Assembly (NCBI GenBank): GCA_030537765.1
Contig: JAUNVH010000005.1
Span: 1 to 64,000, forward strand
Direction: 5' to 3'
Source: Tissierellia bacterium
GTDB taxonomy: Bacteria > Bacillota > Clostridia > Tissierellales > Peptoniphilaceae
Length of the DNA stretch: 64,000 nt
The translations under genes and the position numbers were made by a program. Under the pieces are notes generated by a model. That model searched no databases. It worked only from the letters and a program-made list of their open reading frames with translations, and had not been told where the DNA came from. This document shows positions 1 through 64,000 of this stretch, in pieces (the first letter of the stretch is position 1; each line of letters starts with the position of its first letter).

Positions 1-40
1 ATCACTTACTTACATTTTGTGCAAGTGTTATTTTTAGCCC

Positions 41-508
41 TTATTTTAAATGGCTAAACTGCTTTTCTCTTTCAGAAGCCAGTTCGCCCGAATCCATGAT
101 ATTTCTTTCATAGTCAGAATGCATATATTCAGATTTTATAATAAAAGACGCCGTCGCCCTATTATTTGCAAGCGGAATATCATAAAGAATTGCCAAACGC
201 AAAAGCGCTCTTATGTCTGGATCATGAGGCTGAGCAGCTAAGGGGTCAGAGAAAAATATTGCCATATCAATATTGCCATTAGTAATTTCAGCACTAATTT
301 GTGCATCGCCACCTAATGGGCCCGATTTATATTTTTCAACTTCAAGACCTGTCAATTTTTCAATTAGCATCGCCGTAGTGCCAGTGCCACAGAGTCTATG
401 TTTTGCAAGTTCTTCTTTGTTTTCTCTCACCCATGAAATCATCTCATCTTTCATATGGTCGTGAGCAATTAAAGCGATTCTCTTTTTAATATTCATACGT
501 TTTTTCAT
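41..508 (-). CDS. mgsA: Methylglyoxal synthase
   Basis: Converts dihydroxyacetone phosphate to methylglyoxal and phosphate, a cytosolic bypass of lower glycolysis. The 155 residues match the usual length of about 150 and carry the family blocks in order: AHDHMK near residue 16 (active-site His region), GTGTT (phosphate binding), SGPLGGDAQ with the catalytic Asp, and FFSDPL followed by PHDPD. I chose the ATG at 508 because GGGGG lies 7 bases upstream; a second ATG four codons in has no better site. It is divergent from the HerA-type ATPase gene, sharing an intergenic region of about 100 bases. Identification is firm. Confidence 0.95.
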   Translation of the reverse strand: MKKRMNIKKRIALIAHDHMKDEMISWVRENKEELAKHRLCGTGTTAMLIEKLTGLEVEKYKSGPLGGDAQISAEITNGNIDMAIFFSDPLAAQPHDPDIRALLRLAILYDIPLANNRATASFIIKSEYMHSDYERNIMDSGELASEREKQFSHLK

Positions 509-542
509 CGATTTACCCCCAAATCTCTACATTTATACTTTA

Positions 543-548
543 ATTATA
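543..548 (-). promoter_or_regulatory. Probable -10 box for mgsA
   Basis: On the minus strand this reads TATAAT preceded by TGC, an extended -10 form, 34 bases upstream of the mgsA start. A TTGATA lies 19 bases further upstream, which is a loose spacing. Seen in sequence; use is inferred. Confidence 0.5.
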
Positions 549-579
549 GCATAAATATCTATATTCTTATCAATTATGA

Positions 580-585
580 TATAAT
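580..585 (+). promoter_or_regulatory. Probable -10 box for the HerA-type ATPase gene
   Basis: TATAAT preceded by TGA (extended -10), 27 bases upstream of the start codon at 613. No good -35 box is visible. It lies back to back with the mgsA promoter. Confidence 0.5.
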
Positions 586-612
586 CTATTTAGGAATTAA
601 AGGAGGTTTACA

Positions 613-2085
613 ATGGACAAATTTTTAATCGGCAGAGGCGACAAAGACGCCAATCTATTATCGAATAAATTAAATCAACATGGACTCATAGCAGGAGCAA
701 CAGGAACCGGAAAGACGGTCACTTTAAAAGTGATGACAGAATATTTTTCAAATGCTGGTATACCCACTATAATAGCAGATGTCAAAGGCGATTTGGCAAA
801 TCTTTGCAAAGTCGGCGAGATGAATCCCAAACTTTCAGAGCGTTTAAAAACACTAGGCATAGAAAACTTTGAATTTCAGAACTTTCCAATCAGACTTTGG
901 GACGTATATGGCGAAAAAGGACTGCCCCTTCGAATTACAATTTCAGAAATTGGGCCAATTATGCTCGCTCGTATATTGGATTTAAACGAAGTACAATCGG
1001 GAATTTTAAATATCTGTTTTAGAGTTGCAGACGAAAATGGACTTTTACTTTTAGACCTAAAAGATTTGCGAGCCATGCTCAATTTTGTAAGTGAAAACCG
1101 TAAAGAATATTCACAAAAATATGGCAATATAGCTACTCAATCAGTCGGTGCAATTCAAAGGGCGCTACTAAATCTTGAAGATCGTGGAGGCAATATATTC
1201 TTTGGAGAACCGTCAATAGAAATTTCTGATCTATTGACAAATGATAGCGAAGGGCATGGCTATGTAAATATAATTGCAGCCGATAAATTGATACAAAACC
1301 CACTAATATATTCAATGTTTTTATTATGGCTTTTGTCAGAACTTTATGAAACTTTGCCAGAAGTTGGAAACCCCGATAAGCCAAAATTAGTATTCTTCTT
1401 TGACGAGGCTCATCTACTATTTGAAGGCACGCCTTCGGCACTTACAGAAAAAATTGAGCAAATCGTAAGACTGATTCGCTCAAAAGGAGTAGGAATATTT
1501 TTTGTAACACAAAATCCAATCGATGTGCCAGACAAAGTAGCCTCACAGCTTGGAAATAGAGTATTGCATCAATTAAGAGCATTCTCACCTAGAGAACTCA
1601 AAGCCGTAAACTCCGCAGCCGATACATTTAGACCTAATCCAAATATAGACGTCAGAGAAACTATAACAGAATTGAAAGTCGGCGAAGCCCTGACCTCATT
1701 TTTAATGGAAGACGGAGCACCAAGCCCAGTCGAAAGAACATTGATTATGCCACCAAAATCTTCATTCGAGCCATTAACAGAATCCGATTATAATTATATA
1801 ATCGAAAACTCAAATCTCTACCATAAATATAAAAATACAATCGATAGAGAATCGGCATATGAGATTTTAGAGAAAAAAGCAATCGAAAGTAAATTGGCTA
1901 AAGAAGAACAAGAAAGAAAAGAAGCCGAAGAAAAACAGAGGCTTGAAGAAGAAAAACAAAAAAAGAAAAAATCTTCAAAAATGACTCCATACGAAAAAGC
2001 CGTCAGTTCATTCTTAGGCACAATGAGCAGATCCATAGGCAGAGAAATCGCCAGAGGAGTTTTTGGAACATTTAAGAGAAAATAG
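613..2085 (+). CDS. HerA-type helicase/ATPase (DUF853, YjgR-like)
   Basis: A RecA-fold P-loop ATPase of the HerA/FtsK group, DUF853 branch, whose cellular role is poorly known. Walker A is GATGTGKT at residues 28-35. Walker B, with hydrophobic residues followed by FFFDEAH, lies at about 257-266. VTQNPIDVPDKVASQLGNR further on is typical of this family. Residues 410-460 are a highly charged Lys/Glu stretch likely to form a coiled coil, and the tail is basic. The start is fixed by AGGAGG 8 bases upstream. At 490 residues it is of normal family length. It stands alone and is probably monocistronic. Soluble; no signal or membrane segment. Confidence 0.88.
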   Translation: MDKFLIGRGDKDANLLSNKLNQHGLIAGATGTGKTVTLKVMTEYFSNAGIPTIIADVKGDLANLCKVGEMNPKLSERLKTLGIENFEFQNFPIRLWDVYGEKGLPLRITISEIGPIMLARILDLNEVQSGILNICFRVADENGLLLLDLKDLRAMLNFVSENRKEYSQKYGNIATQSVGAIQRALLNLEDRGGNIFFGEPSIEISDLLTNDSEGHGYVNIIAADKLIQNPLIYSMFLLWLLSELYETLPEVGNPDKPKLVFFFDEAHLLFEGTPSALTEKIEQIVRLIRSKGVGIFFVTQNPIDVPDKVASQLGNRVLHQLRAFSPRELKAVNSAADTFRPNPNIDVRETITELKVGEALTSFLMEDGAPSPVERTLIMPPKSSFEPLTESDYNYIIENSNLYHKYKNTIDRESAYEILEKKAIESKLAKEEQERKEAEEKQRLEEEKQKKKKSSKMTPYEKAVSSFLGTMSRSIGREIARGVFGTFKRK

Positions 2086-2100
2086 AATTTGTATTAATCA

Positions 2101-2125
2101 AAACCATCGGCTTAGCTGGTGGTTT
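2101..2125 (+). terminator. Possible terminator after the HerA-type ATPase gene
   Basis: An 8-bp stem (AAACCATC with GGTGGTTT, one G-U pair) around a 9-base loop, 16 bases after the stop codon. The following T-tract is poor, so efficiency is uncertain. Confidence 0.4.
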
Positions 2126-2503
2126 GTTCATTCTTATAATGGGCTTTTACTTGCTTGCAAACAGTTTATAAATTGCATAGTAGCTAAGCTGCATTTTCTA
2201 TAATAATACTAAATACTTTATTTTTTGTTATTGTAAGCTTTCTCATAAATTGGGCGTAAAATTCTTTATACTTATTTAATCTGCAAATCGTCTTTCTGAA
2301 ACTAATTTTAAATATGATGAGATTATTCCAATACTATTTGGTATTCGATAGACTATAATTATCCATAAAAACCTCCTTTTAATTTGTACGGTTTGCTATA
2401 CTTGTACTTATTTTAAAAAGGAGGTTTCTATCTTTGAAGCTAAAGCTTTTTTTTATTAAATCTTGCCAAACAGTTGGTTTTATTATACAAAATCGAACAA
2501 TAA

Positions 2504-2535
2504 AAAACAGTAAATCTTTTTAAATTTACTGTTTT
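2504..2535. terminator. Bidirectional hairpin, likely terminator
   Basis: Perfect 12-bp inverted repeat AAAACAGTAAAT / ATTTACTGTTTT with an 8-base loop, A-rich on the left and T-rich on the right. It lies beyond the 3' end of the minus-strand membrane gene (stop at 2579) and after the short TTG frame on the plus strand. Confidence 0.55.
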
Positions 2536-2578
2536 GCCTAAATCTTATTAAATTTTAGATTGATAATTAGACTTTTTA

Positions 2579-3094
2579 TTAAAATATTGTGCATATCCAC
2601 GCCAGAAGAATAGAGCCGATAACTATGCCTATCGTCTGAATTAGGTGCTCTTTTTTATTATATCCAAAAAGTTTAGTACTAAGTATATCTGCTACTTCTG
2701 GATAATAATTTTCAAAAAAGCTAAAGCCACGATTGCAAAGTAAGAACCAATCGAAAAATATGATATCGAAGGCTTTCAACAAAAGTAGCATTATCAGAAA
2801 TCTAGCAAAAAACTGCCCAAATGTAAAGCTGTTTTGAATTCATTTTAATGCTCCTATAAAGATTGAACTAGCCATTAATAACACGGCGATTATAGCCAAT
2901 GCCCAACCTAAGACATATTGTCCAAAAAAGCGTCTTTCCTTCGATTTAATGACGTCAAATACTTCTTTGGGGCAGGTCGTAAAGAATTTTTTATTCTGAA
3001 TAAATCCAACGCCCGCCCATAGCAATAGAAACAATCCAATCATCATCATAATTGCAAGCAATATTGTCATAATCATAATTGCAAATTTCCTCAC
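2579..3094 (-). pseudogene. Integral membrane protein gene interrupted by one in-frame TGA
   Basis: Two open frames (2840-3094, 84 residues; 2579-2791, 70 residues) lie in exactly the same reading frame, separated only by a TGA at 2840-2842. The 16 codons between that TGA and the first ATG of the second part are fully open and continue as IQNSFTFGQFFARFLI. Read through, the product is about 171 residues with a long N-terminal hydrophobic segment, two hydrophobic segments in the middle and one at the C-terminus. This is the continuous layout of one membrane protein. TGG to TGA would explain the lesion. I recognise no function. TGA is an ordinary stop elsewhere in this window, so a recoded product is unlikely. 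Confidence 0.7.
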
Positions 3095-3330
3095 AGTTTT
3101 AAATTTTATCTAAACTAAGTAATTATAGTTTATCATTTCTAAAATATTTTTACTACTCACAGATTCACTACTTCCTCATATTTTTTATCAAAGTGTATCT
3201 AGATTACAAATGAGTTTTATATCATTTTTTATAAAGCCGTCGGGTTTATATTTTCTTTTATGAATTTCTTTGTTTTTTTATGCCCTTTAAATTTTGCTTT
3301 GCTTTTTTGCTATATAATTTCATCTATAAT

Positions 3331-4108
3331 CTATGCAGTTATATCTTTCTTTGAGTAATTTAGAATAGAAAGTCCAAAAAATAGTATACTAATTATTATA
3401 GATAAAGTTGCCAAATTCACATCGAATCCTTTCTTAATAAATATATCTGAAAAGTCTGCTATTTTATACTGAGTAAGCACACTTAAAAACTTCCAATTTT
3501 TATTTAAATTCATAACTGAATTTAAAAAATATGGAATAAGTGCTACACCGATTCCTATTCCTACTCCAAATCCTCTTATAGTTGATAAGAAGAAGCATAT
3601 CGACGCTAATTCTATGTGTAAAATATTTAATCCTATGAAAAACGTAATTAATGGACCAATGCCAATCGAATCTCCTATAAGTAAAAAAGAAAGGAAGGAA
3701 CGAACAAACTACGCATATTAAATTAAATAGTATGATTCGTAAAATAATTGAAATAAATTTCTGTATAAGTATATTTTTTCTGCTAATTGGATGAGACAGT
3801 AAGTATTCAACAGTCCTATATTTTTCTTCATTGCTTACTGCTAAAATAGATATAAGACAAGCAAAAATTGCACCTCCAACTGTGATAACCCTAGACATAC
3901 TGGCAAAATATTCTATTGGACTTGCTACATTCAATTTATCCATCCCAAAAACTTTTCTCAATTGATTATTAAATATTGTCAAGCTATCGAGCTGAGTTTT
4001 CATTTGCGGAAATAGTAACATAAAAGCTATTAATATTACAGCTATTGAAAGACTCCACACTAGCAAGTTTTTTGAATTTCTCTTTATTTCTAATTTTGTT
4101 ATAGGCAT
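3331..4108 (-). pseudogene. ABC-2 type transporter permease, frameshifted
   Basis: The first 140 or so residues (start ATG at 4108) form an N-terminal membrane segment, an extracytoplasmic region, and the cytoplasmic motif SNEEKYRTVEYLLSHPISRK typical of ABC-2 permeases that pair with a separate ATPase. Near 3670-3700, in a C/T-rich run, the frame is lost. The minus strand then continues in another frame as GDSIGIGPLITFFIGLNIL through to KKDITA, ending at 3331. The two pieces together give about 255 residues, normal for such a permease. Just upstream lies the tail of an ABC ATPase gene, so the whole transporter is decayed. Confidence 0.75.
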
Positions 4109-4112
4109 CTAT

Positions 4113-4245
4113 TTATACTCCATAATATCTTGCGAATATCTCTTCTAAATCTGGATCATCAATATTAATATTTTCAAAATCGTATTTACTCATCATTTCC
4201 ATTCTATTTACTTTGAGTTGAAATTTTTTTATTTTTAAATCCTTG
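4113..4245 (-). pseudogene. C-terminal remnant of an ABC transporter ATPase
   Basis: The minus-strand frame ending at the TAA at 4113-4115 reads SKYDFENINIDDPDLEEIF then ARYYGV and stop. DPDLEEIF-x-YYG is the typical end of ATPases that partner ABC-2 permeases. Only about 44 codons remain. The frame is closed upstream, and no Walker A, signature or Walker B motif is present, so the catalytic domain is gone. It lies 4 bases before the frameshifted permease, the normal order for an ATPase-permease pair. This piece is too short to appear as a conventional gene. Confidence 0.7.
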
Positions 4246-4265
4246 ATTTATGGTGCTTAATAAAA

Positions 4266-4303
4266 AAGACGATAGTTTTACATATCATACATTCTATCGT
4301 CTT
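4266..4303 (-). terminator. Intrinsic terminator of the XRE/membrane-protein operon
   Basis: Stem AAGACGATAG / CTATCGTCTT (10 bp). On the minus strand it is followed by TTTTTT. It lies about 30 bases past the stop of the membrane protein gene. A second copy of the same stem with shared flanks is at 5118-5147. Confidence 0.85.
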
Positions 4304-4333
4304 AATTTTACTTAGATTTAAAAAACTGTAATT

Positions 4334-4783
4334 CTATAATTTTTTAGCCCAATATATTTTTAATAGATTGGATATAATTGGTTGTGCTAATGCTACAATC
4401 ATGAGGGCTATAAATGCTTCATAGCTTATATAGGCTACTATTAGGGAAGCTATTGCTATTATTATTGAGAGATAAGGTATTATTGATGCGCCAGATTTCA
4501 TCCTGATTAGTATTTCTCTTTCATCATTTTCTTTTAAATACATTTTTTTCAAAATTTTCTCATTCTTTAATGCTCGAAATAGAAAACCCATATAAAATAT
4601 ACAGACTAATTCTATTCCGCAAAAAAATCCAATTACAAAATCTGTAACATTAGTCTTATTTGGAAATTGCTTATTCAAATAAAAGTTACCAATGGATACT
4701 GCTAGCAAAGCCACTGCGCAGAATATTACTAAGACTAAGATTCTTTTATTTAGTTCTTTTCTATAGCTTTCTAAGTTTTTCAT
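4334..4783 (-). CDS. Four-helix membrane protein, partner of the XRE regulator
   Basis: A 149-residue integral membrane protein with hydrophobic segments at about residues 13-32, 45-68, 98-118 and 120-140. A charged loop containing ENDEREILIRMKSG lies between the second and third pairs. Small XRE regulators are often followed by a membrane protein of this size and layout. The start lies one base past the stop of the regulator gene, so translation is probably coupled and the two form one transcript ending at the terminator at 4266. The function of these proteins is not established; a regulator-associated sensor or transporter-like role is only a guess. Confidence 0.75.
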   Translation of the reverse strand: MKNLESYRKELNKRILVLVIFCAVALLAVSIGNFYLNKQFPNKTNVTDFVIGFFCGIELVCIFYMGFLFRALKNEKILKKMYLKENDEREILIRMKSGASIIPYLSIIIAIASLIVAYISYEAFIALMIVALAQPIISNLLKIYWAKKL

Positions 4784-4784
4784 T

Positions 4785-4985
4785 TTAATCTTCTTCCTCC
4801 ATGCTAAATATTTCTTCTATACTCAGATTGAAAAACTTTGCAATCTTAAACGCCAATGGTAAAGACGCTATATATTTTCCCGTTTCTATCGATGTTATAG
4901 TTTGTCTTGTTACGCCTACTTCATTTGCGAGTTCTTCCTGAGAAAGTTTCTTCTTTTTGCGTAGTTCAGAGACTCGGTTTTTCAT
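4785..4985 (-). CDS. XRE-family HTH transcriptional regulator (small, Cro/CI-type)
   Basis: Sixty-six residues consisting almost entirely of one helix-turn-helix domain. RKKKKLSQEELANEVGVTRQ covers the first two helices, TITSIETGKY the recognition region, and the chain ends with the acidic tail FSMEEED. An upstream in-frame ATG near 5042 is rejected because AAAGGAGG sits 8 bases before the ATG at 4985 and the promoter lies inside the longer version. It is co-transcribed with the membrane protein gene. Its own promoter carries three copies of ACTTTGCATTT spaced 23 bp apart, so autoregulation is likely. Confidence 0.9.
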   Translation of the reverse strand: MKNRVSELRKKKKLSQEELANEVGVTRQTITSIETGKYIASLPLAFKIAKFFNLSIEEIFSMEEED

Positions 4986-5010
4986 TTTTATGCCTCCTTT
5001 TGCTAAGTTA

Positions 5011-5068
5011 ACTTTGCATTTTAAGTATAGCAAGCTTTGCATTTATTGTCAAGTATACTTTGCATTTT
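5011..5068. promoter_or_regulatory. Triple 23-bp-spaced operator over the XRE promoter
   Basis: Three near-identical sites, ACTTTGCATTTT at 5011, GCTTTGCATTT at 5034 and ACTTTGCATTTT at 5057, start exactly 23 bp apart. They cover a near-consensus minus-strand promoter: TTGACA at 5047-5052 and TATACT at 5024-5029, with 17 bp spacing. One site lies between the boxes, one overlaps the start region and one is upstream of the -35. The natural reading is a cooperative operator for the adjacent XRE protein; binding is inferred. Confidence 0.8.
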
Positions 5069-5117
5069 TTATTTGATTAAATTTTTTATCCTATTTCTGC
5101 TTATTCTTGAATACAAA

Positions 5118-5147
5118 AAGACGATAGATTTTAAATTCTATCGTCTT
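5118..5147 (-). terminator. Intrinsic terminator, second copy of the AAGACGATAG stem
   Basis: Stem AAGACGATAGA / TCTATCGTCTT (11 bp) with an 8-base loop, followed on the minus strand by TTTTTG. It would end the mgtE and small membrane protein transcript just before the XRE promoter. Confidence 0.85.
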
Positions 5148-5192
5148 ATTAATACTTAGATTTATTCATTTAAGCGCTAAAGTTTATTTTAT

Positions 5193-5360
5193 TTATATAA
5201 ACTTTGCTATTCCTAAAATTATACTTGACGCTCCTAATAGGATGATTCCAATAGTTTGCAATAAATCTTCAATATTTTTTTCTTTATTATATTTCTTTAT
5301 ATATTTTGGAATTTGCAGACTTAAGCCTATTCCTAAAAGTAAAAATCCAATCCCTTTCAT
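5193..5360 (-). CDS. Small membrane protein (55 aa)
   Basis: The minus-strand frame begins ATG at 5360, with AGAGGA 5 bases upstream, and ends TAA at 5193. The product has one hydrophobic segment at about residues 4-16, a charged middle (KYIKKYNKEKNIED) and a second hydrophobic segment at about 35-53, so it is a small two-helix protein with a cytosolic or periplasmic loop. It lies 20 bases past the mgtE stop and before the terminator at 5118, so it probably shares that transcript. No family recognised. The good ribosome site, clean membrane pattern and terminator placement support a real gene. Confidence 0.6.
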   Translation of the reverse strand: MKGIGFLLLGIGLSLQIPKYIKKYNKEKNIEDLLQTIGIILLGASSIILGIAKFI

Positions 5361-5380
5361 AATTTCCTCTAAAATTTAAT

Positions 5381-6757
5381 TTATGCCCTCAATAAAATCA
5401 TAGATGCAACTTTAAAGAATATTAGCATTGAGCAGCCGTCGACTATTGTCGTTATTAAAGGAGCTGCCATTATTGCAGGGTCCATATTGAATCTCTTCGC
5501 GACCATTGGCAAAAGACCTCCAACAATCTTTGCCATCATAACTGTAAATACCATTGTTATACAAACTGTTATAGAAATGATAAATGACAGCTTTTCAAAA
5601 AACATAAGTCTTGCTAAGTTTACAATTGCAAGTGCAAGACCAACAACAATACTCACACCAAATTCTTTCATAAATACTTTTCCAAAGTCTCTAGTCTTTA
5701 CATCGCCTGTTGCAAGAGATCTGATTACGAGTGTTGAACTTTGTGAACCGGCATTACCGCCTGTGTCCATTAGCATCGGTATAAATGTAGACAACACTTG
5801 GAATTTGCCTAATAAGTCTATATAGTGATTTATAATTCCTCCAGTGAAAGTTGCACTAATCATCAATATAAATAGCCAAGGCAATCTGTTTTTGGCCAAA
5901 CTGAAAATACTTGTTTCTAAGTAGTCAGTTTCAGAAGGAGTCATCGCAGCCATCTTTTCGAAGTCTTCCGTTGCCTCTTCTTCCATTACATTCATTATAT
6001 CGTCAAATGTTATAATACCGGCCAGTTTGTTCTTATTGTCGACTACTGGCAAAGCTATAAAACCATATTTATGAAACATATCTGCTACATACTCTTGGTC
6101 ATCATCTGTATTTACATATATGACATCTTCTAGCATTATATCTTCAATCTTATCATTATGATCTGCTGTTACAAGTGTTCTAAGCGAAACAAGCCCTATT
6201 AGATTGTCATGATTGTCGACCACATAACAAGAATAGATTGTCTCTTTTTTTAGGCCCACTTCTCGTAAGTAATCGAGCGCTCGCCCAACTGTGTAATTTT
6301 TGTTTAAAGAAACATATTCTATAGTCATCAAAGAGCCGGCACTATCTTCTGGATATTTTAAGAATTCATTGACCAATGCTCTCTCTTCTGGTTTTGAATT
6401 TGCCAAAACTCTATCTACAAATTCGACAGGCATCTCTTCAATCAAGTCGATCATATCGTCAAAATAGAGTTCTTCAGTTATGTTTTTAAGTTCTTCCTCG
6501 TTTACTGCTGAAACTATTGCCCTTTGTGTCGATATTTCCAAAAATGAAAATACTGCCGATGCCATTTTTTGCGGCAATAGTCGAAAGATTAAAAGCGCCA
6601 GATGGTGATCCTCGAGATCATCCATAATTTCGGCAACGTCTGCTCCGTTCATCTCGCTCAAATAATCTTTCAATTGTCTAAGTTTTTTGTTTTCTATCAT
6701 TGAAAGTATATCATCTTTTTCAAAGATAACTCTTTCTTTCATCTTTCTTTCCTTCAT
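5381..6757 (-). CDS. mgtE: Magnesium transporter MgtE (downstream copy)
   Basis: MgtE channels admit Mg2+ across the inner membrane and close when cytosolic Mg2+ fills sites between their regulatory domains. The 458 residues show the full order: an acidic helical N domain (about 10-130, with DDMIDLIEEMP), two CBS domains (about 140-265, with YGFIALPVVD), a plug helix, then five membrane helices from about 290. The pore signature PMLMDTGGNAGSQSS is present. The start at 6757 is preceded by GGTGAT at 5 bases. It follows a second mgtE after only 16 bases, so both are on one transcript. Confidence 0.95.
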   Translation of the reverse strand: MKERKMKERVIFEKDDILSMIENKKLRQLKDYLSEMNGADVAEIMDDLEDHHLALLIFRLLPQKMASAVFSFLEISTQRAIVSAVNEEELKNITEELYFDDMIDLIEEMPVEFVDRVLANSKPEERALVNEFLKYPEDSAGSLMTIEYVSLNKNYTVGRALDYLREVGLKKETIYSCYVVDNHDNLIGLVSLRTLVTADHNDKIEDIMLEDVIYVNTDDDQEYVADMFHKYGFIALPVVDNKNKLAGIITFDDIMNVMEEEATEDFEKMAAMTPSETDYLETSIFSLAKNRLPWLFILMISATFTGGIINHYIDLLGKFQVLSTFIPMLMDTGGNAGSQSSTLVIRSLATGDVKTRDFGKVFMKEFGVSIVVGLALAIVNLARLMFFEKLSFIISITVCITMVFTVMMAKIVGGLLPMVAKRFNMDPAIMAAPLITTIVDGCSMLIFFKVASMILLRA

Positions 6758-6773
6758 ATCATATCACCACTTT

Positions 6774-8111
6774 CTATATTGGAAGCAGGGTCTTTGCTAT
6801 TGCAAAATAAAAAATAAGTGCAACTGCGTCAATTATTGTCGTTATAACTGCACTCGACATAATTGCAGGATCAAAGCCAACTCTTTTTGCTAAAAGCGGC
6901 ATGCTTCCACCCAACATATTTGAAAAAACAACTGTACTAAGCATCGCAATCGCAATAACTGATGCAATGCCAAAGGAAACTCTGTCTATCATAAAGGCTT
7001 TTATAAATCCACCAATTCCTAAAGCCAGGCCAACTATTAGCCCAACTCTGATTTCCTTAAATGCAACTTTAGGCAGATCCTTAAATTCTAACTCCCCAAT
7101 TGCCATATTTCTAATTGCCAAAGTTGAACTTTGATTGCCGGCATTGCCGCCAGAACCTGTAAGCATTGGAATAAAAGAGTTTAAAACAATATAATGTGCC
7201 AGTACGGCTTCATAAGAGCCAATAATCCTGCCGGTAACCGTGGCAGAAACCATTAGCACCAAAAGCCACACGACTCTATTTTTTGCCAATTTAAAAATTG
7301 AGCTATCTAGATAATCGTCTTCTGTCGGACTAATTGCAGCCATCATCTGCATATCTTCTGTGACGGAATCTTCCATCTCACGCATAACATCGTCAAATGT
7401 TATTATGCCTGTCATTCTGTCTTCATGGTCTACAACGGGCAATGCAAGATATCCATATTTGATAAATTGTTCTGTGACATAGTCGGTCGAATCACCAGTA
7501 TGGACTCTCACAACTTCGTCTTCCATTATATCTTTTATATAATCAGCTGTATTTGCAACCACAAGTTCTCGTAAAGATACGAAGCCTAATAAGATTCGAT
7601 CTGGACTTATGACATAACAAGTATAAATTATCTCCTTATCAACGCCTTCTCTTTTGATATAATCCATTGCATCTTTTACTCTCATCTCTGGGCGCAGCGC
7701 AACATATTCATTAGTCATAATCGAGCCGGCAGTATCGTCTTCGTATTTTAAAAACTGATTTATCATTTGTCTATCAGCTTTACTAGTATTTGCCAATATC
7801 TTTTTAACTGCATTTGCAGGCATCTCTTCAAGTAAATCTATCTTATCATCCATAAATAGTTCCGAAAATATATAATTTAATTCATGTGGATGAATCGAAT
7901 TTACAAGATCTAATTGCTGCTCAATTGCCAAATATGAAAATACTTCAGCCGCTTTCTCTTTTTGCAACAATCTAAATACTATAAGATTATTGGGTGCGTC
8001 CAGCTCATCGATAAGGTCTGCAGCATCTACTATATTCATATCTTTCAAAAACTCTTTCAATTTTTGAAACTCTTTATCCTCAACTAGCTTTAAGAAATCA
8101 TCAATTTGCAT
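6774..8111 (-). CDS. mgtE: Magnesium transporter MgtE (upstream copy)
   Basis: A second complete MgtE of 445 residues with the same order: N domain (FMDDKIDLLEEMP), paired CBS domains (YGYLALPVVD, GIITFDDVM) and five C-terminal helices with the pore motif PMLTGSGGNAGNQSS. It is clearly diverged from the downstream copy while keeping every block, so the pair is an old duplication and both are likely functional. AGGTGA lies 5 bases before the start. I looked for a magnesium (M-box) riboswitch in the 180-base leader and saw none. A promoter at 8203-8231 and a leader hairpin are visible instead. Confidence 0.95.
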   Translation of the reverse strand: MQIDDFLKLVEDKEFQKLKEFLKDMNIVDAADLIDELDAPNNLIVFRLLQKEKAAEVFSYLAIEQQLDLVNSIHPHELNYIFSELFMDDKIDLLEEMPANAVKKILANTSKADRQMINQFLKYEDDTAGSIMTNEYVALRPEMRVKDAMDYIKREGVDKEIIYTCYVISPDRILLGFVSLRELVVANTADYIKDIMEDEVVRVHTGDSTDYVTEQFIKYGYLALPVVDHEDRMTGIITFDDVMREMEDSVTEDMQMMAAISPTEDDYLDSSIFKLAKNRVVWLLVLMVSATVTGRIIGSYEAVLAHYIVLNSFIPMLTGSGGNAGNQSSTLAIRNMAIGELEFKDLPKVAFKEIRVGLIVGLALGIGGFIKAFMIDRVSFGIASVIAIAMLSTVVFSNMLGGSMPLLAKRVGFDPAIMSSAVITTIIDAVALIFYFAIAKTLLPI

Positions 8112-8123
8112 GAACTCACCTAC

Positions 8124-8175
8124 TTTTTAAAGTTAACACATATAAAAAAGCTTTCTATTGTTTATATGTGTAAAG
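8124..8175 (-). other. Leader hairpin upstream of the mgtE pair
   Basis: The minus strand carries ACACATATAAA and, after about 10 bases, TTTATATGTGT, an 11-bp stem in the untranslated leader of the mgtE operon. The following bases (TAACTTTAAAAAG) are not a true U-run. It could be an attenuator or an RNA stabiliser; nothing more can be said from sequence. Confidence 0.4.
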
Positions 8176-8202
8176 GGAAATTATCAAATTATCCCAAAAT
8201 CC

Positions 8203-8231
8203 ATTATACCACAAAGAAATTTTATTTGTAA
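8203..8231 (-). promoter_or_regulatory. Promoter of the mgtE operon
   Basis: Minus strand: TTACAA at 8226-8231, 17-bp spacer, TATAAT at 8203-8208. It gives a leader of roughly 85 bases before the mgtE start at 8111. Confidence 0.65.
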
Positions 8232-8293
8232 GCATTTATGAAATGAATATTTAAATAAATTATAGGGTATAAATTATTAAAGGATGTGATATC

Positions 8294-8740
8294 ATGATTA
8301 GCAAAATTTTAGTTCCGATTGACGGTTCGGCCTGCTCGTTAAAAGCTCTAAGACAGGCAAAGCAATTGGCCGAAAAACTGCATGCAAGACTCGATTTATT
8401 GACAGTTATTCCAGAAATTAGTGCCACAGAACAAGTGCCTTCTGCATATGTCTATTCTTCTAGTGGCGATAAGACGATGATAAAAATTGCAGAAGAAGTT
8501 TTAGAAAAAGCAAAGCGCAGTTTGGGTGATTTTGAATACGGCGTGACAACCACTTATCTATTTGGAAATGTCGCAAAAGAAATTGTATCATTTTCTGACA
8601 ATCAAAAATCTGATTTAATAGTCATCGGTTCGAGAGGTCTCGGTGCATTTTCTAGAACACTTTTGGGAAGTGTATCTCAAAAAGTTACAAATCTCTCAAA
8701 AGTTTCTGTCATGGTAGTAAAAAGTGATTGTAATGATTAG
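8294..8740 (+). CDS. Universal stress protein, UspA family
   Basis: A single UspA domain of 148 residues. It starts with ILVPIDGSACSLKAL (beta-1 and the ATP-contacting Asp) and ends with the nucleotide motif GSRGLGAFSRTLLGSVSQ, the G-x2-G-x9-G(S) pattern of ATP-binding Usp proteins. The role is cytosolic stress survival or signalling, with no defined reaction. The start at 8294 is preceded by AAAGGATG. Monocistronic, divergent from the mgtE operon and ended by the hairpin at 8759. In some bacteria Usp proteins accompany transporters, but no link to MgtE is shown here. Confidence 0.92.
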   Translation: MISKILVPIDGSACSLKALRQAKQLAEKLHARLDLLTVIPEISATEQVPSAYVYSSSGDKTMIKIAEEVLEKAKRSLGDFEYGVTTTYLFGNVAKEIVSFSDNQKSDLIVIGSRGLGAFSRTLLGSVSQKVTNLSKVSVMVVKSDCND

Positions 8741-8758
8741 AATTTAATTTGATACTAT

Positions 8759-8792
8759 AAAAGGAAGTTTCTTGATACATAAACTTCCTTTT
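8759..8792. terminator. Bidirectional terminator between usp and the broken ABC gene
   Basis: Perfect 12-bp stem AAAAGGAAGTTT / AAACTTCCTTTT with a 10-base loop and T-rich continuation. Confidence 0.85.
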
Positions 8793-8811
8793 TTCGTCTT
8801 TATTTTTAATT

Positions 8812-10470
8812 TTAAAATGCCATTTTTTCTAATTCGGCTCTATTTAATTTGCCATTTTCTAATAGCAGTATTTCGTCGAAGCAATTTAAAATATCTCTAT
8901 CTCTTTCATGAGTAATTGCAATACAGGTCGTATTGGGCAATTTAGTAATTATATTGTAAAAAATCCTTGAGTTTTCAGGATCTAGATTTGCTGTAGCTTC
9001 GTCTATAAAAAGCAATTCAGTTTGATTTACCAAACATCTAGCTATTGCAATTCTTTGTTTTTCCCCACCCGATAAATTTGTTCCATTATCTCTTATGAGC
9101 GAATCATTTTTTTTAAGTCTTTCTTTAACTTGTCTTAGATTTGCCATATCTATTGCCTTGTCGTATAAAAAATTATCAACTGGCTTATATAATTTTATAT
9201 TATTTTCTAATGTGTCCTCAAATAAAAATAAGTTTTGATGTAATACTGATATTTGATTGTAAAGACTGCTATAATTTATATTTTTTAAATCTTTATTGGA
9301 ATATAAAATTTTACCGCTATAATCTTCGAAATAACCCATGAGCAATTTCAAAAACGTTGATTTTCCACTGCCACTTTCTCCAAGAATTACATATTTTTTG
9401 CCTTTTTCAAAACAAAATGACAAATCATTTATTATTTTTCTTTCTCCAAAAGAAAAGTTTAAATTTTGAATATTGATATCTTTTATTCCATCGATGTTTT
9501 CACCAATTTTATATTCTTTAGATGTAGATGAAACTAGCTTTGAATGTTTATCCATTATAGGCTTAGTGCTCACTATCCAAGCATAACGCTGGAATAATGA
9601 AGCAATCGGATTCATAATATTGCCAATAATTTGAATTCCGGCAAAGAGTAATGGCACTGTCATCTCGCCTTTAAATATAAAAAACACACCAATTGCTATT
9701 GCTGCCATTTGTGAAATTGTGCCTAAGGAATTTGTTAAAACATCTTTCGTATTGTCTACTTTGCTAAAATCATAATTTGCCTGTTCGGCATTTTTGTTTA
9801 ATTTTTGATACTGCTCTAAAATCTTTTCTTACAGATCATGTGTCTTTATTAATTCAAAACCTTCTAAAATTCCCTTTACGCCAACGATATATTGCTCTTT
9901 TTTCTGTGTGAGCACTAAATTTTTTTCGCCTAGAATTCTTCCCATAAATCCGGGAATAATCAAAGGAATAAAAAACATTATTAATGTGGCAATTGCAAAT
10001 TTCCAATTTATGAATAAAAGTGCAATTATGCCAATGATTGCTTGAATAAAGTTTTGCAAAATAGATATTAATTGCAAGAAGAAATGTTCTTCAACTCTTT
10101 GAACTTCTTCTACTAAGATATTTAAATAATAACTCGTATTATATTTATTATACGTTTTAAAATTGAATTTTAATAAATTATCTGTCAATAGTTCTTTATA
10201 CTCTATTGTAGAATTTTTTGCAAATCGATATTTCAAATTCTGACCAATGAGTTCAAAAAAGCTGCCTGATAATATCACCACAATTATAAGTATTAGATTC
10301 TTTTTAAACATTTCTAAATCTAATGCCAATGATGCATTTATAATTTTTCCAAGCACAAACGCCATAATGATATTTAGCACAGCAGATATAATTAAAAAAG
10401 CTGCACTTATCGCTCCCAATGGTATATTGTTTTTAATAATATTCTTAATATGTAAATTTTTGTCTTTCAT
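8812..10470 (-). pseudogene. ABC exporter (fused membrane and ATPase domains) broken by one in-frame TAA
   Basis: The first open part (ATG at 10470, AAGGAG upstream, 213 residues) holds the first membrane helices. The second (ATPase part) is in exactly the same frame, and only the TAA at 9829-9831 separates them; the 40 codons in between are open and read as normal exporter sequence (EKILEQYQKLNKNAEQ). Read through, it is about 551 residues, the normal length. The ATPase domain is intact: Walker A GESGSGKST, signature LSGGEKQRIAIAR, Walker B LLFIDEATANLD. One base change could create the stop. The downstream ATG at 9708 has no strong ribosome site, so a functional product is doubtful. Confidence 0.8.
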
Positions 10471-10615
10471 TAAAAGCTCCTTAAGATAATTTAAAAACTA
10501 TAATGCTTTTTAAGTATATTCCTATCTATATATTAGACTATAATAGATTTTTTATCAATCATATTTGTTTTATTATATTAATCTCGAGCTTTAAAATTAG
10601 CTTTTAAATTAATAA

Positions 10616-10638
10616 TCCCTAGCCTTTATGGCTAAGGA
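10616..10638 (-). terminator. Probable terminator after the C39-type gene
   Basis: Imperfect stem TCCCTAGCC / GGCTAAGGA with a short loop, directly after the stop codon at 10642 on the minus strand. T-rich bases are nearby but interrupted. Confidence 0.5.
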
Positions 10639-10641
10639 TCT

Positions 10642-11514
10642 TTATTTTGTAAAGCTCCAAATATTTTTAATTTGAGAGCTTATTTCTTCATAATCCCAAT
10701 GAGCATTAGAATTTGTGGGGCTATTGGGATCATTAATTATAAGTTTATTGTCTTCTATTCCAACTATCACAATCATATGGCCGCTTGAAGTAAAATAACC
10801 AGGGCCCATACTCGCTATAAGTATGGCATCATTATCTAAAGCATTTTTAATTTGTTCATAATTTCCAATAGTCTTTACATTTAGACTATATTCTTTCGCA
10901 ATATCGCCCATTATAGACCAAGCCGTCATATTGTCTATTATATGGCCATTCTTTGTAGAAAACTGCGCAATATCTTTTGGATTTTTATCTATGCCAAAAC
11001 CATTTAGCATCATGGCAATTGAAGTTGGAGCACAACCTCTAGTTCCAATAAATTCTCCACAGTAAGGCTCGTACGCCCATTTTCTATCCCATTGAGCAAA
11101 GTATTTAACTTTTGAATTCACGCCCAATTGCTCGCTTTGTGGACATAATTCAGGTTTTTGTTTTAAATAGCCTTCAATAAATCCTAAAGCCTCGGGGGTT
11201 TTCGCAGCTAGCTTTATCATCGATTCGGGTAGCTGCGAAATATTTTTAGAAATAAATAGATAGTCGGGATTTTCATCTGCCAGATTTTTAATTTTTTCAA
11301 TTTCTAATTCTATATCACTTTCGTCTATATTATAATTAGTTTCTATAGAGGCCAATCGTTCATAGAAGAGATTGTTTTTAATTAGTTTAAATCCAAATCT
11401 TATCGTAAATATAATTATCAATATATAGATTACTAATTTTAAAATTAATTTGCCATAGAATAGCTTTTTGCTTTTTAATCTCTTTCTAGGATAAGATCTT
11501 TTTGTTGCGTCCAT
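10642..11514 (-). CDS. Membrane-anchored C39-type cysteine peptidase-like protein
   Basis: A basic N-terminus, one membrane segment at about residues 22-41, an extracellular helical linker (50-130), then a Peptidase_C39_2 domain. Expected catalytic residues are visible: QWDRKWA at 141, Cys161 in RGCAPTSIAMML, His246 in SSGHMIVIVG and NDPN at 261. The anchor and the absence of an ABC partner argue for a surface enzyme rather than a bacteriocin-processing transporter. The substrate is unknown; peptidoglycan or peptide cleavage are the family's usual options. AGAGGTGAT precedes the start. It stands alone between two terminators. Confidence 0.82.
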   Translation of the reverse strand: MDATKRSYPRKRLKSKKLFYGKLILKLVIYILIIIFTIRFGFKLIKNNLFYERLASIETNYNIDESDIELEIEKIKNLADENPDYLFISKNISQLPESMIKLAAKTPEALGFIEGYLKQKPELCPQSEQLGVNSKVKYFAQWDRKWAYEPYCGEFIGTRGCAPTSIAMMLNGFGIDKNPKDIAQFSTKNGHIIDNMTAWSIMGDIAKEYSLNVKTIGNYEQIKNALDNDAILIASMGPGYFTSSGHMIVIVGIEDNKLIINDPNSPTNSNAHWDYEEISSQIKNIWSFTK

Positions 11515-11560
11515 CTAAATCACCTCTAAAAATATTATATCCTATGAGTCTTAAAACGAA

Positions 11561-11588
11561 GTTAAGCACTTCTAATGAAGTGCTTAAC
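11561..11588 (-). terminator. Terminator after tdk
   Basis: Perfect 12-bp stem GTTAAGCACTTC / GAAGTGCTTAAC with a 4-base loop, about 17 bases past the tdk stop on the minus strand. Confidence 0.85.
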
Positions 11589-11605
11589 AAATGTTTAAGA
11601 AATTC

Positions 11606-12226
11606 TTAATTTTCTAAATCTTCAATTTTTATCTGATTTTTATTTATTATCTGTGCTTCTTTCTCACAAGCTTCAGTATAACAAGTTCTACAAAGTGGTT
11701 CATATTCGTCTTGTGCTCCTATAACGACTCGCTCTTTAGAAGCAGTCTTTCTATGACTAACCCATGCATCTGTGCCACAATTTACACAAACGGCATGATG
11801 TTTTGTCAAATAATCTGATATGGGCATAAGTTCTTTTAAGACTTCGAAAGGTTCTGCTGAAAAATCCATATCGAGTCCTGCTACAACTACTGTTATTCCC
11901 ATTTTTAAAAATTCTAAAATTATCTTTCTAATTTCTAATACATCGCCTGCTAAGAACTGAATCTCATCTATTCCGATAACTTGAGGCTCATAAGTTTTTA
12001 CTTTTTTTTGAATATCGTAAATATCTTCAACCAAAATTGCCTCAATCGATGTTTTATCATGAGTTATAATATCAGATACTGCATGGCGAGTATCGAGAGT
12101 CGGTTTGAAAGCCAAAGTTTTATAGCCAGCTATTTTGAAGCGCTTAATTTCTTTTTCCAAACTCGATGTCTTTCCACTAAACATAGAGCCGGTGTGTATT
12201 ATAAGCTTTCCCCTATATTGATGCAT
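11606..12226 (-). CDS. tdk: Thymidine kinase
   Basis: Phosphorylates thymidine with ATP in nucleotide salvage; cytosolic, type II family. Walker A is GSMFSGKTSS near the N-terminus, the Walker B region is VIGIDEIQFL, and a zinc site is formed by CVNCG and CRTCY in the lasso part of the C-terminal half. At 206 residues it is of normal length (about 190-210). TAGGTGAG lies 5 bases before the ATG. The gene begins 8 bases after the cyclophilin stop, so the two are co-transcribed and end at the strong hairpin at 11561. Confidence 0.96.
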   Translation of the reverse strand: MHQYRGKLIIHTGSMFSGKTSSLEKEIKRFKIAGYKTLAFKPTLDTRHAVSDIITHDKTSIEAILVEDIYDIQKKVKTYEPQVIGIDEIQFLAGDVLEIRKIILEFLKMGITVVVAGLDMDFSAEPFEVLKELMPISDYLTKHHAVCVNCGTDAWVSHRKTASKERVVIGAQDEYEPLCRTCYTEACEKEAQIINKNQIKIEDLEN

Positions 12227-12234
12227 AAGCTCAC

Positions 12235-12849
12235 CTATTTAAATTTTACTATTTCTATCGATTCAATTACAACATCTTCCAAAGGCTTATCTGCTCTATC
12301 GACCTCTGTTGCTGCAATATCGTCAACAATTTCCATGCCTTCAAATACTTGTCCAAAGACTGTATGCTTTCCATCAAGCCAATATGCGCCGCCCATCGAT
12401 TCATAAGCACTTACGACATCTTCTGGATAGCCTTTTGATTCGCCGGCATTTCTCATTTGTTCTATTATATTATCTTGTACTACTGCTGCTTGTACAATAA
12501 AAAACTGTGAGCCATTTGTGAATCGGCCTGAATTGGCCATTGAAAGTGCTCCTCTGAAATTGCGATAATTTATATCGAATTCGTCTTCAAAGGGCAAACC
12601 CCAAATACTCTTTCCGCCTCTGCCAGTGCCTGTTGGATCTCCGCCTTGAATCATAAAGCCGTCTATCACCCTGTGAAATATTACGCCATTATAATATCCA
12701 TCTTTGGCATGCGTTTTAAAGTTTTCACAAGCTTTAGGTGCAATATTTTCGAATAATCTCAATTTTATATCGCCAAAGTTTGTGTGAATAATTGCAATTT
12801 CTTCGCCAACTCTTGGCCATTGTATTTGATCTAAACCAATTTGTTTCAT
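12235..12849 (-). CDS. Peptidyl-prolyl cis-trans isomerase, cyclophilin type
   Basis: A cytosolic folding catalyst that isomerises peptide bonds before proline. The signature block FHRVIDGFMIQGGDPTGTG is complete, followed by FEDEF, SMANSGRFTNGSQFFI with the conserved Gln-Phe-Phe, and HTVFGQVFEGMEIVD. No signal peptide. At 204 residues it is longer than the minimal domain because of a 20-residue N-terminal piece and an insertion carrying EQMRNAGESKGYPEDV. This insertion is common in Firmicute cyclophilins. GGGGGT precedes the start. It lies between a MATE gene upstream and tdk downstream on the same strand. Confidence 0.94.
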   Translation of the reverse strand: MKQIGLDQIQWPRVGEEIAIIHTNFGDIKLRLFENIAPKACENFKTHAKDGYYNGVIFHRVIDGFMIQGGDPTGTGRGGKSIWGLPFEDEFDINYRNFRGALSMANSGRFTNGSQFFIVQAAVVQDNIIEQMRNAGESKGYPEDVVSAYESMGGAYWLDGKHTVFGQVFEGMEIVDDIAATEVDRADKPLEDVVIESIEIVKFK

Positions 12850-12861
12850 TTTTAACCCCCA

Positions 12862-14214
12862 TTAATATACTTTTTCGATCTGTCTAAATCCATTAGTTCG
12901 ATTTTCTAAGATTTTATATATTATAAATAAAATAATTCCTTTTAATGCCATCGATATGCTTATAGTTATCCAAAGTCCAGTTTCTTGATATATGGGCATC
13001 AAAATTAATGCCAAAGGAATTCTAATTCCATTTAAGATTGCGCCTGAAATTGCTGGATACTTTGTCAGCCCGAGGCCATTTAATGCTCCTGTCGTTCCAA
13101 TTTCTATGCTCATAAAAACTTCAGATACTGAATAAATTTTTAAAAGCGTTGTGCCCATTGCTATTGCCAAAGTGTCGCCTGGCAAAAATTTGCTATAAAA
13201 AAGTTCCCCGGCAAAAAACAGCAACAAAAATGCAGAAAATCCTATTAAAATAAAAATCTTTAAGCCTTCTTTATAACCCTCTTTCAAGCGTTCAAAGTTC
13301 TTCGCACCGTAGTTTTGCCCCATAAAGGCGGTCATAGCAGTTGAAAAGCCCTCAGCCGACATCCAAGATATGGATTCAATCTGTGTGCCTAAAGTCGCAA
13401 CAGCTATAGCCATAGATCCAAAACTTGAAATGAATCTCGTCATTATAACGCTTATCAATGCATGGACTGCGCTGACAAGGCAGGCTGGATATCCAGTTTT
13501 AAAAATCTTTTTTATCAAATCTTTATTGAATGATATAAAAATTTTTCGATCATTATATAATTCGTCATTGACTTTGCCTTCATAAGCATAAATTAAAAAT
13601 GCTAACATTTGTGCCATTACGCTTGCATAAGCCGCCCCTTTGATACCAAGTTTAAAATTAAATATCATAATTGGATCTAATACTATATTGGTAATAAGTG
13701 AAATTACTGCAATTCTAAAAGGCGTTTGGCTATTGCCCATGCTCTTAAAATAAGTTCCAAATACGGGGACCATAAATGTAAATATAAATCCAAAAGCCAT
13801 AATCGTCAGATAATCATCTGCCAATTTAAATACATCTTGATCGAGTTTATAAAAGCTAAGCATATTCTTTTTAAATAAAAGTATGATTGCCATATATATT
13901 ATAGCCATTATTATTGTGAGCTGAATTCCACTCTTAACAAGTTTTTTACATTCGGCATAATCACCCTTGCCATAAGCTTGTGAAAGATGAGTTGCAAGTC
14001 CAACTCCAGAAATTAATACGATCGCATTTGCTATCCACAAAAACAGTCCCACTGTGCCAGCCGCAGCCACTGCATCGGTGCTGAGTCTGCCAAGCCAAAA
14101 CATATCTATTAAATTGTAAGTCATTTGCACAAAAGAGACTGCCATAAGTGGAAGGCTTAAAGCGGTCAGCGATTTTTTAATATCACCTTCGAGCAAATTA
14201 ACATTTCTTTTCAA
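12862..14214 (-). CDS. MATE family efflux transporter
   Basis: A 12-helix antiporter of 450 residues that uses Na+ or H+ gradients to expel drugs or metabolites. MATE features are visible in both halves: the start LSLPLMAVSFVQMTYNLIDMF, SMGNSQTPFRIAVISLITNI in the middle, and FMGQNYGAKNFERLKEGYK at the start of the second half. The start codon is TTG at 14214, fixed by GAGGTGAT 4 bases upstream and by the first residues KRNVNLLEGDI. It follows map after 16 bases and probably shares its transcript. The substrate cannot be told. It is a different protein from the MATE at 40363. Confidence 0.92.
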   Translation of the reverse strand: MKRNVNLLEGDIKKSLTALSLPLMAVSFVQMTYNLIDMFWLGRLSTDAVAAAGTVGLFLWIANAIVLISGVGLATHLSQAYGKGDYAECKKLVKSGIQLTIIMAIIYMAIILLFKKNMLSFYKLDQDVFKLADDYLTIMAFGFIFTFMVPVFGTYFKSMGNSQTPFRIAVISLITNIVLDPIMIFNFKLGIKGAAYASVMAQMLAFLIYAYEGKVNDELYNDRKIFISFNKDLIKKIFKTGYPACLVSAVHALISVIMTRFISSFGSMAIAVATLGTQIESISWMSAEGFSTAMTAFMGQNYGAKNFERLKEGYKEGLKIFILIGFSAFLLLFFAGELFYSKFLPGDTLAIAMGTTLLKIYSVSEVFMSIEIGTTGALNGLGLTKYPAISGAILNGIRIPLALILMPIYQETGLWITISISMALKGIILFIIYKILENRTNGFRQIEKVY

Positions 14215-14230
14215 TCAATCACCTCGCCGA

Positions 14231-14983
14231 TTAAAATTCTTGTTCTGTCAAAATCAAAGGACCGTCTTCAGTAATCGCAAGTGTATGTTCATATTGAGCG
14301 CTCATGCCGCCATCTAAAGTTCTTGCAGTCCAACCATTTGAGTCCATCTTCATACGCCATGTGCCAGTATTTATCATGGGTTCAATCGTAAATACCATAT
14401 TCTTTTCAATTCTTAGGCCTCTGCCCGGTTTGCCATAATGAAGCACTTGCGGATCTTCGTGCATTTCGTCTCCAATACCGTGGCCGCAAAAATCTTTCAC
14501 CACGCTATATCCCAAAGGTTCTACATAAGATTGGATTGCATGGCCAATATCCCCAAGTCGATTACCAATTACTGCCTGTTCAATACCCAGATATAGGGCC
14601 TTTTTCGTTACATCTAATAGCTTTTGATTTTCTTTAGAAATCTCTCCTACGCCATATGACCATGCGCTGTCTGAAAGATAGCCATCTAAATCGATGACCA
14701 TATCGATCGTCACAATATCGCCTTCTTTTAATGGCTCTTTAGTTGGAAAACCGTGACAGATTTCATCATTTACAGATGCGCAAGTTGCATACTTATAGCC
14801 TTGATATCCAATTTGCGCCGGAATTCCGCCATGTTTTCTAATATATTTTTCGACAAATTGATCTAGCTCCCAAGTTGTGACCCCCGGTTTAATTTTTGAT
14901 CTGAGCTCTTGATGCACGCTTGCCAAAAGCTTTCCAGATTCATGCATCATCTTTATCTGTTCATCTGTTTTTATCGTAATCAT
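14231..14983 (-). CDS. map: Methionine aminopeptidase, type I
   Basis: Removes the initiator methionine from new proteins. All five metal ligands are visible in order: Asp in TIDMVIDLDG, Asp in SDSAWSYG, His in FCGHGIG, Glu in FTIEPMI and Glu in AQYEHT; the substrate-binding His is at KHGG. At 250 residues it is the short type I form without an N-terminal zinc extension. It overlaps the end of the upstream TPR gene by 23 bases, so the two are translationally coupled. It is not next to ribosomal protein genes here; Firmicutes often carry more than one map gene, and this may be the second. Confidence 0.95.
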   Translation of the reverse strand: MITIKTDEQIKMMHESGKLLASVHQELRSKIKPGVTTWELDQFVEKYIRKHGGIPAQIGYQGYKYATCASVNDEICHGFPTKEPLKEGDIVTIDMVIDLDGYLSDSAWSYGVGEISKENQKLLDVTKKALYLGIEQAVIGNRLGDIGHAIQSYVEPLGYSVVKDFCGHGIGDEMHEDPQVLHYGKPGRGLRIEKNMVFTIEPMINTGTWRMKMDSNGWTARTLDGGMSAQYEHTLAITEDGPLILTEQEF

Positions 14984-15875
14984 TTATTGCCTCCGTAAAA
15001 TCTAAATCTTTTAAATCTTCATCTCTTTTTGCCCATTCTTTAGCCCTTTCGTCAATATTTATAGCCTTTATCAAAGCCCATATTGCTTCATTATTCATTT
15101 TTAAATTCGAATAGGCACAAGCCAAATTATACCATAGAATATGATTTGTAGGACATTTTTTAACGCCAATTTCTAAAATATCTTTAGTCTTTTCAATCTG
15201 GCCAATTTCTTTATATAATGCCCCAGTGTTCAAATAGATTTTATAATCATCGCTATATTCCATCGCCTTATAATAAGATTTCAAAGCCAGACTATATAGA
15301 CCCAGCTTTTTTAATACAACTCCTCTATTAAACAGCGCCAAAGCAAAATCTGGCGCAAGTTCCAAAGCTCTTTCTATATATTCTAATGCCAAATCATTTT
15401 GATTTTCTCTTTCGTAAAGCGAGCCCATATCGTTCAATGCGATATAATCGTAAGGATCGATTTTTAAAGCCTTTTTATAATATTTAAAAGATTTTTTTCT
15501 ATCTCCCAAATCGTCTGCCAAAACTGCTGCATAATAATATGCTTTTTGAAAATCTGGTTTATATTTAAATGCCAGCTCATAATGTTTTAAGCTAGTATTT
15601 AAATCTCCGCCCGAAAGATCTGTATCGACTGCCATTCCATAATTGGCATATGGATTTTTTGGATTCATCTCTAAAAGTCTTTTATAGATAGCCAAAGATT
15701 CTTCAAATCTATTTTGATCTCCATAAAGCACTGCCAGTTCATATAGCCATTCTTCTTTTACTTCAGGTGCAGAATAATCTACAATCTTCTTTAGCATCTC
15801 GATTGCCATATCTATATTATTTTTTTGTAAAAAATTTTTGTAAAGTATTAAATAATTTTGTAAATTTTTATCCAT
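14961..15875 (-). CDS. Tetratricopeptide repeat protein
   Basis: 304 residues made almost wholly of TPR helices, about seven repeats. Examples are ANYGMAVDTDLSGGDLNTSL, DYIALNDMGSLYERENQNDL and FALALFNRGVVLKKLGLYSL. Each shows the spaced small and aromatic residues of the motif. No signal or membrane segment; a cytosolic scaffold is likely and partners are unknown. The ATG at 15875 has no recognisable ribosome site. A TATGAT box lies only about 12 bases upstream, so the message may be nearly leaderless. It overlaps map by 23 bases. Confidence 0.85.
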   Translation of the reverse strand: MDKNLQNYLILYKNFLQKNNIDMAIEMLKKIVDYSAPEVKEEWLYELAVLYGDQNRFEESLAIYKRLLEMNPKNPYANYGMAVDTDLSGGDLNTSLKHYELAFKYKPDFQKAYYYAAVLADDLGDRKKSFKYYKKALKIDPYDYIALNDMGSLYERENQNDLALEYIERALELAPDFALALFNRGVVLKKLGLYSLALKSYYKAMEYSDDYKIYLNTGALYKEIGQIEKTKDILEIGVKKCPTNHILWYNLACAYSNLKMNNEAIWALIKAINIDERAKEWAKRDEDLKDLDFTEAINDYDKNR

Positions 15876-15916
15876 ATATATAGTCTATCATAAATTTAAA
15901 AATCTTTTCTTTAAAA

Positions 15917-15946
15917 TTTACCGAAAATTTTAAGCTATGTTATAAT
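15917..15946 (+). promoter_or_regulatory. Promoter of the YhcC-type gene
   Basis: TTTACC at 15917-15922 and TATAAT at 15941-15946, with 18 bp between them. The -10 box ends 6 bases before the GTG at 15953, which places the expected transcription start at or next to the start codon. Confidence 0.6.
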
Positions 15947-15952
15947 AGCTAT

Positions 15953-16864
15953 GTGATAATTATGAACAGATATTTAAGCTTTTCTAGCTATTTTAAAAGA
16001 GAATTTAATTTAAAACTCTATAAGCTATCGCTCTCTTCGGGACTGAATTGTCCCAATCGAATATTTAATAGACCTTGTTTATTCTGTTCGGAAAAAGGAG
16101 CAGGAGAATTTAGTCAAGACTATGAATTAGGCATAAAAAAGCAAATTGAAAATGCAAAATTAAAAATGCCAAAGAGAATTAAAGCAGATAAATATATAGC
16201 CTATTTTCAAAGTTTTACTAATACTTATGGCGATATAGACTATCTTAGAAAAATCTTTTATGAAGCCATTTCCGAACCAGATATATTTGGGCTTGCAATA
16301 GCCACAAGGGCCGACTGTCTTTCGGTGGAAGTTTTAAATTTATTGGAAGAATTAAATGAAAAAACTTTCTTATGGCTAGAAATTGGCATGCAAAGTATTA
16401 ATGAAAATACAGTATCTTTAATAAATAGAGGCTATTCGCATAAGACTTTGCACAAAATGCTTTTAGAATTAAAAAAACGAAATATAAGATTTTTACTCCA
16501 TCTCATCGCAGGTCTTATTACAGAGCAAAAAACTGATTTATTAAAATCAGTCCAATATGTAAACGAGATAAAAGCTTGGGGAGTAAAATTTCATTCTCTA
16601 TATATTCAAACTGATTCAGAGCTTTACAATTATTATTTAGATAATCCATTTTCTATATTGACTAAAGATCAATATATAGATTATATTACAGACGCCATTG
16701 GAATTTTAAATCCAGAAATTGTAATTCATAGGCTCACAGGAGATGCCTACAAGCCAAAGCTATATTTGCCAAAATGGAGCGCCGATAAGCTTTCAGTTAT
16801 TTCAAGCATTAATAGAGAGTTGAAAAATAAAAATATAGTGCAAGGTTCATTGAATAATTTTTAA
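15953..16864 (+). CDS. Radical SAM protein, YhcC/TIGR01212 family
   Basis: The iron-sulfur cysteines are at C33, C42 and C45 (NCPNRIFNRPCLFC), the spaced pattern of the YhcC/TIGR01212 family of radical SAM enzymes. QSFTNTYG, ATRADCLS, WLEIGMQS and the closing HRLTGD block are also typical. At 303 residues it is of normal length. The reaction of this family is not firmly established. Two starts are possible, GTG at 15953 and ATG at 15962; neither has a Shine-Dalgarno site, and the -10 box is directly upstream. It is divergent from the TPR gene. Confidence 0.9.
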   Translation: MIIMNRYLSFSSYFKREFNLKLYKLSLSSGLNCPNRIFNRPCLFCSEKGAGEFSQDYELGIKKQIENAKLKMPKRIKADKYIAYFQSFTNTYGDIDYLRKIFYEAISEPDIFGLAIATRADCLSVEVLNLLEELNEKTFLWLEIGMQSINENTVSLINRGYSHKTLHKMLLELKKRNIRFLLHLIAGLITEQKTDLLKSVQYVNEIKAWGVKFHSLYIQTDSELYNYYLDNPFSILTKDQYIDYITDAIGILNPEIVIHRLTGDAYKPKLYLPKWSADKLSVISSINRELKNKNIVQGSLNNF

Positions 16865-16921
16865 ATTTGATAAGAATTATCAGATATGAGATAATTTAAT
16901 TAATAAAATTTAGGAGGTCTT

Positions 16922-17473
16922 ATGAAAAATTTTGAATTAAAAAGAGAGAATACATTGTTTTTATTTGTCGATATTCAAGATTCGCTTTTAGATGCCGTTT
17001 TTAATAAAGAATTAGTTTTCAAAAATGCCAAAACACTTGCAATGGCGGCAAAAATAATGGACATCGAAAGCATTGTGACTTTACAGTATCCAAAAGGTCT
17101 TGGAAATATGAATGAAGAAATTTATAGAGAAATTGAAAATCCAATTACAGTTGAAAAACTACATTTTTCCTGTGTAAAAGATGAAAACTTTATGAACAAA
17201 TTAAACGAGCTTAATAAAAAACAAATCGTCTTACTCGGAATAGAGGCTCATGTCTGCTGCTTACAGACTGCAAGAGATTTAATAAATTCAGGATTTGAAG
17301 TCTTTTGTGTAAATGATGCTTTGGGCTCTCGTGCCAAAGAAAATTATGAAAATGCATTAGATATGCTAAAGGATATGGGCTGTGTCGTCACAAATACTGA
17401 ATCGGTACTCTTTGATTTGCTTATAAAAGCTGGCGGAGAAGAATTTAAATCGATTCATAAATTGATTAAGTAG
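16922..17473 (+). CDS. Isochorismatase-fold cysteine hydrolase
   Basis: The catalytic triad of the isochorismatase/nicotinamidase fold is present: Asp17 in FVDIQDSL, Lys79 in TVEKLHFSC and Cys112 in GIEAHVCCLQTA, with the preceding cis-peptide region GIEAH. At 183 residues it fits the YcaC-like hydrolase group, which acts on small amides or related bonds. Neither isochorismate nor nicotinamide specificity is indicated. TAGGAGGT stands 5 bases before the ATG. Monocistronic, ended by the hairpin at 17482. Confidence 0.9.
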   Translation: MKNFELKRENTLFLFVDIQDSLLDAVFNKELVFKNAKTLAMAAKIMDIESIVTLQYPKGLGNMNEEIYREIENPITVEKLHFSCVKDENFMNKLNELNKKQIVLLGIEAHVCCLQTARDLINSGFEVFCVNDALGSRAKENYENALDMLKDMGCVVTNTESVLFDLLIKAGGEEFKSIHKLIK

Positions 17474-17481
17474 AATATCAA

Positions 17482-17506
17482 AAAGGTGCTGAATGTCAGC
17501 ACCTTT
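17482..17506. terminator. Bidirectional terminator between the hydrolase and rplL
   Basis: Perfect 11-bp stem AAAGGTGCTGA / TCAGCACCTTT with a 3-base loop, A-rich before and T-rich after. It serves converging transcripts. Confidence 0.9.
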
Positions 17507-17519
17507 AGTTTTTGATTTC

Positions 17520-17897
17520 TTATTTAATTTCAACAGTTGCTCCAACTTCTTCAAGTTTAGCTTTAAGCTCTTCAGCTTCTTCTTTTGAAACTTTTTCTTT
17601 GATAGCTTTTGGTGCGCCATCAACAAGAGCTTTAGAATCTTTAAGTCCAAGTCCTGTAGCATCTTTAACTGCTTTGATAACTTTAACTTTTTCTTGTCCT
17701 GGATTTTCTAAGATTACGTCAAATTCAGTTTGATCGTCTGCTCCAGCAGCTCCTGCATCTTGAGCGCCTGCAGCTCCTGCAACTGCAACTGGCGCTGCAG
17801 CTGATACACCATATTTTTCTTCAGCAGCTTTAACTAATTCGTTTAGCTGAAGAATACTTAAATTATCAATTGCTTCTAATAATTGTTCAATATTCAT
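17520..17897 (-). CDS. rplL: 50S ribosomal protein L7/L12
   Basis: The mobile stalk protein that recruits translation GTPases. The N-terminal dimerisation domain ([16 protein letters not shown]) is followed by an Ala/Gly-rich hinge (about 33-52) and the C-terminal domain with [20 protein letters not shown]. The 125 residues are normal. TGGAGG precedes the ATG. It follows rplJ after 26 bases, the usual rplJL order, and is ended by the terminator at 17482. Confidence 0.98.
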
Positions 17898-17923
17898 TTT
17901 GTTCCTCCATTTTAATATATTTT

Positions 17924-18562
17924 TTATTCAGCTGTTTCTTCAGCCTCTTCTTCTTTTGATTCTTCTTTAGGCTCTTCAGTAGTTTCAGCCTGTTCTTCAG
18001 TAGCTTCAGCTTTTTCTTCAGTAGCTTCTTCTGCTACTGGGGCTTCGGCTCCTTCTTCACCATCTTCTTCTTTTTTCTTTGCTAGCGCATCCATTAAGTA
18101 TACAAATTTGGATAGCGGCGATCTCATGCTGCCAAGAAGTTTTGCAATAAGAACTTCTCTCGCTGGGATCGAAGCAAGTTCCTTAACTTGATCCACATCC
18201 ATAATCTTGCCATCAACAAGGCCTGCCTTAATTTCTAATTTAGGATTATCTTTAGCAAAATTCTGTGTAATTCTAGCTGCCGATACTTCATCCTCTGTTG
18301 AAAAAGCAATTGCATTTGGACCTGTCAAAAACTCTGCAAATTCATCATAGCCCAAATCTTTAAACGCAAATCTCATCGAAGAATTTTTGTAAACTTTATA
18401 GTCTACATTTGCCTCTCTATATTTGCTTCTAAGCTCTGTAACTTCTTGAACGTTCAAGCCTCTGTAGTCAACTAAGACTACTGCCGGAGAATTTTGAATT
18501 TTTTCTTTAATCTCCTCGACAATGGCTTTTTTTCTTTCTAATACTTTTGCACTTTCGCTCAC
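17924..18562 (-). CDS. rplJ: 50S ribosomal protein L10 with long acidic C-terminal tail
   Basis: The stalk base protein that anchors L7/L12 dimers. The core is standard: [29 protein letters not shown], and the C-terminal helix around [13 protein letters not shown]. The usual length is about 165-175 residues; this one has 212. The extra part, about 162-212, is almost only Glu, Ala, Thr and Lys (for example [15 protein letters not shown]) and is predicted to be disordered and strongly negative. The start is GTG at 18562 with AAGGAGG 7 bases upstream. Expression is preceded by a classical L10 leader and attenuator-like hairpin. Confidence 0.97.
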
Positions 18563-18587
18563 GGTTTCCCTCCTTCCGACATAAAAA

Positions 18588-18692
18588 TAGTCTCATCGCA
18601 GACAGATGAGACGGAATATATCGAAAATTTCTGATTTTCAATTCACACCTCGGTAGGATTTATTTTGCACCTACTGTCTGCGGTTTCATAAC
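18588..18692 (-). ncRNA. L10 leader (autoregulatory mRNA element)
   Basis: The minus strand carries CCGCAGACAGTAGGTGC, then ATCCTACCGAGGTGTG, the paired signature of the ribosomal L10 leader, which binds the L10-L12 complex to repress the rplJL message. A stem GTCTCATC / GATGAGAC (18590-18612) followed by TATTTTTA sits between the leader and the rplJ ribosome site and looks like an attenuator; its loop CTGTCTGC can pair with part of the leader. Confidence 0.9.
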
Positions 18693-18699
18693 ATTTAAT

Positions 18700-18728
18700 A
18701 TCATAGTGTAAATTATGCAATATGTCAA
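18700..18728 (-). promoter_or_regulatory. Promoter of rplJ-rplL
   Basis: Minus strand: perfect TTGACA at 18723-18728, 17-bp spacer, TATGAT at 18700-18705. The expected start lies at the first bases of the L10 leader. Confidence 0.85.
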
Positions 18729-18771
18729 GTAAATTTTTATAAACTTCACCGAAGTTTTAAAAAATATTGAT

Positions 18772-19080
18772 TCAGGTATAAAATCTTTGCAAAGTCGTAT
18801 TAATATTAAAATAACCAAATTTAAAAACGAAAATTCCTACCAAAAATACTATTGCAAAAAATATCAGCCAAATTAAATATGGTTTTAATTTATAATTTTC
18901 TAAGTCTTGTAAAAAATTAGCCATTATAATGACGTTTAAGAATATCCAAATAATGCTGAGTTTTGTTTTGCTAAATGAAATAGTAAAACAAGCCATTATA
19001 AAAAATAATAATGCAAATTCTATCGATTTAATTATTAGTTCGAAAACTTTTTTTGCATCAAATTTTGCTTGATTGTCCAT
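18772..19080 (-). CDS. Hypothetical membrane protein (102 aa)
   Basis: Not recognised. A hydrophilic N-terminus (about 1-15) is followed by four hydrophobic segments at about 17-34, 41-56, 67-79 and 80-92, and the chain ends in a polar tail. AAGGAGG lies 7 bases before the ATG, so translation is credible. It lies alone between serS and the rplJ promoter on the minus strand. No catalytic or transport motif is visible. Confidence 0.6.
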   Translation of the reverse strand: MDNQAKFDAKKVFELIIKSIEFALLFFIMACFTISFSKTKLSIIWIFLNVIIMANFLQDLENYKLKPYLIWLIFFAIVFLVGIFVFKFGYFNINTTLQRFYT

Positions 19081-19136
19081 AAAGCCCTCCTTAGAATAAT
19101 TAATAAAATATTATCATAGCGAGTAAAAAATAACAA

Positions 19137-19160
19137 GACCTCCGAATTTCTTCGAAGGTC
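19137..19160 (-). terminator. Terminator after serS
   Basis: Stem GACCTCCGAA / TTCGAAGGTC with one G-U pair, followed on the minus strand by TTGTTATTTTTT. Confidence 0.8.
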
Positions 19161-19166
19161 AAAAAT

Positions 19167-20456
19167 TTATTTTGCTTTAGGTTCTAATTTTTCTTTGCCG
19201 CCCATATAAGGTCTTAGGGGCTTTGGAATCTTTACACTGCCGTCTTTTTGAAGTAGATTTTCTAAAAAGGCAATCAACATTCTAGGTGGCGCAACTACTG
19301 TATTATTCAAAGTATGTGCCAAATAGTTTCCGTTTTCGCCTCTAATTTTAATATTTAAGCGTCTAGCTTGTGCATCGCCCAAATTTGAGCAGGAGCCGAC
19401 TTCAAAATATTTTTGTTGTCTGGGAGACCATGCTTCTACATCGCAAGATTTAACTTTCAAATCTGCCAAATCTCCACTGCAGCATTCCAAAGTCCTTACA
19501 GGAATTTCTAAAGATCTAAAGAAATCGACTGTATTTTTCCAAAACTCATCATACCAATATGGAGAATCTTCTGGCTTACAAATTACTACCATTTCCTGCT
19601 TTTCAAATTGATGAATACGATAGACTCCTCTCTCCTCAATTCCATGCGCTCCCACTTCTTTTCTAAAGCATGGCGAATAGCTTGTAAGTGCAAGTGGCAA
19701 ATCTTCTTCTGGAGTAAAGCTATTTATAAATTTACCTATCATAGAATGTTCGCTCGTGCCGATTAGATATAAATCTTCGCCTTCGATTTTATACATCATA
19801 TTTTCCATTTCGGCAAAGCTCATAACGCCAGTCACAACTTCTGCACGAATCATAAATGGAGGAATATAATATTCAAATCCCCTATCTATCATAAAATCTC
19901 TAGCATAAGCTAAAATTGCGCTGTGAAGTCTAGCTATATCGCCTTTTAGATAATAAAAGCCATTGCCCGAAGTTTTTCTTGCGCTATCTAAATCAATTCC
20001 TAAAAGACTCTCCATAATATCTATATGGTATGGCACTTCGAAATCGGGAACTATTGGCTCGCCAAATTTTTCTATCTCGACATTTTCAGTATCATCTTTA
20101 CCAAGCGGAACTGAATCGTCAATAATTTGTGGAATTACCATCATCTTTTCACGAATTTTTACTTCGAGTTCTTTCTCCTCTTCTTCGAGATGATTTAACT
20201 CTTCATTGATCTTATTGACTTCCGCCTTTGCTGCTTCTGCCGCTTCTAAGTCTTTTTGCTGCATAAATTTTCCAATCTCTTTAGATTTTTTGTTACGCTC
20301 GCCCCTTAATGCATCGGCCTTAGTTTTAGACTCTCTAAAAATTCTGTCCATCTCGATAATTTCGTCGACTATTGGCAGTTTTTCGTCTTGAAATTTCTTT
20401 TTAATATTTTCTTTAATAAGTTCTGGATCTTCTCTAAATAATTTAATATCTAACAT
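19167..20456 (-). CDS. serS: Seryl-tRNA synthetase
   Basis: Charges tRNA-Ser. It has the long antiparallel coiled-coil arm of SerRS at about 25-105 (rich in Lys/Glu, EEEEKELEVKIREKM) and then the class II core: motif 2 around CFRKEVGAHGIEERGVYRIH and motif 3 around LNNTVVAPPRMLIAFLE. The C-terminal block is PKPLRPYMGG. The 429 residues are normal. TAGGAGGA precedes the ATG. A T-box leader with serine specifier UCC lies upstream, so expression rises when tRNA-Ser is uncharged. Confidence 0.98.
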   Translation of the reverse strand: MLDIKLFREDPELIKENIKKKFQDEKLPIVDEIIEMDRIFRESKTKADALRGERNKKSKEIGKFMQQKDLEAAEAAKAEVNKINEELNHLEEEEKELEVKIREKMMVIPQIIDDSVPLGKDDTENVEIEKFGEPIVPDFEVPYHIDIMESLLGIDLDSARKTSGNGFYYLKGDIARLHSAILAYARDFMIDRGFEYYIPPFMIRAEVVTGVMSFAEMENMMYKIEGEDLYLIGTSEHSMIGKFINSFTPEEDLPLALTSYSPCFRKEVGAHGIEERGVYRIHQFEKQEMVVICKPEDSPYWYDEFWKNTVDFFRSLEIPVRTLECCSGDLADLKVKSCDVEAWSPRQQKYFEVGSCSNLGDAQARRLNIKIRGENGNYLAHTLNNTVVAPPRMLIAFLENLLQKDGSVKIPKPLRPYMGGKEKLEPKAK

Positions 20457-20469
20457 AAATTCCTCCTAA

Positions 20470-20662
20470 AAATAAAAATAGCAACACATCCCATAGGGAC
20501 GAGTTGCTCCCGCGTTGCCACCCTTTTTGGCCATAGGCCCTCTTATTATGCTTTGCTCCAAGGCGGATTCATATAAATTGATTAATGAACTTTCAGCAAT
20601 TGTTCACTCTCTGAGTAATCTTTTTACATTACTATTCCTTATCATCGCAATATAAACTTAGT
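20470..20662 (-). ncRNA. T-box riboswitch (serine) of serS
   Basis: Minus strand: S-turn AGTA, the AGAGAG block, GCTGAAAG in the apical loop, then GAATCCGCC with the specifier TCC (serine) directly after GAA. Next is the T-box proper AGGGTGGCAACGCGGGA (20509-20524 region). The terminator (20481-20507, followed by TATTTTTATTTTT) competes with the antiterminator. Uncharged tRNA-Ser would allow read-through into serS. Confidence 0.95.
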
Positions 20663-20666
20663 TACA

Positions 20667-20694
20667 ATTATATCATAAAGCTACAATCGGTCAA
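20667..20694 (-). promoter_or_regulatory. Promoter of the serS T-box transcript
   Basis: Minus strand: TTGACC at 20689-20694, 16-bp spacer, TATAAT at 20667-20672, immediately upstream of the T-box stem I. Confidence 0.75.
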
Positions 20695-20860
20695 GTAAAA
20701 AGATATATTAAAATCTATTCTTAAATTTTAAATACTATATTTTAAATCACTAATTCAAATGTTCTAATATACTATAAATTTAATATCTTTTATGATATAC
20801 TAATCCATACACTATATAGAATAATTAAATTATTAAAATTACTTTTTTTGGGAGAGCATA

Positions 20861-22525
20861 ATGCAAAAATTAAAGTCTAATATTCTGAATATTAGCTATC
20901 TTATAGCCTGTGTTTTGGCTACATTATTTTCTATAAAAATTTCATATCTTGCAGGAGATATCACAAATAAAGTTGTAGATAATACACTATTAGATAATCT
21001 CTTTAAATATTTATTATATCTATTTTCTTGGATAATCATCTGGATACTTTTATTAAATATTAAAAACTTTTTTAAGTTTAGAATTTTAAAAAATGAGCTT
21101 ATAAGTCATAAGCAAATTATTTTTAGAAATATATTGAAAGATTCTTTAGGTCAGTTTAAGAAAAATAGTTCAGCTTTTTATCATAATCTCTTATCTAATG
21201 ATATAGAAGTCTATCGTGAAAATTTTATACTTTCTAAACTCATTATCTTAGATAGTTCGATACTATTATTTGGTTCATTATTTTTTATGACAAAGATTCA
21301 TCCCATCTTTTCAGTTTTGACGCTTTTATCTACATTAATCCCGTTTATATTGCCAAAACTTTTAGAAAAGAAATTAAATACTGCAAGAATTGATGAATCT
21401 GATAAATCAAAATCGTTTATCGAATATATAAAAGAGAGTGTTTTTGGCATAGCGATAATAAGAGATTTTGGCTGTGAAGAAAAAGTTGTTTCAGAATATC
21501 AGGCTCTAAATTCTTCACGCTTAAAAGCGTCTAAAAAAGTATTCGACCTTAGAGCTATCTCTAATGCTTCAATTATGAGTTCAGGCTTTTTGAGTTATGT
21601 TATATTACTTGCATTTGGAGTATATGCATATCTAAATGGCAAAATAGCAATAGGAGATATTATTATAGCTTCTCAACTTTCAAATTCTGTCAAAAATCCA
21701 ATTAGCAATATTTTAAGAAATATTAATGATATTAATTCGACGAAATTAATTAGAGAAAAGTTTGAACCGTATGTAAAACTTTCTAGTAATCTATCAACAG
21801 TAATGCCAAATTTGCCAAATGGCGATATTGAAATAAAGAATTTGAGCTTTGCCTATACTGACGGTAAGAATATATTAAATTCTATATCTTTAAAGCTAGC
21901 TCAAAATAAAAAATATTTGCTAGTCGGTAAAAGTGGCAGTGGTAAATCGACATTTATGAAGCTCATGATGAAATATTTTGACGATTATCAAGGCAGTATT
22001 AAGATTGGTGATTATGATTTAAAAACTTTAGATAATAAAACATGGTATCGAAAGATTTCGCCAGTTTTGCAAGAGACATTTATATTCGAAAAACCACTTT
22101 ATTATAATATTTCATTTAGCGAAAATTACGATGAAAAAAGACTTTTAAAAGCCATTTCAGATTCAGGGCTTCAGTATTTTCTAGGCAATCTGCCAAATGG
22201 TGTAGAGAGCATAATTTCTGAAGGTGCAAAAAATATTTCTGGTGGAGAAAAACAGCGCATAGCTATCGCCAGAGCATTATATAAAGATAGCGATATAATC
22301 TTTTGCGACGAGGCCTTTTCGTCTTTAGACCATAAAATGCAATTAGAAGTCGAAAAGACAATATTAAAAATTAAAGACAAGACAATATTTAGCATTTCTC
22401 ACAGTATTAATGACGAGATTTTAGATCTATACGATCGTTTTATAATTTTTGAAAATGGAAATGTAAAAATAAGCGACGATAAACAGCTCGCAAAAGCATA
22501 TATGGAAGAGGCGGGTCTAATATGA
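20861..22525 (+). CDS. ABC exporter, first subunit of a pair
   Basis: A 554-residue half-transporter with membrane helices in about 1-300 and an ATPase domain from about 325. Walker A is LVGKSGSGKST, the signature is ISGGEKQRIAIAR, Walker B is IIFCDEAFSSLD and the switch His lies in FSISHSI. Its stop overlaps the start of the next gene by 4 bases (ATGA), so the two are made together and most likely form a heterodimeric exporter. GGGAGAG precedes the start; a TGATATACT extended -10 lies at about 20793-20801. The substrate could be a drug, lipid or peptide. Confidence 0.92.
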   Translation: MQKLKSNILNISYLIACVLATLFSIKISYLAGDITNKVVDNTLLDNLFKYLLYLFSWIIIWILLLNIKNFFKFRILKNELISHKQIIFRNILKDSLGQFKKNSSAFYHNLLSNDIEVYRENFILSKLIILDSSILLFGSLFFMTKIHPIFSVLTLLSTLIPFILPKLLEKKLNTARIDESDKSKSFIEYIKESVFGIAIIRDFGCEEKVVSEYQALNSSRLKASKKVFDLRAISNASIMSSGFLSYVILLAFGVYAYLNGKIAIGDIIIASQLSNSVKNPISNILRNINDINSTKLIREKFEPYVKLSSNLSTVMPNLPNGDIEIKNLSFAYTDGKNILNSISLKLAQNKKYLLVGKSGSGKSTFMKLMMKYFDDYQGSIKIGDYDLKTLDNKTWYRKISPVLQETFIFEKPLYYNISFSENYDEKRLLKAISDSGLQYFLGNLPNGVESIISEGAKNISGGEKQRIAIARALYKDSDIIFCDEAFSSLDHKMQLEVEKTILKIKDKTIFSISHSINDEILDLYDRFIIFENGNVKISDDKQLAKAYMEEAGLI

Positions 22526-24171
22526 AAAAATTTTTGAAAAGAGAGAGTTTATTTTTAATACTTTCAGTAATAATTATATTTGTCTATACAGTTTTAAATA
22601 TCTATCTAGCATTTATATTTAAAGATATATTAAATATTGTTACTAGCAAAGATTTTTCTGAATTTAAAATTACGCTATTAAAAGCCGTAATCACAATTCT
22701 ATTTTTAGCTTTTGCAGACTTTGCGAAAAATAGTATTAATAAAAGTATACAGAATAAAATTGACTTGGAATATTCGAAAGAAATCTATCAAAATATTATA
22801 AAAAACGCAAATATAGAAAAAAATTCTGGCAGTATAATCTCCACGCTTTCGAACGAAATTCAAATGGCTGTAAAATCTTATATTCAGACTATTTTTAATA
22901 TAACAGAAAATTCCATGCTTCTCGTATTTGCTTTAATATCACTTGCCATTGTCGATATTCAGATGACTATTATAGTATTTACACTTTCAGTAATACTAAC
23001 CATATTTCCAAAAGTATTTCAAAAATATTTAATTGAAAAAACTGAAACTAAAGCAAATCAACTTGCAATCTATAATGGCGAACTTTCAAATGTCTTTTCC
23101 GGTTTTGAAACTATCAAAGCCTTTGCTATTGAAGATAGCTCTAAAGATTTGATGGATTCAAAAATTGTGAGTTTAGAAAATAGCATTGAAGATGCTAAAT
23201 TTGCAATGGGCATGGCCAATAATATAGGCATGGGCATAACTTATATTGTTCAGCTCTTTATAATTATATTGGCAGGTGCATTTATTATAAAAGGCAAAAT
23301 GGAATTTGGATTCTTATTGGCAATTGGACAATTATTATATTTTGTAACTTCGCCAATAGGTCAAATTATAAATTCACTAAATAATTTCAATTCAAATAAA
23401 ATTATAGTCAAAAGACTTTCAGAAATAGAGATTAACAAAAAAGTATATGGCGTTTATAAAAAATATAATTTTAAAGATTCTGTCGAATTTAAAGACATCA
23501 GTTTTTCATATGGAGAAAAATCTATTTTTAAAAATATAAATTTGAAATTTGAGAAAGGAAAAAAATATGCAATCTTAGGCAGCTCGGGCAGTGGAAAAAG
23601 TACTCTTTTAAAACTCTTATCCAATAATTTAGAGCCAGATTGTGGAAAAATTACGATTGATGAGATTGAAATAAAGGCTTTAAATTATGAGAGTTTTCAT
23701 AAATTATTTCAAAAGCTAGATCAAAATACTTTTATCTTTAAAGGCAGTGTGCGATTTAATATTTCACTTTACGATAATTTTTCAGAAGAAGAAATTATAA
23801 TAGCTTTGAAAAAGGCAAATATATACGAAAAAATAATCGAATTGCCAAATAAATTAGACAGCGAATTATCTGAATTTAATGAACTTTTATCTGGCGGTGA
23901 AAGGCAGAGATTACAAATAGCAAGAGCCTTAATAAGAAACAGAAAAATATTTTTATTAGATGAAATTACTTCGAATCTAGACTATGAAAATGCAATGCAA
24001 ATTGAAAACACAATTGCAAATCTAGATAAGACTGTGATTGCAATTAGGCATAAGATTGACGAAAGTTTGAAAAATTATGATCAATTAATAATTCTTAGAG
24101 ATAAAGAATTTGAAATTGGCGATTATAATTATTTTATTAAAAAATATGGCGCAATAAGTAAAGCATTGTAA
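22522..24171 (+). CDS. ABC exporter, second subunit of a pair
   Basis: A 549-residue partner of the preceding gene with the same layout: about six membrane helices, then an ATPase domain. Walker A is LGSSGSGKST, the signature is LLSGGERQRLQIAR, Walker B is IFLLDEITSNLD and His is retained in AIRHKI. Both partners keep the main catalytic residues, so an obviously degenerate ATP site is not evident. The two subunits are clearly diverged. The operon ends at the strong bidirectional terminator at 24174. Substrate unknown. A similarly built exporter at 8812-10470 is broken, so these two may now carry its work; that is inference. Confidence 0.92.
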   Translation: MKKFLKRESLFLILSVIIIFVYTVLNIYLAFIFKDILNIVTSKDFSEFKITLLKAVITILFLAFADFAKNSINKSIQNKIDLEYSKEIYQNIIKNANIEKNSGSIISTLSNEIQMAVKSYIQTIFNITENSMLLVFALISLAIVDIQMTIIVFTLSVILTIFPKVFQKYLIEKTETKANQLAIYNGELSNVFSGFETIKAFAIEDSSKDLMDSKIVSLENSIEDAKFAMGMANNIGMGITYIVQLFIIILAGAFIIKGKMEFGFLLAIGQLLYFVTSPIGQIINSLNNFNSNKIIVKRLSEIEINKKVYGVYKKYNFKDSVEFKDISFSYGEKSIFKNINLKFEKGKKYAILGSSGSGKSTLLKLLSNNLEPDCGKITIDEIEIKALNYESFHKLFQKLDQNTFIFKGSVRFNISLYDNFSEEEIIIALKKANIYEKIIELPNKLDSELSEFNELLSGGERQRLQIARALIRNRKIFLLDEITSNLDYENAMQIENTIANLDKTVIAIRHKIDESLKNYDQLIILRDKEFEIGDYNYFIKKYGAISKAL

Positions 24172-24173
24172 CA

Positions 24174-24202
24174 AAAAAGTATCGGTCGAGCCGATACTTT
24201 TT
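24174..24202. terminator. Bidirectional terminator between the ABC pair and korB
   Basis: Perfect 12-bp stem AAAAAGTATCGG / CCGATACTTTTT around TCGAG, suitable for both converging transcripts. Confidence 0.92.
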
Positions 24203-24210
24203 TATTTATT

Positions 24211-25062
24211 CTATCTCATCTTATCCATCAAAACTTTAGCATCCATTGGATTAAGTTCTCTATCTACGAGTGGCTTTTTGTCTTTCAAAAAGCTAAATTG
24301 ATCAGTATAAGATTCAGTTGGCACATTATAAATTATCCCTGTTGGAATTTCATCGCCCCATATTTGGGCCGTTTTAAATGCATTGTCCCAATTCGTAGCG
24401 TCATAATCTTTTGGAAGCGGTGTGGCTCTATCTTTATACCATTTAAAAGTATTGACTTTATTCCAAACAATACAAGGCTGCATAATATCTACCAAAGCAT
24501 AGCCCTTATACATAATAGCCGCTTTAAATATCTCTTTAAGCTGATTTATATCGCCTGAAAAACCTCTTGCAACAAAGCCTGCGCCAAGTGTCAGTGCCAA
24601 AGCCAATGGCTTAACTGGATTATTTCTAACGCCAGAATAACTGAAATTGGCAATTTGACCATGCGCAGTCGTGGGCGATGCTTGCCCTTTTGTGAGTCCA
24701 TAAATCTGATTATTATGCACAAAATGTGCCACATCAATATTTCTTCTAATTGCTGCCATCATGTGATTGCCGCCCTCACCATATCCATCTCCGTCACCGC
24801 CAACTGCAATGACTTTCATATGGTGATTAGCAAGCTTCATCCCTATTGCCACGGGCATATTTCTGCCATGAAGCCCTGCAAATGCATTTACATCAATATA
24901 TTGAGGCATCTTTCCAGCTTGTCCAATTCCTGCCGACAGAAGCACTTGATCTTGAGGAATTTGCAATTCGTCAAGCGCCATTTTTAAAGCTCTTCTGATG
25001 CTCGGATTTCCGCAACCGGGACACCAAGCCGTAGTTTTAGTTACGCCATATTCGATTTTCAT
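24211..25062 (-). CDS. korB: 2-oxoacid:ferredoxin oxidoreductase, beta subunit
   Basis: The thiamine-diphosphate subunit of a cytosolic enzyme that oxidatively decarboxylates a 2-oxoacid to acyl-CoA with ferredoxin as acceptor. CPGCGNPSIRRAL at the N-terminus and the TPP/Mg motif GGDGDGYGEGGNHMMAA are visible. The 283 residues and the sequence GQASPTTAHGQ fit the Kor/Vor-type beta subunit better than pyruvate-type PorB. 2-Oxoglutarate is the most common assignment, but branched-chain oxoacids are possible. It overlaps korA by one base (25062). GAGGAGGT precedes the start. The four-cysteine ferredoxin subunit of other systems is absent. Confidence 0.88.
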   Translation of the reverse strand: MKIEYGVTKTTAWCPGCGNPSIRRALKMALDELQIPQDQVLLSAGIGQAGKMPQYIDVNAFAGLHGRNMPVAIGMKLANHHMKVIAVGGDGDGYGEGGNHMMAAIRRNIDVAHFVHNNQIYGLTKGQASPTTAHGQIANFSYSGVRNNPVKPLALALTLGAGFVARGFSGDINQLKEIFKAAIMYKGYALVDIMQPCIVWNKVNTFKWYKDRATPLPKDYDATNWDNAFKTAQIWGDEIPTGIIYNVPTESYTDQFSFLKDKKPLVDRELNPMDAKVLMDKMR

Positions 25063-26729
25063 TATAGTACCTCCTCAAGTTCAGCTTTTAATTCTTCTAG
25101 ATACCATGCCCTACCGTCATATTTTCTAATTAGATGATCGGCTTTGACTAAGGCATACTGTCTAATCAATCCTTCAAATTGTCCGTCGTGATTCTGTTCG
25201 ACCATAATATATTTTTTAGCCTTTTTATGATATTCCAAAAATTTATCGACTTTAAGCGGAAATACATCGGCATATGAAAGAGCCTTAATTTTATGGCCTT
25301 CTTCGTTTAGAGCTTCGACAGCTTCTTTTACAATGCCATATGTTGAACCCCAGCATACTACTAAGGTGTCAAAATCGTCCACGCCAATTTCCCATGGATC
25401 TTCCGATTCTTCTAAAACTAAATCGCCCTTTTTGGCTCTTTTGTCGACCATCTTTATTCTATTTTCGGCACTTTCATCTATGCGTCCAAATTCATTATGT
25501 TCATCTGAGTCGACCATGACAATATTGCCATTGGCTCTGCCAGGAATAAGCCTTGGGCTGACTCCCGATTCAGTAAATGCATAGCGATTATAAGTTCCCG
25601 GCTCATAATCTTTTGGATTTGCCAAATGGCGATCTATCTCTATCGATTCCAAATCGAAAGGCTCTATATTTACATTGGCATCTGCCAAATACTGATCACT
25701 TAATAAAATTACAGGTATTTGATATTTTTCTGCAATATCAAAGGCTCTGACCGTTTGATAAAATGCATCTTCTGCATTTCTAAACGCTATAATCTTTCTG
25801 GGAAATTCTCCGTGCCCAGAATGCACTAAAAATCTCAAATCTGATTGTTCAGTATTGGTTGGAAGTCCCGTTGCAGGTCCCGGCCTTTGCACATTTATAA
25901 CGACGATCGGCGTTTCTATTATGCCCGCCAAACTCATGGCCTCTTGCATAAGTGCAAGTCCTCCGCCAGATGAACCCGTCATGGCCCTAACCCCAGTATA
26001 AGCTGCACCCAATGCCATATTTAGGGCTGCGACTTCGTCTTCTACTTGGTCTACGGCAATTTCCATTTCTTCTGATGCAGCAGCCATAAAGCCTAAAACG
26101 CCTGAAGACGGCGTCATAGGATATGCGCAATAGAGTTTGCAGCCTGCTGCAACTGCTCCAAGTCCCACTGCAGAATTTCCGTCAATTAATATTGTGTCAA
26201 GCTCTCCAGCTTCTCTTTTATTATCACTTTCTAAAAGCTCATAACCATATCTCAAAGCTTCAATATTCATATCTATAAGCTCAGGTTTAAATTTGCTGCG
26301 TAAAACTTCTTTTGCATGATCTAAATTCAAACCGAGATATCTAATTATTATAGCCAATCCGACAGATGTTAACATTTTTTCATTGCCAAGTTCTTTGGCT
26401 TTCTTTATCAAATTATATTTTTTAGTTTCAGGAAAGCCTTCAATCGAATCATCACAAAAGCTCATGCCTCCAGCCTTCAATCTGGGCAGATGGCGTTCGA
26501 GCGTTTCAGCGTTCAGTGCAAATATCATATCTAATTCACGTTTGTGGCAGTGAATTGGTCTATCTGATATTCTAATTTGAAAAAAGTTATGGCCCCCTCT
26601 AACTCTAGACATATAATCAGCAGTCGTATAGACATAAAAACCATTTCTTTGCATCACCTTAGTCAAAAGATGTGCCACAGTGTCCATGCCCTGGCCGGCT
26701 GCTCCACCTATTAAAATATTATAATCCAT
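25062..26729 (-). CDS. korA: 2-oxoacid:ferredoxin oxidoreductase, fused gamma-alpha subunit
   Basis: Two domains in one chain of 555 residues. The N-terminal gamma domain (about 1-185) starts with LIGGAAGQGMDTVAHLLTKV. The alpha domain (about 190-555) has YPMTPSSGVLGFMA, SSGGGLALMQEAMSLAG and the conserved Asp/Glu block near DQVEDEVAALNMALGA. The gamma-alpha fusion is the known layout of the two-gene KorAB enzymes of anaerobes. GGAGGAGGT lies 6 bases before the ATG. korB follows with a one-base overlap. It would supply reduced ferredoxin and acyl-CoA from amino-acid-derived oxoacids, in keeping with a fermentative host. Confidence 0.88.
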   Translation of the reverse strand: MDYNILIGGAAGQGMDTVAHLLTKVMQRNGFYVYTTADYMSRVRGGHNFFQIRISDRPIHCHKRELDMIFALNAETLERHLPRLKAGGMSFCDDSIEGFPETKKYNLIKKAKELGNEKMLTSVGLAIIIRYLGLNLDHAKEVLRSKFKPELIDMNIEALRYGYELLESDNKREAGELDTILIDGNSAVGLGAVAAGCKLYCAYPMTPSSGVLGFMAAASEEMEIAVDQVEDEVAALNMALGAAYTGVRAMTGSSGGGLALMQEAMSLAGIIETPIVVINVQRPGPATGLPTNTEQSDLRFLVHSGHGEFPRKIIAFRNAEDAFYQTVRAFDIAEKYQIPVILLSDQYLADANVNIEPFDLESIEIDRHLANPKDYEPGTYNRYAFTESGVSPRLIPGRANGNIVMVDSDEHNEFGRIDESAENRIKMVDKRAKKGDLVLEESEDPWEIGVDDFDTLVVCWGSTYGIVKEAVEALNEEGHKIKALSYADVFPLKVDKFLEYHKKAKKYIMVEQNHDGQFEGLIRQYALVKADHLIRKYDGRAWYLEELKAELEEVL

Positions 26730-26966
26730 TTCTAACCTCCTCCATCATCTTATCTATGTTTTACCCTTAATTTTTTTAATTATTCTTAATATATTTAGAT
26801 TGTTTCACCATATGCAAATCATATTTTGGATAAAAACTAAATCCCGAAATGTTTTTTTATATAATTTTCGTTGAAATTTGGCCTTATTTATGAAAATATG
26901 AAAATTTTTTCAAAAATTATGAAAATAAGGCTTGCATTTTCCTGGATCATCATTTATAATTTAGTA
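26730..26966. other. Intergenic region with an AT-rich inverted repeat and a plus-strand promoter
   Basis: No gene seen. GCCTTATTT at 26881-26889 is repeated inverted as AAATAAGGC at 26923-26931, with TATGAAAA repeats between. The right arm abuts a -35 box TTGCAT (26932-26937), which with TATAAT at 26955-26960 (17-bp spacing) is the likely promoter for the T-box transcript. An operator is possible. Confidence 0.5.
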
Positions 26967-27226
26967 TAATCAAATAAAGCATTGAAGAGACGAGTAACCA
27001 AAAATCATTTCTCACAGAGAGTCGCCACATAGGTGCGAGGCGATAGAAAGCTTTTGGCGAATAAAGACTCCGAGCTTTGTGGGGGAATATCCCACAACGT
27101 AAGTCGCACGTTACAGCGAAAGAGTATGATTGTACTCTTAGAGGTATATATCGCAAGGTATATATAAAATCGGGTGGTAACGTGAAATTAGACTTCGCCC
27201 CGGAATAACCGGGAGCGAATTTTTTT
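26967..27226 (+). ncRNA. T-box riboswitch of the polar amino acid ABC importer
   Basis: All T-box landmarks are present: AGTA S-turn strand, AGAGAG, GGTGCGAGG apical loop, GCGAATAAAGACTCC with the specifier loop, T-box GGGTGGTAACGTGAAA at 27172-27187, and a strong terminator TTCGCCCCGG / CCGGGAGCGAA (27194-27219) followed by TTTTTTT. After the GAA of the S-turn the register offers AAA or AAG, both lysine. A lysine specifier is therefore likely but not certain. Confidence 0.92.
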
Positions 27227-27250
27227 ATATCAAAAATGGGAGGAAAGAAA

Positions 27251-28078
27251 ATGAAAAGACTATTATTAATCACACTATCTGCCGTGTTATTGATCGGCTT
27301 GTTGACAGCATGCGGAGGCAGTTCATCAAAGAATGAAACAGAAAGCAATGTATTGAGAGTTGGAATGGAATGTGACTATCCGCCTTATAACTGGAGTCAA
27401 AAAGATGATTCAAATGGCGCAGTCAAAGTAGAAGGTTCAAATGAATATGCAAATGGATATGATGTCCAAATTGCAAAAAAAATTGCCGAAGGCTTGGGCA
27501 AAGAATTGGTAGTAATAAAAACTTCATGGGAAGGACTAGTTCCGGCATTAGATAGCGAAACGATTGACGTTATAATTGCAGGTATGAGCCCACTTGGAGA
27601 CAGACGCGAAGTAATTGACTTTTCAGATTACTACTGGGCAAGTGATCTAGTTATGGTAGTAAAAAGAGGCAGCGAATATGAAAATGCTAGTTCACTTTCA
27701 GATTTCTCAGGCGCTAAAGTATCAGCCCAAAGTGGAACGCTTCATTATACCGTAATTGATCAGATTCCTGGAGTGGAAAAAGATGTAGCACTCGAAAGTT
27801 TTCCAACTCTAAGAGTATCACTCGAATCTGGAATTATAGATGCATATGTATCTGAAAGACCAGAAGCAGTTTCTGCAAAGCTTCATAATGAAGATTTGAC
27901 TTTTGTCGAATTAGAAGATGGTTTTGAAACTGATAATGATGAAACTGCAGTTGCAGTAGGAGTTAAAAAAGGATCCGAACTTACAGCAGAAATTAATGAA
28001 ATTTTAAAAGATATATCTGAAGATGAGCGTTTAGAATTAATGGATAGATGTATTAAAATGCAAGACGAATCAAATTGA
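27251..28078 (+). CDS. Polar amino acid ABC transporter, substrate-binding lipoprotein
   Basis: Captures an amino acid outside the cell and delivers it to the membrane permease. A lipoprotein signal (KRLLLITLSAVLLIGLLTAC, Cys21) is followed by a serine-rich spacer and a type II periplasmic-binding fold: LRVGMECDYPPYNW, the ligand Asp in YDVQIAKKIAEGL, the Arg-containing GMSPLGDRREVIDFSDYYW, and SGTLHY. A longer version from 27236 is rejected because the Shine-Dalgarno GGGAGGA would then be coding; the ATG at 27251 is 6 bases after it. It lies under the T-box, so uptake is likely tied to charging of one tRNA, possibly lysine. Confidence 0.92.
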   Translation: MKRLLLITLSAVLLIGLLTACGGSSSKNETESNVLRVGMECDYPPYNWSQKDDSNGAVKVEGSNEYANGYDVQIAKKIAEGLGKELVVIKTSWEGLVPALDSETIDVIIAGMSPLGDRREVIDFSDYYWASDLVMVVKRGSEYENASSLSDFSGAKVSAQSGTLHYTVIDQIPGVEKDVALESFPTLRVSLESGIIDAYVSERPEAVSAKLHNEDLTFVELEDGFETDNDETAVAVGVKKGSELTAEINEILKDISEDERLELMDRCIKMQDESN

Positions 28079-28089
28079 GGTGAAGCTAG

Positions 28090-28818
28090 ATGTTTTTAAA
28101 ATCAATGTGGAAGATATTTATTGACAATCTTCCAATGTTTGGTGCCGGAGTTGCAAAGACGATAATAATATCTTTAATAGGAACAGTAATTGGGCTTATA
28201 ATAGGATTAGTAGTGGCAATTGTGCGCACTAGTCCTCGCCCAATCGACAAATTTAAAGCAGCTTTATTAAAGTTTTTTCACGGACTGACGAGTATCTATA
28301 TAACATTTTTTAGAGGCACGCCAATGATTGTGCAGGCCATGGTTATGTATTATGGATTTAAAAAAGTTACTGGCATAGAACTGGATAGAATGTTTGCAGC
28401 CTGTCTTATAGTTTCAATAAATACTGGCGCTTATCTCACAGAAGTCGTTAGAGGCGGCATTGAAGGCGTTTCAATAGGCCAAATGGAAGCTGCTCAAACT
28501 CTGGGGCTTAGCCATTTTAAAACTATGAGACTGATCATACTTCCTCAAGCTATGCGTTCGGCATTGCCGGCTATTGGAAATGAATTTATCATAAATGTCA
28601 AAGACACCTCGGTTTTAAATGTCATAAGTGTTACTGAATTATACTTTACGACAAAGTCGATAGCCTCAAATAATTTTATGTTTTTCGAGACGTATTTTGT
28701 AACTTGCATTATCTATCTGATTATGACCTTAGTAATTACGACTATACTTCATTTGATTGAAAATAAATTGAGAGGTCCTTCAGAATATAGAGTAGTTACG
28801 AATCAAATTCAAGTTTAG
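28090..28818 (+). CDS. Polar amino acid ABC transporter, permease
   Basis: An inner-membrane permease of the HisM/GlnP family, 242 residues with about five helices. The cytoplasmic coupling motif that docks on the ATPase is seen as [20 protein letters not shown], and the N-terminal block [16 protein letters not shown] is typical. GAGGTGA lies 6 bases before the ATG and overlaps the stop of the binding-protein gene. One permease gene only, so the transporter would be a homodimer of this subunit with two ATPases. Part of the three-gene T-box operon. Confidence 0.93.
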
Positions 28819-28826
28819 GTGAAGAT

Positions 28827-29561
28827 ATGGAAAAAATATTTGAAATTAGACATTTAGGAAAATCTTTTGGTGACCACGAAGTTTTAAAAGATGTGAACTT
28901 TGATGTCTATCAATCTGAAATAGTGAGCTTAATAGGCCCATCTGGTAGTGGAAAATCAACACTTTTAAGATGTATAAATTTATTGGAAATGCCCACGAGT
29001 GGAGAAATTAGATTCTATGGCGAAAATGTGCTCTCACATTTAGACAGACTTTCTAAATTTAGACAAGAAATTGGAATGGTCTTTCAAAATTTCAATCTCT
29101 TTGAAAATTTAAATGCACTTGAAAACTGTATTATCGGTCAGGTTGAAGTCAGAGGCATCGACAGAAATACAGCTAAGGAAACGGCCATGAAAAATTTGGA
29201 ATCGGTTGGCATGGCGCAATATATAAATGCTCGCCCATCGCAACTTTCTGGAGGGCAAAAACAACGTGTCGCCATTGCAAGAGCTCTTTCTATGAATCCA
29301 AAAGCGATTCTATTTGACGAGCCCACCTCGGCATTAGATCCAGAAACTATTGACGAAGTTTTAAATGTCATAAGCGATTTGACAAAAACGGGAATCACAA
29401 TGCTCATCGTAACGCATGAAATGAGCTTTGCAAAAGATGTTTCAGACAGAGTAGTATTTATGGACGGAGGCGTAATTGTAGAAGAAGGCCCGCCTAAAGA
29501 ACTATTCGAAAATCCAAAAGAAGATAGAACTAAAGAATTTTTGAGAAGAATAATCAGATAA
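28827..29561 (+). CDS. Polar amino acid ABC transporter, ATP-binding protein
   Basis: The energising subunit of the amino acid importer (GlnQ/HisP type), 244 residues. Walker A is [10 protein letters not shown], the Q-loop is [10 protein letters not shown], the signature is [15 protein letters not shown], Walker B is [12 protein letters not shown] and the switch His is in IVTHEM. TAGGTGA precedes the ATG 8 bases after the permease stop. Last gene of the T-box operon, closed by the hairpin at 29561. No C-terminal regulatory (NIL) domain is present, which separates it from MetN. Confidence 0.95.
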
Positions 29562-29591
29562 AATGCTCGGATATTAAAATTCCGAGCATTT
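29561..29591. terminator. Bidirectional terminator between the importer and the SLH gene
   Basis: Perfect 11-bp stem AAATGCTCGGA / TCCGAGCATTT, T-run after it on the plus strand. It serves both converging genes. Confidence 0.9.
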
Positions 29592-29593
29592 TT

Positions 29594-30646
29594 TTAATTC
29601 TTTAAAATTCCTTTTAATCTGGCTGAAATTATTATCGCCTGTTCTATTGTCAGATTGCCAAGTGGAGCAAAAATTATTTGATCTTTATCTTTTACTCCTT
29701 CCATCAAATTGTTCTTTGAAATGGGATCTTCTATTTGAGATACTAATTTTACATCTCTTTTTGCCCAATTAGAAATATTTTCTTGATCTTTATAATTAAA
29801 TTCTCTCTCCTTATGCTCTATTTTAAAATAATATATGGCATTTGAAAGAATTACAGCAGCTTGTTCTCTAGTCAGATAATCATCTGGCCCAAATTGTTCA
29901 TTGCCATAGCCTTTTATAATATTCATATCGTATGCGGCAAGTATTAATTTATCATCTGATATATCTTTAAAATAGCTCTCAATCTCAAGCTTTTCTTTAT
30001 CTATGAATTCATCAATATCCATATCTTTAGCTTTTAATATACAATTCATTATCAAATGTATAAAATCTCTTCTATTTATATTCTCATAGAAATTTTCTTG
30101 CAATTTTAAAGGCACATAACCATCAGATATGGTTGAATAAATTTGACTTTGAGCCCAGCTAGATGGACCAGTCTCTTTTGTTTCTTTAATAAGTTTGAAG
30201 GGCAACATATTTTCTGCGTCTTTAATATAATTTGCATTGCCTTTAAAAATATTATTTTCCAATCTTCCAATAAAATTAATAAGACTACTTTTTGAATCCA
30301 TAAGCAGTATATCTTTTCCGTAGATTTCTATACTTAAATCTGCTTTTTTGAACACATCGCAGATAAATTTGCTAGAGTCGACTATTTTTCCTCCAGGCAC
30401 TGGATAAGTATTCACCAATGCCTTATCTTTTTTATTATCTTGGTAAATCTTTATTAATACGCCAATTCTCTCTTCATTATCGCCCATATAGCCCAAATAA
30501 TTTCCTAGTATATCAGTTTTTAAAACCGTAGGCTCATATGTGACAGAAGTTACTGCATCGACATCGTCAGTTTTGTTAGTTGCAAAAATATTTTGTGAAG
30601 ATAAAATTAAAAGAATTGCCATAAATATTGTAATAATTTTTTTCAT
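29594..30646 (-). CDS. Secreted S-layer-homology (SLH) domain protein
   Basis: A signal peptide (KKIITIFMAILLILSS, cleavage after about residue 22) is followed by a unique region of about 180 residues and two SLH-type motifs near the C-terminus. The first is YFKDISDDKLILAAYDMNII, then GYGNEQFGPDDYLTREQAAV; the second starts near ANRDV-like WAKRDVKLVSQIED and contains NLTIEQAIIISARL. SLH domains bind pyruvylated secondary cell-wall polymers, so the protein should sit on the cell surface. The unique region is not recognised. GGGGAGA precedes the ATG. It follows mnmA after 12 bases. Confidence 0.78.
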   Translation of the reverse strand: MKKIITIFMAILLILSSQNIFATNKTDDVDAVTSVTYEPTVLKTDILGNYLGYMGDNEERIGVLIKIYQDNKKDKALVNTYPVPGGKIVDSSKFICDVFKKADLSIEIYGKDILLMDSKSSLINFIGRLENNIFKGNANYIKDAENMLPFKLIKETKETGPSSWAQSQIYSTISDGYVPLKLQENFYENINRRDFIHLIMNCILKAKDMDIDEFIDKEKLEIESYFKDISDDKLILAAYDMNIIKGYGNEQFGPDDYLTREQAAVILSNAIYYFKIEHKEREFNYKDQENISNWAKRDVKLVSQIEDPISKNNLMEGVKDKDQIIFAPLGNLTIEQAIIISARLKGILKN

Positions 30647-30658
30647 CTTTCTCCCCTA

Positions 30659-31702
30659 TCAATAAGAATCTACAATAATTCCGCCGCAAATTACAAAATC
30701 ATTATCGTATACGACTAGAGATTGGCCTTTTGCAACGGCTCTTTGCGGTTTTTCAAATTCAAATATCAATCTATTGTCTTCGTATCTACATTTTCCTTTG
30801 CCTTCACTTTTTGAATATCTAGTTTTGGCAGTGAATATCTTTTTGTCTAAATCTATTTTATAATCTTCATTTACAAAATTAATATCGGCTGCCACTACTG
30901 TGTTTGTAAATAGATTTTCATTTTCACAAAGCACGATTTCGTTTTTGTCGATATCTAATTTCTTTACAAATACTCGCTTGCCGGCTGCAATTCCCAAGCC
31001 TCTTCTTTGGCCCACTGTATAAAATTCTATTCCTTCATGCTTACCCAAAACTTTTCCAGCTTCATCGACTATATTGCCAGTTTTTGCATCTGTGATTCTC
31101 TGTTTTAAAAAGTTTTTCGTGTCTCCATCGGGGATAAAGCAGACATCTTCAGAATCTTTTTTTTGCCAAATTTCTATGCCCTTATCCTTTACTATCTTTC
31201 TAACTTCGGCTTTTGTATAATCTTCTATTGGAAAGATGAGTCGCTTTAAAATTTCTTGATTCAGATTATATAAAAAATAACTTTGATCTTTATTTATATC
31301 ATCTGCTCTTTTTAGTCTAAAGCCCGTTTCATCTTTTGTGACTTTGGCATAATGGCCCGTGGAGAGCAGTTCGCAATTATATTTATCTGCAAGTTTTAAT
31401 AGTTCGCCAAATTTAATTTTCATATTGCATCTTATACAAGGATTTGGCGTAATACCTTTTTTGTAAGTATTTACAAAGTCGGATATTATATCTTTTTGAA
31501 ACAGTTCTCTAAAATCGGCCACAATATGCTCAATGCCCAAGACATCTGATGCGTATTTTGCATCTTCAATTGCCTTATAAGATTCTTCTTGTTCGATCAA
31601 AAGCATAGTCACACCTAAGACTTCGTAACCGCTCTCTTTTAGCACAATGGCTGCCGCAGTCGAATCTACGCCCCCCGACATTCCGACTAAGACTCTGACC
31701 AT
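30659..31702 (-). CDS. mnmA: tRNA-specific 2-thiouridylase
   Basis: Adds sulfur to U34 of Lys, Glu and Gln tRNAs. The PP-loop MSGGVDSTAAA is at the N-terminus. The two catalytic cysteines appear in NPCIRCNMKIKF and in EDVCFIPDGD, and YTVGQRRGLGI marks the middle domain. The 347 residues are normal. AGGAGGC stands before the ATG. It overlaps the end of glmM by 16 bases. The sulfur donor protein IscS/NifS is not in this window. Confidence 0.97.
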   Translation of the reverse strand: MVRVLVGMSGGVDSTAAAIVLKESGYEVLGVTMLLIEQEESYKAIEDAKYASDVLGIEHIVADFRELFQKDIISDFVNTYKKGITPNPCIRCNMKIKFGELLKLADKYNCELLSTGHYAKVTKDETGFRLKRADDINKDQSYFLYNLNQEILKRLIFPIEDYTKAEVRKIVKDKGIEIWQKKDSEDVCFIPDGDTKNFLKQRITDAKTGNIVDEAGKVLGKHEGIEFYTVGQRRGLGIAAGKRVFVKKLDIDKNEIVLCENENLFTNTVVAADINFVNEDYKIDLDKKIFTAKTRYSKSEGKGKCRYEDNRLIFEFEKPQRAVAKGQSLVVYDNDFVICGGIIVDSY

Positions 31703-33054
31703 ACTTTTGTGCCTCCTAATTTTTCTTCTATCAAATTCACCAGATTTTTCGCCTCTGCTTTTATCATATCTTTATCTTCACCCTCAATCATTACACGCAC
31801 CAATGGTTCTGTGCCTGAGGGCCTTATTACGACTCTGCCCCTTTTGTGAAATTTTTCTTCAATTTTTGCAATTGCCATTTTTATTTCTTCTACTTCCATA
31901 TATTTATATTTATTTTCGTTTTTTACATTTGCATTTAATAATACTTGAGGAAAGTTTTTCATCAAGCCATTCAATTCAGACGGCAACTGATTCATTTCCA
32001 GTATATAATTTAAAAGTTGAATTGCTGTGGCTAAGCCATCTCCGGTAGTATTATTGTCTAGATAGATTATATGGCCACTCTGTTCGCCACCAACAGTATA
32101 GCCCGATTTTAACATCTCTTCTAATACATATCTATCGCCTACTTTTGTCTTTATAACTTTCCCGCCAATTGATTCCATAAATACATCTAAGCCCATATTG
32201 GTCATAACTGTGCCTACGACTGTATCTTTTGGCAGTGCATCTCTTTCAATTAAATATTTTGCAGTAATTGCCAAAATATGATCGCCGTCTATAATATCTC
32301 CTTTTTCATCGACGGCAATAATTCTATCGGCATCGCCATCGAATGAAAAGCCCATAAAGGCATTAGTTTCCAACACTAATTTGCTAATCAATTCAGGGTT
32401 TGTAGAACCGCAATTATCGTTAATATTTTTGCCATCGGGATTTGTATTCATGGCGATTGTCTTTGCGCCAAGTAGATTGAAAATTTCTGGAGCAATTTTT
32501 GACAAAGCCCCATTTCCACAGTCTAGCGCAATAGTTTTGTCTGATAGATCACATTCGCATAGATCTAAAATATAGTCTTCATAATCTTTTATTTTATAAG
32601 ACGCATCAAAAATTCTGCCCACATCTTCTCCGCTGGGCCTGTTTGACAATTCAATTCCGTCAATTATAATATCTTCGATTCGCTTTTCTATCTCGTCAGA
32701 AAGTTTAAAGCCTTCGTTATTAAAAATCTTAATTCCATTATATTCATATGGATTATGCGATGCGCTAATCATAATGCTCATCAAAACTTCGTGTTCCATT
32801 GTGAGATAGGAAACTGCAGGGGTTGGTAAAACTCCCAAATCGTAAACATCGACTCCCATAGACATAAGGCCTGCAGAAAGTGATGCAAATAATAGATCGC
32901 CTGAATATCTCGTATCTCTGCCTATAAATACACTGCCAGTTCTTTCGCCATGCAAAACATAGGCCGCAGCTCTGCCAATGCTATATGCCATCTCTGGTGT
33001 TAAATCTCTGTTGGCAACGCCTCTAACACCGTCTGTTCCAAATAATCTTCCCAA
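31687..33054 (-). CDS. glmM: Phosphoglucosamine mutase
   Basis: Interconverts glucosamine-6-phosphate and glucosamine-1-phosphate for cell-wall precursors, the step after GlmS, which is encoded at 49873. The catalytic serine loop is ISASHNPYEYNG, the Mg loop is SFDGDADRII, the sugar loop is GEQSGHII and the phosphate loop is RPSGTEPLVRVM. The 455 residues are normal. The start codon is TTG at 33054, supported by CGGAGGA 6 bases upstream and by the family N-terminus GRLFGTDGVRG. It overlaps mnmA by 16 bases and follows cca after 15. Confidence 0.97.
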   Translation of the reverse strand: MGRLFGTDGVRGVANRDLTPEMAYSIGRAAAYVLHGERTGSVFIGRDTRYSGDLLFASLSAGLMSMGVDVYDLGVLPTPAVSYLTMEHEVLMSIMISASHNPYEYNGIKIFNNEGFKLSDEIEKRIEDIIIDGIELSNRPSGEDVGRIFDASYKIKDYEDYILDLCECDLSDKTIALDCGNGALSKIAPEIFNLLGAKTIAMNTNPDGKNINDNCGSTNPELISKLVLETNAFMGFSFDGDADRIIAVDEKGDIIDGDHILAITAKYLIERDALPKDTVVGTVMTNMGLDVFMESIGGKVIKTKVGDRYVLEEMLKSGYTVGGEQSGHIIYLDNNTTGDGLATAIQLLNYILEMNQLPSELNGLMKNFPQVLLNANVKNENKYKYMEVEEIKMAIAKIEEKFHKRGRVVIRPSGTEPLVRVMIEGEDKDMIKAEAKNLVNLIEEKLGGTKVWSES

Positions 33055-33069
33055 ATTATTCCTCCGTAT

Positions 33070-34392
33070 CTAAAATTTATCTCTAATAATTTCTATAAGT
33101 TTTTCTTTTTCATTTAGCTTTTCATCTTCTAAGACTAAATCATTTAAATAATTTAAAATTTCACCAATGATTTTTCCCTCTTCAAAACCTAGAGCTTTGA
33201 TATCATTGCCATTTATTGCCAATGTGCTTATGCTATAAGATTCATTTGAATTTAAAATCTCATAAGCCAAATTTTTTCTCTCAATTAAGAATTCTATATC
33301 TCGCTCGTCAGTCGTACAAATTCTATCTGCAATCATAAGATCTAAAAGATCAAAAATATATTCTTCTCCCACTTTTGCAATCAATCTTTTAACTGCTTTC
33401 TTTTTCATAACTTCGTGTGCTTTCATATGATTGTAGATGAGAGAATCGACTTCGTTAATTGTCTTTTTGCTATATTTTAAACGCTTCAAAATCTCTCGGC
33501 TGAGCTTTGCTCCCTCAATTTCATGACCATAAAAATGGCCTTTGCCGTCTTCGCCAATAGTTAGTAAATCGGGCTTTGAAATATCGTGCATTAATGCTGC
33601 AAGCCTCAGATGAAGTTTTGGCGGACAATTGTCGACCACGCAGAGCATATGATCAAATAATGTCTTTTGATGATATGGCGTCATCTGATCAAAGCCAACT
33701 GTGGGCATAATCTCTGGCATAATAATTTCTAATGCTCCAATTTCTTCCATTAGATAGATGCCTCTAGATGGAATTTCTGAAAGCATGATTTTATTAAATT
33801 CTGATTGAATTCTTTCAGCACTAATATATTTTAAACCATGCGCCAAATCTTTCATTGCTATCAATGTATTTTCTTCAATCGTGAAATTTAGTTTAGATTT
33901 AAATCTAATACCTCTAAGTATTCTCAAATAGTCTTCTTTAAAGCGCTTTTTAGGGTCTCCAACAGCTCTTATAATTTCATTTTCAATATCGTATTTGCCT
34001 CCGAATGGATCATAGATTTTTCTATTTCTATCCATAGCGATAGCATTTATTGTAAAATCTCTTCTAGATAAATCTAATTCTAAATCGTCGACAAATTTAA
34101 CCCAATCTGGTCTCCTGCCGTCTGAATAAGACCCTTCAGTTCTAAAGGTAGTAATCTCGACTCGAACATTGGTCTTTATCAAGATTAAAGTCCCGAATTC
34201 AATGCCAGTATCTACAATCTTATAATCGTTAAAAATCTCTTTCATTTCATTTGGACTAGCATCAGTTGTCAGATCGTAATCTTCAGGTTCTTTGCCCATT
34301 AAAATATCTCTGACACTGCCTCCTACAATATAGCCTAGAAAATTATTTTCTTCCAGTCTTTTTAATATATAGTCAATCTCTTTTGGTATCAT
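33070..34392 (-). CDS. cca: CCA-adding tRNA nucleotidyltransferase with HD domain
   Basis: Builds or repairs the CCA end of tRNA. The nucleotidyltransferase block GGSVRDILMGKEPEDYDLTT holds the catalytic Asp pair. VEITTFRTEG and SRRDFTINAIAMD follow, then RRGIRF-like ILRGIRFKSKL, and an HD domain (HLRLAALMHDISKP) in the second half. At 440 residues with an HD domain it is the usual Firmicute form. TAGGTGA precedes the ATG. First gene of the cca-glmM-mnmA-SLH block on the minus strand. Confidence 0.95.
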   Translation of the reverse strand: MIPKEIDYILKRLEENNFLGYIVGGSVRDILMGKEPEDYDLTTDASPNEMKEIFNDYKIVDTGIEFGTLILIKTNVRVEITTFRTEGSYSDGRRPDWVKFVDDLELDLSRRDFTINAIAMDRNRKIYDPFGGKYDIENEIIRAVGDPKKRFKEDYLRILRGIRFKSKLNFTIEENTLIAMKDLAHGLKYISAERIQSEFNKIMLSEIPSRGIYLMEEIGALEIIMPEIMPTVGFDQMTPYHQKTLFDHMLCVVDNCPPKLHLRLAALMHDISKPDLLTIGEDGKGHFYGHEIEGAKLSREILKRLKYSKKTINEVDSLIYNHMKAHEVMKKKAVKRLIAKVGEEYIFDLLDLMIADRICTTDERDIEFLIERKNLAYEILNSNESYSISTLAINGNDIKALGFEEGKIIGEILNYLNDLVLEDEKLNEKEKLIEIIRDKF

Positions 34393-34457
34393 AATTTCAC
34401 CTATAATGATTATAACACAAGATATTCTGCAATAAGGTTACAATTTATACACAAAAA

Positions 34458-34481
34458 AAGAGACGATTTTACTCATCTCTT
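34458..34481 (-). terminator. Terminator overlapping the stop of the LysR gene
   Basis: A 9-bp stem (AAGAGATGA with TCGTCTCTT on the minus strand, one G-U pair) and T7 run. The left arm includes the last sense codons and the stop of the gene. Confidence 0.75.
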
Positions 34482-35335
34482 AGATTTTTAAAAAATTCGA
34501 TTATTTTTAATTCTGTATCGTTTAATTTTTGCTTGTCTTTATGTCTGATACAATAATACTCGACTTTAGGAAATTCATAATCGTTTATCGGAACTTCAAA
34601 AAAGTTTCCGCGTTCCAGTTCAGGATCGGCATAGCCTTCTGGAAGTAGCGTCAAATAATTGGTGCCCTTTATTAAATCGACAGTACCAGAACCAATATTT
34701 ATCACTAGCGAAAACTGCACTTTATCGAGCATTAGCTCCTCGATATGTCTATCTAAAAACGAGCTATTAAAAAACTTTAATTCTCTCAACATCGACACAT
34801 TGATTCCACGATTTAGTTTTTCGTCAAATTTTCCTGTGACCAATTTTAGCTTTTCGGAAAATAGATATTCCGATACGAAATCAGAGTAATTACAAGGATG
34901 ATGCGTAAAACCTAGGCTGCGTTTTCCGGCGACCATAAAGTTTATTACCTCTCTAGAATGATCTAATCTTATATTTACTAATTCTTTGTCGAAATTGATT
35001 AAGCTTTTCAGATTAGGCGATAAGTAATTGTCAAAAAATGAATGTACCGAGCCAATCATCAGTTTTTTTGAACCTCTCTTATTTATTTTTAATCTATTCA
35101 TCGCCTCTTTTTCCAATTCGAGCATTCTTTCAGCATAGGGCAGAAACATTTTGCCCGATTCAGTGAGCATTGCCCTGCCACTATCCCTATTGAACAATTT
35201 GCAATTCATGCGTTTTTCCATCTCTTTTATTCTATTACTGACGGTCGATTGAGATATGTATTCATCATTTGCCGTCTTTGTAAAACTACCTGTATTTGAT
35301 AATGTTATAAATGTCTTTATAAATTCAATATTCAT
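34469..35335 (-). CDS. LysR-family transcriptional regulator
   Basis: A 288-residue LTTR. The winged HTH is at residues 1-60, with FIKTFITLSNTGSFTKTAND and ISQSTVSNRIKEMEKRM, followed by the linker helix and an effector-binding domain of two alpha/beta lobes. AGGAGATG precedes the ATG. It is divergent from the five-gene importer operon at 35464, the usual arrangement for a LysR protein and the genes it controls; the 128-base region between contains a perfect palindrome. The effector is unknown but is probably the imported compound. Confidence 0.9.
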   Translation of the reverse strand: MNIEFIKTFITLSNTGSFTKTANDEYISQSTVSNRIKEMEKRMNCKLFNRDSGRAMLTESGKMFLPYAERMLELEKEAMNRLKINKRGSKKLMIGSVHSFFDNYLSPNLKSLINFDKELVNIRLDHSREVINFMVAGKRSLGFTHHPCNYSDFVSEYLFSEKLKLVTGKFDEKLNRGINVSMLRELKFFNSSFLDRHIEELMLDKVQFSLVINIGSGTVDLIKGTNYLTLLPEGYADPELERGNFFEVPINDYEFPKVEYYCIRHKDKQKLNDTELKIIEFFKNLRDE

Positions 35336-35346
35336 TTTTCATCTCC

Positions 35347-35434
35347 TATCGATTTTTGTGATACTCACTATCGATTATTCAAACTTCTATCATATATCTT
35401 ATTATAGTATACTTTACATGATATTCAATATCAT
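35347..35434. promoter_or_regulatory. Control region between lysR-type gene and importer operon
   Basis: ATGATATT-C-AATATCAT at 35418-35434 is a perfect 8-bp-arm palindrome. It is placed just after a TATACT box (35408-35413), where a bound protein would block the operon. CTATCGATT occurs twice in the direct orientation, near 35347 and 35369. LysR sites of the T-N11-A class fit here, but which repeat is bound is inference. Confidence 0.55.
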
Positions 35435-35463
35435 TCACAAATAAAATTTTATAGGAGGACAGT

Positions 35464-37083
35464 ATGAAGAAATTATTATCATTATTTTTAATTGTCGTAA
35501 TGACTTTAAGTATATTTACGGCTTGTTCAAATAAGAATGATAAAAATGAAAATGTTTCTGAAAACACACAAAAAGTAGAAACTAAAACAAATGTTGAGGA
35601 AAAAAAGGAAGAAGAGCAACCGAAAGAAGATCCTGATTCCAAAAAAGATACAATTGTATTTGTTGAGAGAGAAATTCCCTCTACATACGATCCATGTATA
35701 TATCCCGGTAGCAATCATTATGTCAAAAACGGATCAGGCGAATTGCTATTCAGAATTGATATGGACGGGAGCATCTATCCCTCACTTGCAGAATCTGCTG
35801 AGCAGATTGACGAACATACTTGGCTTGTAAATCTTCGTCCAGAAGCCAAATTTTGGAGTGGGGAAAAAGTTACTGCAAAAAAGGTTGTGGGCTCACTTGA
35901 AAGATCTAGAACTAATAATACTAAAGCAGGTTCTGCTCTTGCAGGTTTAGAATTTAATCCAGTTGATGAATTTCAATTTGAAGCCAAAACAGAAAGAGCT
36001 AATGATTCAATTCCTTTAAGACTTGCGCATTATGAGCTTTGCATATTAAATCCCGATTTAGCATACGAGAGTTTGGAAACTATGGATATGACGGGAATGT
36101 ATAAGATAATAGAATTTGCGCCTAAAGAAAAAATTGTCTTAGAAAGAAATGAAGATTATTATGGCAAAAAGCCTAAAATTAAATATGTAGTCCATGAACA
36201 AATTTTGGATCAAGAGACTAGAGTTCTTTCAGCGCTAAGCGGTCATGCCGATATTACTATGCAAATTCCAAATGAAAGTTTGGCACAGCTTAGAGCAGCC
36301 GACAATGTAAAGATCTATTCAGTTCCTGCAGCAAATACTCAAACAATCTATTTGAATTTAAATAAGCCTTATCTTGCAGATCAAAAAGTTAGACAGGCAC
36401 TAGCTTGGGGACTTGATAGAGAAGAATTGGTTTTGCTAGCAACAGAAAACGAAAGTGTCGTAACCACAAACTGGCTAAGTTCCAGCCCAAAATATAAAGA
36501 CATCAGAAATGCAGTCTATGATAAATACGATTTTGATAAAGCGTCTGAACTTTTAGACGAAGCTGGCTATACTTTGAATGCTAACAATCTGCGTGAAAAA
36601 GACGGCGAAGTTTTGAAGATGAAGCTCATGACATGGGGTCAAGACAAGGCTCTTGGTGAAGCGATTCAAGCTCAATGGTCAAAACTTGGCATAGATTGTG
36701 AAGTTTCATATGGAGATTATAGCTTGATAGAAGCTGCTCGAGAATCAAATGATTGGGATGCAACTATTGAAGCTTGGTCAACTTATGGAGATGAATTCAG
36801 TATGCTTAGCACACAATTTTTACCTGATGCACCTGCAAATTACGGCGCTTATAATTCCCCCGAGGTTATTGCGATGCTAGAAGAACTTGAATTTGCCCCT
36901 AATGAAGAAAAAGTTATGGAACTTGCAAAAGCCATTAGTCTTAAGACTGCCGAAGAAGCACCTTGCATCTATATATGTCCTAGAGTCGAAACCTCAGCTG
37001 TAAATAGTAAGTTAAAAGGCTTTTTGGAACATTTTAGAAATACTGAAAATGGTATAAATCCAGATATGGAGTATGTAGACTGA
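35464..37083 (+). CDS. ABC importer substrate-binding lipoprotein (SBP_bac_5, peptide/opine/nickel type)
   Basis: A lipoprotein signal (KKLLSLFLIVVMTLSIFTAC, Cys21) is followed by a charged, Lys/Glu-rich spacer of about 45 residues and a large family 5 binding domain. The domain shows SLAESAEQIDEHTWLVNLRP, GMYKIIEFAPKEKIVLERNE and NLNKPYLADQKVRQALAWGL. Family 5 proteins bind peptides, opines, metallophores or nickel complexes; the ligand cannot be told. TAGGAGGA precedes the ATG. The stop overlaps the next start by one base (TGATG). First gene of a tightly packed operon that ends in a MATE exporter. Confidence 0.9.
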   Translation: MKKLLSLFLIVVMTLSIFTACSNKNDKNENVSENTQKVETKTNVEEKKEEEQPKEDPDSKKDTIVFVEREIPSTYDPCIYPGSNHYVKNGSGELLFRIDMDGSIYPSLAESAEQIDEHTWLVNLRPEAKFWSGEKVTAKKVVGSLERSRTNNTKAGSALAGLEFNPVDEFQFEAKTERANDSIPLRLAHYELCILNPDLAYESLETMDMTGMYKIIEFAPKEKIVLERNEDYYGKKPKIKYVVHEQILDQETRVLSALSGHADITMQIPNESLAQLRAADNVKIYSVPAANTQTIYLNLNKPYLADQKVRQALAWGLDREELVLLATENESVVTTNWLSSSPKYKDIRNAVYDKYDFDKASELLDEAGYTLNANNLREKDGEVLKMKLMTWGQDKALGEAIQAQWSKLGIDCEVSYGDYSLIEAARESNDWDATIEAWSTYGDEFSMLSTQFLPDAPANYGAYNSPEVIAMLEELEFAPNEEKVMELAKAISLKTAEEAPCIYICPRVETSAVNSKLKGFLEHFRNTENGINPDMEYVD

Positions 37084-38060
37084 TGAACAAAAAAGTGATT
37101 TTGGAACGTATATTATCATTTATAATAACTTTAATACTTTCTACGATCATTCTATTTGTTTTAATACGGCTTGCGCCGGGAGATCCCGTGAAAATCTTTC
37201 TCGGGACTCCCGAAACAAGCGATGTAAGTAAAACAAATTATCAAGAAAGATATGATGCATTGGTTAAGGAATTAAATTTAGATAAGCCAATTCCCAATCA
37301 ATACATAGCTTGGATGAAAAAAGCAGTTAAATTCGATTTTGGAAATTCCATTTATTCAAAACAGCCGGTGGTTGATGAGCTCAAATCAAAATTACCGGCT
37401 ACTTTATTATTGACTATTCCAGCCATTATTTTGCAACTTATCGTTGGACTGTCTTTAGGAATAATCTCTGCTATAAATCACAATAAGCTGTCAGACAATT
37501 TAATTCGGCTTTTCTGTGCCTTTATTGCATCGATTCCCGGTTTTGCATTGAGCTTGATCTTAATCTATCTCTTTGCAGTAAAGCTCGGAAGCTATGAGAT
37601 TTCGCCTTCGACTTCTTTAACGAGGCTTTGGCTTCCGGCGCTCACTTTGGGAGTGATTTCTTCACCAGGCATAATTAGAGTTGTAAGAACTTCAATTTTA
37701 GAAGAGCTTGGCAAGCCATATGTCGGATTTTTAATCAGCATGGGCGCAAAAAAGATACGCATAATTAAAAATGTGCTACTCAATATAATATTGCCAGTAA
37801 TTGCGATTAGCTCGACAACATTTGCCAATCTTATTGGAGGTTCTGTCGTAATTGAAAATGTGTTTTCATGGCCTGGAATTGGAAAATATGCTATGGATAG
37901 TATTTTAAAACGCGATTATCCAATAATTCAAGGCTATGGTTTTTTGATGGTCTGTTTTGTAATTTTAATAAATGTTTTAGTTGATGTAATTTATATGTCA
38001 TTCGATCCCACAATAAAATCAATGAGGTTGAAAACAAATGAAAATAAAAATGAAATCTGA
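37083..38060 (+). CDS. ABC importer permease, DppB type
   Basis: Inner-membrane permease of 325 residues. IRLAPGDPVKIFLG after the first helix is the DppB/NikB hallmark. About six helices follow. The coupling motif GKPYVGFLISMGAKKIRII and the C-terminal FSWPGIGKYAMDSILKRDYP fit the family. It overlaps the binding-protein gene by one base and the next permease by 23. It pairs with the DppC-type permease to form the channel. Confidence 0.92.
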   Translation: MNKKVILERILSFIITLILSTIILFVLIRLAPGDPVKIFLGTPETSDVSKTNYQERYDALVKELNLDKPIPNQYIAWMKKAVKFDFGNSIYSKQPVVDELKSKLPATLLLTIPAIILQLIVGLSLGIISAINHNKLSDNLIRLFCAFIASIPGFALSLILIYLFAVKLGSYEISPSTSLTRLWLPALTLGVISSPGIIRVVRTSILEELGKPYVGFLISMGAKKIRIIKNVLLNIILPVIAISSTTFANLIGGSVVIENVFSWPGIGKYAMDSILKRDYPIIQGYGFLMVCFVILINVLVDVIYMSFDPTIKSMRLKTNENKNEI

Positions 38061-38868
38061 ATATATAATCGCAGCAGGAATTTTTTTATTGGCATCTATA
38101 ATAATACTGAGCGTCTTTGCACAAGTTTTTACAAGTCACAATCCTGTGGAAACTAATGCGTCAAATCGCCTAATGCCACCTGACAATATTCATATTTTTG
38201 GCACAGATCAAATGGGCAGAGATATGTTTGCAAGAGTTTTATACGGAGGACGCGCCACAATTATCGCCTCATTTTTGACAATGTTTGTCACGCTTATGAT
38301 TGGCACAATTTTAGGGATAATTGGAGGATATTATGCCGGCTCAATTCTAGATACAATACTTCTTAGAATTATTGACGCACTTATGGGCTTTCCGTTTATG
38401 ATACTTGCCATGTTAATAACGGCACTTTTTGGCACAGGATTTATTCATCTACTAATTGCAATCACTTCTGTTAGATGGATTCCATTCGCTCGCCTTGCTA
38501 GAAGTATTACGCTCTCTGCCAAAGAAAGTGTCGGCGTAATGGCGGCAAAAGTTACTGGTGCTAGCGATTTAAGAATTATGAAAAAAGAGATACTGCCCAA
38601 AATTTTGAGTCCAGCCTTTACTTTGGCGACTTTTGAATTGGGCAATTTGATTTTATCTATATCTGCCTTGTCGTTTTTTGGCTTGGGCGCAAAGCCCCCT
38701 ACTCCAGAATGGGGTTCAATCCTTGCAGATAGTAAACCGTATTTCTTTCAATCGCCACATCTAATAATTTTGCCATCACTATTTATATTTTCTACAGTTT
38801 TAGCACTAAATCTTATTGGCGAAGGTCTAAGAGATAAATTTGAAACTTACGAGGTGTACGATATATGA
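38038..38868 (+). CDS. ABC importer permease, DppC type
   Basis: The second permease, 276 residues. The N-terminal helix is followed by FTSHNPVETNASNRLMPPDN and HIFGTDQMGRDMFARVLYGG, the DppC/NikC signature. The coupling region is VGVMAAKVTGASDLRIMKKE, and the ending FFGLGAKPPTPEWGSILADS is typical. The start at 38038 lies inside the previous gene. A second ATG four codons on is also possible. A 4-base overlap joins it to the fused ATPase gene. Confidence 0.92.
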   Translation: MKIKMKSEYIIAAGIFLLASIIILSVFAQVFTSHNPVETNASNRLMPPDNIHIFGTDQMGRDMFARVLYGGRATIIASFLTMFVTLMIGTILGIIGGYYAGSILDTILLRIIDALMGFPFMILAMLITALFGTGFIHLLIAITSVRWIPFARLARSITLSAKESVGVMAAKVTGASDLRIMKKEILPKILSPAFTLATFELGNLILSISALSFFGLGAKPPTPEWGSILADSKPYFFQSPHLIILPSLFIFSTVLALNLIGEGLRDKFETYEVYDI

Positions 38869-40376
38869 CTAAAGCCATTGTAGTTAAAAATTTGAGTATT
38901 GCTTATGAAGAAAAGAAAGGCTATAAAGAAATTATTGAAAATATAGATTTTTATATTGAGCCTGGTGAAATGCTTGCGATAATTGGCGAAAGCGGATCGG
39001 GCAAGAGCACAATCACAAAGGCGATGGCAGGTCTTTTGCCAAGAAGTGCAAAAATCACTGGCACAATGACAATAGATGATGTCAAATACGATTTGTCAAA
39101 TGCTTTTGAAAGGAAAAAAATCTCTGGCAAGAAAATTGGACTCATCTTTCAAGATGCAATGTCTAGTTTAAATCCAATGAGAAAAATCAAAAAGAATTTT
39201 GAAGAAATCTTTGTAGAAATTCAAAATCTTTCTAAAATAGAATCTTATGAAAAAGCGACCGAGATTTTAAAAATTTTAGGATTTTCAGATTGCGACAGAA
39301 TTTTAGATAGCTATCCATTCGAATTGAGCGGCGGAATGTGCCAAAGGATAGTAATCGCAATGGTGATTGCAATGTCGCCTAAGATTTTGATTGCTGACGA
39401 GATAACTTCCGCACTCGATATTGTCAGCATCAAAGAGAGCATGCAGCTTATAAAGGATATTTCAAAGAAGTTTGGAATTTCAGTATTATTTATCACTCAC
39501 GATATGGATGCAGCAAAGACATATTCTGATAGAATTATGCTTTTAAAAAATTCGAAACTAATTAAAATTGAAAAATCAGATATTCCAGCATTTTATAGTG
39601 AAGAAAATAATCTTTCGATTTCTAATAATAAAGCTGAATTACTAAAAGTTATAAATCTTAATAAATCGTACGATAATTTTAAAGTTTTAAAAGATTTGAA
39701 TTTTTCATTATATAAGGAAGAATCGCTCGGCATATTGGGCAAAAGCGGCTGCGGAAAATCTACTTTGGCAAAAATATTAGCCTGCATCGAAACTTATGAA
39801 GATGGCCATATAGTCTTTGATTCGGAAGAGCTAAAAGAAATGCATAGATTAAAAAAGCAAAATATCTATCGCGATATTCAATTAGTATTTCAAGACGAAA
39901 GAGGCTGTCTAAATCCTAGAATGAAAATTAAAGACATTGTAATGGAGCCTATTCGCAATTTAAATCTAGATTATGAGAATAAAAATTTAGAAGTTGAAAA
40001 ATATCTAAAACTAGTATCACTCGATAGCTCGCATTATGATAAAAAGGCTGTGCAACTCTCTACTGGCCAATGCCAAAGGGTGTCGCTTGCTAGGGCGCTT
40101 ATTGTAAAGCCAAAACTATTGATTTTAGACGAAATGGTCTCGGCTTTAGACAGTGAGTTAAAATGGAAAATTGTAAAGCTCTTAAACGAAATTAAAAAGA
40201 CTGAAAAGCTAAGTTTTATTGTAATTTCTCACGAAATCGATGTTATAGCCGCCCTTTGTGACAGAGTCTTGTTTATGAAAGACGGAAAAATTAATATAAA
40301 TATTGATACTCATCAGATGTCTGTGACAAATTTAAAAGAACTTTATTATAGAGAGGAAATTAATGAAAACTGTTAA
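38865..40376 (+). CDS. ABC importer ATPase with two fused nucleotide-binding domains (DppD-DppF fusion)
   Basis: 503 residues hold two complete ATPase domains that are usually separate proteins. The first (about 1-245) has [33 protein letters not shown] and FITHDM. The second (about 262-500) has LGKSGCGKST, LSTGQCQRVSLARAL, LLILDEMVSALD and VISHEI. The second signature has Thr in place of the usual Gly (LSTGQ). There is no C-terminal oligopeptide-binding (oligo_HPY) extension in either half. GAGGTG precedes the ATG. Overlaps the permease by 4 bases and the MATE gene by 14. Confidence 0.93.
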   Translation: MTKAIVVKNLSIAYEEKKGYKEIIENIDFYIEPGEMLAIIGESGSGKSTITKAMAGLLPRSAKITGTMTIDDVKYDLSNAFERKKISGKKIGLIFQDAMSSLNPMRKIKKNFEEIFVEIQNLSKIESYEKATEILKILGFSDCDRILDSYPFELSGGMCQRIVIAMVIAMSPKILIADEITSALDIVSIKESMQLIKDISKKFGISVLFITHDMDAAKTYSDRIMLLKNSKLIKIEKSDIPAFYSEENNLSISNNKAELLKVINLNKSYDNFKVLKDLNFSLYKEESLGILGKSGCGKSTLAKILACIETYEDGHIVFDSEELKEMHRLKKQNIYRDIQLVFQDERGCLNPRMKIKDIVMEPIRNLNLDYENKNLEVEKYLKLVSLDSSHYDKKAVQLSTGQCQRVSLARALIVKPKLLILDEMVSALDSELKWKIVKLLNEIKKTEKLSFIVISHEIDVIAALCDRVLFMKDGKININIDTHQMSVTNLKELYYREEINENC

Positions 40377-41712
40377 AACTAATCAAATAACTGAAGGTCC
40401 ATTATTAGAAACTTTTGTTAAATACTTTATCCCCATACTCTTGGGTTCAATTTTGCAACAATCATATAGCTTTGTAGATGCATTAATTATAGGCAATTTT
40501 GCCGGAGCAAAAGCGCTCGCTGCAATTGACTCGCCTTATGCGACTATAAAACTTTTAATTAATACTTTTATCGCCCTGTCTTCAGGTAGTGCGATTGTAA
40601 TTGCCCAGCTATATGGCGCCAAAGATGAAGAAAATGTCTCAAAGACGATAAATGCAATATTTCTATTTTCTATTTTTGGAGGCATTATAATAAGTGCAAT
40701 AGGCATTATTTTTGCAAAACGATTTTCTTATATTATGCTAATTCCCGATGATATATTTCAGATGAGTGTAGACTATCTTAGAATCTATTTTGCAGGTTCT
40801 GTATTCGTCTTTGTCTATAATATGGCTGCCGGTTCTCTTAGGGCATTGGGCGATTCAAAAAGACCTTTTTATTATCTGATAGTCAGCTCTGGTCTAAATA
40901 TTATTTTAGATTTAGTCTTTGTGGCAAAATTTAGAATGGGAGTTAAAGGAGCTGCTTTGGCAACAATTATCAGTCAGGCTTTTAGTGCTGCCTTAGTAAT
41001 TTATCGAATGAGAAATCAATTTAATTATTTTAGATTCGACAATTTTCATTTTGCATCTTCCAAAGCGAATCTTTTCGATTCTTTAAAGCTCGGCTTTCCT
41101 ATGGCTATGCAATCAATTCTATTTTCAGTTGCCAATATCTATATGCAAAGGGGAATTAATTCCTTTGGATCTGAATCGATTGCCGGTTGGTCTATCTGTG
41201 GAAAATCAGATTTTCTAATATGGACTCTATCTGAAACTATGGGACTTGCTGTACTAACCTTTGTAGCCCAAAATTATGGCGCAAAGAAATTTGACCGAAT
41301 GAAACAGAGTTTAAAATATGGACTATTTATTTCTGTATTGACGGTTGGCTCTATAAGTGCAATCCTATATCTATTTATAGATAAGATTGCTCATCTATTC
41401 ACTGACAATAATCGAGCCATTCATTATTCGATCAATCTAATGCGAACTGTGGCGCCATTTTATATATTTTATGGCATAGGCGAAGTCTATTCAGGTGCAA
41501 TCAAGGGACGTGGCCAGACATTTATGCCAATGATTATGACTTTAATCGGTACTTGTCTATTTAGAATCATATGGATTTTGATTAATATGCCTAAGAATGC
41601 AAATCTTTATAAGATAATATTTGGCTATCCTCTCTCATGGATAATTACTGCTACGCTTATGTTTATACTCTATCTAAATTATAGCAAGTTAAATAAAACT
41701 AATACAAAATAA
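40363..41712 (+). CDS. MATE family exporter, last gene of the importer operon
   Basis: A 449-residue MATE transporter with 12 expected helices: YFIPILLGSILQQSYSFVDA at the start, GSLRALGDSKRPFYYLIVSS in the middle, FVAQNYGAKKFDRMKQSLKY opening the second half, and GRGQTFMPMIMTLIGTCLFR near the end. The coding region begins 14 bases inside the ATPase gene, with AGAGGAAA upstream, so it is translated with the importer. Coupling an exporter to a peptide/opine-type importer suggests that it exports a related compound. Substrate unknown. It ends at the terminator at 41731. Confidence 0.92.
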   Translation: MKTVKTNQITEGPLLETFVKYFIPILLGSILQQSYSFVDALIIGNFAGAKALAAIDSPYATIKLLINTFIALSSGSAIVIAQLYGAKDEENVSKTINAIFLFSIFGGIIISAIGIIFAKRFSYIMLIPDDIFQMSVDYLRIYFAGSVFVFVYNMAAGSLRALGDSKRPFYYLIVSSGLNIILDLVFVAKFRMGVKGAALATIISQAFSAALVIYRMRNQFNYFRFDNFHFASSKANLFDSLKLGFPMAMQSILFSVANIYMQRGINSFGSESIAGWSICGKSDFLIWTLSETMGLAVLTFVAQNYGAKKFDRMKQSLKYGLFISVLTVGSISAILYLFIDKIAHLFTDNNRAIHYSINLMRTVAPFYIFYGIGEVYSGAIKGRGQTFMPMIMTLIGTCLFRIIWILINMPKNANLYKIIFGYPLSWIITATLMFILYLNYSKLNKTNTK

Positions 41713-41730
41713 TCTTTTTACTCCTAAACT

Positions 41731-41757
41731 AAAAGAGAGCGAAATTCGCTCTCTTTT
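41731..41757. terminator. Bidirectional terminator between MATE and 5'-nucleotidase genes
   Basis: Stem AAAAGAGAGCG / CGCTCTCTTTT with a 5-base loop and T-run, between converging genes. Confidence 0.9.
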
Positions 41758-41766
41758 TGTATTATT

Positions 41767-43650
41767 TTAATTTGACAATGGAACCATAAAGAACCAGAAA
41801 TTATCGTCTGAATCTTCTTTGACTTCTTCAGTCGCTTCAGGTTTTGCATCAGGTCTTACGACTTTGCCATCTACAATTATGCCTTGTGCTTCTAAATCTT
41901 TAATATTCAAAGCTTTGTGATATGGACTTTCTATCAAGCCTTCATTTACGAGTTCAATAATCTCATCTCTCAATTCATGCTCCAAATCGATTCCAACTAT
42001 TTCCCAGTTGTTTGAAACTTCTGGTGAAATTTCGCCTTTTTGTTTTATATATTCTGCAATATATTCTCTAATCGCCATTGGGGAATCCCAATCTCTTGTA
42101 CCGGCAATTAATTTATTTGCCTTTAGTCCGCTTGAATAGCGATAATTATTAACTGCTAAAGTCAATATTTGATCGTCTTTTAGCTCTTCGCCTTTGAATT
42201 TCACATCTTTGATTCTATTGCCTACATCTTGAGATAGGTCAATTTTATAATCGACACCTTTAAACATATCATATCTATATCCTGGAATTTCTTCATCGAA
42301 TGAAATATTTAAATCGCCAGGCTTCCAAGTGTTATATGCTTCAACACTCCATTCCATATAATCTTTAAGTTCCTTGCCCGTAACTTTTACATTATAGAGC
42401 GTATTGTCGAATTTATAGATATCGAAAAGTGTGCCATAATTTATATTGCCTTTTTTGATATTAGAAGTATTTTTGAAAAGTGCCACAGCAGTTACATCTG
42501 CTCCCGATACTTCTAATTGAACTTTGCCTATCAAGTCGATAACTGCAGTATCTCTCAATTTGCCTTCGGGAAGACCTTTAATTTCATTTACTGGTTGAAA
42601 ATCGGCAGTAGCCGTTCCAAAAATTCCTCCGCCAGCTTCGTTTCCATCTTCGGAACCTTCGCCTTTAATGAAATCTAAAGTAGTTTGATGTTCTTTGGCT
42701 ATCAATTCTCTCACTTCTTTTGAAGGTTCATAGTTTTCCATATCGACAGTTTCAACTTTTGAATCTTTAACGATCCATTTGCCATTTTCTTTTTCTAAAT
42801 CCAAATCAAATCTGACAACATCTCTGCCGGCATTTCTTGGAGAACCTACGGGAATATCATTTTCTTTATATGCATTTGCAGTATGGTAATGGCCAAGCAT
42901 AACTGCATCTATTCCCTCTACATTGCGAATTACATTATTCATTCCGTCACTGCCATTATCTTCATCAAATTCTGGTTCTGCACCTGCATGAGCTACAACT
43001 ATTACTACATCACAATTTTCATCATTTCTAAGAATTGGAACATATCTTTTTGCAGTCTCTTCTAGTCCGTCAAATTCGAGCATTTCAACCTTGTCGCCGT
43101 CCCATCTTGGAGCATTTGGATTAGTAAGACCCAATATTCCAACTCTTACACCACTTCTCTCAACTACTGCATATGGCTTTGCAAGTTCATTGCCATCTTT
43201 ATATCTGACATTGGCGCCCAAAGTTGGCATTTCAAGTTCAGAAATAAATTTTTTCATAAAATCGATACCAAAGTTAAACTCGTGATTTCCCAATGTAAAC
43301 GCATCGTATTTTATAAAGTTCAAAAATTTTGATACTGGATGCATATCATCTCTCTTATTATAGACTGCATCGGCAAGTATAGTGCCTTGATAAGTGTCGC
43401 CATCATCTACCAATATCACATTTTCTTCGGCAGCTCTAACTTTTTCAACATAGGTGTAAATTCTTGCCGCCCCGTCTTTTGTCGTCTCTTTATCATCTTC
43501 ATAGGAATAGCCATAGATATTTGCATGTATGTCGCTAGTACCTAATATAGTGAGCTTTACTTTCTCTTTTGCATGACCTACTGTCGGCATGAAGCCTGCA
43601 ATCAAAATAAAAGCAAGCACTAATGATAAAAACTTTTTACTCTTTCTCAT
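41767..43650 (-). CDS. Secreted 5'-nucleotidase / 2',3'-cyclic phosphodiesterase
   Basis: An extracellular enzyme that strips phosphate from nucleotides. A signal peptide (RKSKKFLSLVLAFILIAG) is followed by a metallophosphoesterase domain with its metal blocks in order: GTSDIHANIYG, VDDGDTYQGT, LGNHEFNFG, VVAHAG and LGHYHTAN. Then comes the 5'-nucleotidase C-terminal domain with IPGYRYDMFKGVDYKIDLS and the substrate Phe/Tyr region. About 627 residues. The longer start at 43686 is rejected: GAGGAGGT sits 6 bases before the ATG at 43650. The chain ends in an acidic tail (PEATEEVKEDSDDN) and has no LPXTG or SLH anchor, so it is probably released. Confidence 0.93.
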   Translation of the reverse strand: MRKSKKFLSLVLAFILIAGFMPTVGHAKEKVKLTILGTSDIHANIYGYSYEDDKETTKDGAARIYTYVEKVRAAEENVILVDDGDTYQGTILADAVYNKRDDMHPVSKFLNFIKYDAFTLGNHEFNFGIDFMKKFISELEMPTLGANVRYKDGNELAKPYAVVERSGVRVGILGLTNPNAPRWDGDKVEMLEFDGLEETAKRYVPILRNDENCDVVIVVAHAGAEPEFDEDNGSDGMNNVIRNVEGIDAVMLGHYHTANAYKENDIPVGSPRNAGRDVVRFDLDLEKENGKWIVKDSKVETVDMENYEPSKEVRELIAKEHQTTLDFIKGEGSEDGNEAGGGIFGTATADFQPVNEIKGLPEGKLRDTAVIDLIGKVQLEVSGADVTAVALFKNTSNIKKGNINYGTLFDIYKFDNTLYNVKVTGKELKDYMEWSVEAYNTWKPGDLNISFDEEIPGYRYDMFKGVDYKIDLSQDVGNRIKDVKFKGEELKDDQILTLAVNNYRYSSGLKANKLIAGTRDWDSPMAIREYIAEYIKQKGEISPEVSNNWEIVGIDLEHELRDEIIELVNEGLIESPYHKALNIKDLEAQGIIVDGKVVRPDAKPEATEEVKEDSDDNFWFFMVPLSN

Positions 43651-43764
43651 AATTACCTCCTCATTTTCATATATTGATTGTATCATAGTTGTAATTTTTA
43701 ATAAAGTTCAGTAAGTTTTAATATTCAATAATCACAAATTGTCATTTAAAAATTTATATAGTTT

Positions 43765-43791
43765 AAGCCGTGAAAATAGAATTCACGGCTT
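43765..43791 (-). terminator. Possible terminator after the activase gene
   Basis: A 10-bp stem AAGCCGTGAA / TTCACGGCTT starts 5 bases after the stop at 43796. On the minus strand the run after the stem is AAACTATAT, not U-rich, so it may be inefficient or serve RNA stability. Confidence 0.5.
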
Positions 43792-43795
43792 TAGT

Positions 43796-46700
43796 CTAAC
43801 TCATATTTAGATTAATTTTCTTTTCTTTGCCCTTAGTTTTAACATTCTCATCGCCGGCTCTACTCATCATCAGCTTGATTCTATTTTGCTGATTTACTTC
43901 ACTTGCCGAGGCATCATAGTCGATTGGAATTATATTGGCTTGAGGATATTTATCTCTAATTGCCTTCATAACTCCCTTGCCCGTTATATGATTTGGCAGA
44001 CAGCCAAAGGGCTGGACCATAACGATATTTGCAGTGTCCATATGGATAAGCTCTACCATTTCTGCAGTGAGTAGCCATCCTTCTCCATATTGATTTCCAA
44101 GGTCTACAAATTCTTCAGCATAGTCGATTAGCTCTTCAAGTTTTGGAGGCGCATCAAATATAGAATTTTTCAATGCTTCTCTAATATATTTTCTATAGCT
44201 TTCTATATACATAATGCCCAAGTTCGCAGCTAAAGCACTCAATCTATTTTTAGAAAGTCTATCTGCTTTAATTTGAGCATTGGCAAAGGAATACATCAAA
44301 AAGTCTGTCATATCGGGTATGACGACTTCGGCGCCTTCAGTTTCCAATAGATCTTGAACATTATTATTTGCAGCCGGCAGATATTTAACTAATATTTCAC
44401 CGACAATACCAACTCTGGGCTTATTCATCTCAGTAGTTTCAAGCGCAGAAAATTCTTTAATCATTTTATCTACAACTTGCTTAAATTCCTTTTTAGAATT
44501 TCTAATGCTAGTGCCTCTGGCAATCTGAATCCAGCGTTTCATCAACATATTGGTGGAACCTTTTAGTTTCTCATAAGGTCTTATTTGATTTGTAAGTCGC
44601 ATAATTAGATCGCCTAAGAGCATTCCCTTAACGGCTTTTGTAAATAATCCGCGCCCCTGTTTAAATGTCATTTGAAAACCTGGATGCTGTTCGATACCTT
44701 GAAAACTTAGCGCTAAAACTGGAATATGTCCATATCCTGCATCTTTTAATGCTCTTCTTATAAAGCCCACATAGTTTGAAGCTCTGCAAGCTCCACCCGT
44801 TTGGCTCATCAATAGACAAATTTTATCATTATCGTATTTGCCCGATTTAATCGCATCGATAAATTGTCCCACCACAAACATTGATGGATAGCAGGCATCA
44901 TTATTTACATATTTTAAACCTTCATTTATAACATCATGAGATACATCTTGCAAGACTTCAATCTTATAGCCTTCACTTTCCATAACGCCTTGGAAAATTT
45001 CAAAGTGGATTGGAGCCATCTGTGGCATCAAAATTGTATAGTCTTTAGCCATCTCTTCTGTGAAAATAATAGGCTTTTCGTCTATGACTTTGATCTCTTC
45101 TTCGCAAGTCTTTCCGCGCGATGCTTCAAGCAATGATCTCAGTCTAATTTTTATCGCACCCAAATTATTGACTTCGTCTATTTTTATTGCAGTATAGATC
45201 TTATTATAGCCTTTTAGAATTTCTGCCACTTGGTCAGTAGTAACAGCATCTAGTCCGCAACCGAATGAATTTAGCTGCACTAGTTCTAAATTATCTTTGG
45301 TCCCAACAAATTTTGCTGCTCTATAGAGTCTGGAATGGTAATTCCATTGGTCCAAAACTCTTAGTCTGCCGTCAACATCAGTAGTATTTGCAATGCTATC
45401 TTCGCTTAAAACTGCAAGACCCAAAGAATTTACAAGCTCTGGAATTCCGTGATTGATCTCGGGATCTATATGATAAGGTCTGCCGGCTAATACAATTGCC
45501 TTAATTTCATTTTTGTCAATATATTCTAATGCTTCAATGCCTTTTGCTCTTATATCGTCTTTGTAGCGATCTTGTTCTTCATAAGCTGCTCTCACAGCTT
45601 TTTTAATTTCTGATTTTGGAATATCTTTAAAGACTTTTGCCATTCTATCTTCAAGTCTCTTCCTATTATCTAATGAGATAAAAGGATTTAGATATTCAAT
45701 ATTTTCTTCTTTTATTCTTTCAATATTATGTTTTAAAACTTCTGTATATCCACAAACTACGGGACAGTTTAGTGTATTATCGGCCGTTTCAAATTCTCTT
45801 TCTTCGTAAAAAACTGAAGGATGAAATATTTTCTTAACTCCCATATCGATCAGTTCTTCCACATGGCCATGGGCAATTTTTGCCGGATAACATGCAGTTT
45901 CGCTTGCAATGCTCTCGATGCCTTTTTCGTAAAGCTCTCGATTGGAATGGCCACTAAGCACTACACTAAAACCAAGTTCAGTTAAGAATGTATGCCAAAA
46001 TGGATAGTTTTCATAGATATTTAAAACGCGAGGAATTCCAATTCTGCCACGTTTTGCATTTTTTTCATTAAGCGATTCATAATCGAATGTGCGCTTATAT
46101 TTATAGGCATACATATTTGGCAAATCAGTCTTCGATTTCGATACAGCGCCCGCGCCCTTTTCACATCTATTTCCTGTTATATAGCGCTTGCCATTGGGAA
46201 ATATATTGATATTTAATGCGCAATTATTAGTGCATTGATGACAAATGCCCTGTTTGACTTTATAATCAAATTTATCTAGAGAATCTCTATCTATTATGCC
46301 AGATTTTTCAATTTGCTTTTCTTTTGCAATGATTGCAATCCCAAGTGCACCCATAAGACCAGCAATCGAAGGTCTTATTGCATCTCTGCCCGTAATTTTT
46401 TCAAAGGCTCTCAAAATTGCATCGCCATAAAAAGTTCCACCTTGCACAAGAATATGTTCTCCAAGCGTAGAGGGATCTCTAACTTTTATAACTTTTTGTA
46501 TTGCATTTTTGATAATTGAATACGCGAGACCTGCTGCAATATCTCCAACTTTTGCTCCGTCTTTTTGTGCCTGTTTTACCATTGAATTCATAAAAACAGT
46601 GCAGCGTGAGCCCAAATCTACAGGGTTTTGGGCAAGCAATGCCAGCTTAGTAAATTCTGCCACATCTAGATTTACACTATTGGCAAAAGTTTCTAAAAAT

Positions 46701-48046
46701 GACCCGCAGCCCGATGAACAGGCTTCGTTTAAGAGTATTGAAGATATAACTCCATCATCGACTCGCATAGATTTCATATCTTGACCGCCAATATCTAATA
46801 TGAAATCGACTTTAGGTTCGAAAAACTGTGCAGCAGTTAAATGGGCGATAGTTTCGACTTCTCCCACATCTAGATTTAATGCAGCCTTTATAAAGTCTTC
46901 TCCATATCCAGTAATGCCCGATGCTTTTATATAGGCATCTTTATTCATCTTTTGATATATATCTTTTAAAGCATTTATTACGACTTCAAGGGGCTTACCC
47001 TTATTGGAGCTATATAATTTATAGCGGATATTTTCATCATCGTCTATTAATAATAATTTCGTAGTCGTACTGCCTGCATCTATACCTAAATATAATGGCC
47101 CTTTATAGTCTTCTAAAGGCAATTCTTTTAATTCTTTAGTCTTATGCTTTTCTTTGAAGCTTTCTAATTCTTCTTCCGATGAAAATAGTGGTTCAAGCGC
47201 TCTAATCGGTTCAGTAGTTTCTTTATTGGCATTATTAATTCTATTTAGTAATTCCACAAATGGAATATATTCACCATAGATTGATGACATAGCTGCGCCT
47301 TTTGCCACGAACAATTGAGGATTTTCAGCCACAATAATCTCATCATCAGAAAGATTTAGAGTTTCAATGAAGCGTTTTTTTAGATTTGGCAGAAAGTATA
47401 AAGGTCCGCCTAAAAACGCAACTTTACCTCTAATTGGTCTGCCACAAGCTAAATTGGATATGGTCTGATTTACGACAGATTGAAAAACACTTGCCGAAAT
47501 ATCTTCTTTAGTTGCACCTTGATTGACTAATGCTTGAATATCTGTCTTTGCAAATACGCCACATCTTGAAGCAATTGGATAAATCTTTTTATAATTATTA
47601 GCATATTTATCGAGCCCTGCAGCATCAGTTTGCAATAGCCCTGCCATCTGATCTATAAATGCGCCAGTTCCGCCTGCGCAAATTGAATTCATGCGCTGCT
47701 CAACTGCACCTTTTAAATAAGTTATTTTGGAATCTTCTCCGCCCAATTCAATTGCCACATCAGTTTGTGGTATTAACATTTGAATCGCCTTAGTTCCAGC
47801 CACGACTTCTTGGACGAAATCTACATCCAAAATTTCATGGATTTTAATTCCTCCAGAGCCAGTTATATTAAAAGTTGTAGAATCATATTTAAATTTCCTA
47901 TACAAATTTTCTATAGTCTTTTGAACAGTCTTTCGCACATCTGAATAATGGCGCTCATAAGACTGATACAAAAGATTAAAGTTTTGGTCTAGTACTACTG
48001 TCTTAACAGTTGTAGATCCGATATCTAGTCCGGTATGCAGCCTCAT
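43796..48046 (-). CDS. Giant 2-hydroxyacyl-CoA dehydratase activase-like protein (fused ASKHA x2 and dehydratase-like domains)
   Basis: About 1416 residues. It has two BadF/BadG/BcrA-type ASKHA domains (about 1-300, with GLDIGSTTVKTVVLDQ; about 315-590, with GIDAGSTTTKLLLID). Each contains a cysteine signature for a 4Fe-4S cluster (NSICAGGTGAFIDQ; NEACSSGCGSFLET). A cysteine-bearing linker (CHQCTNNCALNI) leads to a DUF2229 region and a C-terminal dehydratase-like part with NDACYPSMFVVGQ and FGCLPNHITGKG. Such chimeric activases accompany radical 2-hydroxyacyl-CoA dehydratases; the reaction of the fusion is unknown. AAAGGAGAG fixes the ATG at 48046. No electron-transfer partner is adjacent. 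Confidence 0.85.
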   Translation of the reverse strand: MRLHTGLDIGSTTVKTVVLDQNFNLLYQSYERHYSDVRKTVQKTIENLYRKFKYDSTTFNITGSGGIKIHEILDVDFVQEVVAGTKAIQMLIPQTDVAIELGGEDSKITYLKGAVEQRMNSICAGGTGAFIDQMAGLLQTDAAGLDKYANNYKKIYPIASRCGVFAKTDIQALVNQGATKEDISASVFQSVVNQTISNLACGRPIRGKVAFLGGPLYFLPNLKKRFIETLNLSDDEIIVAENPQLFVAKGAAMSSIYGEYIPFVELLNRINNANKETTEPIRALEPLFSSEEELESFKEKHKTKELKELPLEDYKGPLYLGIDAGSTTTKLLLIDDDENIRYKLYSSNKGKPLEVVINALKDIYQKMNKDAYIKASGITGYGEDFIKAALNLDVGEVETIAHLTAAQFFEPKVDFILDIGGQDMKSMRVDDGVISSILLNEACSSGCGSFLETFANSVNLDVAEFTKLALLAQNPVDLGSRCTVFMNSMVKQAQKDGAKVGDIAAGLAYSIIKNAIQKVIKVRDPSTLGEHILVQGGTFYGDAILRAFEKITGRDAIRPSIAGLMGALGIAIIAKEKQIEKSGIIDRDSLDKFDYKVKQGICHQCTNNCALNINIFPNGKRYITGNRCEKGAGAVSKSKTDLPNMYAYKYKRTFDYESLNEKNAKRGRIGIPRVLNIYENYPFWHTFLTELGFSVVLSGHSNRELYEKGIESIASETACYPAKIAHGHVEELIDMGVKKIFHPSVFYEEREFETADNTLNCPVVCGYTEVLKHNIERIKEENIEYLNPFISLDNRKRLEDRMAKVFKDIPKSEIKKAVRAAYEEQDRYKDDIRAKGIEALEYIDKNEIKAIVLAGRPYHIDPEINHGIPELVNSLGLAVLSEDSIANTTDVDGRLRVLDQWNYHSRLYRAAKFVGTKDNLELVQLNSFGCGLDAVTTDQVAEILKGYNKIYTAIKIDEVNNLGAIKIRLRSLLEASRGKTCEEEIKVIDEKPIIFTEEMAKDYTILMPQMAPIHFEIFQGVMESEGYKIEVLQDVSHDVINEGLKYVNNDACYPSMFVVGQFIDAIKSGKYDNDKICLLMSQTGGACRASNYVGFIRRALKDAGYGHIPVLALSFQGIEQHPGFQMTFKQGRGLFTKAVKGMLLGDLIMRLTNQIRPYEKLKGSTNMLMKRWIQIARGTSIRNSKKEFKQVVDKMIKEFSALETTEMNKPRVGIVGEILVKYLPAANNNVQDLLETEGAEVVIPDMTDFLMYSFANAQIKADRLSKNRLSALAANLGIMYIESYRKYIREALKNSIFDAPPKLEELIDYAEEFVDLGNQYGEGWLLTAEMVELIHMDTANIVMVQPFGCLPNHITGKGVMKAIRDKYPQANIIPIDYDASASEVNQQNRIKLMMSRAGDENVKTKGKEKKINLNMS

Positions 48047-48136
48047 AATACTCTCCTTTGTCAAATCTATTTTGCTTATAATTTTTCTCAATAAATATTA
48101 TAACATATATATTAATTTTTTTATATACTTTTAGTT

Positions 48137-49597
48137 TTAAGAATCTTCCAAAGATTCTTTCAAAGTCCAATAAGTCACAGCACCTGGACCCACTGTAAAT
48201 AGTCCGTCGCCGTTTTCATCAATTACAACTTCGTCTACGTTTTTGCCACTTTTGTCCACGAAGACCTTTTTAGAAAACTCTTCTCCCACATTCATCTTCA
48301 TCTCGTTTTTATCGCCAGTTGAAATCAAAACGACTAATGGAGAATTATTATTTTCATTTTTTCTAATCCAGCCAATAAGTTGTGGTTCGTTGAAATAATC
48401 TATCTCTTCTCCATAGGCATATTTTTTTCTAATATATAACATATTATCTAGCATCTCTTTATGTCCTGCAATTGGATTTTCACCGCCGATGCCATAATAG
48501 TCTCCAGCAAAAATACATGGATAGCCCGACTTTCTAAAAAGAATTAATGCATATGCAATTTCTTTAAACCATGGTTCGATAAATGATTCCAATGATTGCC
48601 CAGGTTGTGTGTCATGATTGTCTACAAATGTGACCGATTTATCGGGATGTATGCTAGTTAAAGTATTATCAAAAATCTTTCTCATATCGTAATTATTGCC
48701 ATCCATAGATGCGTTTTTAAAATTGAAATGTAAAGGCACGTCAAATAGGTCGATTCTAAATTCAGTTTGATCTATATAATTTTCTATCATGCCCTCATCT
48801 ATTGCCCAATATTCTCCTAAAAAATAGAATTTGTCGCCGTATTTTTTAGTAATATATTTTGAAAGCTCTTTTATAAAATCTGCATTAATATGTTTAATCG
48901 CATCATATCTAATGCCATTAATGCCAGTCGTATCGATGAACCATTCGGTCGCTTTGAAAAGTTCGCGTCTGACATCTGGATGCTCGTGGTCAATATCGGC
49001 ATTCATAAGATAGTCATAATTACCCATTTCATTAGAAACTTTTTGATCCCAGTCTTTATTTTCGCCTAAGATTTTATAGATTGCTCTTTTGCCACTTTTC
49101 ACATCATAATCTATGCCATCGAAATGGTAATAATGCCATTTGAAATCTGAATATTTATTATTCCTTTGTGGAAAATCAAAGCCCGTCCAAGCTTCTATTT
49201 TATAAGGCTGTGATATAACTTTATTTCTATCAAATTGATCGACTTCCACTGCCATAAATTTTTCAGTATAATCTGCAGAGCCTTTGTGATTATAGACTAA
49301 ATCTCCATAGACAGAAATTCCTTCAGTTCTCAAAGCTTTTATTGCAGCTATTAGCTCCTCTTTTGTGCCGTATTTTGTGCGCACAGTATTATGCACATCA
49401 AATTCGCCCAAATCATAATAATCATATGCAGTATAGCCCACATCAAAAACAGATGCACCTTTATAAGCTGGCGGAATCCAAACAGCAGTAAAGCCAATTT
49501 CAGCCAGATTTTTTGCATCATTTTTTAAATTTTTATAAAAATTTCCATCTGCTTCTGTCTCCCATTCAAAGGTTTGAAACAAAACACCATTAATCAT
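48137..49597 (-). CDS. Alpha-amylase, cytoplasmic GH13
   Basis: Hydrolyses alpha-1,4-glucans inside the cell; no signal peptide. The four GH13 regions are seen: DLVYNHKGSA (I), GIRYDAIKHI with the nucleophile Asp (II), FLGEYWAI with the acid Glu (III), and TFVDNHDTQPGQ with the stabilising Asp (IV). The start MINGVLFQTFEWETEADGNF is typical of the liquefying GH13_5 type. The 486 residues are normal. AAAGGGAGA precedes the ATG. Monocistronic. Probably acts on glycogen or imported maltodextrins. Confidence 0.95.
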   Translation of the reverse strand: MINGVLFQTFEWETEADGNFYKNLKNDAKNLAEIGFTAVWIPPAYKGASVFDVGYTAYDYYDLGEFDVHNTVRTKYGTKEELIAAIKALRTEGISVYGDLVYNHKGSADYTEKFMAVEVDQFDRNKVISQPYKIEAWTGFDFPQRNNKYSDFKWHYYHFDGIDYDVKSGKRAIYKILGENKDWDQKVSNEMGNYDYLMNADIDHEHPDVRRELFKATEWFIDTTGINGIRYDAIKHINADFIKELSKYITKKYGDKFYFLGEYWAIDEGMIENYIDQTEFRIDLFDVPLHFNFKNASMDGNNYDMRKIFDNTLTSIHPDKSVTFVDNHDTQPGQSLESFIEPWFKEIAYALILFRKSGYPCIFAGDYYGIGGENPIAGHKEMLDNMLYIRKKYAYGEEIDYFNEPQLIGWIRKNENNNSPLVVLISTGDKNEMKMNVGEEFSKKVFVDKSGKNVDEVVIDENGDGLFTVGPGAVTYWTLKESLEDS

Positions 49598-49665
49598 ATT
49601 AATCTCCCTTTCATTAAACTATTATAACACGGTAAGTCAAGCTTATAATCATATAATATTGATAT

Positions 49666-49694
49666 TTTACAGAATAAGTCTATTATGTTATAAT
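49666..49694 (+). promoter_or_regulatory. Promoter of glmS
   Basis: TTTACA at 49666-49671, 17-bp spacer, TATAAT at 49689-49694. Expected start around 49701, just before the ribozyme. Confidence 0.75.
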
Positions 49695-49716
49695 TTTTTT
49701 TGAGACTAAAAATTAT

Positions 49717-49866
49717 TTAAGCGCCAGGCCCCCTGTGGGTGACGAGGAACGAGGTTATCGAACTTTCGGCGGATACCTCGAGGGTTTACAGCCCCAGTAC
49801 TTCACAAAACTCCGAGCAATCGGCACACAAAAGAAGTTCAGTAAAGTCTCCAAAAAATTTAGGAGG
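49717..49866 (+). ncRNA. glmS ribozyme: glmS ribozyme (glucosamine-6-phosphate-activated)
   Basis: The catalytic core is intact: AAGCGCCAGGCCCC with cleavage expected between A49720 and G49721, then GGGTGACGAGGAACGAGG, TTATCGAACTTTCGGCGGAT, CCTCGAGGG, ACTCCGAGCAATC and CACAAAAG. Self-cleavage in the presence of glucosamine-6-phosphate lowers GlmS expression. A reading frame open across this region (from 49735) is an accident and not an N-terminal extension of GlmS. Confidence 0.97.
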
Positions 49867-49872
49867 TTTTAT

Positions 49873-51699
49873 ATGTGTGGAATAATTGGATATCTAGGAG
49901 ATAAAAATGCCTTAGAGATAATGATTGAAGGTCTGACAAAATTAGAATATAGAGGATACGATTCTTCGGGCCTTACGATTGTCTCAAATGAAAATTTATA
50001 TACTGTAAAAAAAGAAGGCAGAATCGAAAAGCTAAAAGCAGCAGTTAAAGATTTAAATTTGAAAGGCCATCTTGGCATTGGCCATACGCGTTGGGCAACT
50101 CATGGCGAACCGAGCGATATTAATGCTCATCCCCATATGAATATGAAAAACACAATTTCAGTCGTCCACAATGGCATTATCGAAAATTATATTGAACTAA
50201 GAAGAGAATTGGAAGCCGAAGGCATTGTATTTAAATCTGATACTGACACAGAAGTCTGTGCCCATATTATCGACAAATATTATGAAGGCGATCTCTATGA
50301 GGCAGTAAGACGAGCTGTGAAAATTTTAAAAGGAGCTTATGCTCTTGGAATTTGTGCAAAAGATGAGCCTGGGCGCCTTATTGCAGTTAAAAAGGAAAAT
50401 CCGTTAATTATGGGCATTGCAAAAGATGGATACTATATTTCATCAGATATATTGGCAATACTCGATAAGACAAAAGATATAATCTATTTAAAAGACGGAC
50501 AAATTGTAGATATTAAAAAAGACGAATATAAAATAACTAATTTCAATGGAGAAATTATAGAAGAAAAAATTGAAACTATAGATATCAAAACAAGCGATGC
50601 AACTAAAGAGGGCTTTGAGCATTTTATGCTAAAAGAAATTTTTGAACAGCCCGATGTAATTAAAAATACAATTTCTAGACGATTAAATTCTAAAGGCCTA
50701 ATCGATTTTGAAGATTTAAAATTGACGGCCGAAACTTTAAAGAGCATAAATAGAATTTATATTGTAGCTTGTGGAACATCTTATCATTCGGGGCTTATAG
50801 GAAAAGTTATATTTGAAAAATTTACAAATATTTTGACAACTGTAGAAGTTTCATCTGAATTCAGCTGCAATTTGCCAAAGCTAGATGAAAATACATTAGT
50901 CATTTTTATAAGTCAATCTGGAGAAACTGCCGATTCAATATCGGCACTAAAGGCTGCAAGAGAAAAGCATGCAAAAATACTTTCAATTGTAAATGTTTTA
51001 GGTTCAACCTTGGCAAGACTTTCAGACTATACTGCATATACTTGGGCGGGCCCTGAAATTTCCGTAGCAAGCACAAAGGCATATAGTTCGCAGCTAATAC
51101 TTTTATATCTAATAGCAATAGATTTTTCTAAAAAATTAAATTTGATAGATGAGAAAGCAGAAATGGAAATTCTCAATAATTTAAAAGAGATTCCAAAAAA
51201 ACTTTCTAGCCTATTAAATGATCTAGAGATTTATAAAACTTTTGCAAAAATTGCCGTATCGAAAAATTCAGTATTCTATCTAGGAAGATTTCTAGATTAT
51301 TATACTGCAAAAGAAGCGGCTTTAAAACTGAAAGAGATTTCATATGTGCATGCAGAGGCATTGCCAGCTGGCGAATTGAAACACGGACCGCTGGCGCTCA
51401 TCGAAAGAGATACACCAGTAATAGTAATAAGCACAAATGAAAAGCTACACGAAAAAATGATTTCGACAATAAAAGAAGTCAAAGCCAGAGGTGCAAAAAC
51501 AATTGCAATAGTTTCAGGTGAATATGAAGCCTTTGAAAGTGTTTCAGATTATATTTTAAAACTGCCTGAAATTGATTCGATTTTTGCTCCATTAGTTTCA
51601 GTAATTCCTATACAGCTATTGGCCTATTTTGGCGCCATTGAAATTGGATCAGATGTAGATAAGCCAAGAAATTTGGCAAAATCTGTTACAGTAGAATAA
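49873..51699 (+). CDS. glmS: Glutamine--fructose-6-phosphate aminotransferase
   Basis: Makes glucosamine-6-phosphate from fructose-6-phosphate and glutamine, the entry to amino-sugar synthesis. The mature N-terminal Cys is in MCGIIGYLGDKNALE, so the ATG at 49873 is fixed by chemistry; AGGAGG lies 7 bases before it. Class II glutaminase residues HTRWATHGEP and a double SIS sugar-isomerase domain (SGETADSISALKAAR; KHGPLALIERDTPV) follow, ending KSVTVE as in the family. 608 residues. Regulated by its ribozyme leader. The product feeds GlmM at 31687. Confidence 0.98.
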   Translation: MCGIIGYLGDKNALEIMIEGLTKLEYRGYDSSGLTIVSNENLYTVKKEGRIEKLKAAVKDLNLKGHLGIGHTRWATHGEPSDINAHPHMNMKNTISVVHNGIIENYIELRRELEAEGIVFKSDTDTEVCAHIIDKYYEGDLYEAVRRAVKILKGAYALGICAKDEPGRLIAVKKENPLIMGIAKDGYYISSDILAILDKTKDIIYLKDGQIVDIKKDEYKITNFNGEIIEEKIETIDIKTSDATKEGFEHFMLKEIFEQPDVIKNTISRRLNSKGLIDFEDLKLTAETLKSINRIYIVACGTSYHSGLIGKVIFEKFTNILTTVEVSSEFSCNLPKLDENTLVIFISQSGETADSISALKAAREKHAKILSIVNVLGSTLARLSDYTAYTWAGPEISVASTKAYSSQLILLYLIAIDFSKKLNLIDEKAEMEILNNLKEIPKKLSSLLNDLEIYKTFAKIAVSKNSVFYLGRFLDYYTAKEAALKLKEISYVHAEALPAGELKHGPLALIERDTPVIVISTNEKLHEKMISTIKEVKARGAKTIAIVSGEYEAFESVSDYILKLPEIDSIFAPLVSVIPIQLLAYFGAIEIGSDVDKPRNLAKSVTVE

Positions 51700-51718
51700 A
51701 TAAAAAGGAGTGACAGTG

Positions 51719-52996
51719 ATGTCATCAGACACGGGTTGGCGGTTGTTTGCGGTGCTAATTTGTCTATTTCTTTCAGATCTTTTCACTTTGATAAAATTTT
51801 CTTACGATTCATTAAACGAAATCAAATTGAAACAATTGGAAGAAGAAGATATAAAAAATTATCAGTTAATAAAGAGACTTTTTGAAAATCTTGACAGTCT
51901 AAACTCTGCCCTATTGATTGCAGACTATCTGGCAAATACTGCAGCAGCAGCGCTCACTGCCCATATTGGATATATGCATTTTAGACTAAAAGGTCTAATT
52001 GCGGGAATATTTATATCCACATTATTAATTCTCATAATCGGAGAATTTACACCTTATGCATTGAGTTTAGAATATGGCAAACAGACCATAATCAAATTTG
52101 CAAAAATTGCCAATTTTATAATGGTAGTATTTACTCCATTCGACAGATTGGTCAGTTTCATATCGGGCATATTGACTCGCTTATTTGGAGGCCATAAAGA
52201 TTATATAGAACCAAAAATCACTGAAGATGAGCTAATAAGCGCTGTAAATCTTTCCAGAGAAGAAGGTTTAATCGATAGCGATGAATTCGGTATAATAGAA
52301 AATATATTTGAATTTGGCGATTCATATGCCAAAGATGCCATGACCCCAAGGCCTGAGATTGCAACTATCGATGTTGAATCGTCGATGGAGGAAATTATCC
52401 AAAGATTTGATGAAGAGGGCTTTAGTCGAATGCCTGTCTATGAAGACGATCTCGACAATATTATAGGCATACTTCATGTTAAAGATCTATTGCCTTTCGT
52501 GTTGAACGATCAATCTGCCGATATAAGGACAATTCTCAGAAAACCGTTTTTCACATTTGAATATCAAAGAACGCAAGCTCTGTTTCAAGAGATGCGTCAA
52601 AAGCGTATTGCAATGGCAATAGTCATCGATGAATATGGTGGCACAGATGGCATTATAACGATGGAAGATTTGGTCGAAGAGATCGTTGGCGAAATAGAAG
52701 ACGAATACGACCAAGACGACAAAGACATTCAGCAGATAAATCAATATGTCTATATAGTTTCAGGCATGGTTCGTCTAGATGAATTAAACGAAGAAATTGG
52801 CTGCGATTTAGAAAGCGAAGAATTTGAAACGATAGGCGGTTTCGTAATTGGACTATTTGACAGATTGCCTGAAGTAAATGAAAAAATCAGATATGAAAAT
52901 ATGGAATTCACAGTCAAAAAGACAGATAAGAATAGAATCGAGAAACTTAGAATTCAAATTTTAAAATTAGAAGAAGAAAAATCAAATGATGAATAA
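51719..52996 (+). CDS. CNNM/CorC-HlyC-type membrane protein with CBS pair
   Basis: About 425 residues. A DUF21 (CNNM) membrane domain with four helices (about 1-180) is followed by two CBS domains ([20 protein letters not shown] and [28 protein letters not shown]) and a C-terminal CorC/HlyC-type domain (YVVSGM-like [17 protein letters not shown]). Homologues move magnesium or cobalt or protect against magnesium excess; haemolysin in old names is misleading. The start ATG at 51719 is 8 bases after AAAGGAG, rather than the earlier GTG. Ten to twenty bases after glmS, possibly on its transcript. A second magnesium-linked locus beside the mgtE pair. Confidence 0.9.
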
Positions 52997-53004
52997 ATCT
53001 AGAG

Positions 53005-53028
53005 GCTCAAGTTAAAACTTGAGCTTTT
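53005..53028 (+). terminator. Terminator after the CorC/HlyC-type gene
   Basis: 9-bp stem GCTCAAGTT / AACTTGAGC, then TTTTAT. Ends the glmS transcript. Confidence 0.8.
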
Positions 53029-53147
53029 ATAATGATTCCTTGGCTTACTTTTTTTAATTAAAAATTGTAAAATTGAATCGCTATTAATAAAATTATAAAT
53101 ATATTGTTTTTTTTTTATGATATATTCTAATATAAGGGGGAGATAAA

Positions 53148-53822
53148 ATGAAAAGACGAAAAAAGGTTTTAATTAGTTTTTTATGTCTATTGACAGTATG
53201 TCTTAGTATTCTCACCGCTTGTGACAAAAATAATCAAGCAACAAAAGACAGTACAGAAACTAATACTCAGAGTAAAGAAGAATGGTTAAAAGAAAATATC
53301 GAAGATGAAGAAGTTTTAGAAAGAATTACAGAATTTTTTCCAAAAGGACATATATTTGCCGCAGAAAAAGCGATTTACTTAACTGATGAGGCAGAATATG
53401 AAGAAGAAGACGGAAAGATTTATTTAGAGATTGAATTGGAAGTATTAAATATAAATGATACTAATTTAGATATACTTTCAGCAATTGAGCATGATTTAAT
53501 CGTAACTGATGATAGTTTGAATGCCAAGCCGCTTTTATTAGCAAATAAAGACAAAATAAATAAAGACTTACAGGCAAAGACTCATGATGATATTACATTA
53601 AAATATCTCATAAACGATAAGGATAAATTAGCTTTTATGTTTGTAAATCCAGAAGTTTCAGCAATAGATTCTGAAAATGTCGAAAAAAAGATTTTAGCAG
53701 TAGATGATTTTGAAAAAGATAAAGACTATTTCTTAAACGATCCAGCCACGACTACTCTTGGAGATTTGAACGTAGAAGCATTAAAAATTCCAGCTTATAA
53801 TGAATGGAAAAGTAATAAATAA
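53148..53822 (+). CDS. Lipoprotein of unknown function (224 aa)
   Basis: A lipoprotein signal with basic N-terminus (KRRKKVLISFLCLLTVCLSI) and lipobox LTAC near residue 25 leads to a Thr/Ser/Asn-rich linker (ATKDSTETNTQSKEEW) and an acidic domain of about 170 residues. The domain has alternating strands such as GKIYLEIELEVLNINDTNLD. This resembles the DUF5105-type extracellular beta-sandwich, which is tentative. AAGGGGGAG is upstream. Monocistronic, ended by the hairpin at 53827. Anchored outside the membrane; role unknown. Confidence 0.75.
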   Translation: MKRRKKVLISFLCLLTVCLSILTACDKNNQATKDSTETNTQSKEEWLKENIEDEEVLERITEFFPKGHIFAAEKAIYLTDEAEYEEEDGKIYLEIELEVLNINDTNLDILSAIEHDLIVTDDSLNAKPLLLANKDKINKDLQAKTHDDITLKYLINDKDKLAFMFVNPEVSAIDSENVEKKILAVDDFEKDKDYFLNDPATTTLGDLNVEALKIPAYNEWKSNK

Positions 53823-53826
53823 AAAT

Positions 53827-53844
53827 CGCCCCAAATTAGGGGCG
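53827..53844. terminator. Bidirectional terminator between the lipoprotein and arcC
   Basis: A GC-rich 6-bp stem CGCCCC / GGGGCG with a 6-base loop and a T-run on the plus strand (ATTTTT); A-run before it for the minus strand. Confidence 0.85.
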
Positions 53845-53849
53845 TATTT

Positions 53850-54785
53850 TTATGCTCTTATAATTGTTCCAGTTTCGCCTTTTATCGCAGCCGAAGCATT
53901 TTCGAGCGAGGCTATAATCGCCTTGCCTTTTTGGTTCGCTTTGACAAATTCCATACAGGCTTCAACTTTCGGAAGCATTGAGCCTTTTGCAAACTGGTTT
54001 TCATCAATATATTCTTGCAATTTATTAATTGTAATTTCGTCCAAGTCCTTTTGATTAGGCTTGTTAAAATTGATTGCCACTTTATCTACTGCAGTTAAGA
54101 TTATGAGTCTATCGGCATTCATATCGGCTGCAAGTTTTGCCGCCGAACGGTCTTTGTCTATAACTGCATCTACTCCTTTTAGTCCATTTTCTGATTCAAT
54201 TACAGGAATGCCACCTCCACCAACTGCAATAACTATATGGCCTGCCTTTACCAAAGTTTCTATAGTTTCAATTTCCACTATGCGAATAGGCTTTGGCGAA
54301 GCTACCACTCGCCTATAACCTCTGCCTGCATCTTCTATAAATGTATAGCCAGAATTTTTTTCAATTTCTTTAGCTTCTTCTTTATTGTAAAATTTTCCTA
54401 TCGGTTTTGTAGGATTTTGAAACGCTTCATCTCTTTCATCTACCACGACTTGAGTCACTACTGATACGACTGACTTTCGGACTCCATTTCGCTTTAATTC
54501 TTCATAAATAGCCTGTTGCAGATGGTATCCAATATAGCCCTGGCTCATTGCTCCACATTCTGGAAATGGAATTTGGGGAGTATTGGCAGACGATTTGTGG
54601 GCAATTTCTGTTGCCAAATTTATCATTCCCACTTGGGGCCCATTGCCATGAGTTATAACTAGTTCATAACCATTTTTTACTAATTCCACTAATGGTCTCG
54701 CAGTTTCTTTAACTAATTGGAGCTGATCTTTTGGCGAATTACCTAGAGCATTTCCTCCAAGTGCGATTACAATTTTTTTATTCAT
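53850..54785 (-). CDS. arcC: Carbamate kinase
   Basis: Makes ATP from carbamoyl phosphate and ADP, the energy-yielding last step of the arginine deiminase pathway. VIALGGNALGNSP opens the protein, THGNGPQVGMINLA and AVGGGGIPVIESENGLKGVD follow, and DKDRSAAKLAADMNADRLIILTAV is the amino-acid-kinase core. The 311 residues are normal. The ATG lies 3 bases after the arcB stop and has no strong ribosome site of its own, so it depends on coupling. Last gene of the four-gene operon. Confidence 0.97.
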   Translation of the reverse strand: MNKKIVIALGGNALGNSPKDQLQLVKETARPLVELVKNGYELVITHGNGPQVGMINLATEIAHKSSANTPQIPFPECGAMSQGYIGYHLQQAIYEELKRNGVRKSVVSVVTQVVVDERDEAFQNPTKPIGKFYNKEEAKEIEKNSGYTFIEDAGRGYRRVVASPKPIRIVEIETIETLVKAGHIVIAVGGGGIPVIESENGLKGVDAVIDKDRSAAKLAADMNADRLIILTAVDKVAINFNKPNQKDLDEITINKLQEYIDENQFAKGSMLPKVEACMEFVKANQKGKAIIASLENASAAIKGETGTIIRA

Positions 54786-54788
54786 AAT

Positions 54789-55781
54789 CTATTTCAATGT
54801 TGCATAGATTACGGCTTTAATCGTATGCATTCTATTTTCTGCCTGATCGAAAACTTTTGACTGCGCAGATTCAAATACTTCGTCTGAAACTTCCATCTCT
54901 TCTATGCCAAATTTTTCTGCAATTTCTTTGCCAATAGTAGTGTTCGTGTCGTGAAATGATGGCAAGCAATGTAAAAATATTGCATCTTCGTTTGCCATCT
55001 CCATCATCTCTTTCGATACGCGATATTTTTGTAATAGCTTGATTCTTTCATCCCATACGCTATCGGGCTCGCCCATCGAAACCCAAATGTCTGTATATAG
55101 GACATGTGCATCTTTTGCGCCCGTTTTTATATCGTCAGTCAATGTGATTTTTGAGCCTTGTGCTTTGGCTAGTTCTTTACAAGTTTCTACAAGCTCTTTT
55201 TCTGGCATCAATTCTTTAGGTCCACAAGCTGTAAAATTGATACCGAGTTTAGAACATACTACCATAATCGAATTGGCAACATTATTTCTAGCATCTCCAA
55301 AATATGTGAAATTTAATCCTTTTACTTGTCCAAAATTTTCTTTTATGGTCAATACATCTGCTAACATCTGTGTTGGATGAAATTCATCTGTGAGCCCATT
55401 CCAAACAGGCACTCCACTTTTTTCAGCTATTTCTTCCACAATCTTTTGGCTAAAGCCCCTATATTCAATGCCGTCATAAAATCTGCCCAAAACTCTAGCA
55501 GTATCTTCTATCGATTCCTTTTTGCCCATTTGGGAAGTGCCTGGCTCAAGATATGTCACACCTAGACCCAAATCATAAGCTGCAACTTCAAAAGAACAAC
55601 GCGTTCTAGTAGATGTTTTTTCAAATAGCAATACAATATTTCTTCCTTCCAGATATTTGTGAGGCATTCCCGTCATCTTCATGCGCTTAAATTCTTCACT
55701 CAAATCTAATAAGTATTCAATTTCTTCCGTCGTAAAATCGAGCAGCTTTAAAAAGCTTCTTCCTTTTAAATTTACTGGCAT
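54789..55781 (-). CDS. arcB: Ornithine carbamoyltransferase (catabolic)
   Basis: Splits citrulline to ornithine and carbamoyl phosphate. Carbamoyl-phosphate loop [34 protein letters not shown] and the catalytic HCLPSFHD are all present. 330 residues, normal. Its placement between arcA and arcC argues for the catabolic form; no arginine biosynthesis gene is nearby. AAAGGAGAG precedes the ATG. Confidence 0.97.
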
Positions 55782-55805
55782 AATTTTCTCTCCTTTTATT
55801 TTATT

Positions 55806-57038
55806 TTATAAATCTTCACGAATAAGTGGCATGCTCATGCACCTTGGACCGCCTCTGCCCCTCGAGAGTTCTCCAGAAGGCATTTCTATAACGTCTAAGC
55901 CTTTATCTCTAAGTAGCTTATTTGTGACATCGTTTCTCTCATATACGATTATCTTTCCAGGCGAAATACAAAGCGTGTTTGAGCCATCGTTCCATTGTTC
56001 TCTTTCTGCTGCAATTCTATCTCCGCCGCCACAAAGTATAAGCTCTACTTTGGTATCTAAGTATTTTGAAAGTATATTTTCTAATGTGTCTTCAATTTCT
56101 ATAATATTTAATTCCTCCGGATCGGAAGTTTTTGATCTCGTGAGCTCAAAAACTCTCAGTGTGCCTAAAATTCCAGGATGCACTGTGAATTTATCATAAT
56201 CAATTTGCGTAAATACAGTGTCCAGATGCATAAAAGCTCTGCGCTCAGGTATGTCGAAAGCTAAAATCGTATTTATATGAGAATCAGATTCATAAAAGAT
56301 ATTTTTAGCTAAAACTTCAATTGCATCAGCCTCTGTGCGCTGTGAAATTCCAACTGCCAATGTGTTTTCGTTAAGATTTAACACATCGCCTCCTTCAATT
56401 GAAAATGGCTCTGTTCTGTCATAAAGTCTATCAATATCTTTACTATATTCTGGATGATAATTAAAAATATAATCGGCATATATGGTTTCTCTGCTCCTAG
56501 TTATAGTGTACATTTTATTTAATACGATGCCATTTCCTACACTTGCAAAGGGATCTCTTGTGAAAAGTAAATTGGGCATTGCATTTATAAGCATCTTTCC
56601 ACCTTCTATTATCATATCGATTAAGGAATGGCTTCTATCTAGACCAATTTCATTAATATTGATGCCCGCCATAGTCTTTAATACTAATTCCTTATTGTCT
56701 TTAAAACTCATCAGATATTCATAGATTGCTTCTCGATACTTTCTATTTCTCACTCCAGCCTCAGTCAAAAACTGCTCGATAAACTCTTCTTTTATTCCGC
56801 CATTATTGTCTAAAGTTTCTGCCATTAAGTCCTCTAAGTATACGACTTCAATTCCATTGTCCTCAAAGATTTTAGCAAAATAATCATGCTCTTCTTGTGC
56901 TCTTCTCAAATATGGAATATCGTCAAATAAGAGATCTTTCAAAGTATCGGGTGTCATATTTAACAATTCTTCACCAGGTCTGTGAAGCAATACCTTTTTT
57001 AACTTTCCAATTTCATTATTTACGCTAATTGCTTTCAT
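55806..57038 (-). CDS. arcA: Arginine deiminase
   Basis: Hydrolyses arginine to citrulline and ammonia. Family blocks in order: NEIGKLKKVLLHRPGEELL, LLFTRDPFASVGNGI, SIEGGDVLNLNENTLAVGIS, FMHLDTVFTQIDYDKF and the C-terminal Cys nucleophile in RGRGGPRCMSMPLIREDL. 410 residues, normal. AAAGGAGGAG stands before the ATG. arcA-arcB-arcC follow a threonine-synthase-like gene 11 bases upstream. An ArcD antiporter and ArgR regulator are not in this window. Confidence 0.98.
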   Translation of the reverse strand: MKAISVNNEIGKLKKVLLHRPGEELLNMTPDTLKDLLFDDIPYLRRAQEEHDYFAKIFEDNGIEVVYLEDLMAETLDNNGGIKEEFIEQFLTEAGVRNRKYREAIYEYLMSFKDNKELVLKTMAGININEIGLDRSHSLIDMIIEGGKMLINAMPNLLFTRDPFASVGNGIVLNKMYTITRSRETIYADYIFNYHPEYSKDIDRLYDRTEPFSIEGGDVLNLNENTLAVGISQRTEADAIEVLAKNIFYESDSHINTILAFDIPERRAFMHLDTVFTQIDYDKFTVHPGILGTLRVFELTRSKTSDPEELNIIEIEDTLENILSKYLDTKVELILCGGGDRIAAEREQWNDGSNTLCISPGKIIVYERNDVTNKLLRDKGLDVIEMPSGELSRGRGGPRCMSMPLIREDL

Positions 57039-57049
57039 TCGCTCCTCCT

Positions 57050-58138
57050 TTAATGATCTGATTTTAATCCTGCTCCAGTTATAGGAATTAAAACTTCCTC
57101 CAATTTTCCAAATTTCTTTTCATACGCTCTATATGCCCCTAAGATTGCAGCGCTAGTATGCTCTGCATATATGCCTCTCTTAGCCAAATATTCTCTAGCT
57201 CCCAAGATTTCAGATTCGGGGCAAATTAAGACTTCAAAATCATATTTATAAATTTTTTCTAAAATCTCTTCTCCACGCATTGGCTTTCCAATTGCAATGC
57301 CTTCGGCCATAGTGGCCTCACAAAGAACGGCCGCTGGTTTAGTAGATTTTTGTAAATAGGCTTGATAGATTGGATCGCATTTTTCAGACTGTATTACAAA
57401 AATATTGGGCATAGTTTCAATTATTTTTGCATTTAAAAGTTCTTCCAATCCAAAAACTGCGCCTAAGAATAGAGTTCCGTTTCCTACTGGTAAAAAAATA
57501 TTTTTGGGAATATATCCAAGTTCTTCATAAACTTCGTATATAAAAGTTTTTGTGCCTTGATAAAATAGTGGATTGTAAACATGATTTGCATAATATGCGC
57601 CCTCTGTAAAGACTTTTTCGCGGCACACTTCAGCGCAGTGATCTCTGCTGCCTTTTACGACTATGACTTTTGCTCCATGAGACTTTATCATTTCAATCTT
57701 TTTAGGCGAAGTATTTTCGGGCACATAGATTTCACATTTTATACCTGCTCTAGCTGCATAAGCTGCTATGCTATTGCCGGCATTGCCAGAAGAATCTTGC
57801 ACCACAAAATCTACTCCCAAATCTTTTACATGGCTGATTAAAACTGCTGCGCCTCTGTCCTTATATGAAAGTGTGGGCATCATATAATCCATCTTGACGA
57901 GAATTTCTTCTAATTTGACTATCGAAGTCATGCCCTCTCCGAGGCTGACATCTCTCCACGAATTAAGTTTTGGCATAAATTTATTGTACCGAAACATGCT
58001 AAAGATATCGTTTTCAATATCATTATAATTAAAAGGCGGTAGCTCATGTTTTAATTCCCAAAGCCCGCCGCAATCGCAAGCAGGTTTTAAGGTATCGATA
58101 CTCGTAAAGCTTTTACATTTACTACAATAAAATTTCAT
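57050..58138 (-). CDS. Threonine-synthase-like PLP-dependent enzyme, first gene of the arginine deiminase operon
   Basis: A fold type II pyridoxal-phosphate enzyme of 362 residues. An N-terminal zinc-ribbon-like pair (Cys5, Cys8; Cys21, Cys23) precedes the catalytic domain. The PLP lysine is K93 in LSYKDRGAA, the substrate/phosphate loop is QDSSGNAGNS, and the cofactor glycine loop is PVGNGTLFLG. This is the threonine synthase pattern. A member of the same fold acts in ornithine fermentation, so a catabolic amine-lyase role is also possible. AAAGGAGGC fixes the ATG. It lies 11 bases before arcA, so it is part of the operon. The reaction is not established here. Confidence 0.8.
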   Translation of the reverse strand: MKFYCSKCKSFTSIDTLKPACDCGGLWELKHELPPFNYNDIENDIFSMFRYNKFMPKLNSWRDVSLGEGMTSIVKLEEILVKMDYMMPTLSYKDRGAAVLISHVKDLGVDFVVQDSSGNAGNSIAAYAARAGIKCEIYVPENTSPKKIEMIKSHGAKVIVVKGSRDHCAEVCREKVFTEGAYYANHVYNPLFYQGTKTFIYEVYEELGYIPKNIFLPVGNGTLFLGAVFGLEELLNAKIIETMPNIFVIQSEKCDPIYQAYLQKSTKPAAVLCEATMAEGIAIGKPMRGEEILEKIYKYDFEVLICPESEILGAREYLAKRGIYAEHTSAAILGAYRAYEKKFGKLEEVLIPITGAGLKSDH

Positions 58139-58260
58139 ATTTATAACGCCTCCTTTAATATGCTTTCCTATTAATTTTATCTTATATAAACGATTTCTTC
58201 AATGCGAATTTTAAATTTAGATTGAAAATCCCAAAATATAAATCTATAATTATAAATTAA

Positions 58261-58290
58261 AAAGATCCCAAGTGAAAACCCAGGATCTTT
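58261..58290 (-). terminator. Terminator overlapping the stop of dnaI
   Basis: 8-bp stem AAAGATCC / GGATCTTT with a 14-base loop; on the minus strand a run of T follows. The stop codon of the dnaI-type gene lies inside the stem. Confidence 0.75.
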
Positions 58291-59248
58291 AGCTCCATCT
58301 CAAATCTTTGCCTATAAATTTTGTGATTATATAATTTTCTGCAATTCTTGAAAGCACTCTATCAGTATAAATTTCTTGAATCTTTTCGGGCGTCAAATTT
58401 GTGGAGATTATAGTCTTTTTATTGCTCTCTTTTCTTTCATTTATAATATTAAAAATTTCGGAATTAGTAAATTGAGTAATTAGCTCTGTGCCCAAATCGT
58501 CAATAATTAAAAGTTCTGCATCAAAAATGAAGCTGTACTTTTCAAAAGCTTCAGTCGATTCATCTCTTCTGAAACGATAATTTTCCAAAGTTTCTATAAT
58601 TTTATACGCTCTTTGATATAAAACAGTATGGCCTTTATCGATCAGTTCTTTGGCAATACAATTGCAAAGAAAAGTTTTTCCAAGCCCTGTGCCTCCATAA
58701 AATAATAGATTAAAAGTTTTTGGATCGCTAAAGTTTTCGATAAAATCGTTGGCAATCTGTTTTATCTTTAATATATTTTCTCTTGGAGAAATTTCTTCAC
58801 CCTCTGGAATTTCTTCTGAGAATAGATATTCATCAAATGTATCGAAATTTTCTCTCTTCAAGTTTTTTTCAATATTTGACATCTGATAATATCTGCTTAT
58901 CAGTTTTTGTTTAAAGCAGCTGCAAAGTCTGCCGTCAGAAAGCCGGCCCATATCTTTGCAATCTTCGCAATCGTATCTCAATTCCAAATAGTCGATTGGA
59001 TAGCCGGCATTTGCAAGAATGGCTCGTTTTTGATCTGCAATTTCACTAAGTTCAAAATCTATATCTATATTTTCGCCATTCAGTTTTCTTTTTGCAGCGT
59101 CGATTGCAATTAATCTCATTCGCGTTTCGGCCTCTTTATATTCTGGCAAATTATTGTAGATTTCTTCTTGCTTTCGATTTAATTCTCTTTCATTTCTCAT
59201 TCTAATCTGTTCATATTCAGTTTTGATATCTGAGAATTTAGTATCCAT
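58289..59248 (-). CDS. dnaI: Primosomal helicase loader, DnaI/DnaC-like ATPase
   Basis: An AAA+ protein that loads DnaB helicase at origins and restarted forks. An N-terminal helical part is followed by a zinc site (Cys94, Cys97, Cys109, Cys111) and the ATPase core with Walker A GGTGLGKT at 185-192 and Walker B LLIIDDLGTE. Sensor region FNIINERKESNKKTIISTNL is typical. 319 residues. GCAGGTGA precedes the ATG, 4 bases after the dnaD-type stop. Last gene of the replication operon. It could also be called IstB-like, but it is not next to a transposase. Confidence 0.92.
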   Translation of the reverse strand: MDTKFSDIKTEYEQIRMRNERELNRKQEEIYNNLPEYKEAETRMRLIAIDAAKRKLNGENIDIDFELSEIADQKRAILANAGYPIDYLELRYDCEDCKDMGRLSDGRLCSCFKQKLISRYYQMSNIEKNLKRENFDTFDEYLFSEEIPEGEEISPRENILKIKQIANDFIENFSDPKTFNLLFYGGTGLGKTFLCNCIAKELIDKGHTVLYQRAYKIIETLENYRFRRDESTEAFEKYSFIFDAELLIIDDLGTELITQFTNSEIFNIINERKESNKKTIISTNLTPEKIQEIYTDRVLSRIAENYIITKFIGKDLRWS

Positions 59249-59252
59249 TTTA

Positions 59253-60257
59253 TCACCTGCCAGATTTTCTCTTTTTGCTAAGATCTAATAATCTTTGCTC
59301 CAAGTCAAAATTTTTATTTTCATTGTCGCCTAGATTATGAAATTTATTATTTGTTTTACTCTTTATTCTCGGCTTTTTGTCGAGCTTTTCAATTTCAGAA
59401 ATATTTTTTATACCCTTTGCTTTCCAAGCCTTTAAGATTCCATTAATATAATTTACAGAAGATTTTCCAGACTTAAAGGCTGTGTCGATCGCTTCAAATA
59501 TTATCTCTTCACTAAATTTGTCTATCTCGTACCAAGAATTTATCATCTCAAGTTCTGCTTGGTCAACTTCCCTAACAGCTTGGCCAAGCTTCTTTTTAAT
59601 GCTGAGATATCTGTGAAATCTGGCATCTGATAATTTCATATCTTTAAGCATATCTTCATATGTAATAATGCCCTTGTCATACCAAGATGTCAAAATTCCT
59701 CTAACATATCGAATTGATCTGATATTTTTTTTATCCGATGCATATAAAAACGCCTGGGCAATCATTTCAGGACTCATATTTAAACTATCTATCCATGATA
59801 TTATTTCCTGTTTTTCATTTGGATAAGTTTGGCGAGCCATAGCCTTATCGATAACGAAAAACATCTTTCTAATTTCATCATTTTTCATAGATTCAATAAA
59901 TTTTTCTACCTGCTCACTAATTTTTGGTCGGTCTTCAGTGTTTTTTATATAGATTTTTCGCAAATTTTTAAATTTAATAATCTGTTTATTATCTTCAGTT
60001 ACAGACTTTTTTATAATGCCTTTTTCTTCCCAATAATCCCATGCTTCTTCAACTTCTGATGGGGTAATTTGCAAATTTTTTGCAATTATACTATTGTCTA
60101 AATCGGCTTTAAAATCGTCAGATTGAATATATTTTAATGTAAGCAGATAAACTTTTACATATGTGCCATTGGCAATTGGCATATAATCTTCTATAAATAT
60201 ATTTTCTATGGAAGTTGTCCCTAAATCAATATTATATTTTTCAACTTCAAATCTCAA
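59253..60257 (-). CDS. DnaD-domain replication initiation protein
   Basis: An N-terminal winged-helix domain (TYVKVYLLTLKYIQSDDFKA) is followed by two DnaB/DnaD C-terminal (DDBH2) units, each with the YxxGILxxW motif: YVRGILTSW and YINGILKAW. Duplicated units are characteristic of primosomal DnaB/DnaD proteins that help open DNA and recruit DnaI and the helicase. A Lys-rich tail ends the chain. The frame opens with GTG at 60266, but the Shine-Dalgarno GAGGTGA lies there, so TTG at 60257 is the better start (334 residues). Overlaps the acetyltransferase gene by 11 bases. Confidence 0.85.
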   Translation of the reverse strand: MRFEVEKYNIDLGTTSIENIFIEDYMPIANGTYVKVYLLTLKYIQSDDFKADLDNSIIAKNLQITPSEVEEAWDYWEEKGIIKKSVTEDNKQIIKFKNLRKIYIKNTEDRPKISEQVEKFIESMKNDEIRKMFFVIDKAMARQTYPNEKQEIISWIDSLNMSPEMIAQAFLYASDKKNIRSIRYVRGILTSWYDKGIITYEDMLKDMKLSDARFHRYLSIKKKLGQAVREVDQAELEMINSWYEIDKFSEEIIFEAIDTAFKSGKSSVNYINGILKAWKAKGIKNISEIEKLDKKPRIKSKTNNKFHNLGDNENKNFDLEQRLLDLSKKRKSGR

Positions 60258-60864
60258 TAGTATCACCTCTTCGGCTATAATATTTTTCAGCCGTCAAAAT
60301 CATTGTATAGATATAATTGTACCATTTACCATTTGTAAATAAGAATTCCTCTTTAAATTTTAGATATTCTTCAGAACTAGTATCTAAATCTTCATTGGGA
60401 TATTCATCCAATGCATAGCCAGTTTTTTCAAATCCCATATTGCGATATAATTTGATAGCTCTTGGATTATATGTGGCAACCTCCAAGACCATATCTTTCA
60501 TTTGTAAATAGCCAAAATAGTATTCAAAAAATCTTTCTAAAGCCTCTGTTCCGTATTTCATGTCCATCTTGGCAGGATCTATAACAATACCTAAGACTGA
60601 GGTTTTTTTAAAGAAATTTATATTTTTCATGCCCAAATAGCCAATAGTATCATCAGTTTCTTTATCGACTATTGCAAAATATTTTTTAAATGGCGATGCC
60701 GTCTTTACAAAATAGAATAGTCTTTGTCCATATTCTGTGCTGAAATCAAAATTATAATCATATAATAATGGATTTTTATGCTTGCCCCATTTAGTCATGC
60801 TCTTAATACGACTTAAACTTAATGGAGTTAGGTAAATGCGCTCAGCATCAAGTATTGGATTCAT
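60247..60864 (-). CDS. GNAT family N-acetyltransferase inside the replication operon
   Basis: A GCN5-type acetyltransferase of 205 residues. LGIVIDPAKMDMKYGTEALE is the pantetheine-binding strand-helix, and LEVATYNPRAIKLYRNMGFE is the RimJ/RimL-like C-terminal motif. The longer start at 60957 is rejected; AAGGAAG lies before the ATG at 60864, 17 bases inside the end of dnaB. It also overlaps the dnaD-type gene. An acetyltransferase between dnaB and dnaD is unusual. It may modify a protein N-terminus or a small amine; no substrate is visible. The tight overlaps show it is co-translated. Confidence 0.85.
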   Translation of the reverse strand: MNPILDAERIYLTPLSLSRIKSMTKWGKHKNPLLYDYNFDFSTEYGQRLFYFVKTASPFKKYFAIVDKETDDTIGYLGMKNINFFKKTSVLGIVIDPAKMDMKYGTEALERFFEYYFGYLQMKDMVLEVATYNPRAIKLYRNMGFEKTGYALDEYPNEDLDTSSEEYLKFKEEFLFTNGKWYNYIYTMILTAEKYYSRRGDTIEI

Positions 60865-62191
60865 CAACTTTCTTCCTTTGCATATTGACAAATTTTGTAA
60901 ATTCAGGTCTAAACAATAGTTCCACTGTCCCAATCGGACCATTTCTATGCTTTGCAATTATCAATTCACTGACATTAGGTTTTTCAGTCTCGGGATTATA
61001 ATAATCATCTCTATATAAGAACATAACAACATCGGCGTCTTGCTCAATTGCTCCCGATTCTCTCAAGTCTGAAAGTACGGGACGTTTATTTTCTCTCTTT
61101 TCTGGCGCACGTGAAAGCTGACTAAGCGCCATAACTGGAACTTCTAATTCCTTGGCGATAGCCTTTAAATTTCTCGATATTGCAGAAATCTCCTGTTGTC
61201 TGCTCTCTGAACCACTAATTTGCATTAGCTGCAAATAGTCTATGACGATCAAATCCAAGCCGGCTTCAGCTTTGATTCTGCGGCATTTTGCTTTTATTTC
61301 CAATGGGCTAATTGCAGCAGTATCATCTACATACATCTTGTATTCTCCAAGCACCGTCATTGTGGTCAATACTCTGCGCCATTCTTCATCACTCAAATCT
61401 CCGCTGATAACATTTTGCAAATTGACATGGCTCATTGAGCTTATCATTCTTTGTGCGAGCTGTTCTTCGCTCATCTCCAGCGAGAACATAGCCACGCTCT
61501 TTTCTTTTTGAACTGCATTTAATGCGATATTTACCATAAAGGCCGTCTTTCCCATAGAAGGCCTAGCAGCCAAGACCACGAAATCTGACTTTTGCAAACC
61601 TGATAGCTTATTATCTAGATCTATAAAGCCGGTTGGAACACCTCTCAATGCCCCTGGGTCTTTTGCTCTCTCTTCCATATTTTTAAAAGTCTCGAGCAAT
61701 ACATTATATATCCAATTTAAGCCCTTTCTATGTGTGCCTTGTGTAATTTCAAATATACCGCGCTCAGCCTTTTCTACAATCAAAGCCAAATCGTCTTCAT
61801 CTTTATAGGCATCGTCTATAACTTCCGCGCTCTGTTCAATCAGTGCTCGCAGAATCGATTTTTCTTTTATGATTTTTAGATAATATTCAATATTTGCAGT
61901 CGTTGCAACCATTGCGGTTAAATTGCCCAGATAGGTTATACCGCCAATTGCTTCTAGCTTACCAATTCGTCTAAGTTCTTCAGAAACTGTTATTAAATCG
62001 GCCGGGCTAGATTGACTGTATAAATTTATAATGGCCTGATAAATAAATTTATGGCCTTCGTTATAAAAATCATCGGGCGCTACCATCTCGATTGCCATGC
62101 TCATTTTGGCATTGTCAACCAAGATGATGCCCAATGCAAATTGTTCCGCCTCTTCGTTATGAGGCGGTATTCTTGCCATGAAATCTGACAT
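60848..62191 (-). CDS. dnaB: Replicative DNA helicase
   Basis: The ring helicase at the fork. An N-terminal domain with PPHNEEAEQFALGIILVDNA binds primase, and a RecA-type C-terminal domain has Walker A ARPSMGKTAF and Walker B LDLIVIDYLQLM; DLRESGAIEQDADVVMFLYR is the conserved arginine-finger region. About 447 residues. The GTG at 62200 would lie inside the rplI stop region; ATG at 62191 with AAAGAG upstream is preferred. Third gene of gdpP-rplI-dnaB-GNAT-dnaD-dnaI. Confidence 0.97.
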   Translation of the reverse strand: MSDFMARIPPHNEEAEQFALGIILVDNAKMSMAIEMVAPDDFYNEGHKFIYQAIINLYSQSSPADLITVSEELRRIGKLEAIGGITYLGNLTAMVATTANIEYYLKIIKEKSILRALIEQSAEVIDDAYKDEDDLALIVEKAERGIFEITQGTHRKGLNWIYNVLLETFKNMEERAKDPGALRGVPTGFIDLDNKLSGLQKSDFVVLAARPSMGKTAFMVNIALNAVQKEKSVAMFSLEMSEEQLAQRMISSMSHVNLQNVISGDLSDEEWRRVLTTMTVLGEYKMYVDDTAAISPLEIKAKCRRIKAEAGLDLIVIDYLQLMQISGSESRQQEISAISRNLKAIAKELEVPVMALSQLSRAPEKRENKRPVLSDLRESGAIEQDADVVMFLYRDDYYNPETEKPNVSELIIAKHRNGPIGTVELLFRPEFTKFVNMQRKKVDESNT

Positions 62192-62192
62192 A

Positions 62193-62645
62193 TTATTCAC
62201 TCTTTGCTACTACATTTACCTCCAAATCGGCCACAACTTCAGGATAGACCTTTATTGGCACTTTGAAAGTTCCTGTACTTTTTATATTGTCTTTCAAATC
62301 TACTTTCTTTTTGTCAAAATTAAGATCATGCTGTTTTTTCAAAGCTGCAATTATATCCATCGATGTGATTGAGCCAAATAGTTTTCCACCATTGCCAACT
62401 TTTGATTGAATTTCAACTTTTATGCTCTCTAATTTTTCTTTCATATCATTGGCAGCTTGGAGTTCTTCTTTTTTGATTCTCTCTTCTTCAGCTTTCATTT
62501 CTTTCCATTTGACCATATTTTCTTCTGTGGCTTCTACTGCCAATTTTCTTGGAAATAGAAAGTTTCTTGCATAGCCGTCTTTAGCATTTACAAGTTCTCC
62601 AGCTTTACCCATATTCTTAACATCTTCTAATAAAATTACTTTCAT
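62193..62645 (-). CDS. rplI: 50S ribosomal protein L9
   Basis: Binds 23S rRNA and limits frameshifting. It starts [20 protein letters not shown], continues with the connecting helix, rich in Lys and Glu ([20 protein letters not shown]), and ends with the C-terminal domain ([18 protein letters not shown]). 150 residues, normal. Its start overlaps the gdpP stop by 4 bases (ATGA). It and the next gene form the conserved Firmicute gdpP-rplI-dnaB block. Confidence 0.97.
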
Positions 62646-64000
62646 TTTTCATCAATCCCCTTAAAATATTTTTGTATAGATTCTTTAAGTTTCAAAACTG
62701 CTTCATCAATTGTCATATCTCTAAGTTGTGCCCCAGCACTTACTAAATGGCCACCGCCGCCCAGATATTCACAAATTATTTGCACAGACACATCGCCTAA
62801 GGATCTGCCCGATATATGGATATATTCTCCATAATCTAAAACTACGAACGAAGCTTTAACTCCTTCAACATCTAAAAGTTCATCTGCTGCTTGAGCCGCA
62901 ACTAAAAATGCACCTGGATCAGAAGTTTGCATCTTGCCAATGGCAATTCCGTCATAATATATTTCTGCACTATTTACTACTTCAGCTTTCAGTTTTAGAG
63001 ATTCCATAGATTCATTAAACAAAAGCTTAACTTTTGTCATATCGGCGCCTGCACGTCTTAACATCGATGCGGCTTCAAAAGTTCTAACTCCCGTTTGGAA
63101 CGAAAAATGTTTCGTGTCAACTACTATACCAGCCATTAATGCATTTGCTTCAAATGGCGTAACATTCAATTCTTCTTCCATATAATTTAGCATCTCAGTT
63201 ACCAATTCACATGTCGATGAGGCATATGGTTCGATATAGGTCAATACGCTGCGTTCAATAAACTCGGTTCCACGCCTGTGATGGTCGAGCACGACAATCT
63301 GTTCCATAATATCGATAATTTCTGGAGCCTCTGTAAAACTCGGCTTATGATTGTCAACCAATATCAATAATGAGCGCTTTCTATTTACATTTTCAATAGC
63401 CGTTTCCGATTTTACAATATGGTCAAATAGATCTGGCTGTTCTCTTTTGGCCTCCTCTACTAGTGAATCGATAGATGGATTGCTAGAATTTAATATTATA
63501 TAGCCATTCTTATTGCGGTTTTGAACGGAGCGCAAAATTCCTATCGCCGAACCAAAACAGTCCATATCGGCATTTTTATGCCCCATTATATAGACATCTT
63601 CTGCAGCATCTATAAGATTTCTTAAAGCAATTCCAATTACTCTCGCCTTAACTCTATTTCTGCTCTCGATAGCCTTAGATCTTCCTCCATAAAACTCATG
63701 TGATTCTTTGGCTCTAACTACAACTTGGTCACCGCCTCTGGCAAGCGCAATATCGACGCAAGAGCGCGATTCTTCATATGCAGTTATAAGCGGATCATCG
63801 TAATCTGATATGCCCATTGAAATTGTGGGCTTTATTGCAGTTTGACTTTTCATATCTCTAACTTTATCTAAAAGGCTAAAGTTTTCTTGTTTCATCGTTT
63901 CAAAAGTTTTACGAGTCAATATTACAATATATCTGCCATTTTCATATTTTCTAATAATTGCCTCTCTATCTCTAAAGTAGTCTATAATCATTTTGTCAAC
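62642..64000 (-). CDS. gdpP: Cyclic-di-AMP phosphodiesterase GdpP-like (C-terminal part, cut by window edge)
   Basis: The gene is open past the window edge (in-frame VDK before the first ATG), so only the last 450 or so residues are visible. They comprise a degenerate GGDEF-type region ([27 protein letters not shown]) and then DHH/DHHA1 catalytic domains with [34 protein letters not shown] and [13 protein letters not shown]. Full-length GdpP has about 650 residues with two membrane helices and a PAS domain, which lie outside. It degrades the messenger cyclic-di-AMP that controls osmolyte and potassium balance. Followed by rplI with a 4-base overlap. Confidence 0.93.

Follow-up and report, generated by a model that had tools for sequence, protein, structure and literature searches.

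The window, i.e. the whole 64,000-nucleotide stretch of Tissierellia bacterium DNA analysed here, carries on its minus strand a two-gene operon composed of a putative repressor and a four-helix membrane protein, nothing else being encoded. The first gene (4788..4985, minus strand, with its stop codon at 4785-4787) codes for a 66-residue protein of the XRE type (Cro/CI-type helix-turn-helix; HTH_3, 3.3e-18), a predicted autorepressor, whose recognition helix reads TRQTIT(31)S, residue 31 being T. Comparison of this protein with the CylR2 structure 1utx by phmmer gave an E-value of 2e-12 over 62 residues (3-64), and an E-value of 1e-16 was obtained against 9k3w. The second gene (4337..4783, minus strand) starts 1 bp past the stop codon of the XRE gene and codes for a membrane protein of 149 aa, with four hydrophobic segments, present in single copy in the genome.

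A hairpin (AAGACGATAG/CTATCGTCTT, 4266..4303, strand not assigned) is located 3' of the membrane gene and is likely to mark the end of the operon. A second copy of the same stem is found upstream of the operon, at 5118..5147, where on the minus strand it resembles a terminator of the preceding gene. These are the only two copies in the genome, and they flank the operon, as would be seen after insertion of the cassette at a terminator. The proposal that twin hairpins generally mark such insertions was rejected, as a shared stem was found at 1 of 63 loci; at one homologous locus (L039) a 32-bp exact repeat is common to the upstream and downstream flanks of the pair. The ORFs surrounding the operon include a MgtE transporter, a fragment of an ABC-2 permease, a methylglyoxal synthase and others. 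Upstream, two neighbouring ORFs similar to MgtE-type divalent cation transporters occupy 5381-8111, the first of them confirmed by a domain scan. The ABC-2 permease ORF (3500-4108) is only 202 aa long, covers the first half of the Pfam model and ends in a tail which looks frameshifted; it is probably a decayed gene.

Promoter and operator dyads

Three sites matching ACTTTGCATTT on the plus strand, at 5011, 5034 and 5057, had been described in the initial annotation as operators covering a TTGACA-17-TATACT promoter. The positions are correct, with 0, 1 and 0 mismatches respectively, and the spacing is exactly 23 bp; the promoter is also present under the sites, on the minus strand. The reading of the sites as operators in themselves had to be changed: they serve the minus-strand gene, reading TGCAAAG towards it, and they represent no more than the left arms of 18-bp dyads, with consensus TGCAAAG-YNNR-CTTTGCA. 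The promoter matches the consensus at 11 of 12 bases and has a TG ahead of the -10. On the minus strand, the -35 hexamer TTGACA occupies 5047..5052, beginning at 5052, and is separated by a 17-bp spacer from the -10 hexamer TATACT, which occupies 5024..5029, ending at 5024; the Shine-Dalgarno sequence AAAGGAGG is found at 4993..5000.

The three dyads, all given on the minus strand, are embedded within these elements. O1 (TGCAAAGTATACTTGACA, 5047..5064) holds the -35 hexamer in its right arm, while O2 (TGCAAAGCTTGCTATACT, 5024..5041) has its left arm in the spacer and holds the -10 hexamer in its right arm. O3 (TGCAAAGTTAACTTAGCA, 5001..5018) ends where the Shine-Dalgarno sequence begins, and is expected to cover the transcription start. 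The right arms which include the hexamers, CTTGACA in O1 and CTATACT in O2, are off-consensus, and O3 is the dyad nearest to it. The half-site CTTTRCA is one base away from CTTGACA and two bases away from CTATACT, so that one repressor could read both.

The window was scanned for evenly spaced triples of exact 8-mers, which were found at two places, the operator array and a codon repeat within an ORF at 17972, and in none of 50 dinucleotide shuffles of the window. In the codon repeat (17972-18020), a 10-mer is present in three exact copies, with a period of 21 bp, in the acidic tail of an ORF of 212 aa, which we take to be, as seems likely, ribosomal protein L10. Single degenerate sites, with up to 2 mismatches, number 82 against 63.9 expected (sd 7.9), a value reached by one of 100 shuffles; since single sites show no clear enrichment, it is the array, rather than the word, that constitutes the signal.

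Conservation and specificity of the array

Starting from 110 homologous loci, to which a 29% paralogue (L002) had not been admitted, a set of 93 was obtained by dropping one locus with a short upstream region and 16 at 90% identity. Two or more dyads are present within 200 bp upstream of the XRE gene in 74 of these 93 non-redundant homologues, three or four in 46 and the complete 23/23 array in 40, while 17 of the 93 have no such dyad directly upstream. Among 1,860 shuffled sequences (20 per homologue), one dyad was found in 59 and two in none. The same layout is seen before homologous genes of other genera. As the motif had been derived from the same homologues, the count was repeated by using the window's TGCAAAG alone: an exact 23-bp pair was found in 34 of the 92 other homologues, the commonest distances being 23 and 46. 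The search for spaced sites before close homologues, indicated in the initial annotation as the test that could refute it, thus found the sites in place and brought no refutation. In the alignment of the 40 arrays the arms are near-invariant, with 1 to 2 bits in most of their columns. The central NN and the greater part of the linker positions vary, remaining well below 1 bit; values are higher (0.6-1.2 bits) in the A-rich linker that follows O2.

The XRE regulator has homologues in 121 of the 398 genomes sampled from the window's phylum and in 173 of 294 from a haloarchaeon's phylum; where annotated records were consulted, most are reported as plain helix-turn-helix transcriptional regulators. 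Judged from the DNA, the conservation of the putative operator is unusually wide and extends across domains, to many bacteria and even archaea. An actinobacterial record (L004, a Gardnerella piotii contig, 3001-3649) contains a XRE gene 82% identical to that of the window, together with a similar promoter array and partner, and may represent either a recent transfer or a contamination. In two genomes (loci L234/L257 and L241/L246) two small XRE genes are found in divergent orientation, no more than 0.6 kb apart.

Searches were also performed starting from the DNA. The O1-O2 pattern, with one mismatch allowed, was found in five of the 398 phylum genomes, including the window's own (control, 0), in all cases preceding a small XRE gene. 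At three of the four matches outside the window, this gene is followed by a DER membrane protein (see below) of 146-150 aa; at the fourth, no DER membrane protein was found in the stretch translated. In 130 family genomes the perfect palindrome was found at five places (control, one place), all of them located 29-52 bp before XRE genes identified independently by protein search. Taken together, 10 of 10 matches found by DNA only, the window's own included, precede a small XRE gene, which argues that the operator marks this gene and little else. Within the window's own genome, 47 strand matches with up to one mismatch were counted (control, 9), an excess which may reflect base-order bias; only 5001-5064 forms an array, and no regulon beyond the operon was detected there. 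A lone match at 35401, in between a LysR gene and one for a binding protein, is probably due to chance. The exact O1-O2 pattern was absent from viral contigs; relatives of the XRE protein are encoded at 16 viral loci.

Recognition helix, membrane partner and archaeal relatives

Residue 31 of the recognition helix is associated with the third base of the operator: T31 goes with C (TGCAAAG), I31 with T (TGTAAAG) and G31 mostly with G (TGGAAAG). Considering only loci with two or more sites, in the discovery set C was found at 45 of 48 T31 loci, T at 16/16 I31 loci and G at 5/7 G31 loci. A held-out set was built from 125 new loci, 123 usable and 90 after redundancy removal, leaving base 3 free in the site finder; here the counts were 2/2 for T31 with C, 13/13 for I31 with T, 17/20 for G31 with G and 15/16 for S31 with T, the last rule not having been stated before the count. 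Three of the 48 T31 discovery loci lack C, and G31 loci carry either G or T; where the helix has N31, H31 or an A in position 32, such an array is mostly absent. When a tree of 124 rows was built with this residue 31 masked, a minimum of 10 changes was counted for residue 31 and of 17 for base 3; one well-supported independent pair of changes was found (1 to 5 when unsupported branches are included), and none contrary. The covariation is clade-structured, a strong association which includes few independent events and for which significance is out of reach. Residue 31 predicts operator base 3 in held-out homologues as well, which indicates that the XRE protein itself almost certainly binds the dyads.

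The initial annotation had also paired the regulator with its membrane protein, and this pairing is real and widespread: a DER partner is found at 85 of the 93 homologues, a count in which one of 11 partners called as upstream (L099) is actually downstream. Across 36 aligned bacterial partners the columns of Asp87-Glu88-Arg89 alone are invariant (36/36), and this DER motif sits between the second and the third hydrophobic segment, in a loop that by the positive-inside rule would be cytosolic. The AlphaFold (AF2) model of the window's partner is all-helical, with a mean pLDDT of 92.4. A Foldseek search gave 0 matches at E up to 0.001, a VIA fold search returned common helical bundles only, which are uninformative, and no solved relative was found. 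No Pfam or NCBIfam family matched above cut-off, nor was any PADLOC or PHROG match obtained. DER is shared with DUF2178/DUF6442/DUF6773 membrane proteins, although the window protein remains below every cut-off (17.4 bits against DUF6442, where the cut-off is 25), and DUF2178 is absent among its Pfam matches.

No conserved gene was found downstream of the pair, the largest cluster being made up of 5 loci with ABC ATPases. The cassette therefore seems to regulate only itself, with the membrane protein as its output. At two loci (L104 and L106) the third gene encodes a small DUF1648-like (SdpI-type) protein, just below cut-off for L104, the one scanned, which hints at an immunity link.

The archaeal set comprised 98 loci, 97 usable and 65 after redundancy removal. 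The membrane gene comes first in 56 of the 65 operons. The same dyad (TGTAAAGNNNNCTTTACA type), with at least 11 of 12 fixed bases, precedes the operon in 20 of 65, at positions which are approximate, some membrane-gene starts being guesses; shuffled sequences gave 0. Archaea have no -35/-10 promoter elements. Where archaeal dyads occur in tandem (11 cases), the distance between them is 17 bp in 7, otherwise 16, 18 or 21, and never 23. The archaeal partners share DER and match the profile of the bacterial ones weakly around it (hhalign, 91.9% over only 31 columns); one of them (L062) matches DUF2178 at 7e-11.

Proposed regulation by the pair and comparison with known systems

The data are best explained by a CylR2-like autorepressor whose triple operator is embedded in the promoter and for which the membrane partner is the probable input; we assign to this reading a probability of about 0.7. 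Autoregulation by the 66-residue XRE protein, as proposed in the initial annotation, is strongly supported by the arrays before 74 of 93 homologues, the matches obtained from DNA and the covariation of helix and operator. Autorepression itself appears very probable, because the dyads overlap both hexamers and are specific to the protein's own gene. We infer that XRE dimers would bind the three 18-bp dyads and blanket their own strong promoter, O1 taking the -35 and O2 the -10 as right arm, while O3, one step on, would extend the coverage to the Shine-Dalgarno sequence. The membrane protein would probably provide the signal input, acting through the cytosolic DER loop: a membrane signal would take the repressor off the DNA and raise the level of the pair itself, as SdpI does with SdpR. 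This release, suggested by the gene pairing and by the SdpI/SdpR and CylR1/CylR2 precedents, is rated slightly below even odds.

The distance between the dyads had been attributed to the alignment of proteins on one helical face, an explanation which proved weak on calculation and was set aside: 23 bp correspond to 2.19 turns at 10.5 bp per turn, so that neighbouring proteins would be 69 degrees out of phase and would wind around the DNA, not line one face. O1 and O2 are 23 bp apart in 51 of 53 cases; with O1 using the -35 and O2 the -10, this is the distance of hexamers with a 17-bp spacer. In relatives with two sites (G31, S31 and some I31 loci) a dyad in the spacer is mostly missing, and the O1-O3 distance is 43-48 bp. 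The same period is kept with no second hexamer forcing it between O2 and O3 (44/48) and between a rare upstream O0 and O1 (4/4), hence promoter geometry alone does not fully account for it, and dimer contact or the duplication of a 23-bp unit could contribute. That archaeal tandem dyads are never at 23 bp argues for a distance fitted to the bacterial promoter and not for a fixed packing distance. A cooperative array, where the period would come from contact between neighbouring dimers and the overlap with the hexamers would be secondary, is in line with those O2-O3 and O0-O1 distances, with the mere 5 bp between neighbouring dyads and with the 23-24 bp between the lambda OR operators. We consider it rather unlikely, given the phase difference, the relatives at 20, 24 and 43-48 bp, the mostly 17-bp archaeal distance and the single HTH domain of the protein, with no obvious oligomerisation domain; the period could also persist through common descent of the arrays.

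Other readings assign different roles to the same elements. A type II-like toxin-antitoxin pair, where the XRE protein would be an antitoxin repressing through several operators and the membrane protein the toxin, would suit a small operon with the regulator first and multiple operators, and the XRE protein weakly matches HipB/HigA-type antitoxin models, below cut-off. This reading appears improbable, as the database searches with the membrane protein reported above returned no family above cut-off, and the membrane-first order in archaea and the invariant DER, predicted to be cytosolic, fit a signalling partner at least equally well. In a dual switch, as in Cro/CI regions, partial occupancy, e.g. 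of O1 alone, would activate or tune the promoter, and full occupancy would repress it; the three dyads are indeed not identical and differ in their right arms, yet in the window each overlaps promoter elements or the start region, so that any occupancy should block RNA polymerase, and the promoter is already near consensus. Such a switch is distinctly improbable. The sites might even belong to another regulator which happens to control the operon; this is very improbable, since the sites track the XRE family across phyla and into archaea, occur as arrays almost nowhere else and covary with the XRE recognition helix.

Lambda OR, where three dyads of 17-18 bp cover promoter DNA at intervals of about 23-24 bp, with the 66-aa single-domain repressor Cro, resembles the window in the three dyads and in the size and architecture of the repressor; the window differs in having one promoter and no opposing repressor, and in the right arms of O1 and O2, which are the hexamers themselves. 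In LytTR systems such as HdrRM and BrsRM a regulator and an antagonistic membrane protein share one operon; the likeness is by general description, and the DNA-binding domain is LytTR, while that of the window is XRE. SdpR is an ArsR-type repressor, hence not XRE, unlike that of the window. The SdpR/SdpI pair has the same two-gene layout of repressor and membrane protein as the window operon, although a Pfam scan of the window's membrane protein gave no match to the SdpI/DUF1648 domain. In Bacillus subtilis, SdpR/SdpI is a two-gene operon coding for an autorepressor and a polytopic membrane receptor which sequesters it (PMC1626106).

CylR2 of Enterococcus faecalis is, like the window protein, a 66-residue single-domain XRE protein, and CylR1 is a small membrane partner as in the window, where the likeness consists in the adjacency of a 149-aa gene 1 bp downstream. 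According to the respective papers, CylR2 acts at a promoter and its release is ascribed to the membrane partner, by a mechanism given as unknown (PMC3709268, PMC5454873, PMC12304293). CylR2-like regulators use an inverted-repeat operator at the promoter, to be compared with the predicted 18-bp dyads over the -35, the -10 and the start region of the window. CylR1/CylR2 targets a divergent lanthipeptide toxin operon, whereas no lanthipeptide gene was found in the flanking ORFs scanned; the window cassette further differs in having no conserved target beyond the pair and in its triple, promoter-embedded operator. No description of the promoter layout, the residue-31 rule or the archaeal operator was found in the open-access literature, which lacks most subscription journals.

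More tentatively, the pair may be a portable, self-contained signalling cassette of bacteria and archaea, with a one-residue operator code, a half-site which doubles as -35 or -10, and a DER protein which frees the repressor; it would regulate only itself, with the membrane protein as output. If so, archaea would use the same operator with another promoter machinery and another spacing. The residue-31 rule offers a means to locate operators by sequence alone, and the membrane partner belongs to no named family. How CylR1 signals to CylR2 is stated as unknown in the report on that system (PMC3709268). A conserved operator, a one-residue specificity rule and an invariant partner motif make the question of this type of signalling testable.
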